From contig JBBELK010000975.1 in NCBI GenBank assembly GCA_037783545.1, positions 292,873 to 356,872 of the forward strand: a stretch of DNA of 64,000 bases, written 5' to 3'. The notes under the pieces are model-generated. The model saw only the letters and a program-made list of their open reading frames with translations, had not been told where the DNA came from and did not search any database. Origin of the DNA: Henricia sp. BOLD:AAB3569. Its lineage: Eukaryota > Echinodermata > Asteroidea > Spinulosida > Echinasteridae. Positions within the stretch are counted from its first letter, which is position 1; each line of letters opens with the position of its first letter. Shown piece after piece: positions 1 through 64,000 of the stretch. Made by a program: the position numbers and the translations under genes.

Positions 1-775
1 ATCGCTTCACATAAATGAGAATAAAATCGATGAACGTTGTCGTGTCCCCAGAGCCCCATAGGTTTGTGTGAAAATTGCCAGCCTACTTTGTCATCCAATC
101 CCGTGATGCCTTGAGAACGTGTTTATTTGAAAGGGGTTATTCAATATATTATTATCGATATTTTTACAAAGAGGTAAAACAAAACAAAAATGTACACGGG
201 GAATTTACAAGACAGTTATAAAATCCACATTCGCCAGCGACGCTGATTTGAGTCATTTTGTCCGTGCATTATTCGAGCGTATAGCAGGCGACTTCTGTGT
301 ATAACTATAGCAGACGACACGCGGTCTTTTCTAACTTAGATTTGGCCTTTTTTGCTGCATAAGCATGCGCAGTCAGACGTGCTTTTCCTTGCTTACGGTA
401 GCAAAGCAAAAAATCTGCCATGAAATACGTTTACCGTAAGCACAGATTTGTTTTTTGCTACAGCAAGCAAGGATATCGTCGCTTATACGGTAAACAATTC
501 CATAAAATTGGGCCCAGAATTGTGTTCTGTTGACAACTCGCCTCGGTAACCAATCACATGGTAACACGGTGATTTATGTTAATTACTCACGTTTTGAAAT
601 ATAACTATAAAAAGTCTGATTCTTCAATTATGTTAAATAGTTTGTGTTTCAATGCCCGGTCATATAATTAAAGGCCTATGTCATATCATTTTCAGATGAA
701 ACATTTTATGCATTCATGCACTTCACGGAAATGTACATTTTAGAAAATATATCTCATTATTTTATCAATTTTCAG
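1..775. other. intergenic or upstream intron of the class B GPCR
   Basis: I see no convincing coding exon here. An imperfect hairpin spans about 380-472: the left arm reads ccttgcttacggtagcaaag and the right arm is its approximate reverse complement near 450-472, the form of a small foldback element. In-frame ATGs at 716 and 731 run without a stop into the first supported GPCR exon, so the true start codon may lie here or in an exon left of the window. Confidence 0.5.
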
Positions 776-3700
776 AAGTTGACAACTTGCTTCCTAGTTT
801 CATTTATTGGACTATACCTAACGGCGTGCACAGTACTGGCACGTGACGTCACTGTGCGGGTATCAACCACTACTGAAAGCTACGGTAATTACACCACGTC
901 AGGTAACTTAAAGTCAATTTTCCATTGTTTTTGTTCTGTGAATTATATTTGTTTTAATGCACATGTACATGGGCTGCAACAAAGATATATTTTTTTGTGA
1001 GTTTCAAAGACTTGAAAAAAAAAACACGGGCTAGTCTCATAGTCGCGTCTTTCCACTGATGGGGGAAAAACCTGTGTGTGGTACAATGTATATACGCAGC
1101 TACAAATATTGATGCAAAGAGTGACAATGTTTGGTTGTACTTGCTGCTCAAAATACGTATAATGCTGCCGTAACTAAATACACCATAAGGGTTTCTTGAC
1201 AGAACGGATCTTTAACCAGTAGGATTCATTATATGTTAACAGTTTCAGCATGCATTGACACCAATACAAGCCAATCGAACCAAACGGGGTGCGATACGTC
1301 AACGCAAGATGGCGAAATTGCTTCGTGTGGAGAGTGTAGACCCAGAGGTAAGTTGGAATATCACGTGACTGCCGTCCTCGAAGCCCATTGGCTGTACCAA
1401 GGACTATCCAGGGCGAGGGGTAGGGGGAGATAAATTTATTTAATGTACCTATCAAAATGATCTTGATCTTGTCATGCATATTCAACTTGTAAATCATACC
1501 TAATGCTAGACGGATATAATAATTGATGATCCTTGGCCTTATATTTCTCGTAGTATTCTGGGCGTGCGTGAACGGATCAGCCACCTTGATCTCCTTTGAA
1601 GAATCCGTAGTCAACCGGGTAAGCCTAAGGAGAGAACGTGTCACATTGTTGGAGACCATCATTGGCTAAGTTCTGCAACTTGATCCTCTTAATAAAGACC
1701 GTCTAAGTGCAATAGCAATATCAGCAGCAGTATTTACGCCTATTATTAACAAATAAAGGAGGTTCTGAACCAATCGATGCGATGTTTGGTTTCAGTGCAG
1801 CTGAACGTTTATCTAATTATATAATCATAATGTATTTGCAAGAACAGTGCAAGATTTTGACAAAAACATAAGTCTTTAATCTCTTTTACATTTGTTTAAA
1901 CAAAATGGCGTCACTCGTAAATTGCCAAACGGAGTGCAGTAAAATTACGTATATGGTTTCCTTGGTGCATCTAATCGTGGATGACATGAGTTTGGTTGCG
2001 ATTGTTCTGAGTCCGATGTCGCTTTTTCCGCGAGATGTTGACGGTTCTGTTGTGGGCTCACGACCCAAGAGTTTCGCAGGTCGACCCGGGAGCACGTTTA
2101 GACACATTTTCGTTCATTTTCCTACCATTTCTCCCCTTTCACTCTTCAGGTAATCTATGTGATTGTGTATATCGGATACTCCGTGTCGCTTCTTGCCTGC
2201 ATCATCGCTAATGTCATCTACATCTTAACAAGGTTCGTGCAACTCAATTAGGCCTAAACTAAAAGGGTTTTTTAAATGAAGGAATTGATCTTATGAAACG
2301 AGTTCAGTGCATCAAGTAAATGACTTGCAAATGTAATGTTGTGTTCCTGCTATACATGCATAAACAAATTATACTTATAGCACTTATAATAAGGTGATCT
2401 AACATTGGCATATACATGCGTGCATCTTTTCTCAACAGACGCACACTCAACGCTAAAGGAAGTCCCTACCACATACACTGGAACCTCGTTGCGACTTTTA
2501 CCGTGTATCACGTGGTGTTCCTCATTAACTACAACATTTTGCCATGGTGTGACGTCACTAATATGGTAAATTTACGGCGTAAGCCAAAAGAACCCAACAT
2601 TGGGGGCATATAATCACCACACAAAAATGGAATCCTACCAGATGGTGAAAAATAAAATATCTTAATCGGAAGACGACTTTTTTTCTTAATAAAAACATAT
2701 ACATTTTGGTCAAATTGATAAATGTTACATGTATAGGCCTATTTATATTTCTGCTTATCCGATGAATTGTCTCTTCAGCCTGTCCGGAATCTGCTGAACG
2801 TGTTGCTCGCTTACACCGTTTTAGCTAACTTCTTCTGGATGTTAGTTGAAGGTTTGGTGCTTTTCTGTATCGTCGTCAAGAGTTTCTTCCGAGCTCAGAA
2901 AGGACGACAATTCATCAAGTGGTGTGTTCTTGGATGGGGTGAGTACACGAGTATTCGAATGTTGACGTCACGACAGAGTTTTTGCACTTCGATGCAGCAA
3001 AGTGAACTAGTTTTAGCTTGTGCAAGTGGTTGACGTCAGAATGAATATGAATATTATGTGAAACATTTCAAGCAAGTTAGATATATTTCAACTTTTTGAA
3101 AGGTTCGCTGCTGTGACGTCAAATTTACCATCCTGTTCGCGCAGACGCAAAGTATATATCGGCTCTTACGCCAGATTCTCGTTCACATTCGCTTTTGCGT
3201 GAAGTATAATTTGTTTTACTCATAATGCCCCCTTGCGAAATAAATAAAACTACTATTTACTAATTAATTAATAATTGATTTAATTTTTACCCAGGTGCCC
3301 CAGCGGTGATCGTTATTATATGGATTGTAGTTGAGAAGTTATCATTACCCGAAGGATGCACGTAAGTTGATTATTGACGTCATTGGAACAGTTAAATCAG
3401 TGGATTTTCCTGTTGTTTTAAGCTGTATATTTCTTGATGTTTGCACCGTATGGCATGGTTTTGTTTATTGTGTTTCAAAGCAGTTTTTACACACTGACAT
3501 CTTTTTACCACAGGATTCTCCAACTTGAGGTGTCCAGGCCATCATTGAAAGGAATTATTTGTCTGGGAGTCCCAGTCCTCACCATTCTCGTGGTACGTTT
3601 AGCTTTGAAATAAGAACAAAAAGGTAATATCTTCTGACTTAAATCTTAAAGAAAGACTTTAGGAAGTATTAGAGGTTTCAGAAGTGGAGGCATCTTGGTC

Positions 3701-5702
3701 GCGTAGGTAAAATGATTCCATCAAAACACTGGCCTTTTCGTACGTTATTTGCGCCCTTTGATCATTGGAAATATTGTACCATAATAGACCCTTTGCGCCG
3801 GCGGCCATGACAGGGGGCAAATTTTCTTATTTAAATGACGTGACAATAGATCCACAAAGTGGCTTCTCGTGCATGATGTCCAGTGACAATGTGACTGCCT
3901 CTGTCAATGCCGCCGGTACAAAGAGTCTTTTGAACCATTTTTGTTAACTCCAGTTATGATATTACTGCATATAGCTTTACCGTGTTTGCGAATGTTATAA
4001 ACAAAGTCATTGTGGTTTCTTTGTTTGTCGTCACAGGTGAATGGAATTGTGTTATTTGTTGTGATGCGGAACATCAGCGGAAAACTAAAGTCACTAGACC
4101 GCAAAGACGAGCGGAAAAGACACAGGTACTTGCCCGATTTACTCCCCTATATAGGTGCATTAAAGGCACAGGCTCGTCAGCAATGCGCGCGTGCCAAATT
4201 CGTGCCACGAAATACGCAGCTCCATGCCTTTGCTATGGAGCTGCGAAAATTTGTGGGGGAGCACGTAACGCCCCCCCTCCCCCTGATCCACAGCCTAATC
4301 ACGTGACCCTGACCTTTCATCGTTATAAAAACTTTATGGGCACAGACAATTTAAAACAAATGGGCGCTTTGTCAACGGCTGTTGTCTGTACTGCATTTTT
4401 GAGGGTAAAACTTTTAGAAGCTGTCCAGTGGTTTCCTATAGGGGAATTGAATTTCAATTTTTTAAGAGGTGTTTTACTTTTTAAAAAGTATATTTTTTCT
4501 CTCTCCAGACGAACAGCCAAGTCGACCCTGGTGCTGTTAGTGCTTCTCGGCTGCTACTACGTGCTTCCCATACTAATTAGCTGGATCGGTGAGCCGTGTA
4601 TTCTACTGTTCATCGTACCCAATATAGCTTACATCATTTCATCCATACAAGGTCTGGCTGTCAGCACGCTCTATGTCTTCTGTAATGCTGAGGTATGTGA
4701 ACAGGTACGGCATGCTCGAAATCACTAAACAGCAAACAAATGTTTAAAAGTTGTAAACAACCAGAGTTGTTCAGGTGCCCTGCTTCAACAACTTGTTAAT
4801 ATTTAAACAGTTGTTTAAGCCGGGCACCGTGAACAATCGTGAACGACTCGGGAACAATCGTGAACGACTCGGGAACAATCGTGAACGACTCGGGAACAAT
4901 CGTGAACGACTCGGGAACAACCCCTGCAGTTGTTTAAAAGTTTTAAACGGCGTTTTAACAATGTGGATTCAGGCTTAGCGCTTCAGGCTTAGTTTTTAAG
5001 ATTTTCTGTTTTCGTCTGTGCCCAGTTTAGGTTCCTCCTATATAACGGCCTTGAGTGGGTTAAACAGAACAGGAAACGAAGCCGACTGTTTCCAAAACAG
5101 CCATTGAATGTTGACGGGGAATCCTCCACGAACATCCTCAAGGGATTTTAACCCTTTGAATTATTTTTGAATTATGTTCATAAAGTGCAAAAGGTACTGT
5201 TTTTGGGCCCCAATACTGAGGGACCATTTGGGGAAGGTTAACAGTGTTTGCACGAGGCTCTAAATTTAGATAATCACGGCGGAGGTTTACTACAAATGAG
5301 ACATCTTGATCTTTTTCTCGCAAGGTTCGACGCACAATTGGTAAACGGTTCTCGGACAAGAACGGAAACTTTGTCACACGGATCACGCGCATAAGTACAC
5401 CGACCAACACCGATAGCGGCGGCAAACGGGGCAGCAGTTCCTCAGGAAGCGACGTGAAACACTCGGGGCGTCGTAGCGGCACAGGCCCGGTAACTACGGA
5501 GGTGGAAATGGCTCTGGTGGCCCGCCCAAACGGAGGAGAAGGCTCGGACGTAAACAGCAACAAACCAGATCGCTCGGATGCTGACCGTATCGTAATGGAG
5601 GTGGATGAAAATATTAATACAGCAGGCCAAAGTAAAGTCAGCAAAGCACAGTCTGCGGCAGGGTACTCCAAGTTGGGCTCCACTGATCCAGACGAATGTT
5701 AA
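776..5702 (+). CDS. secretin-type (class B) G-protein-coupled receptor, 5' end unresolved
   Basis: Seven-helix plasma-membrane receptor, presumably for a peptide ligand. Exons with closing phases: 776-902, 1243-1347, 1554-1618, 2150-2232, 2439-2565, 2779-2938, 3295-3361, 3514-3592, 4037-4125, 4509-4692, 5325-5702 (487 codons plus an unseen start). The first exon has a signal-peptide-like hydrophobic run (TTCFLVSFIGLYLTACTVLA). Class B hallmarks are visible: HWNL in TM2, FFWMLVEGL in TM3, GWGAP at TM4, KSTLVLLVLLG in TM6 and QGLAVSTLYVFCNAEV in TM7. The disulphide candidates WC before TM3 and EGC after TM4 are present. The extracellular region has five Cys and several N-X-S/T sites but no clear CWP motif of a hormone-receptor domain, so it is divergent or an exon is missed. 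The ~125-residue tail is Ser/Thr-rich. It looks nearest to CRH/DH44-type receptors, but the subfamily and ligand are not settled. Confidence 0.88.
3786..3927. mobile_element. MITE-like foldback element, family A copy 1
   Basis: Terminal inverted repeats begin agaccctttgcgccggcggc and end with the imperfect complement ccgccggtacaaagagtct. The interior shares gacaatagatccacaa and cagtgacaatgtgactgcc with the copies at 44722 and 50159. It sits in an intron of the class B GPCR and has no coding capacity, so it is non-autonomous. Confidence 0.7.
4829..4920 (+). repeat. 21-bp minisatellite, about four units
   Basis: The unit gggaacaatcgtgaacgact(c) is repeated four times with essentially no divergence, in the last intron of the class B GPCR. 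It is flanked by gttgttt/aaacaac inverted motifs that may form a hairpin. Confidence 0.9.
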
Positions 5703-6714
5703 AAAAGACTAAACCCATTTTCACACGAGGCAAAACAAAACTCGCAAGATTTGAGATTTTCTCTATAGTTTCTCATGCTTGAGATAATCTTACAAAGGTG
5801 CCGTCGTGTGAAAGGACATCAATACTTGAGAGTGACAAGCATTCCCTAGGAAATTGTCTCAATCGTTGAGATCTTTTGTGGGAGGTCTAGACCGATATTT
5901 TGGAGGAGGACAATGTACATCAGTGCTAGGATGTCTTGTGGAAAGATTGTTTTATTTTTATGTATTTTTTAGTATATCATTTTAGTTGAAGATGAGGATT
6001 TTACAGACAGTTTGTAAGAACCCGACGCTAATAGCCGGCCCTGTTTTCAAACCCATATTGCAGAAAGTGATATTATGATGAATTCAGAAGGCGGTAATAG
6101 TGCTTCCCACCCTATAGGGGAGAAACGTGCATGGGAGTGTGGCTAGTTCGGCCCATCGGACATCAAACAGGGCCCTCCAAAACAATAAGATGGACCCTCG
6201 TTTTAGAACAGTGCAGAACTTAACTTGACACGGACACGTGTTAGATAGAGAAGAAATTACTGGCTGTGTCCAATGCGGTCACAGTTGCGGGGGGAACAAT
6301 TTATAGGTGCATAAGACGTATCTGAAGTATAAATAGATGAACTTGGGAAGAACCATGATTTGTAAAGAGCGAATCCTATCGTTTACAGGTATATAGGCGT
6401 AGGCCTATGCTCAGTTTTACCCAAAGGTCCGTCAAGGAAATGTATACTGTATATTGGTATTTGCTATATATCCTGAAATTATGACTGTTTTTAGTGTATA
6501 TATTACATGTGATTTGCAGCACATACATTTTCTCTGACTTGTTTAATAGCTAGTTTTTTCTTATAAGAAAAAACTGTTTTCGTTTGATGTCACAACAATA
6601 AACTGTCAAATTAATCAAAGAAAATAAAAAAGACCTCTCCCTTGTCAGCTGGTGAGCAGAATAAGACATAACGTTGAGTATTTTCTAAAACTTACGATAA
6701 AAAAATAAATTCTT
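5703..6714. other. 3' region of the class B GPCR and intergenic DNA
   Basis: No coding exon recognised. It probably includes the 3' UTR of the upstream GPCR; possible AATAAA poly(A) signals occur near 6597 and 6622. The rest is AT-rich with no recognised repeat. Confidence 0.4.
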
Positions 6715-6787
6715 TGGAAGATCCAGGTATCGATCCCGGTACCTCTCACATGCTAAGCGAGCGCTCTACCACTTGAGCTAATCCCCC
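6715..6787 (-). tRNA. tRNA-Ala (AGC)
   Basis: The 73-nt minus-strand sequence folds as a cloverleaf. Acceptor GGGGGAT pairs with ATCTTCC (two G-U pairs), discriminator A. The D-arm contains the A box TAGCTCAAGTGGTAGAGC. The anticodon loop TTAGCAT carries AGC between CTCGC and GTGAG, and the B box region reads GGGATCGATAC. No intron. A near-identical gene lies 1.2 kb away on the same strand. Confidence 0.93.
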
Positions 6788-7199
6788 ACTGGTCATGTAT
6801 TTTCTTGAGGGGACATCTCAATTTTTAGTTACTGCCCGTGGAACTGGATGATCTGGAGGGACGAATAAGAACTCGTCGCCCTTCTCACAGCGGGTGCACG
6901 TGCGCCCCGTGGCACCCACGAAAAAATCTATGATTGATTTTTACATTGCGTTAAAAATGCAAAGAAAAGTTGGGGGGGAAATGTGAAAACGATATGTACC
7001 TATACCTGAAACTGACTTGATGTCTGCTGAGAGTGCTGTATGCCCTGATTATATACATGCATGTGTGCACGTGGTGGAATGGGAAGAGGACTCCCAGATT
7101 GAAATTTTCAAAATCTTCACGGAGCCCCAAAAAAGTCTTAATTGATGAGTTGTGTTGAAAAATGAAACTCAATTTATTGAGAATCACGAAAGTTCCGAG

Positions 7200-7610
7200 T
7201 TAATCAAAATTAACACCACCCACTTCGTTCAGATTAACTTAACAGATCTGTTAACAGATCTGTCACACTAACAGTACACGATCGATGTGTAACATGAGGT
7301 GTTCAACTAACATGAGATGTAACACTAACACGCCTTAAACATCATGTTAACATCGAGTTAACACGGTGTTTGTTCTGAGGTCACAATTCTGATTAAGTTA
7401 ACAGATCTTTTACACTAACACTAACACGCAACGCAGAGCTGTGACTTTGCCCTATGTACAGTGCACCGAAGTAACATGGTGTTAACACCCTGTTAACAGA
7501 TCTGTTAACACGGTGTTAGCCTGGACGTTGAGTTAGAGGCCGAGATTAATGCCGTGTTAACATATCTGTTAACAGATCTGTAACACTAACACGTAACACA
7601 CAGAATTGTG
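7200..7610. repeat. cluster of palindromic TTAACA / GTTAACAC motifs
   Basis: About 400 bp are built from short self-complementary words: ttaacagatctgttaac occurs at 7240, 7493 and 7568, mixed with taacacggtgttaac-type palindromes and acactaacac. Spacing is irregular, so this is not a simple tandem array. Composition resembles the TIR element at 59519, which also uses GGTGTTAA words. Confidence 0.65.
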
Positions 7611-7778
7611 ACCGCCCACTGTGCAAATCTGTGTGCCGCAGAGAAAGACGGTCGTTTTCCTGCGCTGCATGCAGTATAAATTTCTAAGGGTTCTGAAGGC
7701 GAGGAAGGCGTCAACTGTTGAGTAAAATAAGAAATTACTGACGGAGGATGGGTAGTTTGTTTTTTCAAGAAATAATAC

Positions 7779-7914
7779 GGCTGGATCTGAATGAGTGGCT
7801 TTGGCTGCGGCTGTGGCTGTTGCTATGTTGTTGCTATGGGCGGACAATGACAATCCTTAGAAACAGCATTACCACAGCCTAGCCACAGCCAAAGCCACTA
7901 ATTCAGATCTAGCC
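7779..7914. mobile_element. small foldback (MITE-like) element
   Basis: Imperfect inverted repeats of about 40 bp: ggctggatctgaatgagtgg on the left and ccactaattcagatctagcc on the right, both followed inwards by Gly/Cys-like ggctttggctg / cagccaaagcc runs. The spacer is about 50 bp and non-coding. No target duplication was resolved. Confidence 0.65.
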
Positions 7915-7943
7915 TACGCTAAGAAAGAAAAGAAGAAAACAAT

Positions 7944-8016
7944 TGGAGAATCCGGGTATCGATCCCGGTACCTCTCACATGCTAAGCGAGCGCTCTACCA
8001 CTTGAGCTAATCCCCC
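7944..8016 (-). tRNA. tRNA-Ala (AGC)
   Basis: 73-nt cloverleaf, nearly identical to the gene at 6715-6787. It differs mainly in the T-arm and acceptor 3' strand: acceptor GGGGGAT pairs with ATTCTCC, and the T stem CCGGG pairs with CCCGG. The anticodon is AGC in loop TTAGCAT. The compensated stem changes argue that both copies are functional genes, not SINE heads. Confidence 0.93.
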
Positions 8017-8261
8017 CACATGACATAAAGCGATTTCCATCATTTATAATCGATAGCATACATATACAGAGAAAGGACGTAGGGGGCGCCATATATTACA
8101 GCGCATATAGCGAACTAGAACTAGCGGTAGCAAGTCAGTGGTCGATCTTTTTTAGTTTATTTATGTTGTCCATGGGTCTCTAAAGGCAGGGAATGTGTTT
8201 TAGGTATTTTAATTACTGGTGTACCATTATCGCAAGCTTCCTTTATTTGACCGCTTTGACA

Positions 8262-11200
8262 ATGGCAACGCCGCCAACGGATGGAAATGCGATTGCTGAA
8301 GACAACAAAAAAGGTAGGCCTCGGTTATCATCATGGCAATGGTAATATATCTGGGCCTGGGGCGTTCGAGATGCTTACACTGCGTAACACGGGGTTTACA
8401 CCGGGGGAAGCCTCCAGAAAGATGCAAAACGAACGACACGGGTGGAGCCTTATAAACGCTGTTATCGTTTGACTCAGGATGAAAAATGAAGCCGGCGCTA
8501 CGCAAAAACAGTTGCCATGGTTGCCCTAAGAGTAAAGTAGGCCTACCGCAATAAACTTTGTCAATGCCCACAATCACAGACATCTGCTGATTAAACAAAA
8601 CGTATTTACAGCCCTATTCCCTTTTATTTTGTGTCATAAATTTGTGTTTTTCTTCGTACTCGTGTCGCGATTCCAAACTGTACGCCATGTTTTACTACTC
8701 GCGGTTACCAGATGACGTCAATACACCAGAGACCCAGCCGTGAGCTCGGGCAGTGGTGGCTGCCACCGAGTTGCGGATTTGAATCCGGCTGCGGTACCTG
8801 TGCTCTTTAGAAAGGCACTCAACCACACTTGCTTCATCCTTCGGAAGGGATGTAAAGCGGTTGGTCCAGTGTGTTAGGTAATGGTAACGCACTCTAAAGA
8901 TCCCAGGGCATTCTTTTGTGAAGAGCAAGGGGATTCCCCGGTGTCTCTGGCCATTTCTAATTATAATTCTTCATAGGTTTCCTCACGCTTGCGAGTGACA
9001 GTGCAATGAGCACTATTGAGGAATCCTTGGTATGAATACCAGAAAGAAATAATAATAATAATAATAACAATAAAAATAGACTAAACCATAGGATGTAGAT
9101 GCCACCTGAACGCTGCGTGGTTTGACTAGCTAGTCTGACTAGATGAACCAAGCCCCGGGGGTAGGTTAGTCTAGTCAGACTAGCTAGTCAAACCACGCAT
9201 GCTGCGTATCATAGTGTTGTATGCTCCGTAACGACAATGGTCTAGTTAACTATAGTCGCCCGCCTGAACTTGCTCATGGTGGTTATATTGATGAATAATA
9301 ATGGTATCTTTTTCTCTCAGATTAAACACGAATTTTGGTAAATGTATATATTGGAATCGATAGCTTATTCAGTTCTAAGATATACTTCCCACTTGCACTT
9401 CTGTCGGAAATGTTGCATAATTTATAATATAAATAGGCCTAAATGATGAAATAAAATTACTGCAAAGTAATGCACAAAATTAAGGCACGAGCGGTCCATG
9501 CGTATGTAACTGTAAGCTCGACAACAGAGGGCGCTGCTTGTGCGTACGTATGTTATGTAGCCCTGACTGTCTGTGTGTTGTTATTTACACAGTCACAGGT
9601 GACATCATGCTGATTGACCAATCAGGAGTTACGTATGGTGGCATCTTGAATGAGCTATCACCGGATGTAAAGACGAGTGATTCGGATGTTTCTATGGTGA
9701 TTGAGGTGAGTATTACGGATGGCAGTACAGTGCACTATTACGATTGTAATAGTTTCAATGATGAGTGGGGTCACACAACAAACTTATGATCGGATTGTAA
9801 TTGTATTACAATGAAGTGGGGTCACACGAATTACGAGGTCGTAATCGACTTGTGGCCTAGACAAACATGCGCGTCCCTCATCGAACGTCCCGCGTAGAGC
9901 GTCGTGCATCAAGCGCCTGAAGCTCTGAATGCTCCGTGCGGATTGAGCGGCGCGTCAAAACAACGCTTGCCTATGCCACGCAGAACATTCCAGCGTCATT
10001 TTCAAGCAGGGACTTGTGGGATGGATTGTAATATGATTAATTACGAGATGGGGTCACACGCGTGTTTTGCCATTCTATTGTGATACAACCACGATCGTAT
10101 CACAATAGAATGATGAGAATTTTTGTCGTTGACCGATTGTGATACGATTACAATAGATTTAGAGTCACACAGACAAAATCTCGTAATTGTTTTTCTTGTA
10201 AACTCGTGAAAAACAATTGCGGTCGCTGCAAATGATGTACATGTACTCTACCTTAAGCCGAAGGCCCTTGGCATTAAAATTGTCTGTTTTGGACCTACAC
10301 ATGTATGTCTGACACTGACGGGCAGATTTCACTCAAATCCTCTGCATGATTGTACTGAAACAAGCTCTGTTGATACATTATGATTTCAGTTTTTGAACGT
10401 ATTTTCTGTCGCAGTTTGCAATACAGTATGCAGAAAAGAGCCACCAAAGTACCATCTTAAAAGATGAAAATGGAAAAATTGTGGAGCCAACAGTCTCAAA
10501 TCTTCAGAAGTTGGTAAGTTTTGTTTGCTTTGTAAATTCTGAATCACCTTGTCACCTGAGACACTTTAATTAAAAAATGATTTGCAGCTAGTTATCAAGC
10601 AATAAAGACTTGGAGATTGCAACATTGCGTTCCCCTGGCATCAACCACATTGTCAGACTGCAGAACAGTGTTTGTTTCCAGTTATAGTTTGTTTTATTTG
10701 GATTCATTCTTATAAATTTGCAGTTAACAATAATATCACTGATAATACATGTACATCATTCTTCTTATGCCAATCTCCTAATTCCTTGTTCTTTATTTTT
10801 TAAATTCCTGATAAAACAAGGTTCCTATTACAAGACCATCATCTGCAAAAGGGGGGTAGGGATGCGTGTGAGTTGGAGCCAATGCGTACACCCAACTTTA
10901 AAGCATATAGGTGACGTCACAATGAAATGCATTTCGTGCGTACATACTTTATGGATGGCCCCAAAGGCCCAAGGATAGTTCATTAACAAGTTTTGTCTGT
11001 ATTTTTATCTCAAAACAGAGACTTCAGGCAACTCAAGATGGCACATCCCCATATCATATCGTGGAGACGACAATCGTTAATAACAAAGAGCAGTTTCAAC
11101 GCAGGAAACTCATTTATGGACTGACGTACTCTTTCTGTTTGACGTGGAAGAACGCGGGAAGGTCGTCGTATAAACACAACTTTGTTGTCTCATTAGACAG

Positions 11201-14200
11201 ACAGAGAAATATGTACGTATTTGAGGATACTTTCAATCAAATATCAAGCCCGCCCTCTAGTGACGAGTCTGCACAAGAGTCATTCAATGTCGCGAGCCAG
11301 GCTGCTGTTCCAATAGCAACCGCTGAACCAACTTTCAGCAGCAGCCAATCAGAATGCTTACAAAGCAGTGATGGTGTGACCGTCGACCAATCACAGTGCG
11401 AGAAAAGCACCGAGAATTTTTGGAAACGGAAAATGGATTCTACTGAAAGCGGTGCTGAAAGTGAGGCTAGTGTGGCGAAAAAAAAAAGGGTAAAACTCGA
11501 CAGCGAAATAAAAATTGTGACTCAGAACATTTGGAATTTCAATGGCATTTCTCGGGGTAAATCTTCAGGCAAAGACGAAGCCTACATTCAGCGAATGACA
11601 AGGCTAGGAGAATTGATGGCAAATACACAAGCTGACATTATTGGACTTCAAGAAGTTCGATTTGATGTTAATGGAGGCGGCCATCTTGGACCATGTCAAG
11701 TACAGCAATTTACCAAGTTCTTGCCCGAGTATCAGGTACGGTACTGTCAAGAAAGTATAATAAGTTTTCAAATTGTGAAGCCATGTGACATTTTTAAATA
11801 CATTAAGCGACCACAGGCCTTATTATTTTGTACTTTTTGAAAATTTCTCTAAATGAGTGTCTCGAGAGCTCTACAAATCTCATTGGATCCCATTATGTCA
11901 CATGACTTCATCCCATTCTGTCACATGACTTTATCCCATTCTGCACATGACTTTATCCCATTATGTCACATGACGGGAGAGGCTATAAGCCGTGCATGAC
12001 GTAAACATAAATTGGGTACATTTCCTTCCATACCATGATGGTTCGTACACGAGCTGTGATGGGAAAGCTTACGTCACGCACATGACTTTATCCCATTCTG
12101 TCACATGACTTTATCCCATCGTGTCACATGACTTTATCCCATTATGTCACATGACTTTATCCCGTCATGTCACATGACTTTATCCCATCGTGTTACATTT
12201 CCACATTCCTTGCAGTTTGTGTACCAACCTGCTGTAAACTACGTACCAGATAGCTTTGATAGGACTGAAGAGGGCCTTGCAATCTTTTCATTGCATCCTA
12301 TCCTGTCACATGACTACATCTTGCTTAGCAGGTAAGTTTACAGATATATATTTCATAAGGTTGCTTTAAACCTTAGCTGAAAAAGCAGGCATGCTTACTA
12401 TATCAGCGTGCTTGTTATTTTTAAGCATAGCTTGGCTTTTTTAAGCATAGGCAATGAATTAAACACAATCAGTTTACGTTGGGCCAAGGGGTCAATTTTA
12501 TTAAGCCCATGAGCACCGATTTTCTGCTTAAGCAACACATTTTCCATTATATAAAACTCATTCTCTGTTTAAGCACTTAGCAAACTGAACCACATTCTAA
12601 CCTATTGTTTTTGTGCTAACATGATACGATCTTATTGGCTATTCTGCGCATGGAACAGCATTTGTTTTTTCATCTTATAAGCATACATGTACTTGCAAGT
12701 TACTAAAGATCATATGAAAGTATCTGTTAAATGTCTCTACGTTTTAAATGCAGGGATATGAATGACGAGGACGATAAACCACACCAGCGTATTTGTCTCC
12801 ATGCAGAGATTGAAACACCCTCGCTTGGCAGGGTAAGTCCAGTCAATCTTCAACAAATGCATACCAATAGACCTGACATATGACGTCAAGGTTTGTTATA
12901 TATGCGAGCAAATCTATAGGGTCAAAGGAATCCATGTCAGGTTCATTAGCGTCTGATGTACTGAAGTACTTCCTTTTACATATGCACACTTTAATATCCA
13001 GATTCCCAGACTAAGTCTTTGTAGCTATGTGTATGTAATGTGATGGGGTGCATACGGCAGAAGTGAAGTACAGAATTAATGTCGTGTTCACGGTAGGAGA
13101 GAATGAGTCGGAATCAAATTGTCATGTGCGTTATTTCCAGGAAGCACTTCTCGCTGTTTACAATCAGTTTTCACTGCATTTTCTGCTTTCCAAAGATGTG
13201 AGATAAATATCTGTCCTGTTTATTTTTTATTTTGCCTCGGAAAACTTAATGTTTGTGGGCAATCTGAGCTATGTGCAGAGCCAATAAAATTGCTGTCATT
13301 TCTTACATAGACACATTCTGTGCAACTTGCGAATGGCAGTACGTAGAACCTTGCGATGGTCTTGTTGAGTATAAACGAGAAGTAGCGTTCCCAGAAACAG
13401 CTGGGATGTGGTCGACGTAGTTACAATCATCATGGGTAACAATGGGAAAGTGCCGTCTAAAATGCCAAACGTCATTAATAAGATGACTATTGGCACCCAA
13501 GCTAAGAGCAACGTTGTCAAATGGACGACAAGGTATCTAGTGGCTTTATGCTGGTTGCGAGTCGGGACGTTGGGAGGGCGCTGTTGTGATTCGTTGATCC
13601 TGAGATGAGCGACGATCATCATTTCATTATGTATGCGACGTTGCTGCTGCCTAGCAACATGAACCAAACCAAACACCAGGCCGATTATAGCCACTATGAA
13701 CACCACATTGACTGCACTGAAGATTAATGCGTAAGGTTTCAGGGCTTCGTGGTAAAACAAGTCTTGAAAGCCGATTGACGATTTGGGGAGATGTTTCCTT
13801 AAAACCAGAAAGACGGATATTGCTGTTAGTAGAAGAGCTATCCAGATGACACACACAAGGCACGCACACCTACGTTTGGTTACTCGTCGTAGATATTGAA
13901 GTGGGTGAGAAATCTTGTAGTAACGTTCGGCAGCGATCACTGTTGAGTTAACGAAGTAACTGACGACTTTTATCATGAAATAACTGTCGAGTGCGGCTGC
14001 TTCGTTTAATGAGTACTTTGCCGTAGGATCGATGAAACCCACCCACAATACAAACACTCCAATGAGAAGCTTGCTGACTGCAAAGTTGGCAATGAAAAAG
14101 TTTGAATAGGTGTGGAGTTTTGGAATAAAAGCTATGGATAAAATTACCCAGAGACTTAAGAGACAAATGAGTGAGCCGATAAGAGTAAGTCCAATCGTCA

Positions 14201-17200
14201 AAGCCACTGATGAGGGAAATTGAAATGGCGTAGAATTGTTTCCAGACTCCATTCTTTGTGGACGTAATTCCCGTTAGTATGACCAACTGCTGCCTGCTAT
14301 ACTTGAAGCTGCTGCAATGACGTTAAGTTTCATGCATATTGTAAAGTGCATCCATGTTCCTTATGAAATGAAAGCTCGTCATGTACAGTCTGGCCAAAAT
14401 GACAAATGCAGTGTCACACTCCTGATGTGAAAGTGACGGTGCATGCATGAAAACAGCTTATATATGATGAAAGACAGCAACAATTGCAAAGCCCGACCAT
14501 AAATAATTTAACACATGCATCCAAAGCAGCAGCTAAAAGGTTTTTGTGGTGAAGCAAATTAAGCCCATTATTTTTTAAAATGTTTAACTCCCTTGACGCA
14601 TCATCACCCTTTAAGTAGGCGACGTGATTACAGTATTCTTAGATTTCTTCATCAATTGAATACTTTAGCAGTGCTTAAAAGCTAGGTTGATAATAACCCA
14701 TTACCTCTAACACTGCTAAGGGTCATCCATCATCAGGACTCAATGCAAGTTACATGGAGCGTGTTTCCACTGTAAGCAGCGGCATTAAATGCTTTTTGGT
14801 TCGATTGACAACGCCATACACTGACCGTTTTTCACGCTTTAACGTTCGTAAATTTGAAGTGCGTGTTCCCTCAAGAAAACAACATGGAGGGAATTTGGTA
14901 TGAACCAATGCACTGAAAATCACAAAAAAAACCACAATGACTTTCCACCCATGTTGATTTTTCAGTGCGTCGTTTCGCACGCGTCATTTTACGTGCAAAA
15001 AGATCACCACCTTTGGCTTTTTTTACTGTAGAAAAAATGCCGTTATTTACTGCACCACAAAAAACATTATTGATCACGTTCAAATGAAGTCACTTCCTAC
15101 AAATTGCCACGTGCATCATGATTTTGAGAGTATTTTGTTGTGACGCGCATCGGTTGCGCCGTATTTCGAAAAAATTTCGAGCAATGTTCCAGCGTGTGCA
15201 TGCGCGTACTTTATGGCGTTTAAAATGCAGTAGCATTTTTTCCTACGAAGATGGCGTCTGTGAACGTGATCAATTGGCATTTCTATTATTGAAATACTGT
15301 TGCGCGATCAGTGAATAACCTTTTAAGGCTTATTTCTATTGGATAGATAATGGTACCGAAGCGTTTCTGAAATGATAATCTTGCTCAGTATAAACGCGCT
15401 TTAAGCTAGAGTCCTAATGGATCTATCAGATCAGAGTTAATGAGTGTCATTAACTTTGATTGATTGGTCTGTAAAGTGCACCAGGATTTTACAATGTTAA
15501 TGGATCTTTATTGATCAGTAATTACGAGGAAAAGCAGGCGGACCAATAATCATTTACAGTCATTATAGAACCTGTACACCTGTGGTTTTTTTTTTTTTTC
15601 AAAAGCACTTGTGACAAAGAACTAGCTGACCAGCAGTATTGACATTTGACTGAGTTGGCACATTATTACTTTACATTGCTCTAAGATCAGAGAGCTGTGA
15701 ATATTAAGCTTTAGTAACTGTTTTAAGGTCTGTCTGCATTGCACTTTTTGGGGGAAAACTTACCGAGATGATGGGTACTTTCCCATTAAGTCCAATGCGG
15801 ACAGCCTAGGACGTTTTCCAGCGGTTACTTTTTTTGGCCAACTTCGCCCAGAAAAATTGACCAGGTAACTTTTCCCGAGACAATAAGTCCAATGCAGACT
15901 GAGCGAGTCCGGGCCGTGAAGGTCAAACTGCAAAGGGACACTGCGCATGCTCTCCCACGGTCTCTGTAAAATGATCCCATGTCAAAAAGTCCAAATGCGG
16001 ACAGCAGTAAAATTTAGCCATTTTTCATTTTACCATCATCTCAGTAAAACCTTCCAAAAAACAAGTCCAATGCTGACACGGCTTCAGCTGCAGCATACTG
16101 ACGCCTCCAATCGTATTTCAGTACTGTGCTGTTTAACACCCCTGATAAATAAAGGGGAATTTAGTATTGATGCCAGCTCTTACACAGTATTTTGACAATT
16201 ACATGTTTGTAATTATCTTGAATGTCCGTATTTCTCCCCCGTTTGTGTCTGTCTGCAGTTGCATGTGTTTTTGACCCACCTATCCCTAAGCGAGCCTGCA
16301 AGACGGCGGAGTGTTCTAGAGATCTGGAATCACATGAGCAAGTTCCATGGACCAGCAGTCCTTATTGGTGACTTGAATGCTGAGCCAAACGGTAACGTTG
16401 TTAGGTATGTTAACTACAAATCCATATACTTTAAACACATTTAACTGAGTGATAATTCTAACTCAACATTTAAGTTTAATAAGTTTAATAGGATGTTTAA
16501 TGGGGGAAAAGGGAAGATGGCCGCACCGTAATGAGGGCCTATAGTGTGCTATTGCAGTCGCATACATGTAGATGGATTCCCTCTAGTAGTACCAATAAAA
16601 ATGACAGACTATAAATGAGTCTGTGCATTTGCTAAAAATGTTATTGTATTGTAGCAAATCTGTTGTAATATTTTGGGTTTTTTCCCCCAGGTTTCTACAA
16701 GGTGATGTGGAGATCAATGGAGTCAAGACTAAGGGACTTCAAGATGCCTGGTTGATGAAGAACAAGGAACTTAAGTGAGTTATACCAAGTACTAGGAATA
16801 TAACACAAAATGGACCAAGTTATAAATTAGTCTCAGGAAATGTGGCTAGTTCGGATAAGTTCAAGCCATTTGTATTATTTGCAATGACCCAAAAATACTA
16901 CTTCAAGTTCACAAGAAGTGTTGATAGCAAGGGTATCAAAGTCCATTTTTCTGTCAAAAATTTGTAACTTTCTGAAGGTTTTTTTAAATAAGTGTTTTTG
17001 CTCATTTTTTTTCAGCATTCACTGAACTAAAAAAATGCATGGATAAAGGTTTTTGAAACATTGTTGGGTCTTTCACGGGGTACGGTGTAGAGCCCATTTT
17101 TGGTGATCGAGATATTTTCCCATAAATACTTTTATCTTCTCTCAAAATAGAAGAAATAACTAACTTGTCCAAGAAGATAACTTAACCCCCAAAAGGGTAA

Positions 17201-18326
17201 ACTGATAGTCTGACAAAAACGCCTTTCTAAAAAGAACCACTTGGTCTGTCCTATTACGTAAGTTACATGATCATTTTATACAGTCGGGTTTTTGTTAGGA
17301 TATGTGTTCTTTCCATGTCTGTAGGGTTGGTGTGTATGCTACAGATAAACCCAGAGATTCTGGCTTGACGTTTAGCACTTTGGAGCAACATCTCTTTGAA
17401 AGGGTAAGCATATTGGTTGCTGTACGATTCACTGGATCGTTGCAAGCACAGATGACTTGTTTGCCCTGAAATATTTGGACAGTACTGTACAATGCAAGAT
17501 TACCATACAGTGAAACTTGTATATAGTGGCCACCCTTGGGATGTAAAAATGTGGCCAATATAAAGAAGTGACCCCTTTGTAAAGGTTGCTTAAGCATTAT
17601 GGCATTTGGGACCAATATGAGCAGGCTGTCCCTTTATCAAGATAGCCCTAATAGAAGGTTTCATTATACTTAAGAGTCCGTCCAAAGTTGTCAACATTCT
17701 CATGGTTCTGTTCTGTCGGTCGCTGCCACGTCACATCCGGTAGGGCTGGAGTGAAAACAACAGTGTACCCATGGTGACAAGCGAAAGAACAAAGCCGTTG
17801 TCTACGCAACACGTACACGTATCTAAGCATGAATAAATTTGTTTTCACTCCAGTCACGGTGCTATGCCCGTATACAAAGGCATATGACACCGGGTCACAA
17901 AAGTACCAGGATGTGCAACCGACAGAATAGAGAGTATATTTCAAGAGCCCTCCCTCCCTCAAAATAACCATTATCAACTTTTTTTGTCACTACCATGAAA
18001 TGTCAACATTTTATAGTGCATGTAAACCTCGTAAAGTTCTACACGGCCCTCGTGCCCCCTTCGCCCCTTCCCACCCTCTCGCCCCTTCCTACACGACTCA
18101 TAAACCAGTTAAACTTGTTGTATTAACAGTGCATATAATCAAGGTTCAACTAAAGTCAATGTGAATGTTTTTCTCTCTTTTTAAATTCCAGATTGACTAC
18201 ATCTTCACACGTCTCCCGGATAATATGCAAATGACCAACATTTCACTGGTTGATAACAAAGAAAGGGGACACTTGGCTGCATCCGATCATCTTGGGCTTC
18301 AAGCAACAATTGCACTGAATATCTAA
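8262..18326 (+). CDS. endonuclease/exonuclease/phosphatase (EEP) family protein, 537 aa
   Basis: Ten exons with closing phases: 8262-8313, 9599-9705, 10415-10513, 11019-11735, 12216-12331, 12754-12832, 16259-16404, 16691-16774, 17325-17403, 18192-18326. Residues 1 to ~160 form a domain I do not recognise. A Ser-rich, acidic linker follows, with a nuclear-localisation-like KKKRVKLD at 240-247. The C-terminal half is an EEP-fold metal-dependent phosphodiesterase: TQN (N256), GLQEV (E298), THL (H397), GDLN (D428, N430), IDYIF and SDH (D525, H526). All the metal and catalytic positions expected of the fold are intact. The KRVKLD core resembles the Myc nuclear signal, so nuclear DNA or RNA is a plausible substrate. 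TDP2-like, CCR4-like or another EEP group cannot be separated by eye. The start was chosen because it is in phase with all later exons. AATAAA signals lie at 18676 and 18789. Confidence 0.87.
8729..9075 (+). mobile_element. SINE-like element with (ATA)n tail
   Basis: About 350 bp lying in intron 1 of the EEP gene and ending in aagaaataataataataata. A pol III B-box-like ggattcaaatcc is on the minus strand near 8775. Its 3' half (aaggggattccccggtgtct through gaataccagaaag) recurs with few changes at 35645-35795, also ending in ataata, which defines a dispersed family. The 5' boundary is approximate. Confidence 0.7.
9115..9198. repeat. perfect 29-bp inverted repeat
   Basis: Arms 9115-9143 and 9170-9198 are exact reverse complements, each starting or ending with gcgtggtttgactagctag. 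The loop is 26 bp and contains cccggggg. It directly follows the SINE-like element in EEP intron 1 and could extrude as a cruciform or be a minimal foldback element. Confidence 0.9.
10071..10112. repeat. perfect 16-bp hairpin in a region of repeated GATTGTAAT/GGGGTCACAC words
   Basis: Arms cattctattgtgatac and gtatcacaatagaatg are separated by 10 bp. Around it (9735-10170) the words attgtaat, tggggtcacac and gattacaa recur irregularly on both strands. This is EEP intron 2; the whole 9735-10170 block looks like a decayed inverted-repeat element. Confidence 0.75.
11889..12190 (+). repeat. ~24-bp minisatellite related to the following EEP exon
   Basis: Units of the form ctgtcacatgactttatccc recur about nine times in two blocks (11889-11976 and 12078-12190), separated by about 100 bp of other sequence. 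This is EEP intron 4. Exon 5, immediately downstream, contains cctgtcacatgactacatc (12302 onwards) encoding SHDYI, which matches the repeat unit closely. Confidence 0.8.
13296..14252 (-). CDS. divergent rhodopsin-type (class A) GPCR, intronless, nested antisense
   Basis: A single uninterrupted 318-codon reading frame with seven hydrophobic segments (about 15-40, 50-72, 88-112, 130-150, 188-212, 243-265, 272-295) and overlapping N-glycosylation sites at Asn5/Asn6. Class A features are partly kept: ERY at the end of TM3 (AAERYYKI) and a W-x-P in TM6 (LAWVPIV). Others are lost: the TM1 Asn is Ser (GSLICLL), the TM2 Asp is replaced (NFAVSK), and NPxxY of TM7 is LLLVY. The protein fits the lineage-expanded orphan class A receptors of invertebrate deuterostomes; the ligand is unknown. 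It lies wholly inside intron 6 of the EEP gene on the opposite strand. The lack of introns suggests a retroposed or single-exon family member. Confidence 0.85.
   Translation of the reverse strand: MESGNNSTPFQFPSSVALTIGLTLIGSLICLLSLWVILSIAFIPKLHTYSNFFIANFAVSKLLIGVFVLWVGFIDPTAKYSLNEAAALDSYFMIKVVSYFVNSTVIAAERYYKISHPLQYLRRVTKRRCACLVCVIWIALLLTAISVFLVLRKHLPKSSIGFQDLFYHEALKPYALIFSAVNVVFIVAIIGLVFGLVHVARQQQRRIHNEMMIVAHLRINESQQRPPNVPTRNQHKATRYLVVHLTTLLLAWVPIVILLMTFGILDGTFPLLPMMIVTTSTTSQLFLGTLLLVYTQQDHRKVLRTAIRKLHRMCLCKK
14253..15726. other. 5' flank of the nested GPCR and EEP intron 6 sequence
   Basis: No exon recognised. From about 14815 to 15110 there is an imperfect inverted repeat: ggagggaatttggtatgaac and the words cactgaaaatcacaaaaa / tttttcagtgcgtcgtttc. 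It shares aatttagtgtgaaac / gcactgaaaatcaca-type sequence with the element at 37400-37562, so it is probably a diverged member of the same family. The promoter of the nested GPCR should lie just above 14252 but shows no clear motif. Confidence 0.45.
15727..16081. mobile_element. MITE-like element in EEP intron 6
   Basis: Imperfect terminal inverted repeats of ~48 bp. The left end reads gtctgcattgcac and continues to taccgagatgatgg (to 15776); the right end starts ccatcatctcagtaaaacc (16033) and finishes gtccaatgctgacacgg. Internally, the words agtccaatgc(g/a)gac recur four times on alternating sides. Non-coding. Confidence 0.7.
17714..17928. mobile_element. probable short foldback element in EEP intron 9
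   Basis: tctgtcggt on the left faces accgacaga on the right. Internal ggctggagtgaaaacaa faces ttgttttcactccagtc. Arms are imperfect and the boundaries approximate. Confidence 0.5.
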
Positions 18327-18360
18327 GATGATATGCAGCCGGAGTCACTATCTATTCAAA

Positions 18361-18470
18361 TGAACTCTAACAAAGGCATTCTTTTGTGCGTTTTCATCCT
18401 TTGCTTCTTGTTACTGGACTTGTCGTTTTATCGGCTTTGGACTTGTGATAGACACGACTTAAACCCTGGT
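18361..18470 (+). repeat. 3'-UTR segment shared with an ALDH18A1 intron
   Basis: Just downstream of the EEP stop codon, aaaggcattcttttgtgcg, catcctttgcttcttgtt and ggacttgtgatagac also occur in the same order at 41697-41820, about 85% alike by eye. No coding function or terminal repeats were seen, so this is probably part of an unnamed dispersed repeat. Confidence 0.75.
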
Positions 18471-19242
18471 GACTTTGTGTTTCAAACATCTTAAAGAATT
18501 TTAAAGGAATTCCTTTCAGGTTTTAGGATGATTGGGGGAGAGTTACTGTCACATATCGTGCTGGGTATATTTTCCGTAGCGCCGTCTTTTGACTTGTGAA
18601 ATGTAGGGACTGGGAACTTGTCTATTTCAGTTTACAACTTCAGTTTCCGTAGAGATGGCTACTTGGCGTATTGCTAATAAAACCCTCAAGAATGTAACTG
18701 TACCACCGGATGGTTTTTAACTCGATATAAATATTTTTTTATTGTAAAATATTTGACATTGAGTGTCATTTTTCACAAATTTTCTGCAAATAAATACACG
18801 AACTTGTTTGTAATTTCATTTATTGAGTGCATTGTAAACATGTTTGGATTTTTTTAATTACTTCCAACCTACTCTAAATGCTGACATTATTGGGATACAC
18901 AGGCTAGTCAGCAAGCGCGCGCGCCAAATCCTGGAGCCAAATCCACAATTTCGAAAACGGCAACAACCGCCCAGTAATTGAGTCTGGCGCCCTCAATAGT
19001 TCGTTCGTGTCCAGTATTTCATATATTTCGGACGTCGGAAGCCTGCGCTGCGCGCACATTTTTGAAACGTTTTTTGTTTCCTGTTTTGATCGCGTTTCTT
19101 CCAAGAAAAGCTCCTTTTAGTTGTGGAAATATTGTAGGTAAGTACGTGATTAGCATTAAATCCAAACTAAAGGAATTTGGGTGAAGAGAATTCTGTCAGT
19201 CTTTCACTATCAACTCGCCCCCGATTCTGACTGAGTCGGCTC

Positions 19243-19650
19243 TTCCTTTCTACACTCCTTTCGCATTAGTTTGCTCACCCGGTTTCGTCCGCTCCAACCA
19301 CTGCTCAACTTGCCAATGTATCCTGCAAAGCGCGTGCGTGACGTAGTTATAGCGAAATGGTTCTGGTGATTTCCTGATGGCAGCGTTAATAATGGCAACA
19401 GCGCCAGGAGCACCCTGCAGGGTGCACATCATATGTGCACTATATTTATTAAAAATCCACCATTTATTGTCACTCAAGACCAAGGCTGGATAACAGTCTT
19501 GGCCAGCTTCTGTACGTCACCTGACACAGTAAACATGTCACCTTGAGTTACGTCACGCACGCACTGTGCAGGAAACATTGCCAAGTTGAGCAGTGGTTGG
19601 TCCGGGTGCTCAAACCGCTGCAAAAGGAGTGTATTCCCTTCCTAGCCCGA
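19243..19650. mobile_element. foldback element with ~100-bp inverted ends
   Basis: Left arm 19243-19345 (contains accactgctcaacttgcc and gcgtgcgtgacgta) and right arm 19545-19650 (contains tacgtcacgcacgcac and ggcaagtt-like ttgagcagtggttgg) are imperfect reverse complements. The interior is non-coding. Located between the EEP gene and ANAPC10. Confidence 0.75.
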
Positions 19651-19656
19651 ATGCCT

Positions 19657-19938
19657 CTGGCCATCTGAAGACTGCCAGAGCGGTAAACCGCCCTCAGCGG
19701 CCGGACTTTTTGTAGCGAATGTGCTACATACTTTGAGCGAGATTTGCCTTATCAAGTAGTCTTCATTCTTTTGGCCAAGAGGCGACGATTATTCTGCAAG
19801 TTCCAGAAATATCGTTCCTCCATGGCGTTTCAAAAAACATGGCGGCGGCCTGGGCGTGTTGTAATGCCATGCGACGCTCCCAAAAAAGTACGGCTGCTGG
19901 GTGTGGTTTACCGCTTTGGCCGTCTTCGGACAGCCAGA
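19657..19938. mobile_element. second MITE-like element upstream of ANAPC10
   Basis: Inverted ends of about 62 bp: gccatctgaagactgccaga...agcggtaaaccgcc at 19657-19722 and ggtttaccgctttggccgtc...ttcggacagccagag at 19874-19938. It abuts the previous element, and the right end lies about 160 bp from the ANAPC10 start codon, so it may form part of that promoter. Confidence 0.75.
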
Positions 19939-20100
19939 GCTGTCAAAATGCCACCCGACACGACCTTGCATAAATTATAAAGATCTTACTAGACTGGTTT
20001 CCAGTCAATATCTCGTTCGTATGTGAAATATGTGGACAGGCCCGGTCTAGTAAAATCTAAATAATCCATTCCAGACATTGCAAGGCTACAAGCTAGCAAG

Positions 20101-21336
20101 ATGGCCACTCCAAACACTTCAGGTGCTGCAGCAATGCCGGCTTCAGCAACAACAGCAACGACTCCTTCAGGTAACAACAACAGCAAGCAAGATGATCTTC
20201 CTGAAGACAGTAAGACCAAACTACGTGAGATTGGTGACCAAGCCGTCTGGTCGTTGTCATCATGCAAACCAGGCTTTGGTGTGGATCAGTTGAGAGATAA
20301 CTCCATCGGTAAGAATTAAGAGGTAGATTACCATGTATGGACACCCAGGATTTGCCCCGTTATGACCTATAATCCATGTAAAAATTTTAGTTTAATGACA
20401 AAGACACAAGACTAAGAGGGAAAATGTTATGATTTTACTTACAAAACTTTGGATGAGAGAAAAATCGTAATGGATTTGAACTTGAAATCTATGCTCTACC
20501 AGCTCAGCTATGAGGCGCAGTTGGTATACTCCCTCAGGTTTCCCCCAAGACCTCTGACTCACCGGGCAGACGCTCTACCAGCCGAGCTATGAGGCGCAGT
20601 TGGTATACTCCCTCAGGTTTTCCCCAAGACCTCTGACTCACCGGGCAGACGCTTTACCAGCCGAGCTATGAGGCGCAGTTGGTATACTCCCTCGGGTTTC
20701 CCCTAAGACCTCTGACTGACCGGGCAGACGCTCTACCAGCTGAGCTATGAGGCGCAGTTGGTATACTCCCTCAGGTTTCCCCCAAGACCACTGACTCACC
20801 GGGCAGACGCTCTACCAGCTGAGCTATGAGGCGCAGTTGGTATACTTCCTCAGGTTTTCCCTATGGACCCAATTTTTTTCTCGGTGTTAAGGAAGCTTTA
20901 ATTTAATTTTTGGTTTGTACTCTTTCCAGAAACCTACTGGCAATCTGACGGCACCCAACCCCACCTCGTCAACATCCAATTCCGACGTAAGACCACCGTT
21001 CATAGCCTCGCGATCTATGCCGACTACAAGTCGGATGAAAGCTACACACCCAACAAGATATCCATCCGAATCGGTAACAACTTCCATGACTTACAGGAGA
21101 TTGAGCTACTAGAACTCGGCCAACCAACGGGATGGATTCGGATTCCTCTAGCGGATTCGGAAGGGAAACCGATCAGGACGTTTATGATCCAAATTGCCGC
21201 ATTGTCGAACCATCAGAACGGACGTGATACACATATGAGACAGATTAAGGTTTATGCACCGATGCAGGATAACGTATTTCATCATATACCAAACTTCTCT
21301 ACAGTGGAGTGCAGTATGTATAGTATCATTAGATGA
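20101..21336 (+). CDS. ANAPC10: anaphase-promoting complex subunit 10 (DOC domain), 204 aa
   Basis: Two coding exons, 20101-20308 and 20930-21336, joining in phase (G|AA = Glu). APC10 is the substrate co-receptor of the APC/C ubiquitin ligase, which recognises D-box degrons together with CDC20 or CDH1. The first exon encodes a variable Ala/Thr/Asn-rich N-terminus and then [20 protein letters not shown]. The second has the DOC core: [40 protein letters not shown] and [18 protein letters not shown], almost unchanged from vertebrate proteins. The C-terminus ends in Ile-Arg, the IR tail that docks on CDC27. It is ~20 residues longer than the human protein, all at the N-terminus. AATAAA at 21574. 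It converges on SMYD5, with 300 bp between the stop codons. Confidence 0.97.
20470..20860 (-). repeat. 79-bp tandem array of a tRNA-like unit in the ANAPC10 intron
   Basis: Five units at exact 79-bp spacing (gctctacc or gctttacc at 20493, 20572, 20651, 20730, 20809). On the minus strand each reads like the D-arm half of a tRNA: tagctgagctggtagagc, the pol III A-box pattern. Only the outermost copy (20472) has the B-box-like gttcaaatcc. A single related copy is at 22530-22615. This looks like tandem amplification of part of a tRNA-derived SINE, not working tRNA genes. Confidence 0.85.
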
Positions 21337-21636
21337 ATACTCAATGGCAATGCTGATGTTTTGTCTTTCACTCGAGTAAGGTCGAGTTGTTTATACAGCC
21401 TGGGGCCAATTTCATAAAGTTGTTTAGCAAAAAGAAAAATGCTTTATCTAAAATTTGTTTGCTTTATAAAAATGGGTTACCAGTCCAAATCTTGTGACGT
21501 GTATTACAACTGACTGGTGTTTAGCTATTCTTGCTAAAAACACAAGTTGACATACAGTTTTGACTTTTAACCCAATAAATTTTGGAGCCAAACGGCATGT
21601 TTTCATTGCAGTCTTTAAGCCAGAGACATGGTGACA

Positions 21637-24600
21637 TCAGGTATCCATGGCTACTCCATATTGTTCGCTTGCCCCATCCTCCTCTGTGTCCTCTTCACTA
21701 GAAGTCTCATCCACATCATCACACTGCTCAAGACATTTAGCACACTCGCAATGAAACAGGTAGTTTTCCCTGTCAACAAAAGGAAACCAAGACCATTGCA
21801 AACTGCCTTAATGACGGACCCTGTCACCATGTTACATGGCCATGCTTTTCAGAGTACAGGTAGTATTTAGGACGAGCGACCACTTTCTTTGAAATTCATA
21901 CATTTCATTTTTGTATTATTACAAAGCAGACTATTTTCGAGGGGATGCTTTAATATGTTTACAATGCTGTGAAAATTCATTACCTAAGTTTTGAAACCTG
22001 TTTGGTCAGAGTTTTTAATTGGAATCTCCATGTTGCATAAGCCCAAGGCCATGACCTCATTGTAATCCTGTAAATAAGACAATCATGTTTCCACAAACCT
22101 AAGAATGTTTTGTCTTGAGTGACGACTTCTTTCTTTATTGCATTCATCCAGATAGCACAAGCAGATTTCCTGTGAACAAAAAAAGATATGGTTATTTTTA
22201 ACAATTAAAATTTAATTTAAATTTCCTTAAAGATTTGAAAACATATTTCCCAAGACCTGAAAGATAGTTTTGTTGTGCCAGAGTATAATTGATGGAATGG
22301 TGAACTCTTGCTGCACTAACACCAATTCGGCCACTTTGCATTAGACTTTGCAGGACAGAAACAGTTACTCGGCATGTTAAGAGTGGTGCCTGAGGTTTGC
22401 AACGGGACCTGCAGGTAAGTTTTTGTTATAAATACCTTTGGGAAAACTAAAAAAACTGCCCCTTTTTATTCAAATGCATGTTTATACAATCTTCAAATTT
22501 ATACAATTAACCTAACATGGGATGGAAGAAAAATCAGGATTCTAACCCGAGACCTCTGACAAGCACGCAGATGCTCTACCAGCTCAGCTATGAAGCACAG
22601 TGGTACACTCCCTCATTGTTGAACCTCTGACCAAAGTAACTAAGACAATATTGCCTTCACTATAATTAAACTTTCAATCGTTCAAACTTTATCTATCATA
22701 TTTTTAAAAACGTTTCAATTCCTTCACCTCTCCCTCGGCAATATCTTGAAGAGCCACGATGGTTAAAGTAGAATTGTTGTCATTGAACTGCACCTCGGCA
22801 TTTGGCCGGCAACTGTGGTTACCTGTACAGAAATTTATGCAATTCAAATTAACTAATTACATAAATAAATGTTGGGTCATTACGAATGTTGCAACTGGCC
22901 TTTAAATACAAATTGTGGTGCTTGTAGTTGAAAAAGTAACTATAGATGTTGAGAAATGTACTTTTCATCACTCACTCAACAATTTTCCAAGAAAATGAAC
23001 AAATAAAACTCCTTTTTCAACTTACAGCAACTCTGCAGCCTGTACAGTCCTGAGCCTTCACAGTTGAGAAATGTACCTGATTCTGGAAACAAAAAAATCC
23101 ATCTTGTAATATAAATTTCCAGACAATATTTCACAACTGTTCATTGTTTTCTTGAATAGAAAGAGCATAGTGCGTTTGTTGGCCACGCCTTCTACAAATC
23201 CCTTACTAGCCCTGATTAATTACCTTTTTCAATATCAACGTAGAGTTGATCAATAAAAGCATCTAGCGTCTCGCGATCATCCTGGGGCAAGTCTAAAGCG
23301 TCACAGTTATGGACATACACACTCAGAGAACTAGAATTAAAATGTTTGTACAAATCAAATCAGTAAATATCGACAAATATTACAGACAGTTGTCTTGTCA
23401 GACTGACACATCGTTTTAATATTTATCATTTGGCACATATCTTAGAATTCCAGCTGTCAATTTTCACCAATTTTCCTGTAAAATTCCAAGCAAAAATCTA
23501 CATTTGTCTAAATTTTAGCTGGACCCTGGTAACTTGATTAAATAGACATGTTGAGAATCAGGTGGCAATGACAAGCTTTCAAATACCTCACTAAAAAGTC
23601 AATAAAAACCCCAATTAAACTTGGGCATTTTTCTACTGGCTAACCTAAGACTTTACCTGGTCCCAACACCTTGACCGTTTTCACCAATGAGTGCAAAGAG
23701 AGAGCGCAGGCCGTCAGCTGTAAACCACTGTCAAATCAAGTACATACCAGTTAAACACAGAGGTCAATGACAGTTGCTCACAACCCAAAGGTAAGCCTGT
23801 ATCTTTAACCGACTTCATGCAGAGTTTTAAATGCATCTTGGCTGTTTTTGCTCAGAGATACAAATGTTGGAATGTTTGAGTCTCAAACTTTGAGACTTGG
23901 GATGACATAAATGGAATAAAACAAATTAAAATACAATGTTAAGAAAAGTTAAAACCTTTAATGTTTATGGCTAAGAATTTGTGATGCTGTTTCAAAATCG
24001 AACACCTTTTGTTAATAGACTACCCACCTGTGCAACACAATCTTCATATAGAGCTCCAGTCAACAGAGACTGCAGTGTATCAATTTGACCCTGTATGGAG
24101 TAAGAAACATATCTTTCAAATGATATACATGTACACAATGTATTTGAAAGATAGTACATTTTTAATTTCATGTTAAAAGGCTTGAAAACCCCTTCAAAAT
24201 AAGTGGTCTCTCATTACCAGAAGGTTATGTGACTTCTTTTTATATACAAAATGAGATAAATTACAACGCGTAAGTATTTGTTAAAATACAAAAAAGTGAT
24301 TACATGCATCTTCAAACCAAGTTTTACTGTATAATTTTCTGTGTGGCCTTGACTTGCACTAGAAAACACTTCCCATGATGTACTCGTAAAGAGCTTAACT
24401 ACAACTCTGGCTTTTCACTTGCCTCCCTAGATGACAAAAACAAGTGCAAGACTTGGTTCCGAACCAACCTGAAACTGCTGTCCAAGTAGTTTATGAGCCA
24501 ATACCTGCTCCTCATCTTTGGTTTTCTGGCAAAACTGCTTGAAGGTTGCTAGTACAGAATCCTTATCCTTGGCCTGAAATATTGGAGGAAAAATGCTAAA

Positions 24601-26800
24601 TAATTACATAAAATACAAGTGTATGTAAGCACCAGTAGTTGGTAAACTACTGTACTACTTTTACTTGGACCAAGTTTGCAATGAGTCGCAGATTTCTGTG
24701 ATTTGAGTCATTTTGCAGAAGTCACTCCAGTCATTAGATCAAGATGTTGATACAAATTGAGTCACTGCATGTGGTTGAGTTTCAGGTTTCTACTTCCCAA
24801 ATGTAGTTAATAAAGCAAGTTTAGTTATTGAAGCAAGGGTTGACCGCACTGTTACAAGTGGCTATGGATAACAATGGTCTATTTGTTCACCTGTTTGACT
24901 GTCGCAATCATCTTAGTAATTAATGTGATGCTGGCCGTCTCTGGAGGATAATGCATATTTCTGAAAGTTAGACGGAAATACATGTATGAATTGTTAACCC
25001 CTGGAAAAGATAGCCTTTCCATGCTCAATTTTTAAAATTGTTTTTCTTCTGTGCCATGGATACGAGACAAATTGTAGCCCATGTATTTAAAGAGTGGTCT
25101 GTGTGTTTAAACAGCTATCAAATTCCCTGGGTCTTAATTTAAGCTGAAAACAAGCTGTTGTGAGGACTTGCAAACACTCCTGATGTACCTTTTCAAAAAC
25201 ATGAAGCATTTAATTGTATTGAAAATTAAATTACATGTATATAAAATATTAAAATACTATTCAGTGTAAACATTTAATATAAAGATGACACATGCTGCGT
25301 GACTGACCTCCATGCCTCTTGTAGAATGACCAATGGATGGTCTGGGGCAGGAGGCGTTTGACCAAAACACAAGGCTTGGTGGTACTGGACAGCGGCTAGA
25401 TCACGACACTCTGAACTGCAGTAAGGAACCTGGAACATAGCAAGCCATAGTATGAGTCATTAAGGGACAAAATAGCAATGTTCAACTTTTAAATTCTCAC
25501 TAATTTTTCTCTCATTCCAAAATGTTGCATATTTCATTTGTACTGATTAGACACCACACCAAAACACTGCATTAAATGGTACATGACTTGGCAGTGCTAC
25601 ACCCCAATTGTGTCAGCAGTCCCAACGTTTTGTTACAGCTTTCCCAACAATAAGTTACGACTGTCCCAACAATAGACGGCAAAAGAACCATTGGAAAAGC
25701 AAAGGGACACAGTTCAGTGATTTTTAGTTTAGAGCCAATTGCCTAGGCAACCAACAAAAGGTGACGTATTCACTTCGGCAGTCTATAGTTGGGTCAGCTC
25801 TAACTTCTTCTTAGGAAGTCCTGACAATAAGTTAGGACCGTTGGGGTGTACAATAGCAGCACTTGGTGCTCTTATAACTGAGAATTTGACTACAAAAACT
25901 AGACCTGACATCGAGGACAAGCTGTGTGCTTCTCCTTCTGAACTACACAGCACTCTGGATGCGGTAAAACCAATGCAGGGTTTCCACTCAACCTCCGCGC
26001 CATGTCTTGAGCTGTCTCCATAGAACGCATGCAGAACTCGCAAGCTATGTACTTGTACAACTCATTCCATAGGAACTGAGCACAGACGAGAGGGGATTCC
26101 CGAAAGACGACATCTCCTGGTTTCAAATGTCTCTTTGTGAAAACACCCCGTCCCTAAAGGAAAATTAGCATTCAGGTAAAACCTATGGCAGTTGCTGAAA
26201 AATGTCCTAACGTAAATATCGACATAGTATCATTGTGACATAGTCGCCAGGGGCCAATTTCATGGCGTTGCTTAGCACGAAAATTTGCTAAGCACAGGAT
26301 TTATTTGCTTTATAAAATGGATTACAAGCCAAAATTATACACCAACTTGTGTTCTTCGCAAGAGTAGAAGAATACCTTTCAATACACGTCACTTACGATT
26401 TTGGCTGGCAATCCATTTTTGCAAAATAAAGCAAACAAATCCTGTGCTAAGCAAATTTTTGTGCTAAGCAACGCCATGAAATTGGCCCCTGGTCCGTGAG
26501 GTAACCACTAGCCATTGTTCATCAATAGGCTGGCCACTATGCCAACTTTTACGTTAGTTTTTATAAGTAAAATTTTCCCACGTGCAAATCTGCTATGTCC
26601 GGAAACTGGACCACAATAAAAATAGTGTTTTGACGAATCTCCGAAGACACAAAACTCTGAAATTATTTGAGTTATCAACTACTGACATGGCCTACCTTCC
26701 GATCATCTACACGTTTTATATAAACACTCTGATCTTCGAAAGTCGTACTATCTCCTCCGCCGTTGGCAAAACCGCCACAGGTATCGATTGAGGCTGCCAT
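21637..26800 (-). CDS. SMYD5: SET and MYND domain protein 5 (protein-lysine methyltransferase), 413 aa
   Basis: Twelve exons on the minus strand, phases all closing: 26800-26696, 26153-25905, 25429-25308, 24960-24891, 24573-24469, 24090-24028, 23727-23657, 23330-23224, 23076-23026, 22822-22728, 22169-22099, 21769-21637. SMYD5 is a lysine methyltransferase; histone and ribosomal-protein substrates are reported for vertebrate orthologues. The split SET domain begins [14 protein letters not shown] and is interrupted by a MYND-like zinc region ([22 protein letters not shown]). The SET core [10 protein letters not shown] (316-325) and [10 protein letters not shown] (347 on) are intact, and a post-SET CECAKC follows at 377-382. 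The C-terminus is a short acidic tail, shorter than the poly-Glu tail of the human protein (418 aa). It is head-to-head with ALDH18A1. Confidence 0.96.
22530..22615 (-). mobile_element. tRNA-derived SINE fragment in a SMYD5 intron
   Basis: On the minus strand: tagctgagctggtagagc (A box) followed by gtctcgggttagaatcctg (B-box-like). It matches the 79-bp tandem units inside the ANAPC10 intron. It lacks a paired acceptor stem, so it is not a functional tRNA. Confidence 0.7.
26248..26492. mobile_element. foldback element with ccaggggccaatttcatgg ends
   Basis: Arms of about 90 bp are near-perfect complements: ccaggggccaatttcatggc...cgttgcttagcac on the left and gtgctaagcaacg...ccatgaaattggcccctgg on the right, 245 bp in all. 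Related ends occur at 21405, 36915, 42646 and 42910, so this is a dispersed family. Located in SMYD5 intron 1. Confidence 0.85.
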
Positions 26801-27856
26801 ATTGATTTTAAGACCCTCTGAGTTTTAAATAATTTATCGCTCGTCAACAGTTACTTCATTGCTCACTGTGTATTGACAGTGCGCCATCATGGGGTGATAC
26901 TATATACCGGAAAACACCGGAAAATACCGGAAAATACCGGAAAACACCGGAAAACTCACCGGAAAACACCGGAAAACATACTAAATACCGGAAAACACAC
27001 TAAATACCGGAAAACACCGGAAAACACACTAAATACCGGAAAACACCGGAAAACATACTAAATACCGGAAAACACACTAAATACCGGAAAACACCCGAAA
27101 GCACTTAATAACACCACCCCCACTACCTGCAGAAAACACCATAAAATACTGTTTTCCGGTGTTTTCCGGTATTTAGTATGTTTTCCGGTATTTAGTATGT
27201 TTTCCGGTGTTTTCCGGTAAATAGTACTACCGCCATCATGCGGTAGTCGACTAAAACTGAGTAAGCTAGGGAGTCTAGTGTGATAACCTTGCCACGCGCG
27301 CACGTTGTTTATGCGCATGCATTGCATCATTGAGCTGCCGGCCGTCAAGTCGGCATAAACACGTTGACAGCTCATCCGGCTGCTGCAGCTGTGTCAAGCC
27401 TCGCGGATTCGGCACATCTTTTCAGCAAATCTACTGAAAAGGGTAAAAATCTACGCCTACGGTAACATTTTACTTCAGTAGGCCTACCTGCACTTATCTT
27501 TCGCTTTCCAAAAGTGTTACAATTTTGAAGAAAACAAAATAGACCAAACAACGAAACATGCCAAAAAGTCAAAATATTTTGTGCAAAAGATTAAAGGGGA
27601 AGTGCACTGCAGGTAGGCCTGTATTAGGCCAGTAGTATTTCTTCCATTTAGGCTAAATGTATACATTTTTCTGAGTTTACAAGTCAGTTTTTTTTCCAGC
27701 CATTGGAAAGTGCACACCTATAAATGAAATTAGCCCGGTTTAAATGTAATTTACCAAATATTTATATAAACATGATTAAAGAGGTGTTGTGTTTATATTT
27801 ATGTTCTTTCTGCAGGTTTTTCTACTCGACAGAGCTCTTTACATTTACCACTCGCC
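26801..27856. promoter_or_regulatory. shared 5' region of SMYD5 and ALDH18A1
   Basis: The 1,056 bp between two divergent start codons must hold both promoters. No TATA box was seen. It contains the CCGGAAA foldback array (26880-27245) and, near 27811, an acceptor-like tttctgcag before the ALDH18A1 start, which suggests an upstream non-coding exon for that gene. Inferred from gene arrangement; no promoter was mapped. Confidence 0.5.
26880..27245. repeat. foldback element with an internal ACCGGAAAACAC minisatellite
   Basis: The left block (about 26898-27105) has 14 CCGGAAA words in ~10-bp units (accggaaaacac, accggaaaat), some separated by actaaat. The right block (27150-27218) has five copies in reverse orientation (gttttccggt). 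The outer flanks cgccatcatggggtgatact and its approximate complement at 27220-27245 form short terminal inverted repeats. The words resemble ETS-factor GGAA sites. Confidence 0.85.
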
Positions 27857-30800
27857 ATGGCGGGTATTAGTCGAGTCTTTCAAGTCGGTTGCGCATCTCG
27901 ACAAAAACTCTGTGAGAGATTGAGTTCACAGTGGAAGACATCGCAAAGCTTTAAAACCTACATACACCACGCAACCAACAAACGGGGTACTTCAAGTCAT
28001 TATCAAAAACTGCTAACGCCATACACTCGCGATGTTTTGCCCCAGTCTTCATCTGTATGTAACGTCATTGGGACAAGGCCAATCTCAACAACTAAGAATA
28101 AGAAGATAAGAACAGCTTACAGGTCAGATCTGAAAAACTGCCGACGAATCGTGCTCAAGTTGGGCAGTGCTGTGATCACACGAGATGATGAATGTGGATT
28201 GGCTCTCGGCAGACTGGCATCTATCATTGAACAGGTAAATAATGATTCCTAAAAATTAAGCACAGTAAATATTTTGGTAAAATTTAATTATTAATATTTT
28301 TGTTTAAAATTGCTTATCAAGCATCAATAAGTCTAGATATGATAGAAAAAGTGTGAAAATTTTAGATTTTCTTAAACGCCAGTAATAAATTTCAGCTGGT
28401 TGTATATGCTATGTTCACAAGGCCTGGTAAACTACTCAATTCTTTCCAAATATTCAAAGAGCAAATAAATCAAATTTGCAAAACCCTTTTAACAAGCCTA
28501 GTACACTACAGTACATAAATTATTTAATGGGCCGAGTTACTGAAATATATTTTCATCTTAATTTAGAAGACTTTTCTGGCATAGATTGACTGAATGTATG
28601 CAAAAACAAATGTATTTGAACCTTGCAGTCCTAGTTGGGTCTTTTACTCTCGTTGTTCATACTTTGAATTCCTCAAGGTATCCGAACTTCAGCAAAATGG
28701 CAAACAAGTAATGTTAGTGACAAGTGGGGCTGTTGCATTTGGCAAACAACGTCTTCGTCATGAAGTCATCTTATCACAGAGTATGAGGGAGACACTCATC
28801 CCAAACCAAGAAAAAGTGAGTTTGTTTTTAATCCTTTACCCTTCGACATCCTCCTACTAAATGTTCTAAAAGTGTGAATTGAAGAGAATACATGGTGTTA
28901 AAGGGGAAATGACCAAGACAAGAAAAAGGTAATGTAATGGTAATGGTCAATTCTTATATAGCGCACATGTCTACGCTGGGCGTACTCCTGGCGCTGTTGC
29001 CATTATTACCGCTGCCGTCAGGTACAAAGGTAAAAAGTACTGAGGTGTGCAAGGTTGTTAATTAGGGTTTGTTTTTGCCCTTACCCGACGTATATTAGCA
29101 CTGTATGCTCGGTGCTTTCCCGAGACACTATGAAAAACTTCATAGCGTGCTCGGGTAAAATTCGAACCCACAACCTCCTGCAAACAAGGCAGATGTCTTA
29201 ACCACTCGAACACCGAGCAATGTTGGAGAAGTCATTTTTTAAAGACTGATTTATGAATACGTAATTTGGATAAAATTGGACCGTATAGTTGGATCTGACA
29301 TATCCAAGGTTTACTTTATATTCGATACCTTTGTGGAAATGCCAACATTTACAATTTAGGTGTAATTTGTACGATTTTTCCAGCCAATTACATGTACAAT
29401 CAGTATTGTGATAAACACATTTGTGAAATGCAAAGCTCCGAATGTTGAGTTTCTTTTCTAAGACAGGTGTCCTGCAGAAAATTACACTTTTTGAATAATT
29501 TGCAATGTTGGGATAATGTTGGAGATGTTTCATAGTGTTGTCCTTAAAATCATCCAAGATTGCACAAAATACAAGAGCTCTGAAAGAGAATTGCGTATTT
29601 TATCAAAAAATACAAAGCAGTCGCATCCATCTCTAAGTAAATCAATCTACTCCCCCTCAATGCTGTTGTAATATGATGGTTTCAATATGCTCAACATCAT
29701 TATAAGCACTTTACACAACCTGCAGTGCAGTTTGCACTACAAATCCCAATGGAAAATGTCAATCTCCATGCACAGACGGGACAGGAACATTTTAATAACA
29801 GTGCATATACCTCCGATTTCATTTGTGAACAGATTTAGGGTCTTACGTGTTTGTGAATATTTAATGGTGCGTAGGCAGGTAATCCTACATTATTTTGTTA
29901 CTGTAAGTGTTGTTTAAAACAACATCCATATGATGCATAAATGGGAGGAGCTTCTAGTGAATAAAATGAGGGGGTGGGGGAAGAAAGCAATTAATTAATT
30001 AATCACTTTATTTTGGCACAGTTTTTTGTTGAAGATGGAAAAATTTCCAGTTTGTTTTCAGTCTTGATTCAAGTCCCAAGTCTTTTAAGGAGCTACTCTT
30101 GTTAAGTCTTGGAGACGAAGTCTTGATTCACATCCCAAGTCCTTGACAGCAAGTTTCAAGGTACAGCATGTGTGATTAATAAGGAAAACATGGGTTTTTT
30201 GGGGTTTGTTTGTTTCATGGGCTAAGATGTTGCAGTCTTATGATTACCTGCATTGAAAAATACAAATTATTGAAGAATTTATCTGTATTTTAGTTCGTCC
30301 CCACTAGTACCAGTCATATCAAGATTGAGTTGAGTCAATCCAAGTCTTAAAGACTTAGTAAACATATGTCAAACATATGTCAAAATCCTTGCCTATAAGT
30401 GTCGGTGTACCACAAGGATCAATTCTGGGCCCATTATTGTTTATCACATATACATATGACCTGCCTCTTTATGTATCCAAAAAGTGTAAGTTATATATGT
30501 ATGCCGATGACTCTACACTAACGTGCAGTTCCGAAAGCATTGTCGAAATTGAACCTAGCCTTAACAAGTCATTAGACATGATTCATCTGTGGTCCGTTAA
30601 AAATAAAATCAAAAATAATGCCAGTAAAACTAAATGTATGCTAATTGGCTCAAAGAAAAAGATAAGCGCGCATGAGCTCAAAGTACACATTAATAATGAT
30701 CAAGTGCATAACGTTAAATCGTTTAAATGCTTGGGTGTTATTATTGACGAAACCTTAAGTTGGAACCAGCATGTCGAATATGTAAAGAAGACAGTTTTCT

Positions 30801-33800
30801 CGAAATTAGCTATGTTAAAAAGAATTCGGGACTGTGTAACTCAAAAGCACATGAACACCCTTATGTTAAGTTTAGTAATGCCTAGTCTAGATTATTGTTG
30901 CACACTATGGGGTGACCGTTACGCAACTCATAACACTGTCTTGAACAAATGCCTCAAACGTGCAGCCAGAATAATACTTAAATGCGATTTCCTAACGCCG
31001 TCAGCTGACATGTTTAAAAAGCTCGACTGGCTTGCCTATCCAGAGAGAGTTAAATACAAGAAAGCTATATTTGTCTTTAAAAGCATAAATTCCTTGGCCC
31101 CGCAGTATATGGCAAGTCTATTTACACCTTACGTACAAACTCGAGAAACTCGTCAATCTGCCGAAAAAACACTGAAAATTCCCTTTGCACGAAAGGGGTC
31201 TTACGCCTCGAGTTTTGCTGTAACTGGCGCCGCAATTTGGAACAGCCTTAGTGCACACCTTAGAACTATGTCTTCTTTGAGCTCATTCAAATCGGCACTT
31301 CGCCAAACATACACATAATATTCACATGATCAACTTCAAGTGAGAAATGCTAATTGACGGAGTCGTATGACTTGGTTGCCATAAAATTTAACTTTAATTT
31401 TGGAGCCGGAGGGGAATTTTCCCGTTTGTTTTTATTTGTTCTCCTTAAAAAGTTTTTTGGCTGGTTTTTCGCCCTTCCTGTAATTAGCGTAAATGTTAGT
31501 GTCACGTGCATGTATAATAAATACTTGTGATTAGTTTTTGTATTATGTTGTAGTTGTTGTACAAAAAGTATCTTATTCCAGTTTGTTTGTGATTGTGAAG
31601 TAGTTCAATTTAGTATATTTGTTTTATGTGTGTTTGCAGGGCCCCAATGGAAACCAGTTTTTGTAAACTGTTTGGGCACACCCTGGGTAAATAAATGGAA
31701 TAAATAAATAAATAAATAAAGACTAACTTTCAATTTAAGTCTTCCACAGCAAATATAATTTTTTAAGTGCAACTCGAGTCTAAGTCGGTAACCTGATTCC
31801 CCAGTTCTATTTTGAAAGGGTTACACAAGTAACATTTAGAGAGAATAAAAACACAAAATGAGCCATATGGTGCACAAATATAAATTTCACAAAAAGGCGA
31901 AATTGGAAAAGATAATTCCAGCCAAATGATTTGTAACAGGTGTTGCATATTTGGCCAATTAAGACACTATTGACCAGATGTAATAATATGAAGTGTCATA
32001 TTATATGCGCTATATTCACATGACTATTCGTATTGTGTTCAGAGAATGAGACAGGTGTGTGTGTGAAAATGCCACGTACTGCCTGTACTATTTGTATAAA
32101 TTGAATCATTTTCTGTTTGTAGTTAATTAATATTAATTTTTGTGGATTAGTGTCTGAAGGATAATCCTGGTATAATTAAAGTGTTGGATCACAAGTTAAT
32201 TAATTACATCAAACTGTGCTATATGACAAAACATGATGGGCCAGTAATTGTTAAGGTAATGTATGTGAACTACATTAAAGGTCAACTTACAAATGAGTTG
32301 TAATCTAAACCAGCCATACGCTGTCCAACAACTGGAACTCAAAATTTAATTAATCATGCAACAAATTGATGTACTTATAGAGGCAGTCATTTTGTTGTTT
32401 CATTGAAAAGACAAGTCCCTTTTTAATTATTCTGTATTACATTTTATGGGTTTAAAGTTCATTTAGAGACAGTGCCATAGGCAGACAGCGCTTCAAACTG
32501 TGATTTTCAAATAAAACAATTTTTGATGAAGCAGATCATCACTGGCTCTACTTGTTTCCAGTAAAATACTACTAATTCAAAGATTACAATTTTTAAAATA
32601 CATACTGTAACCAAAGATAAGAATTATTTTTACAAGGCAGTGCTTTTTTAAGACATTCAGTTGTAACTTGGACACCAAATATTTCTAGAATTGTAGCCAT
32701 GTCGATTTGAAATTCAATGGAATTAATTTCCTGTTCCTCTCCATATTTGACCACAGGGCAATTTCTTATTGGATTCGCGTGCGTGTGCAGCAGCAGGGCA
32801 GAGTGGTCTCATGTCATTGTATGAAGCTATGTTCTCTCAGTATGGACTCACAACGGCTCAGGTAAATTAGCTTTAATACAGAGGGCATTCCCAAGGTACC
32901 TGACACCACATAATGACTATATAATGACCCAGTGAGCTCCACGTAGCGTGGTGTAGTGTGACGTAGCGTAACGGGATATGTCATGACATAGGATGACGCA
33001 CTACATCACCCAGTTAACACTTGATCCTGAGCTCGAGGCGGAAGACCGAGCTCGGGATCAGCCCCGGATCACAAACTGAGTGTAGTAAACGCTCTCGCGA
33101 CCAAATTGGCCGCGGATCAGACCCCGAGATTTCGGTCTCGCGTTGACGGAGGATTTGATTCCGAGCTCGGGATCAGTTTGCGGTTAGATAAGCAATTAAT
33201 CTTTACCGCATCCTGCCGCATCCGCTCCACAGCCGTAGCGGGGGAAAAGCGTGCGAAATTCAAGTGGCCTTGTACACTGTACATGCACAACCCATGCACA
33301 CATTGATCAGTACATACACACATAGAGCATGACCTTTGACTGCATAACTTTTAAAAATGGCATAGGCACCATAGCTTGCATGTAATTATTGCAGAAATGT
33401 TGCGAAGCTTACACAATACAAAGTTGCGCAAGTGGGCTTACGCAGTGCGTAAGGTTTAATGAAATCGGCTGCAGTTCTAGAAATCAGCGTGTGATCAAAA
33501 AACCCTAAATGCACCTCTCCAGATGAACATCATTTCTCTTTGTAAATCGTTTCTGTTTTCATCTGTCCTCTAGGTGTTGGTCACCAAGCCTGATTTCTAC
33601 CACGACTACTCCCGTAACAACCTGCGAGGCACCCTTAATGAACTACCCAGAATGAACATCATTCCTCTTTGTAAACCATTTCTGTTTTCATCTGTCCTCT
33701 AGGTGTTGGTCACCAAGCCTGATTTCTACCACGACTACTTCCGTAACAACCTGCGAGGCACCCTTAATGAACTACTCCGGATGAACATCATTCCTCTTTG

Positions 33801-36800
33801 TAAATCATTTCTATTTTCATCTGTCCTCTAGGTGTTGGTCACCAAGCCTGATTTTTACCACGACTACTCCCGTAACAACCTACAAGGCATCCTTAATGAA
33901 CTACCCAGAATGAACATCATTCCTCTTTGTAAACCGTTTCTGTTTTCATCTGTCCTCTAGGTGTTGGTCACCAAGCCTGATTTCTACCACGACTACTCCC
34001 GTAACAACCTGCGAGGCACCCTTAATGAACTACTCCGGATGAACATCATCCCCATTCTAAATGCTAATGATGTCGTCGCTCCACCTCCAGAATTAGACAA
34101 GGACCTTCAAGGGGTATTGGGCCATGATAAAGTATAATTATTCTGGTTGATTGTGTTTATTAATTATATTTTATTTATTATTCCTTCTGGTACAGAAACA
34201 AGAACTGCACAAAAGTATCCAGGATACTTTGGAAACGTGCTTCTACTGAGTACATTTACTATTTTAAAAATGCTGCAGTGAAGCACTTTGAAGAAAGCAC
34301 TATGAAAAGCACTATGAAGAAGCACTAATTAGATCCTGAATGTTTAATAGGCAAAGCACTAAAATGCGTCTTAGGAAGGGTCACTCTTCTTATCTTTGGA
34401 CGTTGGTATGGGAATTACTTTTGTAAAAGCAATTCCTGAAACATGACGTCACGGTTTGTTTACATGCGTGCAAGTCTATCTGTGTGGCAATCTCAGGGTA
34501 CTAGACAACATAGGGCTATAGAAAAGCACATATGTAAACAAACCGTGACGTCATTGTGTTTCAGGCCGATTACTGGTACGTCACAGTTCTCAAAAGTATA
34601 AAATGTTTCAATATCAAAAAATCTCATAATCTTCATTATATCATTTTTTTTTTTAAATTATGAATGGTTTATTAATTAAACCTTCGCGGCCCGAAGGCCG
34701 AATTAGAGTCCAATTTACAATCATTACTATTAATCTATGCACCACATTCACAAATTTTGTTTCCTTTACGATTCAGGTAATCAGTATCAAAGATAACGAT
34801 AGCCTGGCTGCCAGACTAGCTGCTGAAATGAATGCTGACCTTCTATTGTTACTATCGGATGTAAACGGCATCTTCACAGCGCCACCGGACCAAGAAGGCT
34901 CCAGGCTATTGGACACGGTCTACCCTGGCGATACGGCTAATATCATCTTTGGTGGATTGTCCAGAGTTGGGCTCGGGGGAATGGAATCAAAGGTAAGAAT
35001 ATATATGCGCTTCAGACTTGCAGGAGAAGAATTTCATTAAGGCCATGGCTATAACTTCTCAGCTCCAAAGACAAATTTATCAAGACCATTACCAAGAGAG
35101 GGTGTGGCCTTCTTGCCTCGATGGCCTCCGTGAAATTCCTTCCCTGCACTTGTTCAAATTCAAATGAGGGACGGGCAAGGGGGTGCGGGGAAAGGGGCAG
35201 AGGTTGGGGGTAAGGGGCAGAGGGATACGAGGAGGCTCACAAAACTGGTCTAGTATCTCACTGTAATCTTTATTGCTGGAGTGTGGTCCATCACAACTCC
35301 ACTCCAAGTCCTTTGGGACTTTAAATTCAAGTCCCAATCTATTAAAAGGCAGTTTTTTGTGCATGTTCATCCTTGGTTGTTTGTAATTGGACTTGTAAGT
35401 AACTTGTGGTGGACTGAACTGCAGCCTTGAAAATTTATAGGATAATCGCTATAAATAATATACGTGTGTATAAAAGAATATAGCTGTTTCACTATACAAA
35501 AATGGCTGAAATGATTGAGCTTATTGTAACACAATATATAGAAAGCCAAAAATTAAGGATCGAAACGTCGACTCAACCTTTTGCTTTCTATATGTTGTGT
35601 TACAATAAGCGCAATAATTTCAGCCATTTTTTGTAATGTATCTGTATGTTACCAGAACAAGGGGAATCCCCGGTGTCTCTGGTCATTTCTAATTAATCTA
35701 ATTCTTCATGGGTTTCCTCACGCTTGCGAGTGACAGTGCAATGAGCACTATTGAGGAATCCTTGGTATGAATACCAGAAAGAAATAATAATAATAAAAAT
35801 AAGAATTATTAATAATTCTGTCCAGTCGGCTGCATCCAGTCTGGAGAGGTCAAAGGTTGTTAGGTCATGACCTAATCAGTACCCTGTTGGTTTTCACCAG
35901 GTCAAAGCCGCCAGCTGGGCCCTGGAGCGAGGCATTGCAGTGGTCATTGCTAATGGTATGAGCACTGGACAGGTCATTCTGGATGTGGTCAAAGGTCGTA
36001 AGGTCGTTACCTTCTAATCAATACCCTGTTGGTTTTCACCAGGTCAAAGCCGCCAGCTGGGCCCTGGAGCGAGGCATTGCAGTGGTCATTGCTAATGGTA
36101 TGAGCACTGGACAGGTCATTCTGGATGTGGTCAAAGGTCGTAAGGTCGTTACCTTCTAATCAGTACCTTGTTGGTTTTCACCAGGTCAAAGCCGCCAGCT
36201 GGGCCCTGGAGCGAAGCATTGCAGTGGTCATTGCTAATGGTATGAGCACTGGACAGGGCATTCTGGATGTGGTCAAAGGTCGTAAGGTCGTTACCTTCTA
36301 ATCAGTACCTTGTTGGTTTTCACCAGGTCAAAGCCGCCAGCTGGGCCCTGGAGCGAGGCATTGCAGTGGTCATTGCTAATGGTATGAGCACTGGACAGGG
36401 CATTCTGGATGTGGTCAAAGGTCGTAAGGTCGTTACCTTCTAATCAATACCCTGTTGGTTTTCACCAGGTCAAAGCCGCCAGCTGGGCCCTGGAGCGAGG
36501 CATTGCAGTGGTCATTGCTAATGGTATGAGCACTGGACAGGTCATTCTGGACGTGGTCAAAGGTCGTAAGGTTGGAACCTTCTTCAGTGAGACTAAACCA
36601 ACGGGACCATCTCCTGATCTGCAGGCTGCCAAGGCGCGGGAAGGAGGAAGGTTACTGCAGGCACTCAAACCAGAACAGGTCATTGTTTGTTGTTTATTGT
36701 TATAATGATTTTACCTTGCATTTATAGATTTTTAAACACATGCAATAATCCAGTTTGATTAGTGCAAAATTGTTGCAAGATTGAGTTACCAGCAGAAATT

Positions 36801-39800
36801 GCAATATGTCAATTTGAGTTCTTGGCAATAGTAGCAGAATAACACTCAAACTTAATACACATTACATAACCCATTTTTGTAAAGCAAAACAATTATGTGC
36901 TAAAGCTACATGTAGGCAGTGCCATGAAATTGGCCCCTGGTCTTGCGAGTGCTCCCCCCAATTTTTCTTTTTTTTTGTGAATGAAGCAAATATTTCAGTG
37001 GGCATAATACACGCATTAAGACAAACATTTTAACAATGTGCGGAGTTCATATTAATGTTTCAGTTTTCTGGGGTTTTTTTTTTTCTTTTTTTTTTCACCA
37101 GCTTCTTGCTGCACTGTTTAAAAGCACATTTTATTTGCTGAACTAAATGCTGCAATTACTATACATCTATGTGCAAGGTTCCACATTGTGAGGTCTGTTG
37201 TTCAAACATTCGTTTCTCTGTAACAAATGTTCGTGTATATTTTTTTCAGAGGTCAGACATCATAAAGAAGCTGGCTGATTTGCTTGTTGAGCGATCCGAT
37301 GAAATAGTTGCTGCAAACAAACAAGACATGGACATAGCCAGAATGAGTAAGATATGAGCATGTTTTTACTGAGAAAGATTACCATTTAAAAAATGCTTTG
37401 ACGCCCGTTACTTTGAGAAAAAGAGGCGTGGAGGGAATTTAGTGTGAAACAACGCACTGAAAATCACAGAATCAACTTGGGCAGGAAGTGTTATTGTCAT
37501 TCTGTGATTTGCAGTGCGTTCATTCTCTCCACACCGCTTTTTCTCAAAGCGACGTGCGTCAAATTTGTGCGAAAAGCTTCAGTGTGAATCCAGCTTAATA
37601 AAGCTTACCCTCTTTCTCCATTCCCAGGTCAGATGTCAGGTCCCATGCTGGCCCGTCTCTCCCTGACTCCACCCAAGATTCGCAGCTTAGCCGACGGTTT
37701 GAGGCAAATTGCCGATAACTCGCATCAAAACGTGGGAAGAGAGATTAAACGAACCCTAATGGCCGACGGCATGGTGCTACGACAAATTACTGTCCCTATT
37801 GGGGTGTTGATGGTTATTTTTGAATCAAGGCCGGACTGTTTGCCTCAGGTAAGGACCTAGCGGCGTACTTGAAGCCTCATTCCCAAGAACAACATTTTAG
37901 GGTTGACAGTTATGTACTGCCAGCTAAATACCTTCCCGCCGTAGCCATTCAGTCTTTGTCAGCCATCTTTATTCTCAAGTGTTCTTCATCTTCTGAGCGG
38001 GGAGTGAGAATCTTGTTCGCAAACAGTGTTCGCATGTTCGTTTTCGTCTTTCAAAACTCAAATTCTGGCAAGACAGGAAGGGGATTTCAAATGCGCTCAG
38101 TGAGCCCTGCTCATATGGCAATATCACTGGTAAAGTAGGGAGTTTTAGACTGTCAAATCGACTATGTGGACTGCGACATGATGACATCGTTGTTAAGGCT
38201 TTGTACATGCGTAAAGTCGTCTCGCACGTCCACTGCCACAATCCAGAACACAATGACTGGTTTTGGACGAGAGAGACGACTTGATGCATGTACAAAGCCT
38301 CAACATCGACGTCATCATGTTGCTGTCCACGGGGTCGATGTAATAGTCTAAAACTCCCATTAACCAATGATTACTTGCACTGAGGCACTATATGGAGCGA
38401 GGGCTTTAACAATCTTAATGGATATGTTTAAGCACACTTACGGGGTACCGAGGGAGGGTTATAACAAAAGAAACAAAGGAACCTCATAAGTTGGTCTTTG
38501 TCTACTTAGTACCTGACAGAGTAAAACATGCGTTAAGTCTATGGAGTTTGTTTAGACAAAGGAAACAACGAAGCGAAGTAAGAGAGGGAAACAAAAGAGG
38601 TGTGGGTAATTTCCAAAATTAGGGGTCCAAAAGTGTGACATGCTTTTTAAGATTTCCAAGTGTTTTTAGTGATGGAATGTGGTTTCCCAGTAAAAAATAA
38701 TTATTTTTATTTCAACAAATGCCACTTAAATTTAATATTTATGTGTAGATATAGCACCAAGGTTAATGCAAACTCATTCTACAGCCAATTTTCATTGGCG
38801 TAGGTAACCCGGGATACCAAACTCCTATTCAATACATGGAACAAATTAAAAGCCTTAAATGGTCTTTTGTTTTGAATATTTTTCAGGAATCAGAGAACAA
38901 AATATTCAAGAAAATGATGCTGCCCCCTATAATCACAGGCCACAGTCCATTACTGATAATTTGTGATCATGAGTGGTGATTTTCGAAGCAGAGAGTGTCG
39001 TACGTAACTGGGACACCAACAATTTTGGACCCCTAATTTTGGGAATTACCCGTGTGTAAAAACCTGGTTGGGTGTGTGTGTATTGGTGTACAGGTTGCAG
39101 CGTTAGCCTTTAGCAGTGCTAACGGACTGGTTCTAAAGGGGGGCGAAGAGGCATCGTTAACCAATGGATACTTGCAGGGTTTAGTCACCGAGGCGCTGTA
39201 TGGAGCTGTAACAGGTCTTAATGTGTGTGTATTGATGTACAGGTTGCAGCGCTGGCCATCAGCAGTGCTAACGGACTGGTTCTAAAGGGGGGCAAAGAGG
39301 CATCGTTAACCAATGGATACTTGGAGGGTTTAGTGACCGAGGCGCTGTATGGAGCTGTAACATGTCTTAATGTGTGTGTATTGGTGTACAGGTTGCAGCG
39401 CTGGCCATCAGCAGTGCTAACGGACTGGTTCTAAAGGGGGGCAAAGAGGCATCGTTAACCAATGGATACTTGGAGGGTTTAGTGACCGAGGCATTGGACA
39501 TGTATGGAGCTACGGATGCAGTTGCATTGGTGAGTTTTATTTGTACAAATTTGTTACAAACAATAATAATTGAGACATATCTCGCACATATCCATCCCAA
39601 GGATACTCGGAGCACTGTTAAATAATTACCCCTGGTCATCGGGCTCAGTTTATACTTTGTGACAATGTTTGTTGTTGTATACTTAGCAGATTTTTATTCA
39701 GAAGCAAGTTCAAGCAAAATTGGAACATTTCTTTTCTAATTACATTGACATCAAATTGTTCACATAACAGCTTCATTATGCATGAAAATTGCCCTTTCTC

Positions 39801-42568
39801 TGATTTGCTGCTTAAAAGCTTAAAAATTGTTTTGCATTTCTTTAGTTGCTTGCTATAAGTCTCCCCATTAATATAGACAGACTTACATGCAGGCTTTAAT
39901 TGTTTGTTTTTGACCACATTCAGATCAACACCAGAGAGCAAGTAACTGATCTCCTCAAGATGGACGGTTTAGTAGACCTAGTGATTCCTCGAGGGTCTAA
40001 GGAGATGGTACAGAAGATACAACAAGAATCTCAAGGCATTCCAATCTTGGGCCACAGCGAGGGGATATGCCATGTCTTCATTGATAAAGACGTTGACCCA
40101 GAGATGGCTATTAAAATAGGTACAGTCCACAGTCAACAGAGCTGTATTTTGGAGAAGTAGAACGAAAGATTTTACGATTCTTTTTGCAAATGTTGCTGCC
40201 ATTAATCCTAAGATTGGTGGGTTAACCTTCCCCTCTGAACAGGGCTAAAAATTACATGTTTAAAAAGTAGCTTTTTTGATCAGTTAACTCCAGGAATGCA
40301 TAACCCAAGATTTGTATAGAATGCAACTCTTAACCCAGGTAATAACACAGGGTTAAATATTATGATGACCTTTTGAATCGTCTGGTTAAAATGCTTTGTG
40401 ATAAATGCCTTATGTAGACTCACTCACTCAACCGCATAGACAGCATGGGTCCGTCGCGCCGATCTCCTGTGCCCGCGTCCTATAGACTGGGCAAAACAAA
40501 CCTGTAATTTTTAAATCCAAAGACTGTATTCATTGGATTTTCATGAATTTATTAAATATCTGTGATTCTACTTCAGTGCGAGATTCAAAATGCGACTACC
40601 CCGCAGCCTGCAATGCCATGGAAACACTTCTGATTCACAATGACCTGAGACATACCGCCCTCTTTGACGATGTATTGGACATGCTACGAACTGAAAATGT
40701 GAGAACTTCAAAGATTATTTCATTTTCAAATCTTTGCAGTGACTGAATAGTCCAGTCAAGTAATTAGCGCAAATCTTTGCAGTGACTGCAGACTGTGTTA
40801 AATAGCTGCCAAGTCAAGTAATTAGCGCAAATCTTTGCAGTGACTGCAGACTGTTGAATAGCTGCCAAGTCAAGTAATTAGCGCAAATCTTTATTAATAA
40901 AAGTTCTTTATTGTAATTGTGAAATCTGCTTAGTTTGTGCAAAATAAAAATGTTTGCAATCTTAATTCCTATTGGCTGGTATCGAATAATCCTACAATCG
41001 CAGGTTAGGATCTATCCTATCCCTAGATGCAATGTTGATTCTCATTGGCTAGTATCATTCCATTAGCGATTAATCATCCAATCACAGGTTAGGATCTATC
41101 CAGGCCCTAGACTTGCCAAGTCTCTCAAGATTGGTCCCGCCGAGGCCCGTAGTTTGAGGATTGAGTACAGCAGTCTTGAGTGTGCTGTAGAAATCGTGGA
41201 TGATGTAGAAGAGGTCATTCAACATATCCACAAGTACGGCAGTGCACATACAGATGTTATCATTACGGAAGATAGTAAGTGGCTTTCTGGGGCGGATTGC
41301 AATAAAGAAAGTTGAGATGTCTTAACTCCTAACACGTCTTAATTAAGACATAAGCTATTTTGTCTTGCAAATTAAGTTATGACATACATTGGTTATATTG
41401 CAATCCACCCCTGCTTGTGAACCTGATTATCAACCTTTATCACGGTGCAGCCATGTTCCCTTTTCCCCTATTAAAATGAACGTAACTAAAGCGAGGCTTG
41501 CAGAATAAATAGTTTGGTCCTGTGTTGAAAATGTTTATTGTGTGCATCACAATGGCACACGCGCGGCATGATCAAGAAAATGCGCAACACAAAGTGATTC
41601 TCTCAAAACAACAACGGCAAATTACATGTACTATATCGCGCGGTTACGCCGACGCACTGATTGTGCTGACACATACTTTGGGGAACAAGACAAATATGGA
41701 CTCCAATAAAGGCATTCTTTTGTGCGTGTTCATCCTTTGCTTCTTGTTCCTGGACTCGTGCGGGACTTGTCACTGACTTGTGATTTTATCGGCTCTGGAC
41801 TTGTGATAGACTCGACTATAACCCTGATCTTTGTGGGCCTCTGTGTTGTTATGTGGTGGAAGTTCTGCCTAAATTGGAGTCTCAAATCTGTATATCTCTT
41901 GTTGAAACCAAACCATGTGATTTGTTTCCATTTAACAGCTCAAACAGCACAGAAGTTCTTAATGGGCGTTGACAGTGCTTGTGTGTTCCGCAACGCTAGC
42001 ACTAGATTTTCAGATGGCTACAGATTTGGACTAGGTATAGTTTTCTCACCTATATTTTTTAGCCACCGTGCCTCGTTCAAATCGCTTTGTTCTCTAAACT
42101 AACATTATTGAACAAAACTATGCTCTTACAATAATAAAACAATATACATGTACTGGTAAATTGGCATAGTTGTGTGCTGAATTAATATTTCTCTGCGAGT
42201 ACCCCGGTAAGATATAACTTTTGATGGCCATTGTGTATTTTTTGGTCCTGTGATGAGCAGAACTCATAACTATAAATTCTGCATTTATTAGAGTGACTTG
42301 CTATTGTTTTATTTAATTTAAATGCCATGAAAAGAATTTTTAGAAAGTGGTTTCATTGAGTAGTCGTTGAATCTCTGACAATCTTTCCCCTCCTTTAGGA
42401 GCTGAAGTTGGTATCAGCACGGCTCGTATCCACGCCCGAGGACCCGTCGGGGTGGAAGGCTTACTAACAACCAAATGGATTCTGGAAGGATCTGGGGATA
42501 TCGTCCAAGAATACGCCGAGGAAGGATCTAAGACGTATCGGCATGAATCGCTTCCCGTCCTAAGTTGA
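27857..42568 (+). CDS. ALDH18A1: delta-1-pyrroline-5-carboxylate synthase (P5CS), 808 aa
   Basis: Bifunctional mitochondrial enzyme: glutamate 5-kinase plus gamma-glutamyl-phosphate reductase, making the precursor of proline and ornithine. Coding exons: 27857-28234, 28678-28815, 32757-32861, 33961-34113, 34777-34992, 36469-36678, 37250-37346, 37628-37848, 39392-39529, 39924-40119, 40577-40698, 41088-41274, 41939-42034, 42399-42568. They total 2,427 nt and close in frame (human 795 aa). A basic, Ser-rich N-terminus looks like a transit peptide. Kinase motifs: VLKLGSAV (99-106), [32 protein letters not shown]. Reductase motifs: [29 protein letters not shown], and [10 protein letters not shown] with the likely catalytic Cys629. 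After DLQG the frame continues VISIKD and no second donor lies 6 nt downstream, so only the form lacking the vertebrate Val-Asn insert, the ornithine-sensitive form in mammals, can be made here. Exons 4, 6, 9 and 12 have tandem partial copies upstream. Confidence 0.96.
28928..29222 (-). mobile_element. tRNA-derived SINE in ALDH18A1 intron 2
   Basis: On the minus strand it starts gctcggtgttcgagtggtt (A-box-like), followed by gtgggttcgaattttaccc (B box ggttcgaat). The non-tRNA body extends to about 28930, ending near ggtaatggtcaattcttata. No poly(A) tail was resolved. Confidence 0.7.
30356..31716 (+). mobile_element. 5'-truncated non-LTR retrotransposon (LINE) with reverse transcriptase fragment
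   Basis: The frame at 30377-31318 (313 codons) begins inside the reverse transcriptase palm: [13 protein letters not shown], then YMYADDSTL (catalytic YADD), KCLGVIIDE and a typical thumb and C-terminal region. The endonuclease and N-terminal parts are missing. The 3' UTR ends in (aaat)n at about 31695-31716. taaagact occurs just before (30348) and just after (31717), a plausible 8-bp target duplication. Open for its whole length, so the insertion is relatively young. It sits in ALDH18A1 intron 2, same strand. The Jockey/CR1-like group is a guess. Confidence 0.88.
31726..32756. other. ALDH18A1 intron 2, 3' part
   Basis: AT-rich intron sequence with no exon or recognised repeat; several aattaattaa-type runs (30000, 32120, 32200). 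Confidence 0.5.
33523..33960 (+). repeat. three decoy copies of the ALDH18A1 exon 4 acceptor side (129-bp tandem)
   Basis: Copies of the exon start lie at 33574, 33703 and 33832, exactly 129 bp apart, before the genuine exon at 33961. Each has the acceptor ctgtcctctag and about 90 bp of exon ([12 protein letters not shown], then [10 protein letters not shown]), then switches at atgaacatcat to intron sequence. Reading on, each runs in frame to a TAG that is part of the next acceptor. A partial unit (agatgaacatcattt) precedes the first copy. Copies 1 and 3 share ctacccagaatg; copy 2 and the true exon share ctactccggatg. The nearest donor-like site is ttt|gtaaa(c/t); using it would give a 97-bp, frame-breaking exon. 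Confidence 0.93.
34435..34566. mobile_element. foldback element with tgacgtcacggtttgtttac ends
   Basis: gaaacatgacgtcacggttt (left) and aaaccgtgacgtcattgtg (right) are inverted; total about 132 bp. Related ends occur near 12865 and 47377 (atgacgtcacagtttgtttac). The arms contain TGACGTCA-type CRE words. ALDH18A1 intron 4. Confidence 0.75.
35501..35627. mobile_element. foldback element in ALDH18A1 intron 5
   Basis: aaaatggctgaaatgattga at the left and aataatttcagccatttt at the right, followed inwards by cttattgtaacacaatatat / atatgttgtgttacaataag. The loop contains gaaacgtcgactcaacc. Almost perfect 50-bp arms. Confidence 0.85.
35645..35795 (+). mobile_element. 3' fragment of the SINE-like family seen at 8729
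   Basis: aaggggaatccccggtgtct, cctcacgcttgcgagtgaca and gaataccagaaagaaataat match 8925-9060, including the ataata tail. Confidence 0.85.
35848..36468 (+). repeat. four decoy copies of the ALDH18A1 exon 6 acceptor side (142-bp tandem)
   Basis: Exon-start copies at 35901, 36043, 36185 and 36327, each exactly 142 bp apart, then the true exon at 36469. Each holds the acceptor ggttttcaccag and 102 bp of exon ([10 protein letters not shown] to VKGRK), then diverges at aaggtcgttaccttctaatc. A partial unit (ggtcaaaggttgttaggtc) precedes copy 1. A possible donor cgtaag|gtcgtt would make each copy a 34-codon in-frame exon; otherwise a TAA follows six codons later. Copies 3 and 4 share gggcattctgg; copies 1 and 2 keep ggtcattctgg. 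Confidence 0.93.
37400..37562. mobile_element. MITE-like element in ALDH18A1 intron 7
   Basis: Inverted ends tgacgcccgttactttgaga...aaagaggcgtgga and tccacaccgctttttctcaa...agcgacgtgcgtca; inside, cgcactgaaaatcacagaat faces attctgtgatttgcagtgcg. It resembles the region around 14880-14980. Confidence 0.8.
38136..38357. mobile_element. foldback element in ALDH18A1 intron 8
   Basis: Arms of ~90 bp: gggagttttagactgtcaaa and ttgttaaggctttgtacatg on the left; catgtacaaagcctcaac and atagtctaaaactccc on the right. About 222 bp, non-coding. It abuts the exon 9 relic at 38357. Confidence 0.85.
38357..38412 (+). pseudogene. diverged relic of the ALDH18A1 exon 9 repeat unit
   Basis: ttaaccaatgattacttgca, ctgaggcactatatggagc and caatcttaatg follow the order of the exon 9 decoy unit (ttaaccaatggatacttgca, accgaggcgctgtatggagc, ggtcttaatg). 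More diverged than the decoys at 39094 and 39243, so probably the oldest or founding segment. Confidence 0.6.
38413..39093. other. ALDH18A1 intron 8, 3' part
   Basis: No exon. A pair of short inverted segments is visible: ttaggggtccaaaagtgtg (near 38620) faces accaacaatt...ggacccctaa (near 39013-39035), with ccaaaattag / ttttgggaatta nearby, so 38600-39055 may be another decayed TIR element of ~450 bp. Confidence 0.45.
39094..39391 (+). repeat. two decoy copies of the ALDH18A1 exon 9 acceptor side (149-bp tandem)
   Basis: Exon-start copies at 39094 and 39243 precede the true exon at 39392, spacing exactly 149 bp. Each keeps the acceptor (t)gtacag and about 100 bp of exon ([31 protein letters not shown]) and then passes into ctgtatggagctgtaaca and intron sequence with gtgtgtgtattg. 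Candidate donors are gct|gtaaca (38-codon in-frame exon) and acag|gtctta (121-bp, frame-breaking). Copy 1 is the most diverged (AFSSAN, GGEEAS). Confidence 0.92.
40757..40890 (+). repeat. ~57-bp tandem triplication in ALDH18A1 intron 11
   Basis: caagtaattagcgcaaatct recurs at 40757, 40815 and 40871, with tttgcagtgactgcagactg between. It starts just after the exon 11 donor (40698), but no exon sequence is included. Confidence 0.85.
40960..41087 (+). repeat. decoy copy of the ALDH18A1 exon 12 acceptor (84-bp duplication)
   Basis: caatcgcaggttaggatcta at 40995 repeats caatcacaggttaggatcta at the true acceptor (exon start 41088), 84 bp apart. The upstream words attggctggtatc / attggctagtatc also repeat. 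Only about 25 bp of exon start is copied (VRIYP, then diverging), and the copy is decayed compared with those of exons 4, 6 and 9. Confidence 0.8.
41697..41820 (+). repeat. segment shared with the EEP 3' UTR
   Basis: Matches 18361-18470 (aaaggcattcttttgtgcg, catcctttgcttcttgtt, ttttatcggct, ggacttgtgatagac) and has one extra internal stretch (cgggacttgtcactgacttg). Located in ALDH18A1 intron 12. Confidence 0.75.
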
Positions 42569-42645
42569 TAACATCCGATTGGTCCAGTTTGTAAGTATTG
42601 ATAAGGCCAGCAGTTAAAGGTACATGTACATACTGCCAACACATC

Positions 42646-42927
42646 TGGGTCCAATTTCATGGCGCTGCTTAAGCGCTAGCTGGAAATGTGTGCTTACTGT
42701 ATTAGACATGTGGTGCTAACGGTAAGGCTATTTCACGGCCGCGGTGTTCTCAAGCATGAGTATGCTAAGAAAGAGGCATTGTTGCGTTACTAGTGTTTAG
42801 CAAATTTTGCCTCCGAAGCTAGAAAACATTTAGCAGTGCTTATTAAATGTTACGGTCTCCACGAAGTAGCTTGAGCTTTCGTTAGCACAAGATCGGCTGA
42901 TAAACAGCTCCATGAAATTAGCCCCAG
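42646..42927. mobile_element. foldback element, same family as 26248
   Basis: gggtccaatttcatggcgct on the left and agctccatgaaattagcccc on the right. It begins 78 bp after the ALDH18A1 stop codon, so it may lie in the 3' UTR. Arms are more diverged than those at 26248. Confidence 0.65.
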
Positions 42928-44721
42928 GAGAATGGTTGTACCTTAATACTTTCGCGACACCGCGCTGTTTACAGTGGTTCGAGAAACATCTACTTCCGGC
43001 CAATGCGCTGCCGCCAGCGGCTCGCCTGTACACATACTTGACCTTCAAACTAAATCCGTCACAGACCTTGAAACGAAAGAGCTCAATACAAATGTTAAGG
43101 GTGATTCCACCTCGGGAAATAAATTTGTGTCAAAGGTAATAAATTTCCCTTTTACCAAAGTTTTTAACTTTAAATCAAAATCTAAAATATCAGTCAAAAT
43201 CTTCCAATGAGAATGTAGGTGTAAAAAATACAATTTTGAAACTTTGACGTCGTGCCAACGTTTCTTAAATTGTACATTTTGTGCACATCTTCCCAAGGTT
43301 GGAATGTTTGATTCATATTTTGAAAGCTAATCATTTTTGGTAAGATTTATTGAAATTTAATTTTCAAGATGAAATCGACCGGAAGTACAGACGGTACTCG
43401 TTTAGATTAATTTCTTCAATAGGTAAGATAGTTATTGAATAAAATTAGTATGAATGTAAATATAGAAATACTCCCTGATGAGTATAAAACTCTGTCTGTC
43501 TGTTAGGCACTCATGAGCTAATCAAACACTATGACATCTTCACCACCCTCACAGGTCCCATTTGTTCCATCAAAATCCTCCAACTTCTAGCAGAATATAC
43601 CTTTAAACACCAGTTGGCTAAGCACTAAGTATTCCTAATACATGTGTATGTCGTCATTGTGTTCAGCAGTAATTGAAACAAAATTTCACATACATGTAGG
43701 GCTACGATTCTTCTGTTTCTTCGTAACTCGAGTTGCAATGGGTATTACATCGTAACATGTTATGTATGCTATAAACATTTTCAAGAAACTTGCGAGGAGT
43801 TGAACGCTGTGTATCTGTCGTGACAGCGCATCGTTACTTAAGAGTTTTTTAGTCTGTCATTGTTAGTGTCTATTGTACCAATGGCAAGGCTGAAATCCTT
43901 TAAACAATTCTGTCCAAGTGACATACGAGCCTTCTTGTCATATCTCCATGGAATAGAAACAGGTGTGCTGTAGTTAATAATTACTCGTTCTGGGTTATCA
44001 TTGGTAATTGACAGTTATCGCTGCTTGTCGGTTTTTGTGAATACGCGCTATCGTTACAGTAATCAAATTTTCGCTATCGGAAGTAATCAAATTTTCTTTA
44101 CTCGCATATGTTTAACCTATATTTCTATCATGTCTCGTTTTGTGGTCATGTATTATGCAGGGTAATCAAGGCTGCGTTCCAAATATGCGAACGTTAGCAA
44201 ACATTGGCAACGTTGGCCAACAATTTCGAGTGGAACGAATTGTGCACCAGCAACGTTGGCCAACAAACTTTTGGGTTGTTCGTGAGGTTTGTAAATCATT
44301 TCAAAATGACGGACGGACATGAAAGACGACAGACGATGGTTTTCAGTTTTGAAAATAACAAATAAATCACACTTTTTGCCGTTTTTCTCTTATCAATGGC
44401 GATACACAATCAATGGCAACGTCTCACATTTCCTCAAAAATTTGGTAAACAGCGGCGAGCCACATTACAACATCGCTACGATCACTGGGACTATGGACAC
44501 CGCCATCTTGGCAACGTATTTTGGCAAACAATCCGTTCCACATTGAGTAAAATGTTGGCACCAACGTTCGGGTAACACAGCCCTGAAGTGTGCAGTTTTG
44601 TATTCAATGCAGTAAACTTAGGCAGATATCACAAATTTTATTGACGGTAAAGTCAGTTACATAGTGGAACCTATGGTATGTATTACATGTTTACAAATAA
44701 ATAGATGTGTCCATTTTGTAT
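42928..44721. other. gene-free stretch downstream of ALDH18A1
   Basis: No supported exon. AATAAA words near 43119, 43131 and 43438 could serve ALDH18A1 transcripts. Around 44165-44580, ggctgcgttccaaa and the distal acggattgtttgccaaaat / gggtaacacagcc, with repeated caacgttggccaacaa, suggest a diverged TIR element. Confidence 0.4.
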
Positions 44722-44922
44722 AGACCCTTTGCACGGGCGGCCATGACAGGGGGCAGTCATCATGCATCATGCATGAGTAGCAACTTTGTGGATTTTATAG
44801 TCGCATCATTTGGCAGGTTTTCACATTTAAATGATAGGACAATAGATCCACAATTGCCTACTCATGCATGACACACAGTGACAATGTGACTGCCACTGTC
44901 ATGGCCGCCTGCGCAAAGGGTG
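44722..44922. mobile_element. MITE-like foldback element, family A copy 2
   Basis: Ends agaccctttgcacgggcggc and gccgcctgcgcaaagggt are inverted; ccatgacagggggcag faces ctgccactgtcatgg. The interior shares gacaatagatccacaa with the copies at 3786 and 50159. Confidence 0.8.
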
Positions 44923-46285
44923 TATTGCAGATTCTCAGCTTCTAACATTCAACACAAGATCTTGGAGGTATTGTGTTGTATGCTTGGATTGCTTCCACAA
45001 TGTTGTGCTTGTGTAGGAAATCGCATCTCAGTAAAGAAGATATTTTTTAGGAAAAGTTGGCGTACATGTTTTGAAAAACTATGCTTATATTTTATGAAAG
45101 TCCACAGAAGCTTGTATATTTACAAGTCTTTTAAATTAGCTGTGAGGGGGAGTACTAGGGTAGACCTTTCTGTGGTTTTGTTACATGTGGCACAACATGG
45201 TAGTTTTTAGCGCTTGTTGAATTGGATGGTAGGAAACCTTAATGTGGAAAATCTAAGGACAAAAATGGCCAAATGATACGGTAGTACAGTTTGTTTCTGC
45301 GGTCATTCGCAATCTTTCTGGAGAGGCATATCCAAGCGCAAATGGAAAACATGTACAATTAAGTTTACATGTAGTAATTTGTGATAAATACTGTTTTTGT
45401 CTTAAATTTTTTGTTTTGTTTTGATTTGATTTGTTTTGTTATGTTTTGTTTTGTTTTCTCATTTGAGAAAATTCTAGTTTCAAGAAAGAATCCTATTTAT
45501 GGCTTAGTTATGCACATTCTGTTTAATTAATTAATGAGCATAACAGTTACAGAATACCAATTTCATCCTTTTGTATTGGACAGTATATGTATGTCATTTT
45601 TCTTTTATTTCTTTTAGTTTTCTATAATTTCTTTAATTGTTCTCACAGTACAAGTATGCATGTTTGCAGGGTAGGGATGGGTTGTTTTCAAACATGCGGA
45701 TCCAAACCTCTGTTGTGTTTGATGCGGGGATCGCTAAATGGATTAGATGATTATGAAGCTGTATCATCTTGGACAGAACTGCCTACGAGGCTAAACATTC
45801 AATATAACATTCATTTGCGCATTACCATGTCATTCCTTGTGATGTTGGCATGTTATGTGCAAATATAGAGCCTCGTTAAGGGAGAATTGTGTAATATACG
45901 GGTTTTACAGGGTATTTTCACTCACATTTATGTTAACTCGTTTTGGTTTATCCGTGCATGCCAACAAGTCTTACTGTCTTGCAAGCCGTGGTTATCCGTG
46001 CATGCCAACAAGTCTTACTGTCTTGCAAGAAATGATATAGGTTGAAAATGACAGGATAAAGTGTACGCGCAGGGCAGGGTTGTAGCAGATGTTTTAACGA
46101 ATATTGTATCCCTACTTTAAGGTTTTAAAGTCTTCATGTAAAGTAATATTGTACATGTGTAGAATACACATAAAAAGGTATACGTTCCATTAAATATAAT
46201 TGTCAAAGGCAGAGCAAATAATGTTGAACTTGTCGCCATTTTGAGAAAAAAAAGATTGGTCCAATAATATGCATTTTTGGCAAAG
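44923..46285. other. gene-free stretch
   Basis: No recognised gene. A gttttgttttgatttg low-complexity run lies at 45405-45460. atccgtgcatgccaacaagt followed by cttactgtcttgcaag is directly duplicated at 45951-46028. Confidence 0.45.
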
Positions 46286-46402
46286 GCGATGTATCGTATA
46301 TCGCGATCATTGGCGATGTATCGTATATCGCGATCATTGGCGATGTATCGTATATCGCGATCATTGGCGATGTATCGTATATCGTATATCGCGATCATTG
46401 GC
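46286..46402 (+). repeat. 27-bp tandem array with TATCGCGATC core, about four units
   Basis: The unit gcgatgtatcgtatatcgcg + atcattg repeats four times; the last carries an extra cgtatat. The unit contains the near-palindrome tatatcgcgatc. Confidence 0.9.
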
Positions 46403-49400
46403 CGTCCTCTGTCATTCTCACAGTAAATAGCAACATCCTTTGGCAAAGACCAACAATTTTCTGATTTTCTCCAGTCGAGGCACAATCACTTTTAAATTGG
46501 AAAAGAATAAACAAGGCCCCTGGACTACTGCAATATACTGGCCGAGTTGTCAGCGGGCAAAGGTGATTTTTGAATCAACCCTGGATGTTTTTCCAACGCG
46601 GTTGATTTCTAAGTGTAGACGGTCCCGGTGTATTTGCCGGACGCAGCTTCGCAAACACGACCAGGCAAGTTACATTATGACAGCCGCCTTGATTCGCACG
46701 CTCGCAAAGTGTTTCCGTGTTTACAGATCGCCGATACGAGCTCGTGTTCCGCACAAAAGGTGAAAGAGAAGTCGGAGGGTGGATTTGGGGGAAAATTCAA
46801 GACTGGAAGAGCTGCACGTATCAAACATTTTTTAAGAATAGAAATGAAAACGTCTTTGCTTTCTTGAACGATACTGTATACGACCGTTTTTATTTTCATT
46901 TATTTGTGCCTATTGCAAATATTTGCGAAATAGTGACATGAAATTTGACTTTCACACAACGCAAAATAAGAATCTTAAAAGAATGTAAAATGGACAGATT
47001 GAACAAGATCGTCAATAGTAACTACATTTACAGTTTGCTAAAGGATCGTCATGTAAACTGATTTGAAGAAAGGTACATTTTAGTATATTATTGCTCATGT
47101 GACAGTTATAATGAAAACCGTTTTGCTAAAATATTTATATTGTGGCTTTTTCTAACTGGCAAAATGCGGAGCAGCATGCAAGACACAATATATCTTGCGT
47201 AAAAGTTGAACGCCCAAAATCACATTTCATGGGAAACCACACAGTTCGATGCAAGGTTTCATCAGCTGTCTTCTGGGAAAACACACACAACAGCTGCAAG
47301 TTTTAATAATGAAATTAGTCGTCCATACACGGGCATTGCGCAAAATGGGCCGCTTGGGCAAACCTTTTCTGGTATAATGACGTCACAGTTTGTTTACATA
47401 TGTGCTTCTCAATTGCACACGAACTGGTTCCAAGCAGTGATGCATCAAGCCGTAACAGAACCCACTATTGACCATCATTTATTATTGTTCAAGCCGATAT
47501 ATTGTCCACTCCCTTATTTCAAGCCGATGCAGCGCCAGCGGATGATTACCGACTGATAGCCATTGTCCATCAGCACCGTACATTGGTCAAGCCTATGGTA
47601 TTATTTTTGATGTCCATTTCCGTCAGATCTGGCCGCAGCGGCAGCGGATGATTACCTACTGATTAATCGCTTCATCGCTACTCTTAAAGTGCCCTAGATC
47701 CGCATCCATTAGCCGCCATTAACCTTTACGTCGCAATTAAAACACTCATCAAAGCGCGGTGTGTATTGTAGGAAAAATTAACGGACCTCATAGATACGTA
47801 AACTTAGTCTGTATGTGCAATAACAAAAGCTCCCTCGCAGTAGTATACTATAGGTTACTGTGCTGGTTACTGGGCTGGTTACTGGGCTTTTATCCTTATA
47901 AAATATGACGTATCGTGCAGAGCCTCGTGTTGAAAGCAACCGTGCAACACCCATCTTATAAAACTAGTATTATAATTTTGACGAAACTGACGGTGGCATT
48001 TTATGGGCCGGTTGACAGTAGAATAAGTATAATATTGTTGTCATCACCGATTCGTTTCAAACTCCCATATGACGGTGGGGACGGGTACCCGGGACAGGTC
48101 GCGTGTGGCCCGCTGGCGTAGTTAAGAATCTGTCGGGAGAAGAGTAATTTCTTGGCGTGTGCAATGATGTTGGGCCTTGTGCAATGATGTTGGGCATTGT
48201 CATACGCTGTGTGTACATAGGAGGGTTGTTAGGCTTGTCGATCATTCAGAATTTGAGTAAGAGATGGTATTTCAAATTAATTTACTCTTGCATCAATCGG
48301 CGCTCACTGAATTTTGTGCACAGCTGCGGAGTACTGATATATAATATATTTTGGGAGTTGTAAAAAAAATAACTGAAAGAGTAAATATACTGAAAATGTT
48401 TGAGACCTTGCACCGACAAGTTTGCAGATTGCATACTGCATTGTAGACATACAATCAAACCCAACTTCAGACATTTTCTACAGACACTGAGTAGATTAAG
48501 TATAGTTCAACTTGTCCCGATATGAAATGCTTTTGAGGAACTACAAAATATAGGTTACAAAATGTAATAAAAATGTAGATTACGGATAAATAAAAGGATC
48601 CCCCAACTTGTCCTTTATATGCGCACATCCCCGAGATAATGACTTGAATGTTTCTATGCACACCGCGCTCCGAAAGCTTGTTAGTGCATGCATTATTTAT
48701 TCATTCATGTACGGCTGAAGTGTCGATGTGACCCAAATGAAGCTTTCCTGAGCCGACAAAGCAACATATTAACCTTGTTCTTATAAAGCAACATAAAATG
48801 CGATTGGTACTTAAAAACCCTCGTTCCTTGCCACAAGAGTTTACACCCGTCCTCTCGGTTAGACCGCGTGATGATAACGTCTTTAAAGGTGATTTTTGCT
48901 CGTACATCCTTTTCGTTACGTGAAGTCATGTCTTGATTTTTGAATTAAGATATCATCGTTAACAATTGGTACAAATGTATAACTAGAAATGTTAAAGACA
49001 GAGGAAATATGCCATGTAACTCCGCATAACGGCCTTGTACACTATTTCAGCTGAAATTTACAACTGACCAGAAATTAACCCCATGCTGAAGGTGTTATGA
49101 CTTGTTCCGTATAAAGGCAATCTGTACCTGGATCCGTCAAGCCGGTACGGTGGCGCTGGTACCGCGCTCCACCTAAAGAGGTTACGTATGGGTCCAGGGT
49201 TAGCAACGCACGGGAGAGAAGACATCCATTGAATGTTGATAATGAAATGACAGCCTTGGGTTTTGGGTCTCCAAAACCTCAAAGCGAATCTCTGTAAGCC
49301 GCTTACAACCAAACAACAAAATGTTTGAATCCTTTTATATTTTTATACAATCGTTTCCATATGGTGCATTAGTTTCTGGGGCACTTTCCCACCTATAATA

Positions 49401-50158
49401 CCGCCCAATCTCTGACAAAATGTGGAAAGAATTGGGAAGTTAATCATGGCTTCAGACCTTGTGTGCAAAACATATGAGACGGGCTAAACAAAATCGAAGT
49501 GAACGGGGTCATCTTGAAATGCCATCCCTATACGCCCCAGGCCCGCCGTACACCACCATCCCCACCGCCCCAGGCCCACCGTATAGCCAACCGTCCCGTC
49601 CCCCGTATGAACACCCGGAGCGGCCCGGCAGGTTTCACGCCGCACCGTGGCAGCGTTGTATCTGATTCACCAATTCGCGTCCAACTGCATCATATAAAGT
49701 TACAATGTAGAGCTGGGAATCGATCCACACAACAGTAATAAACGTGGCGAACTGAAACCCGGAGTTTATTAAACTTGGAGGGAAATTATCCCAACATTCA
49801 AGTGTTGTCGGTGAAAACCTCCGGGGACCGATAGACACGACGCGAAGGCAGTGGCACAAACATCTTACAACCTTCGATGCCTATGCTATAATATACTCAA
49901 TGCTCAAGTAACAATAAAAGTAGACTATAGTACTGTCCCGAAATTTGTAAAAGGAGTGAGTGTCGTATAGGCCTACTTATTATTTATACAAATTCGTTAA
50001 CTTTAATTCTGCTCTTATTGTGTACCATAATGTGACTGAGAACTCGTTCAGCGATTGACAATTTAAATTATGAAGGCCTAATACAGAGGTAACAAACCTA
50101 TACAGAGGTATAACATTTCTCTGGCGTTGTTGTCAGATTATGTAATGACATATGTCTC
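46403..50158. other. gene-poor stretch
   Basis: No gene recognised apart from one low-confidence candidate exon at 49456. agccgatatattgtccactc and gccagcggatgattaccgac-type words recur at 47490-47660. ttgggc(c/a)ttgtgcaatgatg is duplicated at 48165-48200. A tgacgtcacagtttgtttac end like that at 34435 occurs at 47377. Confidence 0.4.
49456..49665 (+). CDS. candidate C-terminal exon of an unidentified Pro/Tyr-rich tail
   Basis: An acceptor-like ttcag at 49451-49455 is followed by an open frame of 69 codons ending TGA. It starts with a basic stretch (KHMRRAKQNRSERGH) and continues with Pro-rich repeats containing APGPPYT, APGPPYS and RPPYEHPERP; PPY is the core of WW-domain ligands. Base composition is GC-rich compared with the flanks. 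Such basic-then-PPY tails occur in small membrane adaptors, but no upstream exon was identified, so it may be spurious or belong to a gene whose other exons I missed. Confidence 0.25.
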   Translation, partial: TLCAKHMRRAKQNRSERGHLEMPSLYAPGPPYTTIPTAPGPPYSQPSRPPYEHPERPGRFHAAPWQRCI

Positions 50159-50289
50159 GACCATTGACACTTTGCATGGCAGCCATCTTAGGGGCAAACA
50201 TAATTGTTATCATTCATGAGTGGGCGCTTTGTGGATCTATTGTCACATCATTTAAAAACAAACCTGCCCCTGTCATGACTACCACAAAG
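50159..50289. mobile_element. MITE-like foldback element, family A copy 3
   Basis: cactttgcatggcagccat and cctgtcatgactaccacaaagt are inverted ends; the interior shares gggcgctttgtggatctatt and tgtcacatcatttaaa with copies 1 and 2 in inverse orientation. More diverged. Confidence 0.65.
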
Positions 50290-50478
50290 TAACAGAGCAG
50301 ATATTTGCTCAAGTCTCTTGCTAGGACAAGTTCCGCTGTGTAAATGTGTCTGGACGAAGCTATTATTGGCATTATCAAAAATATGTGAGGAAATTGTGGG
50401 AAGAGTCTGTAGGCCATCGTAGATAAATGACTGCAATGTTTATATAGCGATTTGAAACAGCGAACGGATATGTGATGT

Positions 50479-51355
50479 TATATACCTCATGCGTAGATTC
50501 CAGTCATCTGATTGGTTAAAAGTGGGGGCATTGAATCGGCTAGACCCGGCGCGTATGCCAACTGGTCAATAGTCTTTGCCATGCCCCGGGCATAGTCATT
50601 TAGCGGGTTCCGGACGCGCGCATTACATGTGTTAGCATATAGCTAGTTGTGCACCAACTATGCAGCTGGGCATAGTCATTTAGCGGGTTCCGGACGCGCG
50701 CATTACATGTGTTAGCATAGCTATAGCTGTGCACCAACTATGCAGCTGTGCGCCTAACGTAAACATTCATCAGGACGGTAATGGCGGAATCTCGACGTCA
50801 TTTTGTCGTCTGTCGTAGATGATGAAGTCCTTAAGAAAGTAAGAGAAGTGGCCTACAGTTAAAACTGTGTCAGGTGAAATGTGCTACTAAAGTGTCAGGT
50901 GATTATGCTACAATGTTTGCTGTAAATATACAACTTTTCCGCCGTAAACCAGCTTCCGAAATCGAAACGCGAAGGACCACTGTCATGACTGTATATATGA
51001 TGTCTCGTTACTTTTAACCAACCAGGGCTGCTTTCGAGCGCGGCACCAGGTGCTCCATGGTGCTCACCCGAAAGCGTGTGTAAGCATGCGCGTGACGTAA
51101 CGTTTCCACCACCTGGGAGCACCAGGGACGAGCGCTCGAAAGCAGCCCAGATGACAAAAATCTACACATTCGGTATATAAAACAAATATTGACTGCTGTT
51201 TATTCGGGTCATGGTTAAGATTATAGGCCCTCGGTGATCTCGAAGCCATGACTATGCCCCTCGGCTTCCGCCTCGGGGCATAGTCATGGCTTCGAGATCA
51301 CCTTGGGCCTATAATTTTAACCATGCCCCTCATTGCAGTCAATATTTGTATACTA
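50479..51355 (+). mobile_element. dispersed foldback repeat, copy A
   Basis: It shares, in order, tacctcatgcgtagattcca, gggttccggacgcgcgcatt, ctcgacgtcattttgtcgtc and atatacaacttttccgc with 59838-61812. Its right end is a long hairpin (51182-51350), arms acaaatattgactgc...atgactatgcccc against the complement. It has an internal 80-bp tandem duplication (50588 and 50668, gggcatagtcatttagcggg) absent from copy B, and a private insertion at 51025. No transposase was seen. Confidence 0.85.
51025..51148. mobile_element. 124-bp MITE inserted in copy A
   Basis: Ends gggctgctttcgagcgc and gcgctcgaaagcagccc are perfect 17-bp inverted repeats; the interior also pairs (ccaggtgctcc / gggagcaccagg). The matching place in copy B (around 60300) reads straight through from ttaaccaac to agatgac, a near-empty site. 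The target duplication is unclear. Confidence 0.85.
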
Positions 51356-53592
51356 GCGGACTATCCTCTGCTATCCGCCGCGGTACAAACTCTCAATGTT
51401 TCGGCTTTGTTGAGCACGCACACACACCCCACGATATTATGGCACCTCACGCCCCGACAGACCAATCAACGTACGATTCGAAATTTATTAGCCAAAAACT
51501 CGGTATCATCAGACTAAAAGGCAGTCTTTTTGACGCCATAGATGACGCCATAACTGAGTGGATATGATTTATAATCTGTTGAAAGAATTTGAGTTAAATC
51601 TACCGCTCCAAATAATGCTGTAGTATACAAGACATTTATCCATCCTCGACTACATGAGCAGTTTGTTTCAGATGTCTATTTTCACAAATACCGTATAAGC
51701 ATGCACGTACTTAAAACATGTTCAGCGAGCCAAATCGCGTGCTAACCGAGACGTTTTTGTGCTAACTCGCGGTCAATTTTCAAGAGCAGAATGTCCCCAG
51801 ACAACACATAATTCTTGGTGAACATTTTGAAAGTATATCGATATTTGAATAAAACAATTTGGGAGCAAATATAAAATGGCGACCTTTTGCTGAGACTACC
51901 CACAATCCTTTCCATATCCTCTCAAAATGAATCAAGAATGGACTGACGCACTCCGCGTTTTGCAGATTTCGTGGGCGTGCATTAAATAACTCGTGAGAAC
52001 CCCGAGGTTCTGTCACAACCGTGTCTCCCCTCCTTCTCCTACAGAATCAAACAAAAACTGTAAATATCGTATAAACACGTCAGGTACTTCAGTTACGCCA
52101 CAGACGGATACCCAAGTCCTTGCTTGATACGCGATAGCTCGTAGAGAACACACTCGTAATATCGTGATATCTAGGGGAGGTATAGTGTTGCGTGATCCAT
52201 GCATTCATGGTCTTGGTAATGTGATGCGGAGTAGTCCTGTTGCGAATACATAGTATAAAAGTTGTTCTAGCGTCCAATTAGCAAGATGTACCTTGCTGTT
52301 TGTATGAAACTGCGCATTTAGGTGATGAATATACATGTACTCCCAAGGTTGTACTAAAAGGCGCCAAAAGTATGAAAATGGTCCAAAAATAGAATAGGAT
52401 GATTCACATTCCTTCAAATTGTGTCGCTATAGGCTACTATTGTGGGACAATTTTTGAACGCTAGTTTGCCATCAGGGAATTACCAGAACCAATTCACTTA
52501 TAGACACATGCGTCAGCACTTATATTGTAGCATACAACCCCCTAACAACTACCCTAATATCGCTTGGGCTGACGAGGCATTTAATATCAATTGTCTTGCC
52601 CATGGGCACATGTTTATTACTGGTGAGGCTCGAACCCAAAACCTCTTGATCATGAGCACAGCTGTGCATGTGTACCCACTACAAGACCACGCCACTCCGT
52701 TCCCCCTCCTTTGCACCGCACCTCTTTGCAGCCCAACTCCAGCACGCCATTCTAAAAGGTCTGGCGACGCTGTTTTTTTTGTACCGGCTACCTCTTATTC
52801 ACCACATAGGCCTACTTACCAATTCCCATAATGCAGTTAATGTACTCGAAGCTCATTTACAAGTCAAAGACGCCGCCGTAAGAGTATCAGCTGCTAACAA
52901 ATACTCAAATTAATAGGTTAAACTCTGAACATGTTTACTCGCGATCACTGTCCTACATTATAGCACACAGCCCCAGGGGCGAAGTGGCTGCTCTCTCCTG
53001 GCGACTAGCTGAAACAACTCTCGAGCTGTTTTACCTTTTTCTTTATATATTTAGGTTAAATGATTCTCCCTTTTCGAGGGAGAGTTAATGTTTACATGGA
53101 ATTATCTAATTTGCGTTAAGACTTGTCGTGGAGGATTTTTTTTCCCCTGGTCGCCGTGGTATAGAGCAAAGAAGAATGTGAAATGGAGCAGAGCCAATTA
53201 GGGAGATTGATGGAGAGTTTTTTAGTTGGGCACAAAGTCAAATCGCATCTCAAGCTTGACATAGCATTGGGGGTGCTTTAATGGACTTACTGAAGGCTGG
53301 GTCGTGTAGTCCGGAGACTACCTAATGGAACAGTACATGCTGAGTCTGTGATTGTATCATTGTTTGATCGGTTGTAAAAACAAAGAAATATAATGTTGAG
53401 ATGCTTTGATATCAGATTATCGGAATTGTTGCTCGTTATCAGAATGTATGGTTTTAAAGGCACTACTTTATCGAGGTCTATATAAAACTGATTTGGCTAG
53501 TGCACTGTCACTTGTGTTTTTACAGATTATTGCAAATCTCTGTGACAATAAGATAATAAATGTATAAGGTGGCACTGGAGATCAACCGATTT
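51356..53592. other. gene-free stretch with a SINE-like fragment
   Basis: No gene recognised. At about 52590-52700, the minus strand reads ggcgtggtcttgtagtggg then gttttgggttcgagcctca (B box ggttcgag), a tRNA-derived SINE fragment. The rest is unique-looking AT-rich DNA. Confidence 0.5.
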
Positions 53593-53891
53593 AAACTATG
53601 TGACCCGCTCTGGAAAAAGGTATATAAGTCGCGCAGGCTAGGTCGAGTTTTCGCGACCATAAGTAGAAATCTGTGGTGGATCCACGCTCATTAAAATACC
53701 AAAACACAATGGAAATTCCTGGCAGTGCCTAGATATCGCCTGGAAGGTCCGTGCTCCGCCTGGAATTTCCATTGTGTTTTGGTATTTTAATGAGCGTGGA
53801 TCTGCCACAGATTTCTACTTATGGTCGCGAAAACTCGACCTATAGCCTGCGCGACTTATACTACCTTTTCCCAGAGCGGGTCACATAGTTT
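53593..53891. mobile_element. 299-bp foldback element with ~130-bp arms
   Basis: It begins aaactatgtgacccgctctg and ends cagagcgggtcacatagttt. The arms stay complementary through gtcgagttttcgcgaccata and gagcgtggatc, leaving a ~45-bp loop around tagatatcgcctgg. One of the cleanest palindromes in the window. Its inner arm (ggatccacgctcattaaaat) resembles the element at 55995. Confidence 0.92.
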
Positions 53892-53919
53892 GTATGTATG
53901 CACCTTTTAAGCAACAACG

Positions 53920-54190
53920 ACTTCATCAGATGCAATAGATGCATCGGGTGCAATATAGGTGCGTGCAATAAGTTCATCAGATGCAATAGATGCATCGGGT
54001 GCAATATAGGTGCGTGCAATAGGTTCATCAGATGCAATAGATGCATCGGGTGCAATATAGGTGCGTGCAATAGGTTCATCAGATGCAATAGATGCATCGG
54101 GTGCAATATAGGTGCGTGCAATAGGTTCATCAGATGCAATAGATGCATCGGGTGCAATATAGGTGCGTGCAATAGGTTCATCAGGTGCAT
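53920..54190 (+). repeat. 51-bp minisatellite, about five units
   Basis: Unit ttcatcagatgcaatagatg + catcgggtgcaatataggtg + cgtgcaatagg, almost invariant except aagttcatc in the first unit and caggtgcatcc in the last. The unit is itself built from gcaata/gcatc words. It begins about 30 bp after the foldback element. Both strands are open because 51 is a multiple of 3; I do not call a protein. Confidence 0.92.
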
Positions 54191-55994
54191 CCGATTTCGA
54201 GGTAAAATGTACCTTAAACGTTGTATTCGAAATCTATATGTAGTATATCTCTTGACGATCTATGACATTTTGTCCAATTGAGTACATCATTAAAGGAGTT
54301 ACTTTGTTATCTAGGTTAACAGATACGTGTATTTTGCAGCTGAGCATAGCAGTCGACGTCAGGTCGGGTTTATTATTAAAATCGTCGTTCGGATAGTATA
54401 TAGGTATAGGCTACCTTTTAGAGAGATCGTTAGGACAGTATGGTCAAGATTGAACAGTGAATGATAATAAATTGACTCTTGCTCGACACACAAAGGATTT
54501 GTCAAGTTGTCTTGAGTAGCCAGCTACTGTGAATTATGTAGAATTGCCCATTATTGTATCTCTTGACATTGTAGACTAATCCAATCCAAGCAGCCACTAT
54601 TACCATGCAGTACGCCTTTGCTATCACGCGCGCGTTCTCAGGACTCCAAACGCGCGCGTACTGGCTAATCACAGCATTCTATTGGCAGATAAGGTATTTA
54701 ACGCGTGCGTTCTATGTGCACGCGTGCGTAATGTCGTCGCACCACAAAGTCCACGTACTTTCAATTTTACCTTTAATCAATAGGCCGTATTCCTGAACGT
54801 GGAGGGCGCTGTCAAGTGGTCCGCGCCCATCGTGCGTTATGTTCGAACACAAAACGCGCTACGCGCACACGCCTTCCAAACGTTTATTTTGAATGGAAAT
54901 CTGTGCGCGCGACACAGGTCTAGTCTGCGCGCTCCGCGTACGCGACTTTTCCCCACGTACGTATGCACGTACCCCCACTTTTCTACTGTCGTCTATGGAC
55001 ATTTTCCCCCAAATCACCTTGTTCGAGCGCCCTCACGCGTTCAGGAATACGGTCTATTGATGACACTGTTTCTCGAGAATTGAAAAATCATTCTAAAAAT
55101 GTGACCTCGAATTTGGACATGAAATATCAAACGCCGTTTAATAAGGTATTTACAATGATAAAAGCGATGTGCGCATAGTAAAAAAGGGTAAAACATTTAC
55201 TCACAAATCAAACTCTATCGGAGCTGCCAACCCTCTCGCATTTTGCAACAATTTCCATCAGCCTGCAATGCATAATTGATATCGTGTTTCCCAACACACA
55301 TAAAACCATTGGATTGTTAATTAACAAACTCAAATTTGGGGTGTCTATGTCTGAAGTCGGGAGATCAACTTATAAATTTATCCGTCTTCTCCAAAATGCG
55401 AGGAACTTGTCCCATCAGTTGTAGTATTTTTTAATCATAATTTTATTATTTTAGTAGACCTAAAAGTCTCGCCAATGACATTGGAGTATTTTCTTCATGG
55501 TTTCTCATTTGATCGTAATGCTTCACTGATTTGAGAGGATATCCGGCCGCTCTGCGTGCCACGGCCTATAAATCATTTTGAACTTATCCGCTCAATGTTT
55601 AATGTCAGTGCACTTATAGCTATCAAGAGCATACCCTAGCGATTAACACCCACTCGCGTTGGTTTGCGCAGCTGTCATGCAATAGGTCAAGTACATTAAA
55701 AGTCTAGTCCTCTCAATATCGGGCGATTTGGGGCGAAATGATGGTCCCAATGTAGTGTGGGGAGGAGTCACTCAAGTATTTCTTGCCTCGTTTGGCTGAA
55801 ATTGTGTGACAAAGATACGATTGGACATTTTGGGGACAAAGTTTTATCGGCGCGAAACTTATGACTAGTCTTACTTTAGTTGCGTCATTCTAATCTGATA
55901 GACCCCTTGGACCATGTGTGGCTTGTTTACGTAACGCGTGGTATTGCAGAATTAACTGCCCCCCATGGTCTTTCCTGGTACATGTACTACAAAG
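54191..55994. other. gene-free stretch
   Basis: No gene recognised. gccgtattcctgaacgtgga...gggcgct (54783-54815) faces agcgccctcacgcgttcagg...aatacggtc (55027-55055), an inverted pair enclosing ~210 bp rich in CGCG (gcgctacgcgcacacgcc); probably a ~275-bp TIR element. Confidence 0.5.
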
Positions 55995-56108
55995 CCAGTG
56001 GCGGATCCAGCCTGATTAAAATACAGGAATACAAAGTAGAAGCGGGGGCTATACAGCCCCCTGAAATCCATTGTATTCCTGTATTGTAATGAGGCTGGAT
56101 CCGCCACT
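55995..56108. mobile_element. 114-bp foldback element
   Basis: agtggcggatccagcctgat and atgaggctggatccgccact are inverted ends; inside, tacaggaatacaa faces ttgtattcctgta and gggggctata/cagccccc form the loop stem. Related to the inner arm of the element at 53593. Confidence 0.88.
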
Positions 56109-56460
56109 GAAATCATGAACAGAATGCTCATTGCTGTATGTAATATGAATTGTCAATCCAAGTTACCTTTTGAAAAAGCGTTCTTAATTTTTGACGTACC
56201 ATCCTCAAAAAACATCCAGTAAAAAACACGTACATGTATAATGTTGTTCTCAGTCCGATATAGTACATTGCACCGGGAATTCTAGCGAGTGTGATTTCGC
56301 TTTATTGCAACCAGTAAGAGGATTACGTTTCCGAAGTACTTAGCGATCAAAGGCTGTTAACCGGTTTAAACGTCGAAACATATTAGTATAGATTAGACAC
56401 AGCTCGCTAGCTCGTTAAGGGGATTTCATTCTGCAATAACGATTCAGGGTCGGGTAGGCG

Positions 56461-57122
56461 GATACTTAAGATGTAAGGTATGAGAAACTCGGTGGAGCAG
56501 GGAGATTGCCTGGATTGTGTAGTGAAGCTCGGAGGGAGGTTGTTTGGGAATTGTGTTATTAGTTCAAGTTGAATTAAAGGTGTATAATTCTGATTGAGAT
56601 TGAACGGTGTTTAGGCGATAGAAAGACCTCGATTGGATGCTATAGGATGTTAGGTATAAGGAACTCAGTGGAGCCATGAGATTGCCTGGATGTGTACCAT
56701 GTCTTGAGAATTATGTTATGAGTTCAAGTCGGATTAAGGATGAATTCTGATAGAGGTTGGACAATATTTGGGTGATAAAAAAGGCCTCCTAAGCTCTGAT
56801 TGAGAATAGGCCTCCTATTCTTATTGAATATGGGCGATAAAAAAGGTATCTTAAACTGGATGCTTAAGATGTTATAGTTTATAAGGAGCTTGATGACGCA
56901 GGGGAACCCAGAGGGATGTCTGGTTGGCTGTTTGGAAGGGGAATTGTAATATAGGTCAAGTCGGATTAAAGGTAGTCTTCTTGAGGCTGGGCAATAAAAA
57001 GGCCTCTTAAACCGGATGCTTAAGATGTTGGGCAAGGGGCGCATTGAAACAAGGAGACCGTCTGGATGTCGGTAGATGCCTGTTTGGAAATTATGAGTTC
57101 AAGTCGGTTCATGCTACTAGCA
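56461..57122 (+). repeat. degenerate tandem repeat, four units of ~155-225 bp
   Basis: Units start at about 56461, 56635, 56859 and 57014, with gga(t/a)(g)cttaagatgt or ggatgctataggatgtt followed by taaggagct or gaactcagtgg, then tgcctgga, gttcaagtcggattaa and gcgataaaaaaggcctc. By eye identity between units is low to moderate, so the array is old. It ends about 120 bp before the 27-bp satellite. Confidence 0.75.
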
Positions 57123-57242
57123 ATGTCCTAATCTGTCATAGGCATACTTTGCAAACAATGAGCCTGACTTGACTGACCATGTCATGGCTCCTTAAACCCC
57201 GGAATCTTCCTGAAAGGAATACACCAGAATAGAACAGAGGGT

Positions 57243-58889
57243 AACGAATGGTTTGCATATTGACATCACAACGAATGGTTTGCATATTGACAGCACAACG
57301 AATGGTTTGCATATTGACAGCACAACGAATGGTTTGCATATTGACAGCACAACGAATGGTTTGCATATTGACATCACAACGAATGGTTTGCATATTGACA
57401 GCACAACGAATGGTTTGCATATTGACAGCACAACGAATGGTTTGCATATTGACAGCACAACGAATGGTTTGCATATTGACAGCACAACGAATGGTTTGCA
57501 TATTGACAGCACAACGAATGGTTTGCATATTGACAGCACAACGAATGGTTTGCATATTGACAGCACAACGAATGGTTTGCATATTGACAGCACAACGAAT
57601 GGTTTGCATATTGACAGCACAACGAATGGTTTGCATATTGACAGCACAACGAATGGTTTGCATATTGACAGCACAACGAATGGTTTGCATATTGACAGCA
57701 CAACGAATGGTTTGCATATTGACAGCACAACGAATGGTTTGCATATTGACAGCACAACGAATGGTTTGCATATTGACAGCACAACGAATGGTTTGCATAT
57801 TGACAGCACAACGAATGGTTTGCATATTGACAGCACAACGAATGGTTTGCATATTGACAGCACAACGAATGGTTTGCATATTGACAGCACAACGAATGGT
57901 TTGCATATTGACATCACAACGAATGGTTTGCATATTGACATCACAACGAATGGTTTGCATATTGACAGCACAACGAATGGTTTGCATATTGACATCACAA
58001 CGAATGGTTTGCATATTGACAGCACAACGAATGGTTTGCATATTGACATCACAACGAATGGTTTGCATATTGACATCACAACGAATGGTTTGCATATTGA
58101 CATCACAACGAATGGTTTGCATATTGACAGCACAACGAATGGTTTGCATATTGACAGCACAACGAATGGTTTGCATATTGACAGCACAACGAATGGTTTG
58201 CATATTGACAGCACAACGAATGGTTTGCATATTGACAGCACAACGAATGGTTTGCATATTGACATCACAACGAATGGTTTGCATATTGACAGCACAACGA
58301 ATGGTTTGCATATTGACATCACAACGAATGGTTTGCATATTGACAGCACAACGAATGGTTTGCATATTGACATCACAACGAATGGTTTGCATATTGACAG
58401 CACAACGAATGGTTTGCATATTGACATCACAACGAATGGTTTGCATATTGACATCACAACGAATGGTTTGCATATTGACAGCACAACGAATGGTTTGCAT
58501 ATTGACATCACAACGAATGGTTTGCATATTGACATCACAACGAATGGTTTGCATATTGACAGCACAACGAATGGTTTGCATATTGACAGCACAACGAATG
58601 GTTTGCATATTGACAGCATAACGAATGGTTTGCATATTGACAGCACAACGAATGGTTTGCATATTGACAGCACAACGAATGGTTTGCATATTGACAGCAC
58701 AACGAATGGTTTGCATATTGACAGCACAACGAATGGTTTGCATATTGACAGCACAACGAATGGTTTGCATATTGACAGCACAACGAATGGTTTGCATATT
58801 GACATCACAACGAATGGTTTGCATATTGACATCACAACGAATGGTTTGCATATTGACAGCACAACGAATGGTTTGCATATTGACATCAC
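57243..58889 (+). repeat. 27-bp satellite, exactly 61 units
   Basis: Unit aacgaatggtttgcatattg + aca(g/t)cac fills 1,647 bp, exactly 61 x 27, with no indel. Nearly the only variable base is G/T at unit position 24 (agcac or atcac). About 18 units carry T: numbers 1, 5, 25, 26, 28, 30-32, 38, 40, 42, 44, 45, 47, 48, 58, 59, 61. A long pure-G run covers units 6-24. Unit 51 has one extra change (cataacg). Long open frames on both strands are a by-product of the period being a multiple of 3. Confidence 0.97.
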
Positions 58890-59518
58890 AACAGGTCATT
58901 GCTTTATACGCATTATTTCTCTTTATTCAGCTTTCCGACTGCAATAAATATAGTTTACCTAATTTGAATTATAAATAGTAATATAGTTGAGTATTTACAT
59001 GCAATAGCTTTAAACGACATGTTTTTGTTTTTAATGTGACATCACAATACTATTTTAATTACCGATACTATTAACTCTAACACTCCTCAATCCTCCAAAA
59101 TCAATATGATTTTACATACACCCTAGGGAGTTAGGGTTAATTGTTTAGTTTCGAACATTCACGACTTTCTTGGATTTTTGAGAGAAAAGACTGTTTGGGG
59201 CAAATCACTTGTAACACTTTTGGACAAACGACTTTTTGGTTTTCGGAACAATACCTCTTCGGAAGAAAAACAATAGGTGGTTTGGACAAATATCCTTTCG
59301 GAAAAAATGCTTCTGCTTTTCGGATAAACGACCCTCAAACTAAAACTTTTCGAATCAACGGTCTTAGCCAACAAAAACGTTCAGAGTAATTAACTTCAAG
59401 TAACCGTTTGAAATACAGATCGGAATCTAAATAGTTTAACACTCCCGCCCCCTCCAATAAGGTCACCTGTCCGTGTGTATAACCTACATGTGTAATGCCC
59501 AAATACAATATATACAAA
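58890..59518. other. gene-free stretch after the satellite
   Basis: No gene. At 59155-59400 many short words of the form ttttcgga, tttggacaaa and aacgac recur irregularly, which suggests a decayed minisatellite. Confidence 0.45.
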
Positions 59519-59766
59519 GTTACACTGCAAAATCTGTGGTGTTAAATTAAGACCAGTGGTGTTGTCTTATATAGATACCAAGCTTGGTGTTAAATTTTAA
59601 CATCATCAATATTAGTTTTAACATCTAGGGTGTTAAAAATAATGCATTTATTCCAAGTGTGGTAAAACTAACAACCATGGTGTTAAATGTTAACACCAGT
59701 CTTGGTATAAATATATGTAAGACAACACCACTCGGGTTAATTTAACACCACGGTTGTTGCAGTGTA
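59519..59766. mobile_element. MITE with ~62-bp terminal inverted repeats
   Basis: Left end tacactgcaaaatctgtggt...gttaaattaagaccagtggt; right end accactcgggttaatttaac...accacggttgttgcagtgta. The interior is a series of ggtgttaaa / tttaacac palindromes. 248 bp, non-coding; possible TA target. Confidence 0.85.
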
Positions 59767-59837
59767 TGTACTAGTTACAAGGCATTCACATAATATCTTA
59801 TATGGCGAACGCCAACTCGACTGAAACTAACTGTTTT

Positions 59838-61812
59838 TATATACCTCATGCGTAGATTCCAGTCATCTGATTGGTTAAAAGTGGGGGCATTGAATCGGCT
59901 AGACCCGGCGCGTATATGCCCACCGATCAATAGTCTTTGCCATGCCCCGGGCATAGTCATTTAGCGGGTTCCGGACGCGCGCATTACATGTGTTAGCATA
60001 GCTATAGCTGTGCACCAACTATGCAGCTGTGCGCTTCACGTACGTAAACATTCATCAGGACGGTAATGGCGGAATCTCGACGTCATTTTGTCGTCTGTCG
60101 TAGATGAAGAAGTCCTTAAGAAAGTAAGAGAAGTGGCCTACAGTGAAAACTGTGTCAGGTGAAATGTGCTACTAAAGTGCCAGGTGATTATGCTACAATG
60201 TTTGCTGTAAATATACAACTTTTCCGCTGTAGACCAGCTTCCGAAATCGGAACGCGAAGGACCACTGTCATGACTGTATATGATGTCTCGTTACTTTTAA
60301 CCAACTATGCAGATGACAACAATCTACACATTCGGTATATAAAACAAATATTGACTGCTGTTTATTCGGGTCATGGTTAAGATTATAGGCCCTCGGCACA
60401 GAGCTATATATAGGAACTAGAGTGAGCACTTATCACGTGACCCCGTGCCCTCAAGGGTGCGTGGACGCCATTTTGTTAGTGGGCAAAAAGTACGTGCTAA
60501 TGTATTGACGACATGCGTATTTTCAGCTTTAATTTTATTTTAAGATTAATGCTTTCAGCGATAGGGGTGCAGAAAGATGTGGTTGCTAACTACAATCATC
60601 CTGACTGTCGGATCATTGTTTATATTTTATATTTTACTTTAAAAGATTGAAACTTTAGTTAGGCCAAACACTTTTCTTTCTCCATGGGCCAAACAACATT
60701 CAAAATCGTCGCCCGGGTAGTGTACAAGATTTGGGGAGTTGATCAGAATTTTTTTTAATGACTTATCTAGCATTAGAATGTGCAGATTTGATGGAAAAAC
60801 TCTAAATTTGGAGTGGGAAAGTTTAAGATTTTGTGAGGAAACACTGGATTTTATTTTTCAGCATGCCTCATCTATTTTGCACACAAGGTCTGAAGCCACG
60901 ATCAACTTCCTAGTTCTTTCCTGCTACGTCCCCCACTGCTTTTTGCGTGTGTAGGTAGAGCATTCGGGTATACTAGTACCTCAGCCATTAACTTGGGGGA
61001 AAGTAACACCCGTTTCATACAGGCGCACGATCGTTCCGATTAAAATTTTGTTTCAGACAGGCGTATGCGAGCCGCGCGCACACTTAAGATCGACGTCTGA
61101 AACCAAGTCGCTGTTCAGTCGTTCTGACTGACTGGAACAGTCGATCTTTCGACTTCTGGCGAACCAAGTCGCTCCAAATTGTTTCATACGTCGAACTTAA
61201 TTCAAATTTCTGGGATAATTTAGTTCAGCGCGACCGTAAGGTGCAGGATTTCCCGGTGAAACCGACTGCCTGAGGGAAGAACTACCGTTCTACCGTTCAC
61301 CATGCATTAAGTACATAGCATAACCTAGCATTTTCAAGAGAAAAACTGTATTTTTTTCATTTCTAAAATCACGTTTCTAACAAAATTCGCACTTTTTGTA
61401 ACATTATTATGCCATAATTAGTGGCAGAGGTGTACGTTTATACCTTCCTAGGTACAGTAGAAAAAGGTCACTCATGACTGGCGTTAAACAGCGAATAAAT
61501 CATTTAAAAACCCATTTATAGCTGCCGCGCCGTTGACTGCAGTGGATACATCCGGGTATTTATCAATTATTTTGACCACTAACAAAATGGCGGACGCGGT
61601 CCCAGGGCGGCACGCCCGGGTACCGCGCACAGGCACGGGGTCACGTGATAAGTGCGCACTCTAGTTCTTATATATAGCTCCATGGCCCTCGGTGATCTCG
61701 AAGCCATAACTATGCCCCTCGGCTTCCGCCTCGGGGCATAGTCATGGCTTCGAGATCACCTTGGGCCTATAATCTTAACCATGCCCGTCATTGCAGTCAA
61801 TATTTGTATAAT
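59838..61812 (+). mobile_element. dispersed foldback repeat, copy B, split by an insertion
   Basis: Same element as 50479-51355, with the right-hand hairpin interrupted after ggccctcgg by the element at 60397-61683 and resuming at 61684 (ggccctcggtgatctcgaag). It lacks the 80-bp internal duplication and the 124-bp MITE of copy A. Confidence 0.87.
60397..61683. mobile_element. 1,287-bp non-autonomous TIR element with a 9-bp target duplication
   Basis: Inverted ends of ~50 bp or more: gagctatatataggaactag...tatcacgtgaccccgtgcc on the left, ggcacggggtcacgtgata...agttcttatatatagctcc on the right, with further pairing around gccattttgttagtgg. It is flanked by the direct repeat ggccctcgg (60388-60396 and 61684-61692). 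Copy A of the host repeat shows the uninterrupted site with ggccctcgg once. Long TIRs and a 9-bp duplication fit Mutator-like elements. No transposase frame was found. Confidence 0.88.
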
Positions 61813-62844
61813 ATATACGAGGATTTCTACACGTTGTGAAACACGACTCGGAAAACAATCACAGTTTACAAGATTAATTTAGCCGAATGAATTTACATGG
61901 TCATAACGACCCAATTCTGTGACATTTCTACCACAAAAGGCAAGTGCTTTACCATGAAAATGTTTGGGACATTTCAGAGTGCGCTTGGATGATTTTGATA
62001 AAATCTGTTTTATGTTATATAGGCCTACGTAAATATTTTACATGTATCTCTAAAGATGTTTAGTTTGCGTACGTGTCTTTGCTACATATTGCACATTTAC
62101 ATGAATTCAAAATAAATATTTGTTCAAACTTGTCCATACTGTTTACTTATTAATCAATGTGCACATTTCTAAAAGAAATGAATAATATAATTGTTACATT
62201 GGATATAACATGTATGTTTACAAACAGAACACGTTTTCAATACACGTGTGTTGTAAAATTGTTAACCCCATGTTTACTTCACTTTGAACCACAAAATAAA
62301 CAGCTTAAAGAAACACATGGGATAAAAGCCTAATGATCAAATATGCCAGTGCCAAGAATGTCATTGTCATTCCAAATATTTTAGTCGATTAAGTCTACTA
62401 TTAACATGCAGTGACGACTGATCTAAGAGACTACGAGTAGACAACTAATCAAGATAAGTGGTTGGCCGGTTGACGTCACGTTGTTCCCAGCGTGTCATTG
62501 GCTGAACGACCAGGGCAGTGGGTACAACTAGTCTGCATGCAAGGGGAGAAAATAAAACAAAATAAAAACTAAGGCTGGACCTAACATGGTAAATCGTGCA
62601 AAACTTTCACACAGACAGACCCAACAAGCAAGCAAAGATGTGATGAAGAAAGCGGGCAGAAAAATAAACATGCGACAAAAAAAGACAAAATGTTGACCAA
62701 CGACCGGTTTAAAGACCTGGGGAAAACACAGATAGTAACCACTGGATGCAGCAACATCCTCTAAATTTGAAGTCACTGTCTGCCATCTTAGTACCTAGCC
62801 TAGATTGGTTATTAGTCCGGTATCTATGGGGGACCCCCCGTGCA
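61813..62844. other. gene-free stretch
   Basis: AT-rich DNA without a recognised exon or repeat. A minus-strand frame at 62528-62776 is hydrophobic but has no family features. Confidence 0.45.
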
Positions 62845-64000
62845 CCCCCCCCAGAACTAAACCAAACCAACTTTTTTAGGTGCATTTTATGGTCCTAAAA
62901 CACATTTTTGATGTTAACAGTAAAAAAAAACCGATGCATTCGGGTTATTCAAAATGGCGGCCAAAATGGCCGCCAAAATGGTGCAAAATCATATATTGGC
63001 CAAATAATATGATTAAAGCACTTACAAAATGGCTAGTTATATGTTTTTGACCCTCGCAAATTCATTCCTGGGGTCCCTTTTTTTGTATCATGCTTCAAAT
63101 TCAAAATGGCGGCCAGCATGGAGGCCAATATGGCTGCCAAAAGTGGCCAACTGTGAGCAAAATGATATATAATGGACAAAAATAATGATAAACACATACA
63201 TAACAAAAGATATATGTTTTTGACCCTCGCAAATTTATTTATGGGGTCCCCTTTTTTCTATCATGCTTCAAATTCAAAATGACGGCCAATATGGAGGCCA
63301 ATATGGCTGCCAAAATTGGCCAAATATGAGAAAAATGATATATAATGGACAAAAATAATAATAAACACATAACAAAAGGTACGTGTTTTTGACCCTCACA
63401 AATTTATTTCTGGGGTCCCCTATTTTACTATCATGCTGCAAGTTAAATATGGCGGCCAATATGGCGGCCAATATGGCAAAATATGAAGAAAAAAAAAAAG
63501 ATATATAATAGACAAAAAATAATTAAAGGCAACCACCCAGAACTAACCCACACCAACTTATTGCGGGGAGCCCTTTGTGATCATAAAGCATATTTTGCAT
63601 GTTAACAATACAATGAAATGCTCTGGAGATATCTAAAATGGCGGCCAATATGGCCACTAAAAATGGTCCAAAATGAAAAAGATCATCATACATGTATATT
63701 AGCCAAATAACGACAATCATTTATAAAATTGCTAGTTATGTTTCTTAACCTCGCAAATGTTATTTTAAAGATTTTCTACCATGCTCCAAATTCAAAATGG
63801 CTGCCAAAAGTGGCCATATATGAGGAGAATGATATATAATGGGCCAAAAATAACCCACAGCTTGAAGATGGCGATCACTGTAGCTGCCAAAAGTGGCCAA
63901 ATATGAGAAAAATTACACATAATAAAGATAAAAATAAAATAAAAACTGTTGCACCTTTGAGGTCACAAAACATGTTAATTAAAAAATTGTCTGGCGATAT
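62845..64000. repeat. ~170-bp tandem array rich in ATGGCGGCC words, continues beyond the window
   Basis: B-type units recur at gaccctcgcaaa / gaccctcacaaa (63049, 63222, 63391) and a diverged aacctcgcaaatg (63746), each followed by tggggtcccctttttt, tatcatgcttcaaattcaaa and a cluster of atggcggcc / atggaggcc / atggctgcc words. A-type units beginning cccagaactaa(a/c)cca (62850 and 63537) precede the B units, a higher-order arrangement. The exact word atggcggcc occurs five times. Confidence 0.85.

Follow-up and report, generated by a model that had tools for sequence, protein, structure and literature searches.

Tandem copies of the acceptor side at four exons of a starfish ALDH18A1 gene, and their likeness to the mirages of amphioxus

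The ALDH18A1 gene and its acceptor arrays

The DNA considered here is a stretch of 64,000 nt from Henricia sp. BOLD:AAB3569 (GCA_037783545.1, contig JBBELK010000975.1, 292,873-356,872 of the forward strand), which is referred to as the window and within which all coordinates are given; the assembly as a whole comprises 740.7 Mb in 2104 contigs. The window contains a gene for ALDH18A1, or delta-1-pyrroline-5-carboxylate synthase (P5CS), whose 14 exons join into one uninterrupted reading frame (808 codons plus stop). The protein is 85% identical to the P5CS of Acanthaster planci and 83% identical to that of Asterias amurensis, both starfish and its two best matches, and a piece of 223 aa matches PDB 7f5t with an E value of 1e-65. 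The donor of exon 4, GGG/GTATTG (34105-34119; a slash marks the splice site here and below), has the lowest score among the gene's 13 donors by their own matrix; the starfish proteins support it. The gene and the four exons of concern, taken from the joined-exon gene model, are as follows.

27857..42568, + strand: ALDH18A1 (P5CS) gene, 14 coding exons, 808 aa
33961..34113, + strand: genuine exon 4
36469..36678, + strand: genuine exon 6
39392..39529, + strand: genuine exon 9
41088..41274, + strand: genuine exon 12

Each of these exons is preceded by tandem copies of its own acceptor side, the decoy copies numbering three at exon 4, four at exon 6, two at exon 9 and one at exon 12. These counts, the unit lengths and the total of ten decoys had been put forward in an earlier note made from the sequence, and the positions listed below confirm them; each position is the first exon base after the acceptor.

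33519..34049, + strand: exon 4 acceptor array, unit 129 bp; decoys 33574, 33703 and 33832; genuine 33961
35837..36588, + strand: exon 6 acceptor array, unit 142 bp; decoys 35901, 36043, 36185 and 36327; genuine 36469
39073..39492, + strand: exon 9 acceptor array, unit 149 bp; decoys 39094 and 39243; genuine 39392
40955..41111, + strand: exon 12 acceptor pair, unit 84 bp; decoy 41004; genuine 41088

In form, the arrays resemble minisatellites, with units of 84-149 bp in two to five copies in the window, and their units cross the intron-exon boundary. The TRF scores of the exon 4, 6 and 9 arrays (936, 1348 and 777, respectively) are far above chance, and the exon 12 pair is a match of 84 columns at 73% (E 3e-7) with an 11-bp indel within its intron part. 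The exon 12 pair is older than the other three arrays; within the exon 6 array, copies 2 and 5 differ at none of the 142 positions compared.

The uniform polarity that had been claimed for such arrays holds within ALDH18A1, where all four lie at acceptor edges (4/4, two-sided p 0.125), but it does not hold genome-wide, since donor-side arrays occur on contigs C666 and C298 (see below). The further claim that the decoys always lack the genuine donor is correct in that the donor is not in place in the decoy copies of any of the four arrays. It needs qualifying in one respect, in that the first two decoys of exon 6 contain, at 35973 and 36115, the same 9-mer as the exon 6 donor, which would give an in-frame mini-exon of 72 nt followed by an intron of 70 nt. 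In decoys 3 and 4 of this exon, the GT of the 9-mer has been lost.

Decoy strength and the effect of decoy use

Acceptors and donors were scored with matrices built from the acceptors and donors of ALDH18A1 itself. Over the last 20 intron bases, the decoys of exons 4, 6 and 9 differ from the genuine acceptor at one position at most, and the genuine acceptor is outscored by three decoys at exons 4 and 6 and by one at exon 9. The exon 12 decoy scores -4.1, as against 2.3 for its genuine counterpart. Splicing at any of the ten decoys would lengthen the exon by at least one unit and so introduce a stop or shift the frame: in nine the extension contains a stop, and in the tenth (exon 9 decoy 39243) the frame is shifted by 149 bases with no internal stop. 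When the exon parts of the decoys at exons 4, 6 and 9 (n=9) are compared with the genuine exons, they carry in sum 5 silent and 10 amino-acid-changing differences, four of the nine carrying none (exon 12 is left out of this comparison). The decoy exon parts are thus not visibly maintained as coding sequence.

These properties bear on the idea that the extra acceptors are useful, in that decoy use would yield non-productive mRNA and thereby set the level of P5CS, with copy number as the dial. In its favour, the decoys of exons 4, 6 and 9 are almost identical to the genuine acceptor, some with a higher score, and all ten decoys would produce a stop or frameshift. The amino-acid-changing differences speak against it, however, as do the strongly differing counts in two intact versions of the gene, one of which (on contig C1185) has no exon 4 decoy, and the presence of comparable arrays in unrelated genes and at donors. 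Taken together, these points make a useful role very improbable.

A second assembled version of the gene

A second ALDH18A1 lies on contig C1185, which is collinear with the window from 15.3 to 62.8 kb except for several indels and displaced pieces, the aligned pieces being mostly 90-97% identical. This version is also intact at 808 aa and differs from that of the window in 30 of 2427 coding bases and in five residues. Because the exons of many genes occur on paired contigs, C1185 is read as the other haplotype; it could also be a diverged segmental duplicate.

The acceptors at exons 4, 6, 9 and 12 number 1, 2, 5 and 3 on C1185, compared with 4, 5, 3 and 2 in the window, such that, with C1185 taken as the other haplotype, copy number differs at all four arrays. 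From this difference it follows that these are copy-number-variable minisatellites lying across acceptors, which are hard to explain as assembly error. Indeed, the earlier note had named an assembly artefact as the outcome that would undo its finding, and such an outcome is made unlikely by a separately assembled copy of the gene whose arrays occupy these exons in different numbers. False tandem copies could in principle stem from divergent haplotypes or read errors, and the assembly does contain many paired contigs and some identical units (the exon 6 copies 2 and 5). Against this, counts at a given exon differ between the two contigs, the copies have diverged and group by position, and relics lie near the arrays, all of which leaves an artefact extremely improbable. 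Two intact versions of the gene with very different acceptor counts support the suggestion, also made in that note, that extra acceptors are tolerated.

Trees of the copies place genuine copies with genuine copies across the two versions at exon 6 (support 0.96), exon 9 (0.98) and exon 12 (0.68), first copies with first copies at exon 9 (0.80) and exon 12 (0.92), and internal copies with internal copies at exon 9 (0.79). From these pairings it appears that the exon 9 and exon 12 arrays, and probably the exon 6 array, predate the split of the versions and then changed in length. Homogenisation of the internal copies, with the boundary copies excluded, is clear at exon 9 only, in a comparison that leaves out exon 4 with its single copy on C1185. 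That single exon 4 acceptor is flanked by a direct repeat, one half in the intron and the other in the exon, with a spacing of exactly 129 and 31/40 positions identical; at offsets of 127, 128, 130 and 131 the figure is at most 19/40. This repeat may have seeded the array, or it may be a scar left when the array contracted.

Several further tandem repeats at the locus differ between the versions too. With copies counted at 60% or more of the unit, the window and C1185 have, respectively, one and six copies of a 103-bp unit at 47529-47661, five and 12 copies of the repeat at 53922, and 61 and 35 copies of a 27-bp satellite at 57243-58892. Arrays also occur within the introns of the gene. In the C1185 version these are two copies of a 145-bp unit (intron 2) and repeats of 86 bp (intron 8); in the window version, a 56-bp array directly follows exon 11.

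Older copies and short repeats beside the arrays

Three of the four arrays are accompanied by diverged or decayed copies.

33502..33568, + strand: end of the intron, holding a diverged exon 4 copy (of 34018-34082), in a register of 4 x 129; 48/67 identical, p 0.001
35837-35880, + strand: diverged left flank of the exon 6 array; 34/46 positions shared with exon 6 (p 0.002)
38360..38436, + strand: intron 8 relic of an exon 9 unit, decayed; 60/87 positions match the unit (p 0.001)

The first of these may be a flank or a seed of the exon 4 array. Alongside the exon 12 array, neither a relic nor a seed repeat was found (p 0.86). Across 13 exons and both of their sides, a likeness between intron and exon is significant only at the acceptor sides of exons 4, 6 and 9, where part of it is the array itself. 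An imperfect foldback (an inverted repeat seen by eye) lies in intron 8 at 38120-38365, just upstream of the exon 9 relic.

In this regard, what had been described as independent local duplications are not simply one-off events, as decayed copies adjoin three of the four arrays and copy number varies at all four. The proposal that duplication proceeded through short homologies fares better, with homology between intron and exon in the flanks of exons 4 and 6, though none at exon 12.

The likeness of intron ends to exons might also suggest that the intron ends are duplicated and intronised exon interior, the acceptors having been born by exon duplication. The intron end at exon 4 does resemble the interior of exon 4, in register. 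Outside the shared core, however, the likeness is insignificant at exons 4, 6 and 12 (p 0.19, 0.83 and 0.72, respectively), on which ground a derivation from exon interior was rejected; we consider it highly improbable.

Exon-edge arrays in other genes

Whether arrays of this kind occur in other genes was assessed from profile matches in five families (PF00171, 14 matches; PF00118, 90; PF01602, 60; PF00493, 45; PF00133, 38). Nine of the 247 matches are decoy copies, and exon-edge arrays are present at five of the 238 others (2.1%), these five exon matches representing four genes, one of which is seen on both of its paired contigs. For PF00171, 13 of 184 candidates were scored and the exons of ALDH18A1 itself are absent from the list, which must therefore miss much; the other four families include weak matches up to E 1, and the 238 thus hold some doubtful exons. 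The figure of 5/238 is probably a lower bound, with short copies escaping the profile search.

Both edges of exons are affected. At donors, an ALDH gene on C666 has an array with one genuine donor (presumably the first) and seven decoys in steps of ~170 bp, and a CCT gene on C298 has one decoy donor. At acceptors, as in ALDH18A1, a gene on C480, which from its translated exon we take to be COPG-like, has six decoy acceptors, one of them diverged, and an MCM gene has one decoy acceptor on both C33 and C230. On C70, which is paired with C480, there is a genuine acceptor and a diverged relic only, with no matching decoy acceptor. The suggestion in the earlier note that a process targets these junctions is not borne out for acceptors in particular, given the donor-side arrays on C666 and C298 and the intronic arrays within ALDH18A1.

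Overlapping profile ranges were sought by script for PF00118 and by visual inspection in the remaining four. The script returned six pairs in PF00118: that on C298, 38 bp apart, had its sequence examined, and the five with wider spacing (464-2679 bp) were interpreted as loosely placed ends of alignments. No edge array was seen by eye among the 38 PF00133 matches. Apparent tandem copies on C259 and C715 proved not to be such, and a candidate in an adaptin-family gene (C105:628201-630200) was set aside, by eye, as a tandem pair of complete, similar exons that have a donor apiece, in the manner of mutually exclusive exons. Self-comparison of two further ALDH loci of 6 kb each, on C539 and C218, gave no obvious exon-edge array; at the former a 73-bp repeat follows an exon at a short distance (2167-2369 when the stretch is read in reverse). 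In a control of random loci (n=19), 10/19 were mostly satellite, with units of ~273 or 297 bp and most of these stretches from small contigs, which is why the exon-based survey was used instead.

How unusual is ALDH18A1?

Several estimates of chance are available, all of which precede any correction for the choice of ALDH18A1, a gene picked because it is extreme. If five units are placed at random in the gene, at least four fall at acceptors with P 3.1e-4. Long-unit arrays elsewhere in the window (4 in 49 kb) have a density that predicts 0.11 at the acceptors of the gene; four would have P 6e-6, equivalent to 0.12 gene among an assumed 20,000. The survey's rate of 2.1% per exon gives, for 13 exons, an expectation of 0.27 arrays and P 1.9e-4 for at least four, or about four genes among the same 20,000; the acceptor-side rate of 3/238 gives P 2.6e-5 and ~0.5 gene. 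The earlier judgement that four acceptor arrays in one gene are hard to explain by chance stands in so far as the gene remains unusual, but ALDH18A1 is an extreme and not clearly an anomaly.

A possible role of AG/GT acceptors

The exons that bear arrays in ALDH18A1 all start with GT (4/4, compared with 7/13 acceptors in the gene, p 0.049). A repeated AG/GT junction makes each unit a GT...AG segment that could be excised as an intron, as in the Rogers model or in recursive splicing, and it is possible to suppose that this underlies the tolerance of the arrays, a supposition compatible with the explanation preferred below. Consistent with it, the scores of the AG/GT sequences at exons 4, 6 and 12 lie inside the interval spanned by the donors of the gene. 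The association, however, is of marginal significance and post hoc, the donor scores come from a matrix trained on ALDH18A1 itself, and exon 9 scores only -2.2. Moreover, the arrays on C480 (AG/CA) and C33 (AG/AG in the decoy, AG/GG in the genuine acceptor) have no starting GT, which breaks AG/GT as a requirement. On balance, a role for AG/GT in tolerance is unlikely.

Relation to mirages and other known systems

The note from which this work started knew of no described case, but the arrays of ALDH18A1 are of a kind that is already known, namely the mirages of amphioxus (PMC3087553, PMC3902484), with a related case in the potato RdRp gene (PMC4974935). Mirages are tandem repeats across exon-intron boundaries, reported for Adh3 and the globins BflGb6 and BflGb9 (PMC3087553) and for PGBD5 and troponin C (PMC3902484), with units of 10-160 bp (PMC3087553, PMC3902484). 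In BflGb6 the units of 150-160 bp comprise the 3' intron end and the 5' part of the exon, six in one haplotype and three in another; both exon edges are reported to be affected, and boundary copies to be excluded from homogenisation (PMC3087553). Adh3 data together with RT-PCR are said to suggest that regular splicing is undisturbed (PMC3087553), and somatic length instability has been reported at amphioxus Adh3.

The features common to both systems are tandem duplication across a boundary, length variation between haplotypes, homogenisation that excludes the boundary copies (clear in ALDH18A1 at exon 9), and the involvement of both exon edges. Henricia differs in being an echinoderm and in having four arrays in one gene, all varying between two assembled versions. 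No exon-edge array of an echinoderm was found in the literature, which was covered in part and with starfish barely targeted, such that this is weak evidence of absence. Mirages are here extended from amphioxus to an echinoderm genome, in which, at 5/238 exon matches, they are apparently not rare.

Other systems are more distant. The tandem duplicate in potato RdRp is described as one extra copy in which a cryptic GTAAG donor gave rise to a new, spliced intron (PMC4974935), whereas the ALDH18A1 arrays of the window have one to four decoy copies each. Intron gain by tandem genomic duplication is attributed to Rogers 1989, Hellsten 2011 and Gao and Lynch 2009 (via PMC3443670, PMC4974935 and PMC3087553), and Drosophila introns are reported to have been gained through exon duplication (PMC2891723); an internal duplication carrying splice signals is common to tandem-duplication intron gain and to the present arrays, the new intron being a feature of the former. 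Human internal tandem repeats at exon-intron boundaries are reported as variable, found in recently duplicated genes and with units averaging 30 bp (PMC2812944), and they resemble the ALDH18A1 arrays as variable minisatellites at exon edges, albeit with shorter units. It has also been reported that mRNA decay shelters poorly spliced new introns (PMC2809761).

Origin and tolerance of the arrays

The arrays are very probably mirages, produced by local tandem duplication and unequal exchange and tolerated because the copy nearest the donor retains the complete exon. Against this stand the unusual gathering of four acceptor-side arrays in one gene, the chance that C1185 is a segmental duplicate, and exon 12, where neither relic nor seed repeat was found and the decoy scores below the genuine acceptor. 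A local tandem duplication of the intron end and the exon start, probably aided by short direct repeats that intron and exon have in common, would create a second acceptor. The array could then grow or shrink by unequal exchange or replication slippage, such that alleles would come to differ in copy number. Only the last copy precedes the full exon and its donor, and either exon definition or closeness to the donor would select it, in which case the upstream copies would be silent. Were a decoy used, the resulting stop or frameshift would lead to the mRNA being discarded. That the two versions are alleles, that exchange was unequal and that misspliced mRNA decays are steps that we infer; likewise, the intact genes and the amphioxus reports suggest that splicing ignores the ALDH18A1 decoys.

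On a broader reading, the number of acceptors at several exons of this housekeeping gene would govern how much of its mRNA is productive and so act as a quantitative trait of expression, and the arrays would keep giving rise to new introns, in other words a fast-turning layer of splicing that varies in the population; this we hold to be very unlikely. An exon with one acceptor in one version and four near-equal ones in the other, or with five and three, amounts to a natural experiment on the choice that the spliceosome makes among identical acceptors, and on how introns begin to arise through tandem duplication.

Further elements at the locus

Two insertions present in the window are missing from the C1185 version: a segment in intron 2 with a reverse-transcriptase ORF (PF00078; 30344-31717), and a MITE-like element in intron 8 with terminal inverted repeats of ~29 bp (GGGTAATT..; 38604-39051). 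An intron of ANAPC10 contains a 79-bp array (20493-20861) that ends ~65 bp before an exon match at 20929, and its unit looks, by eye, partly tRNA-like.
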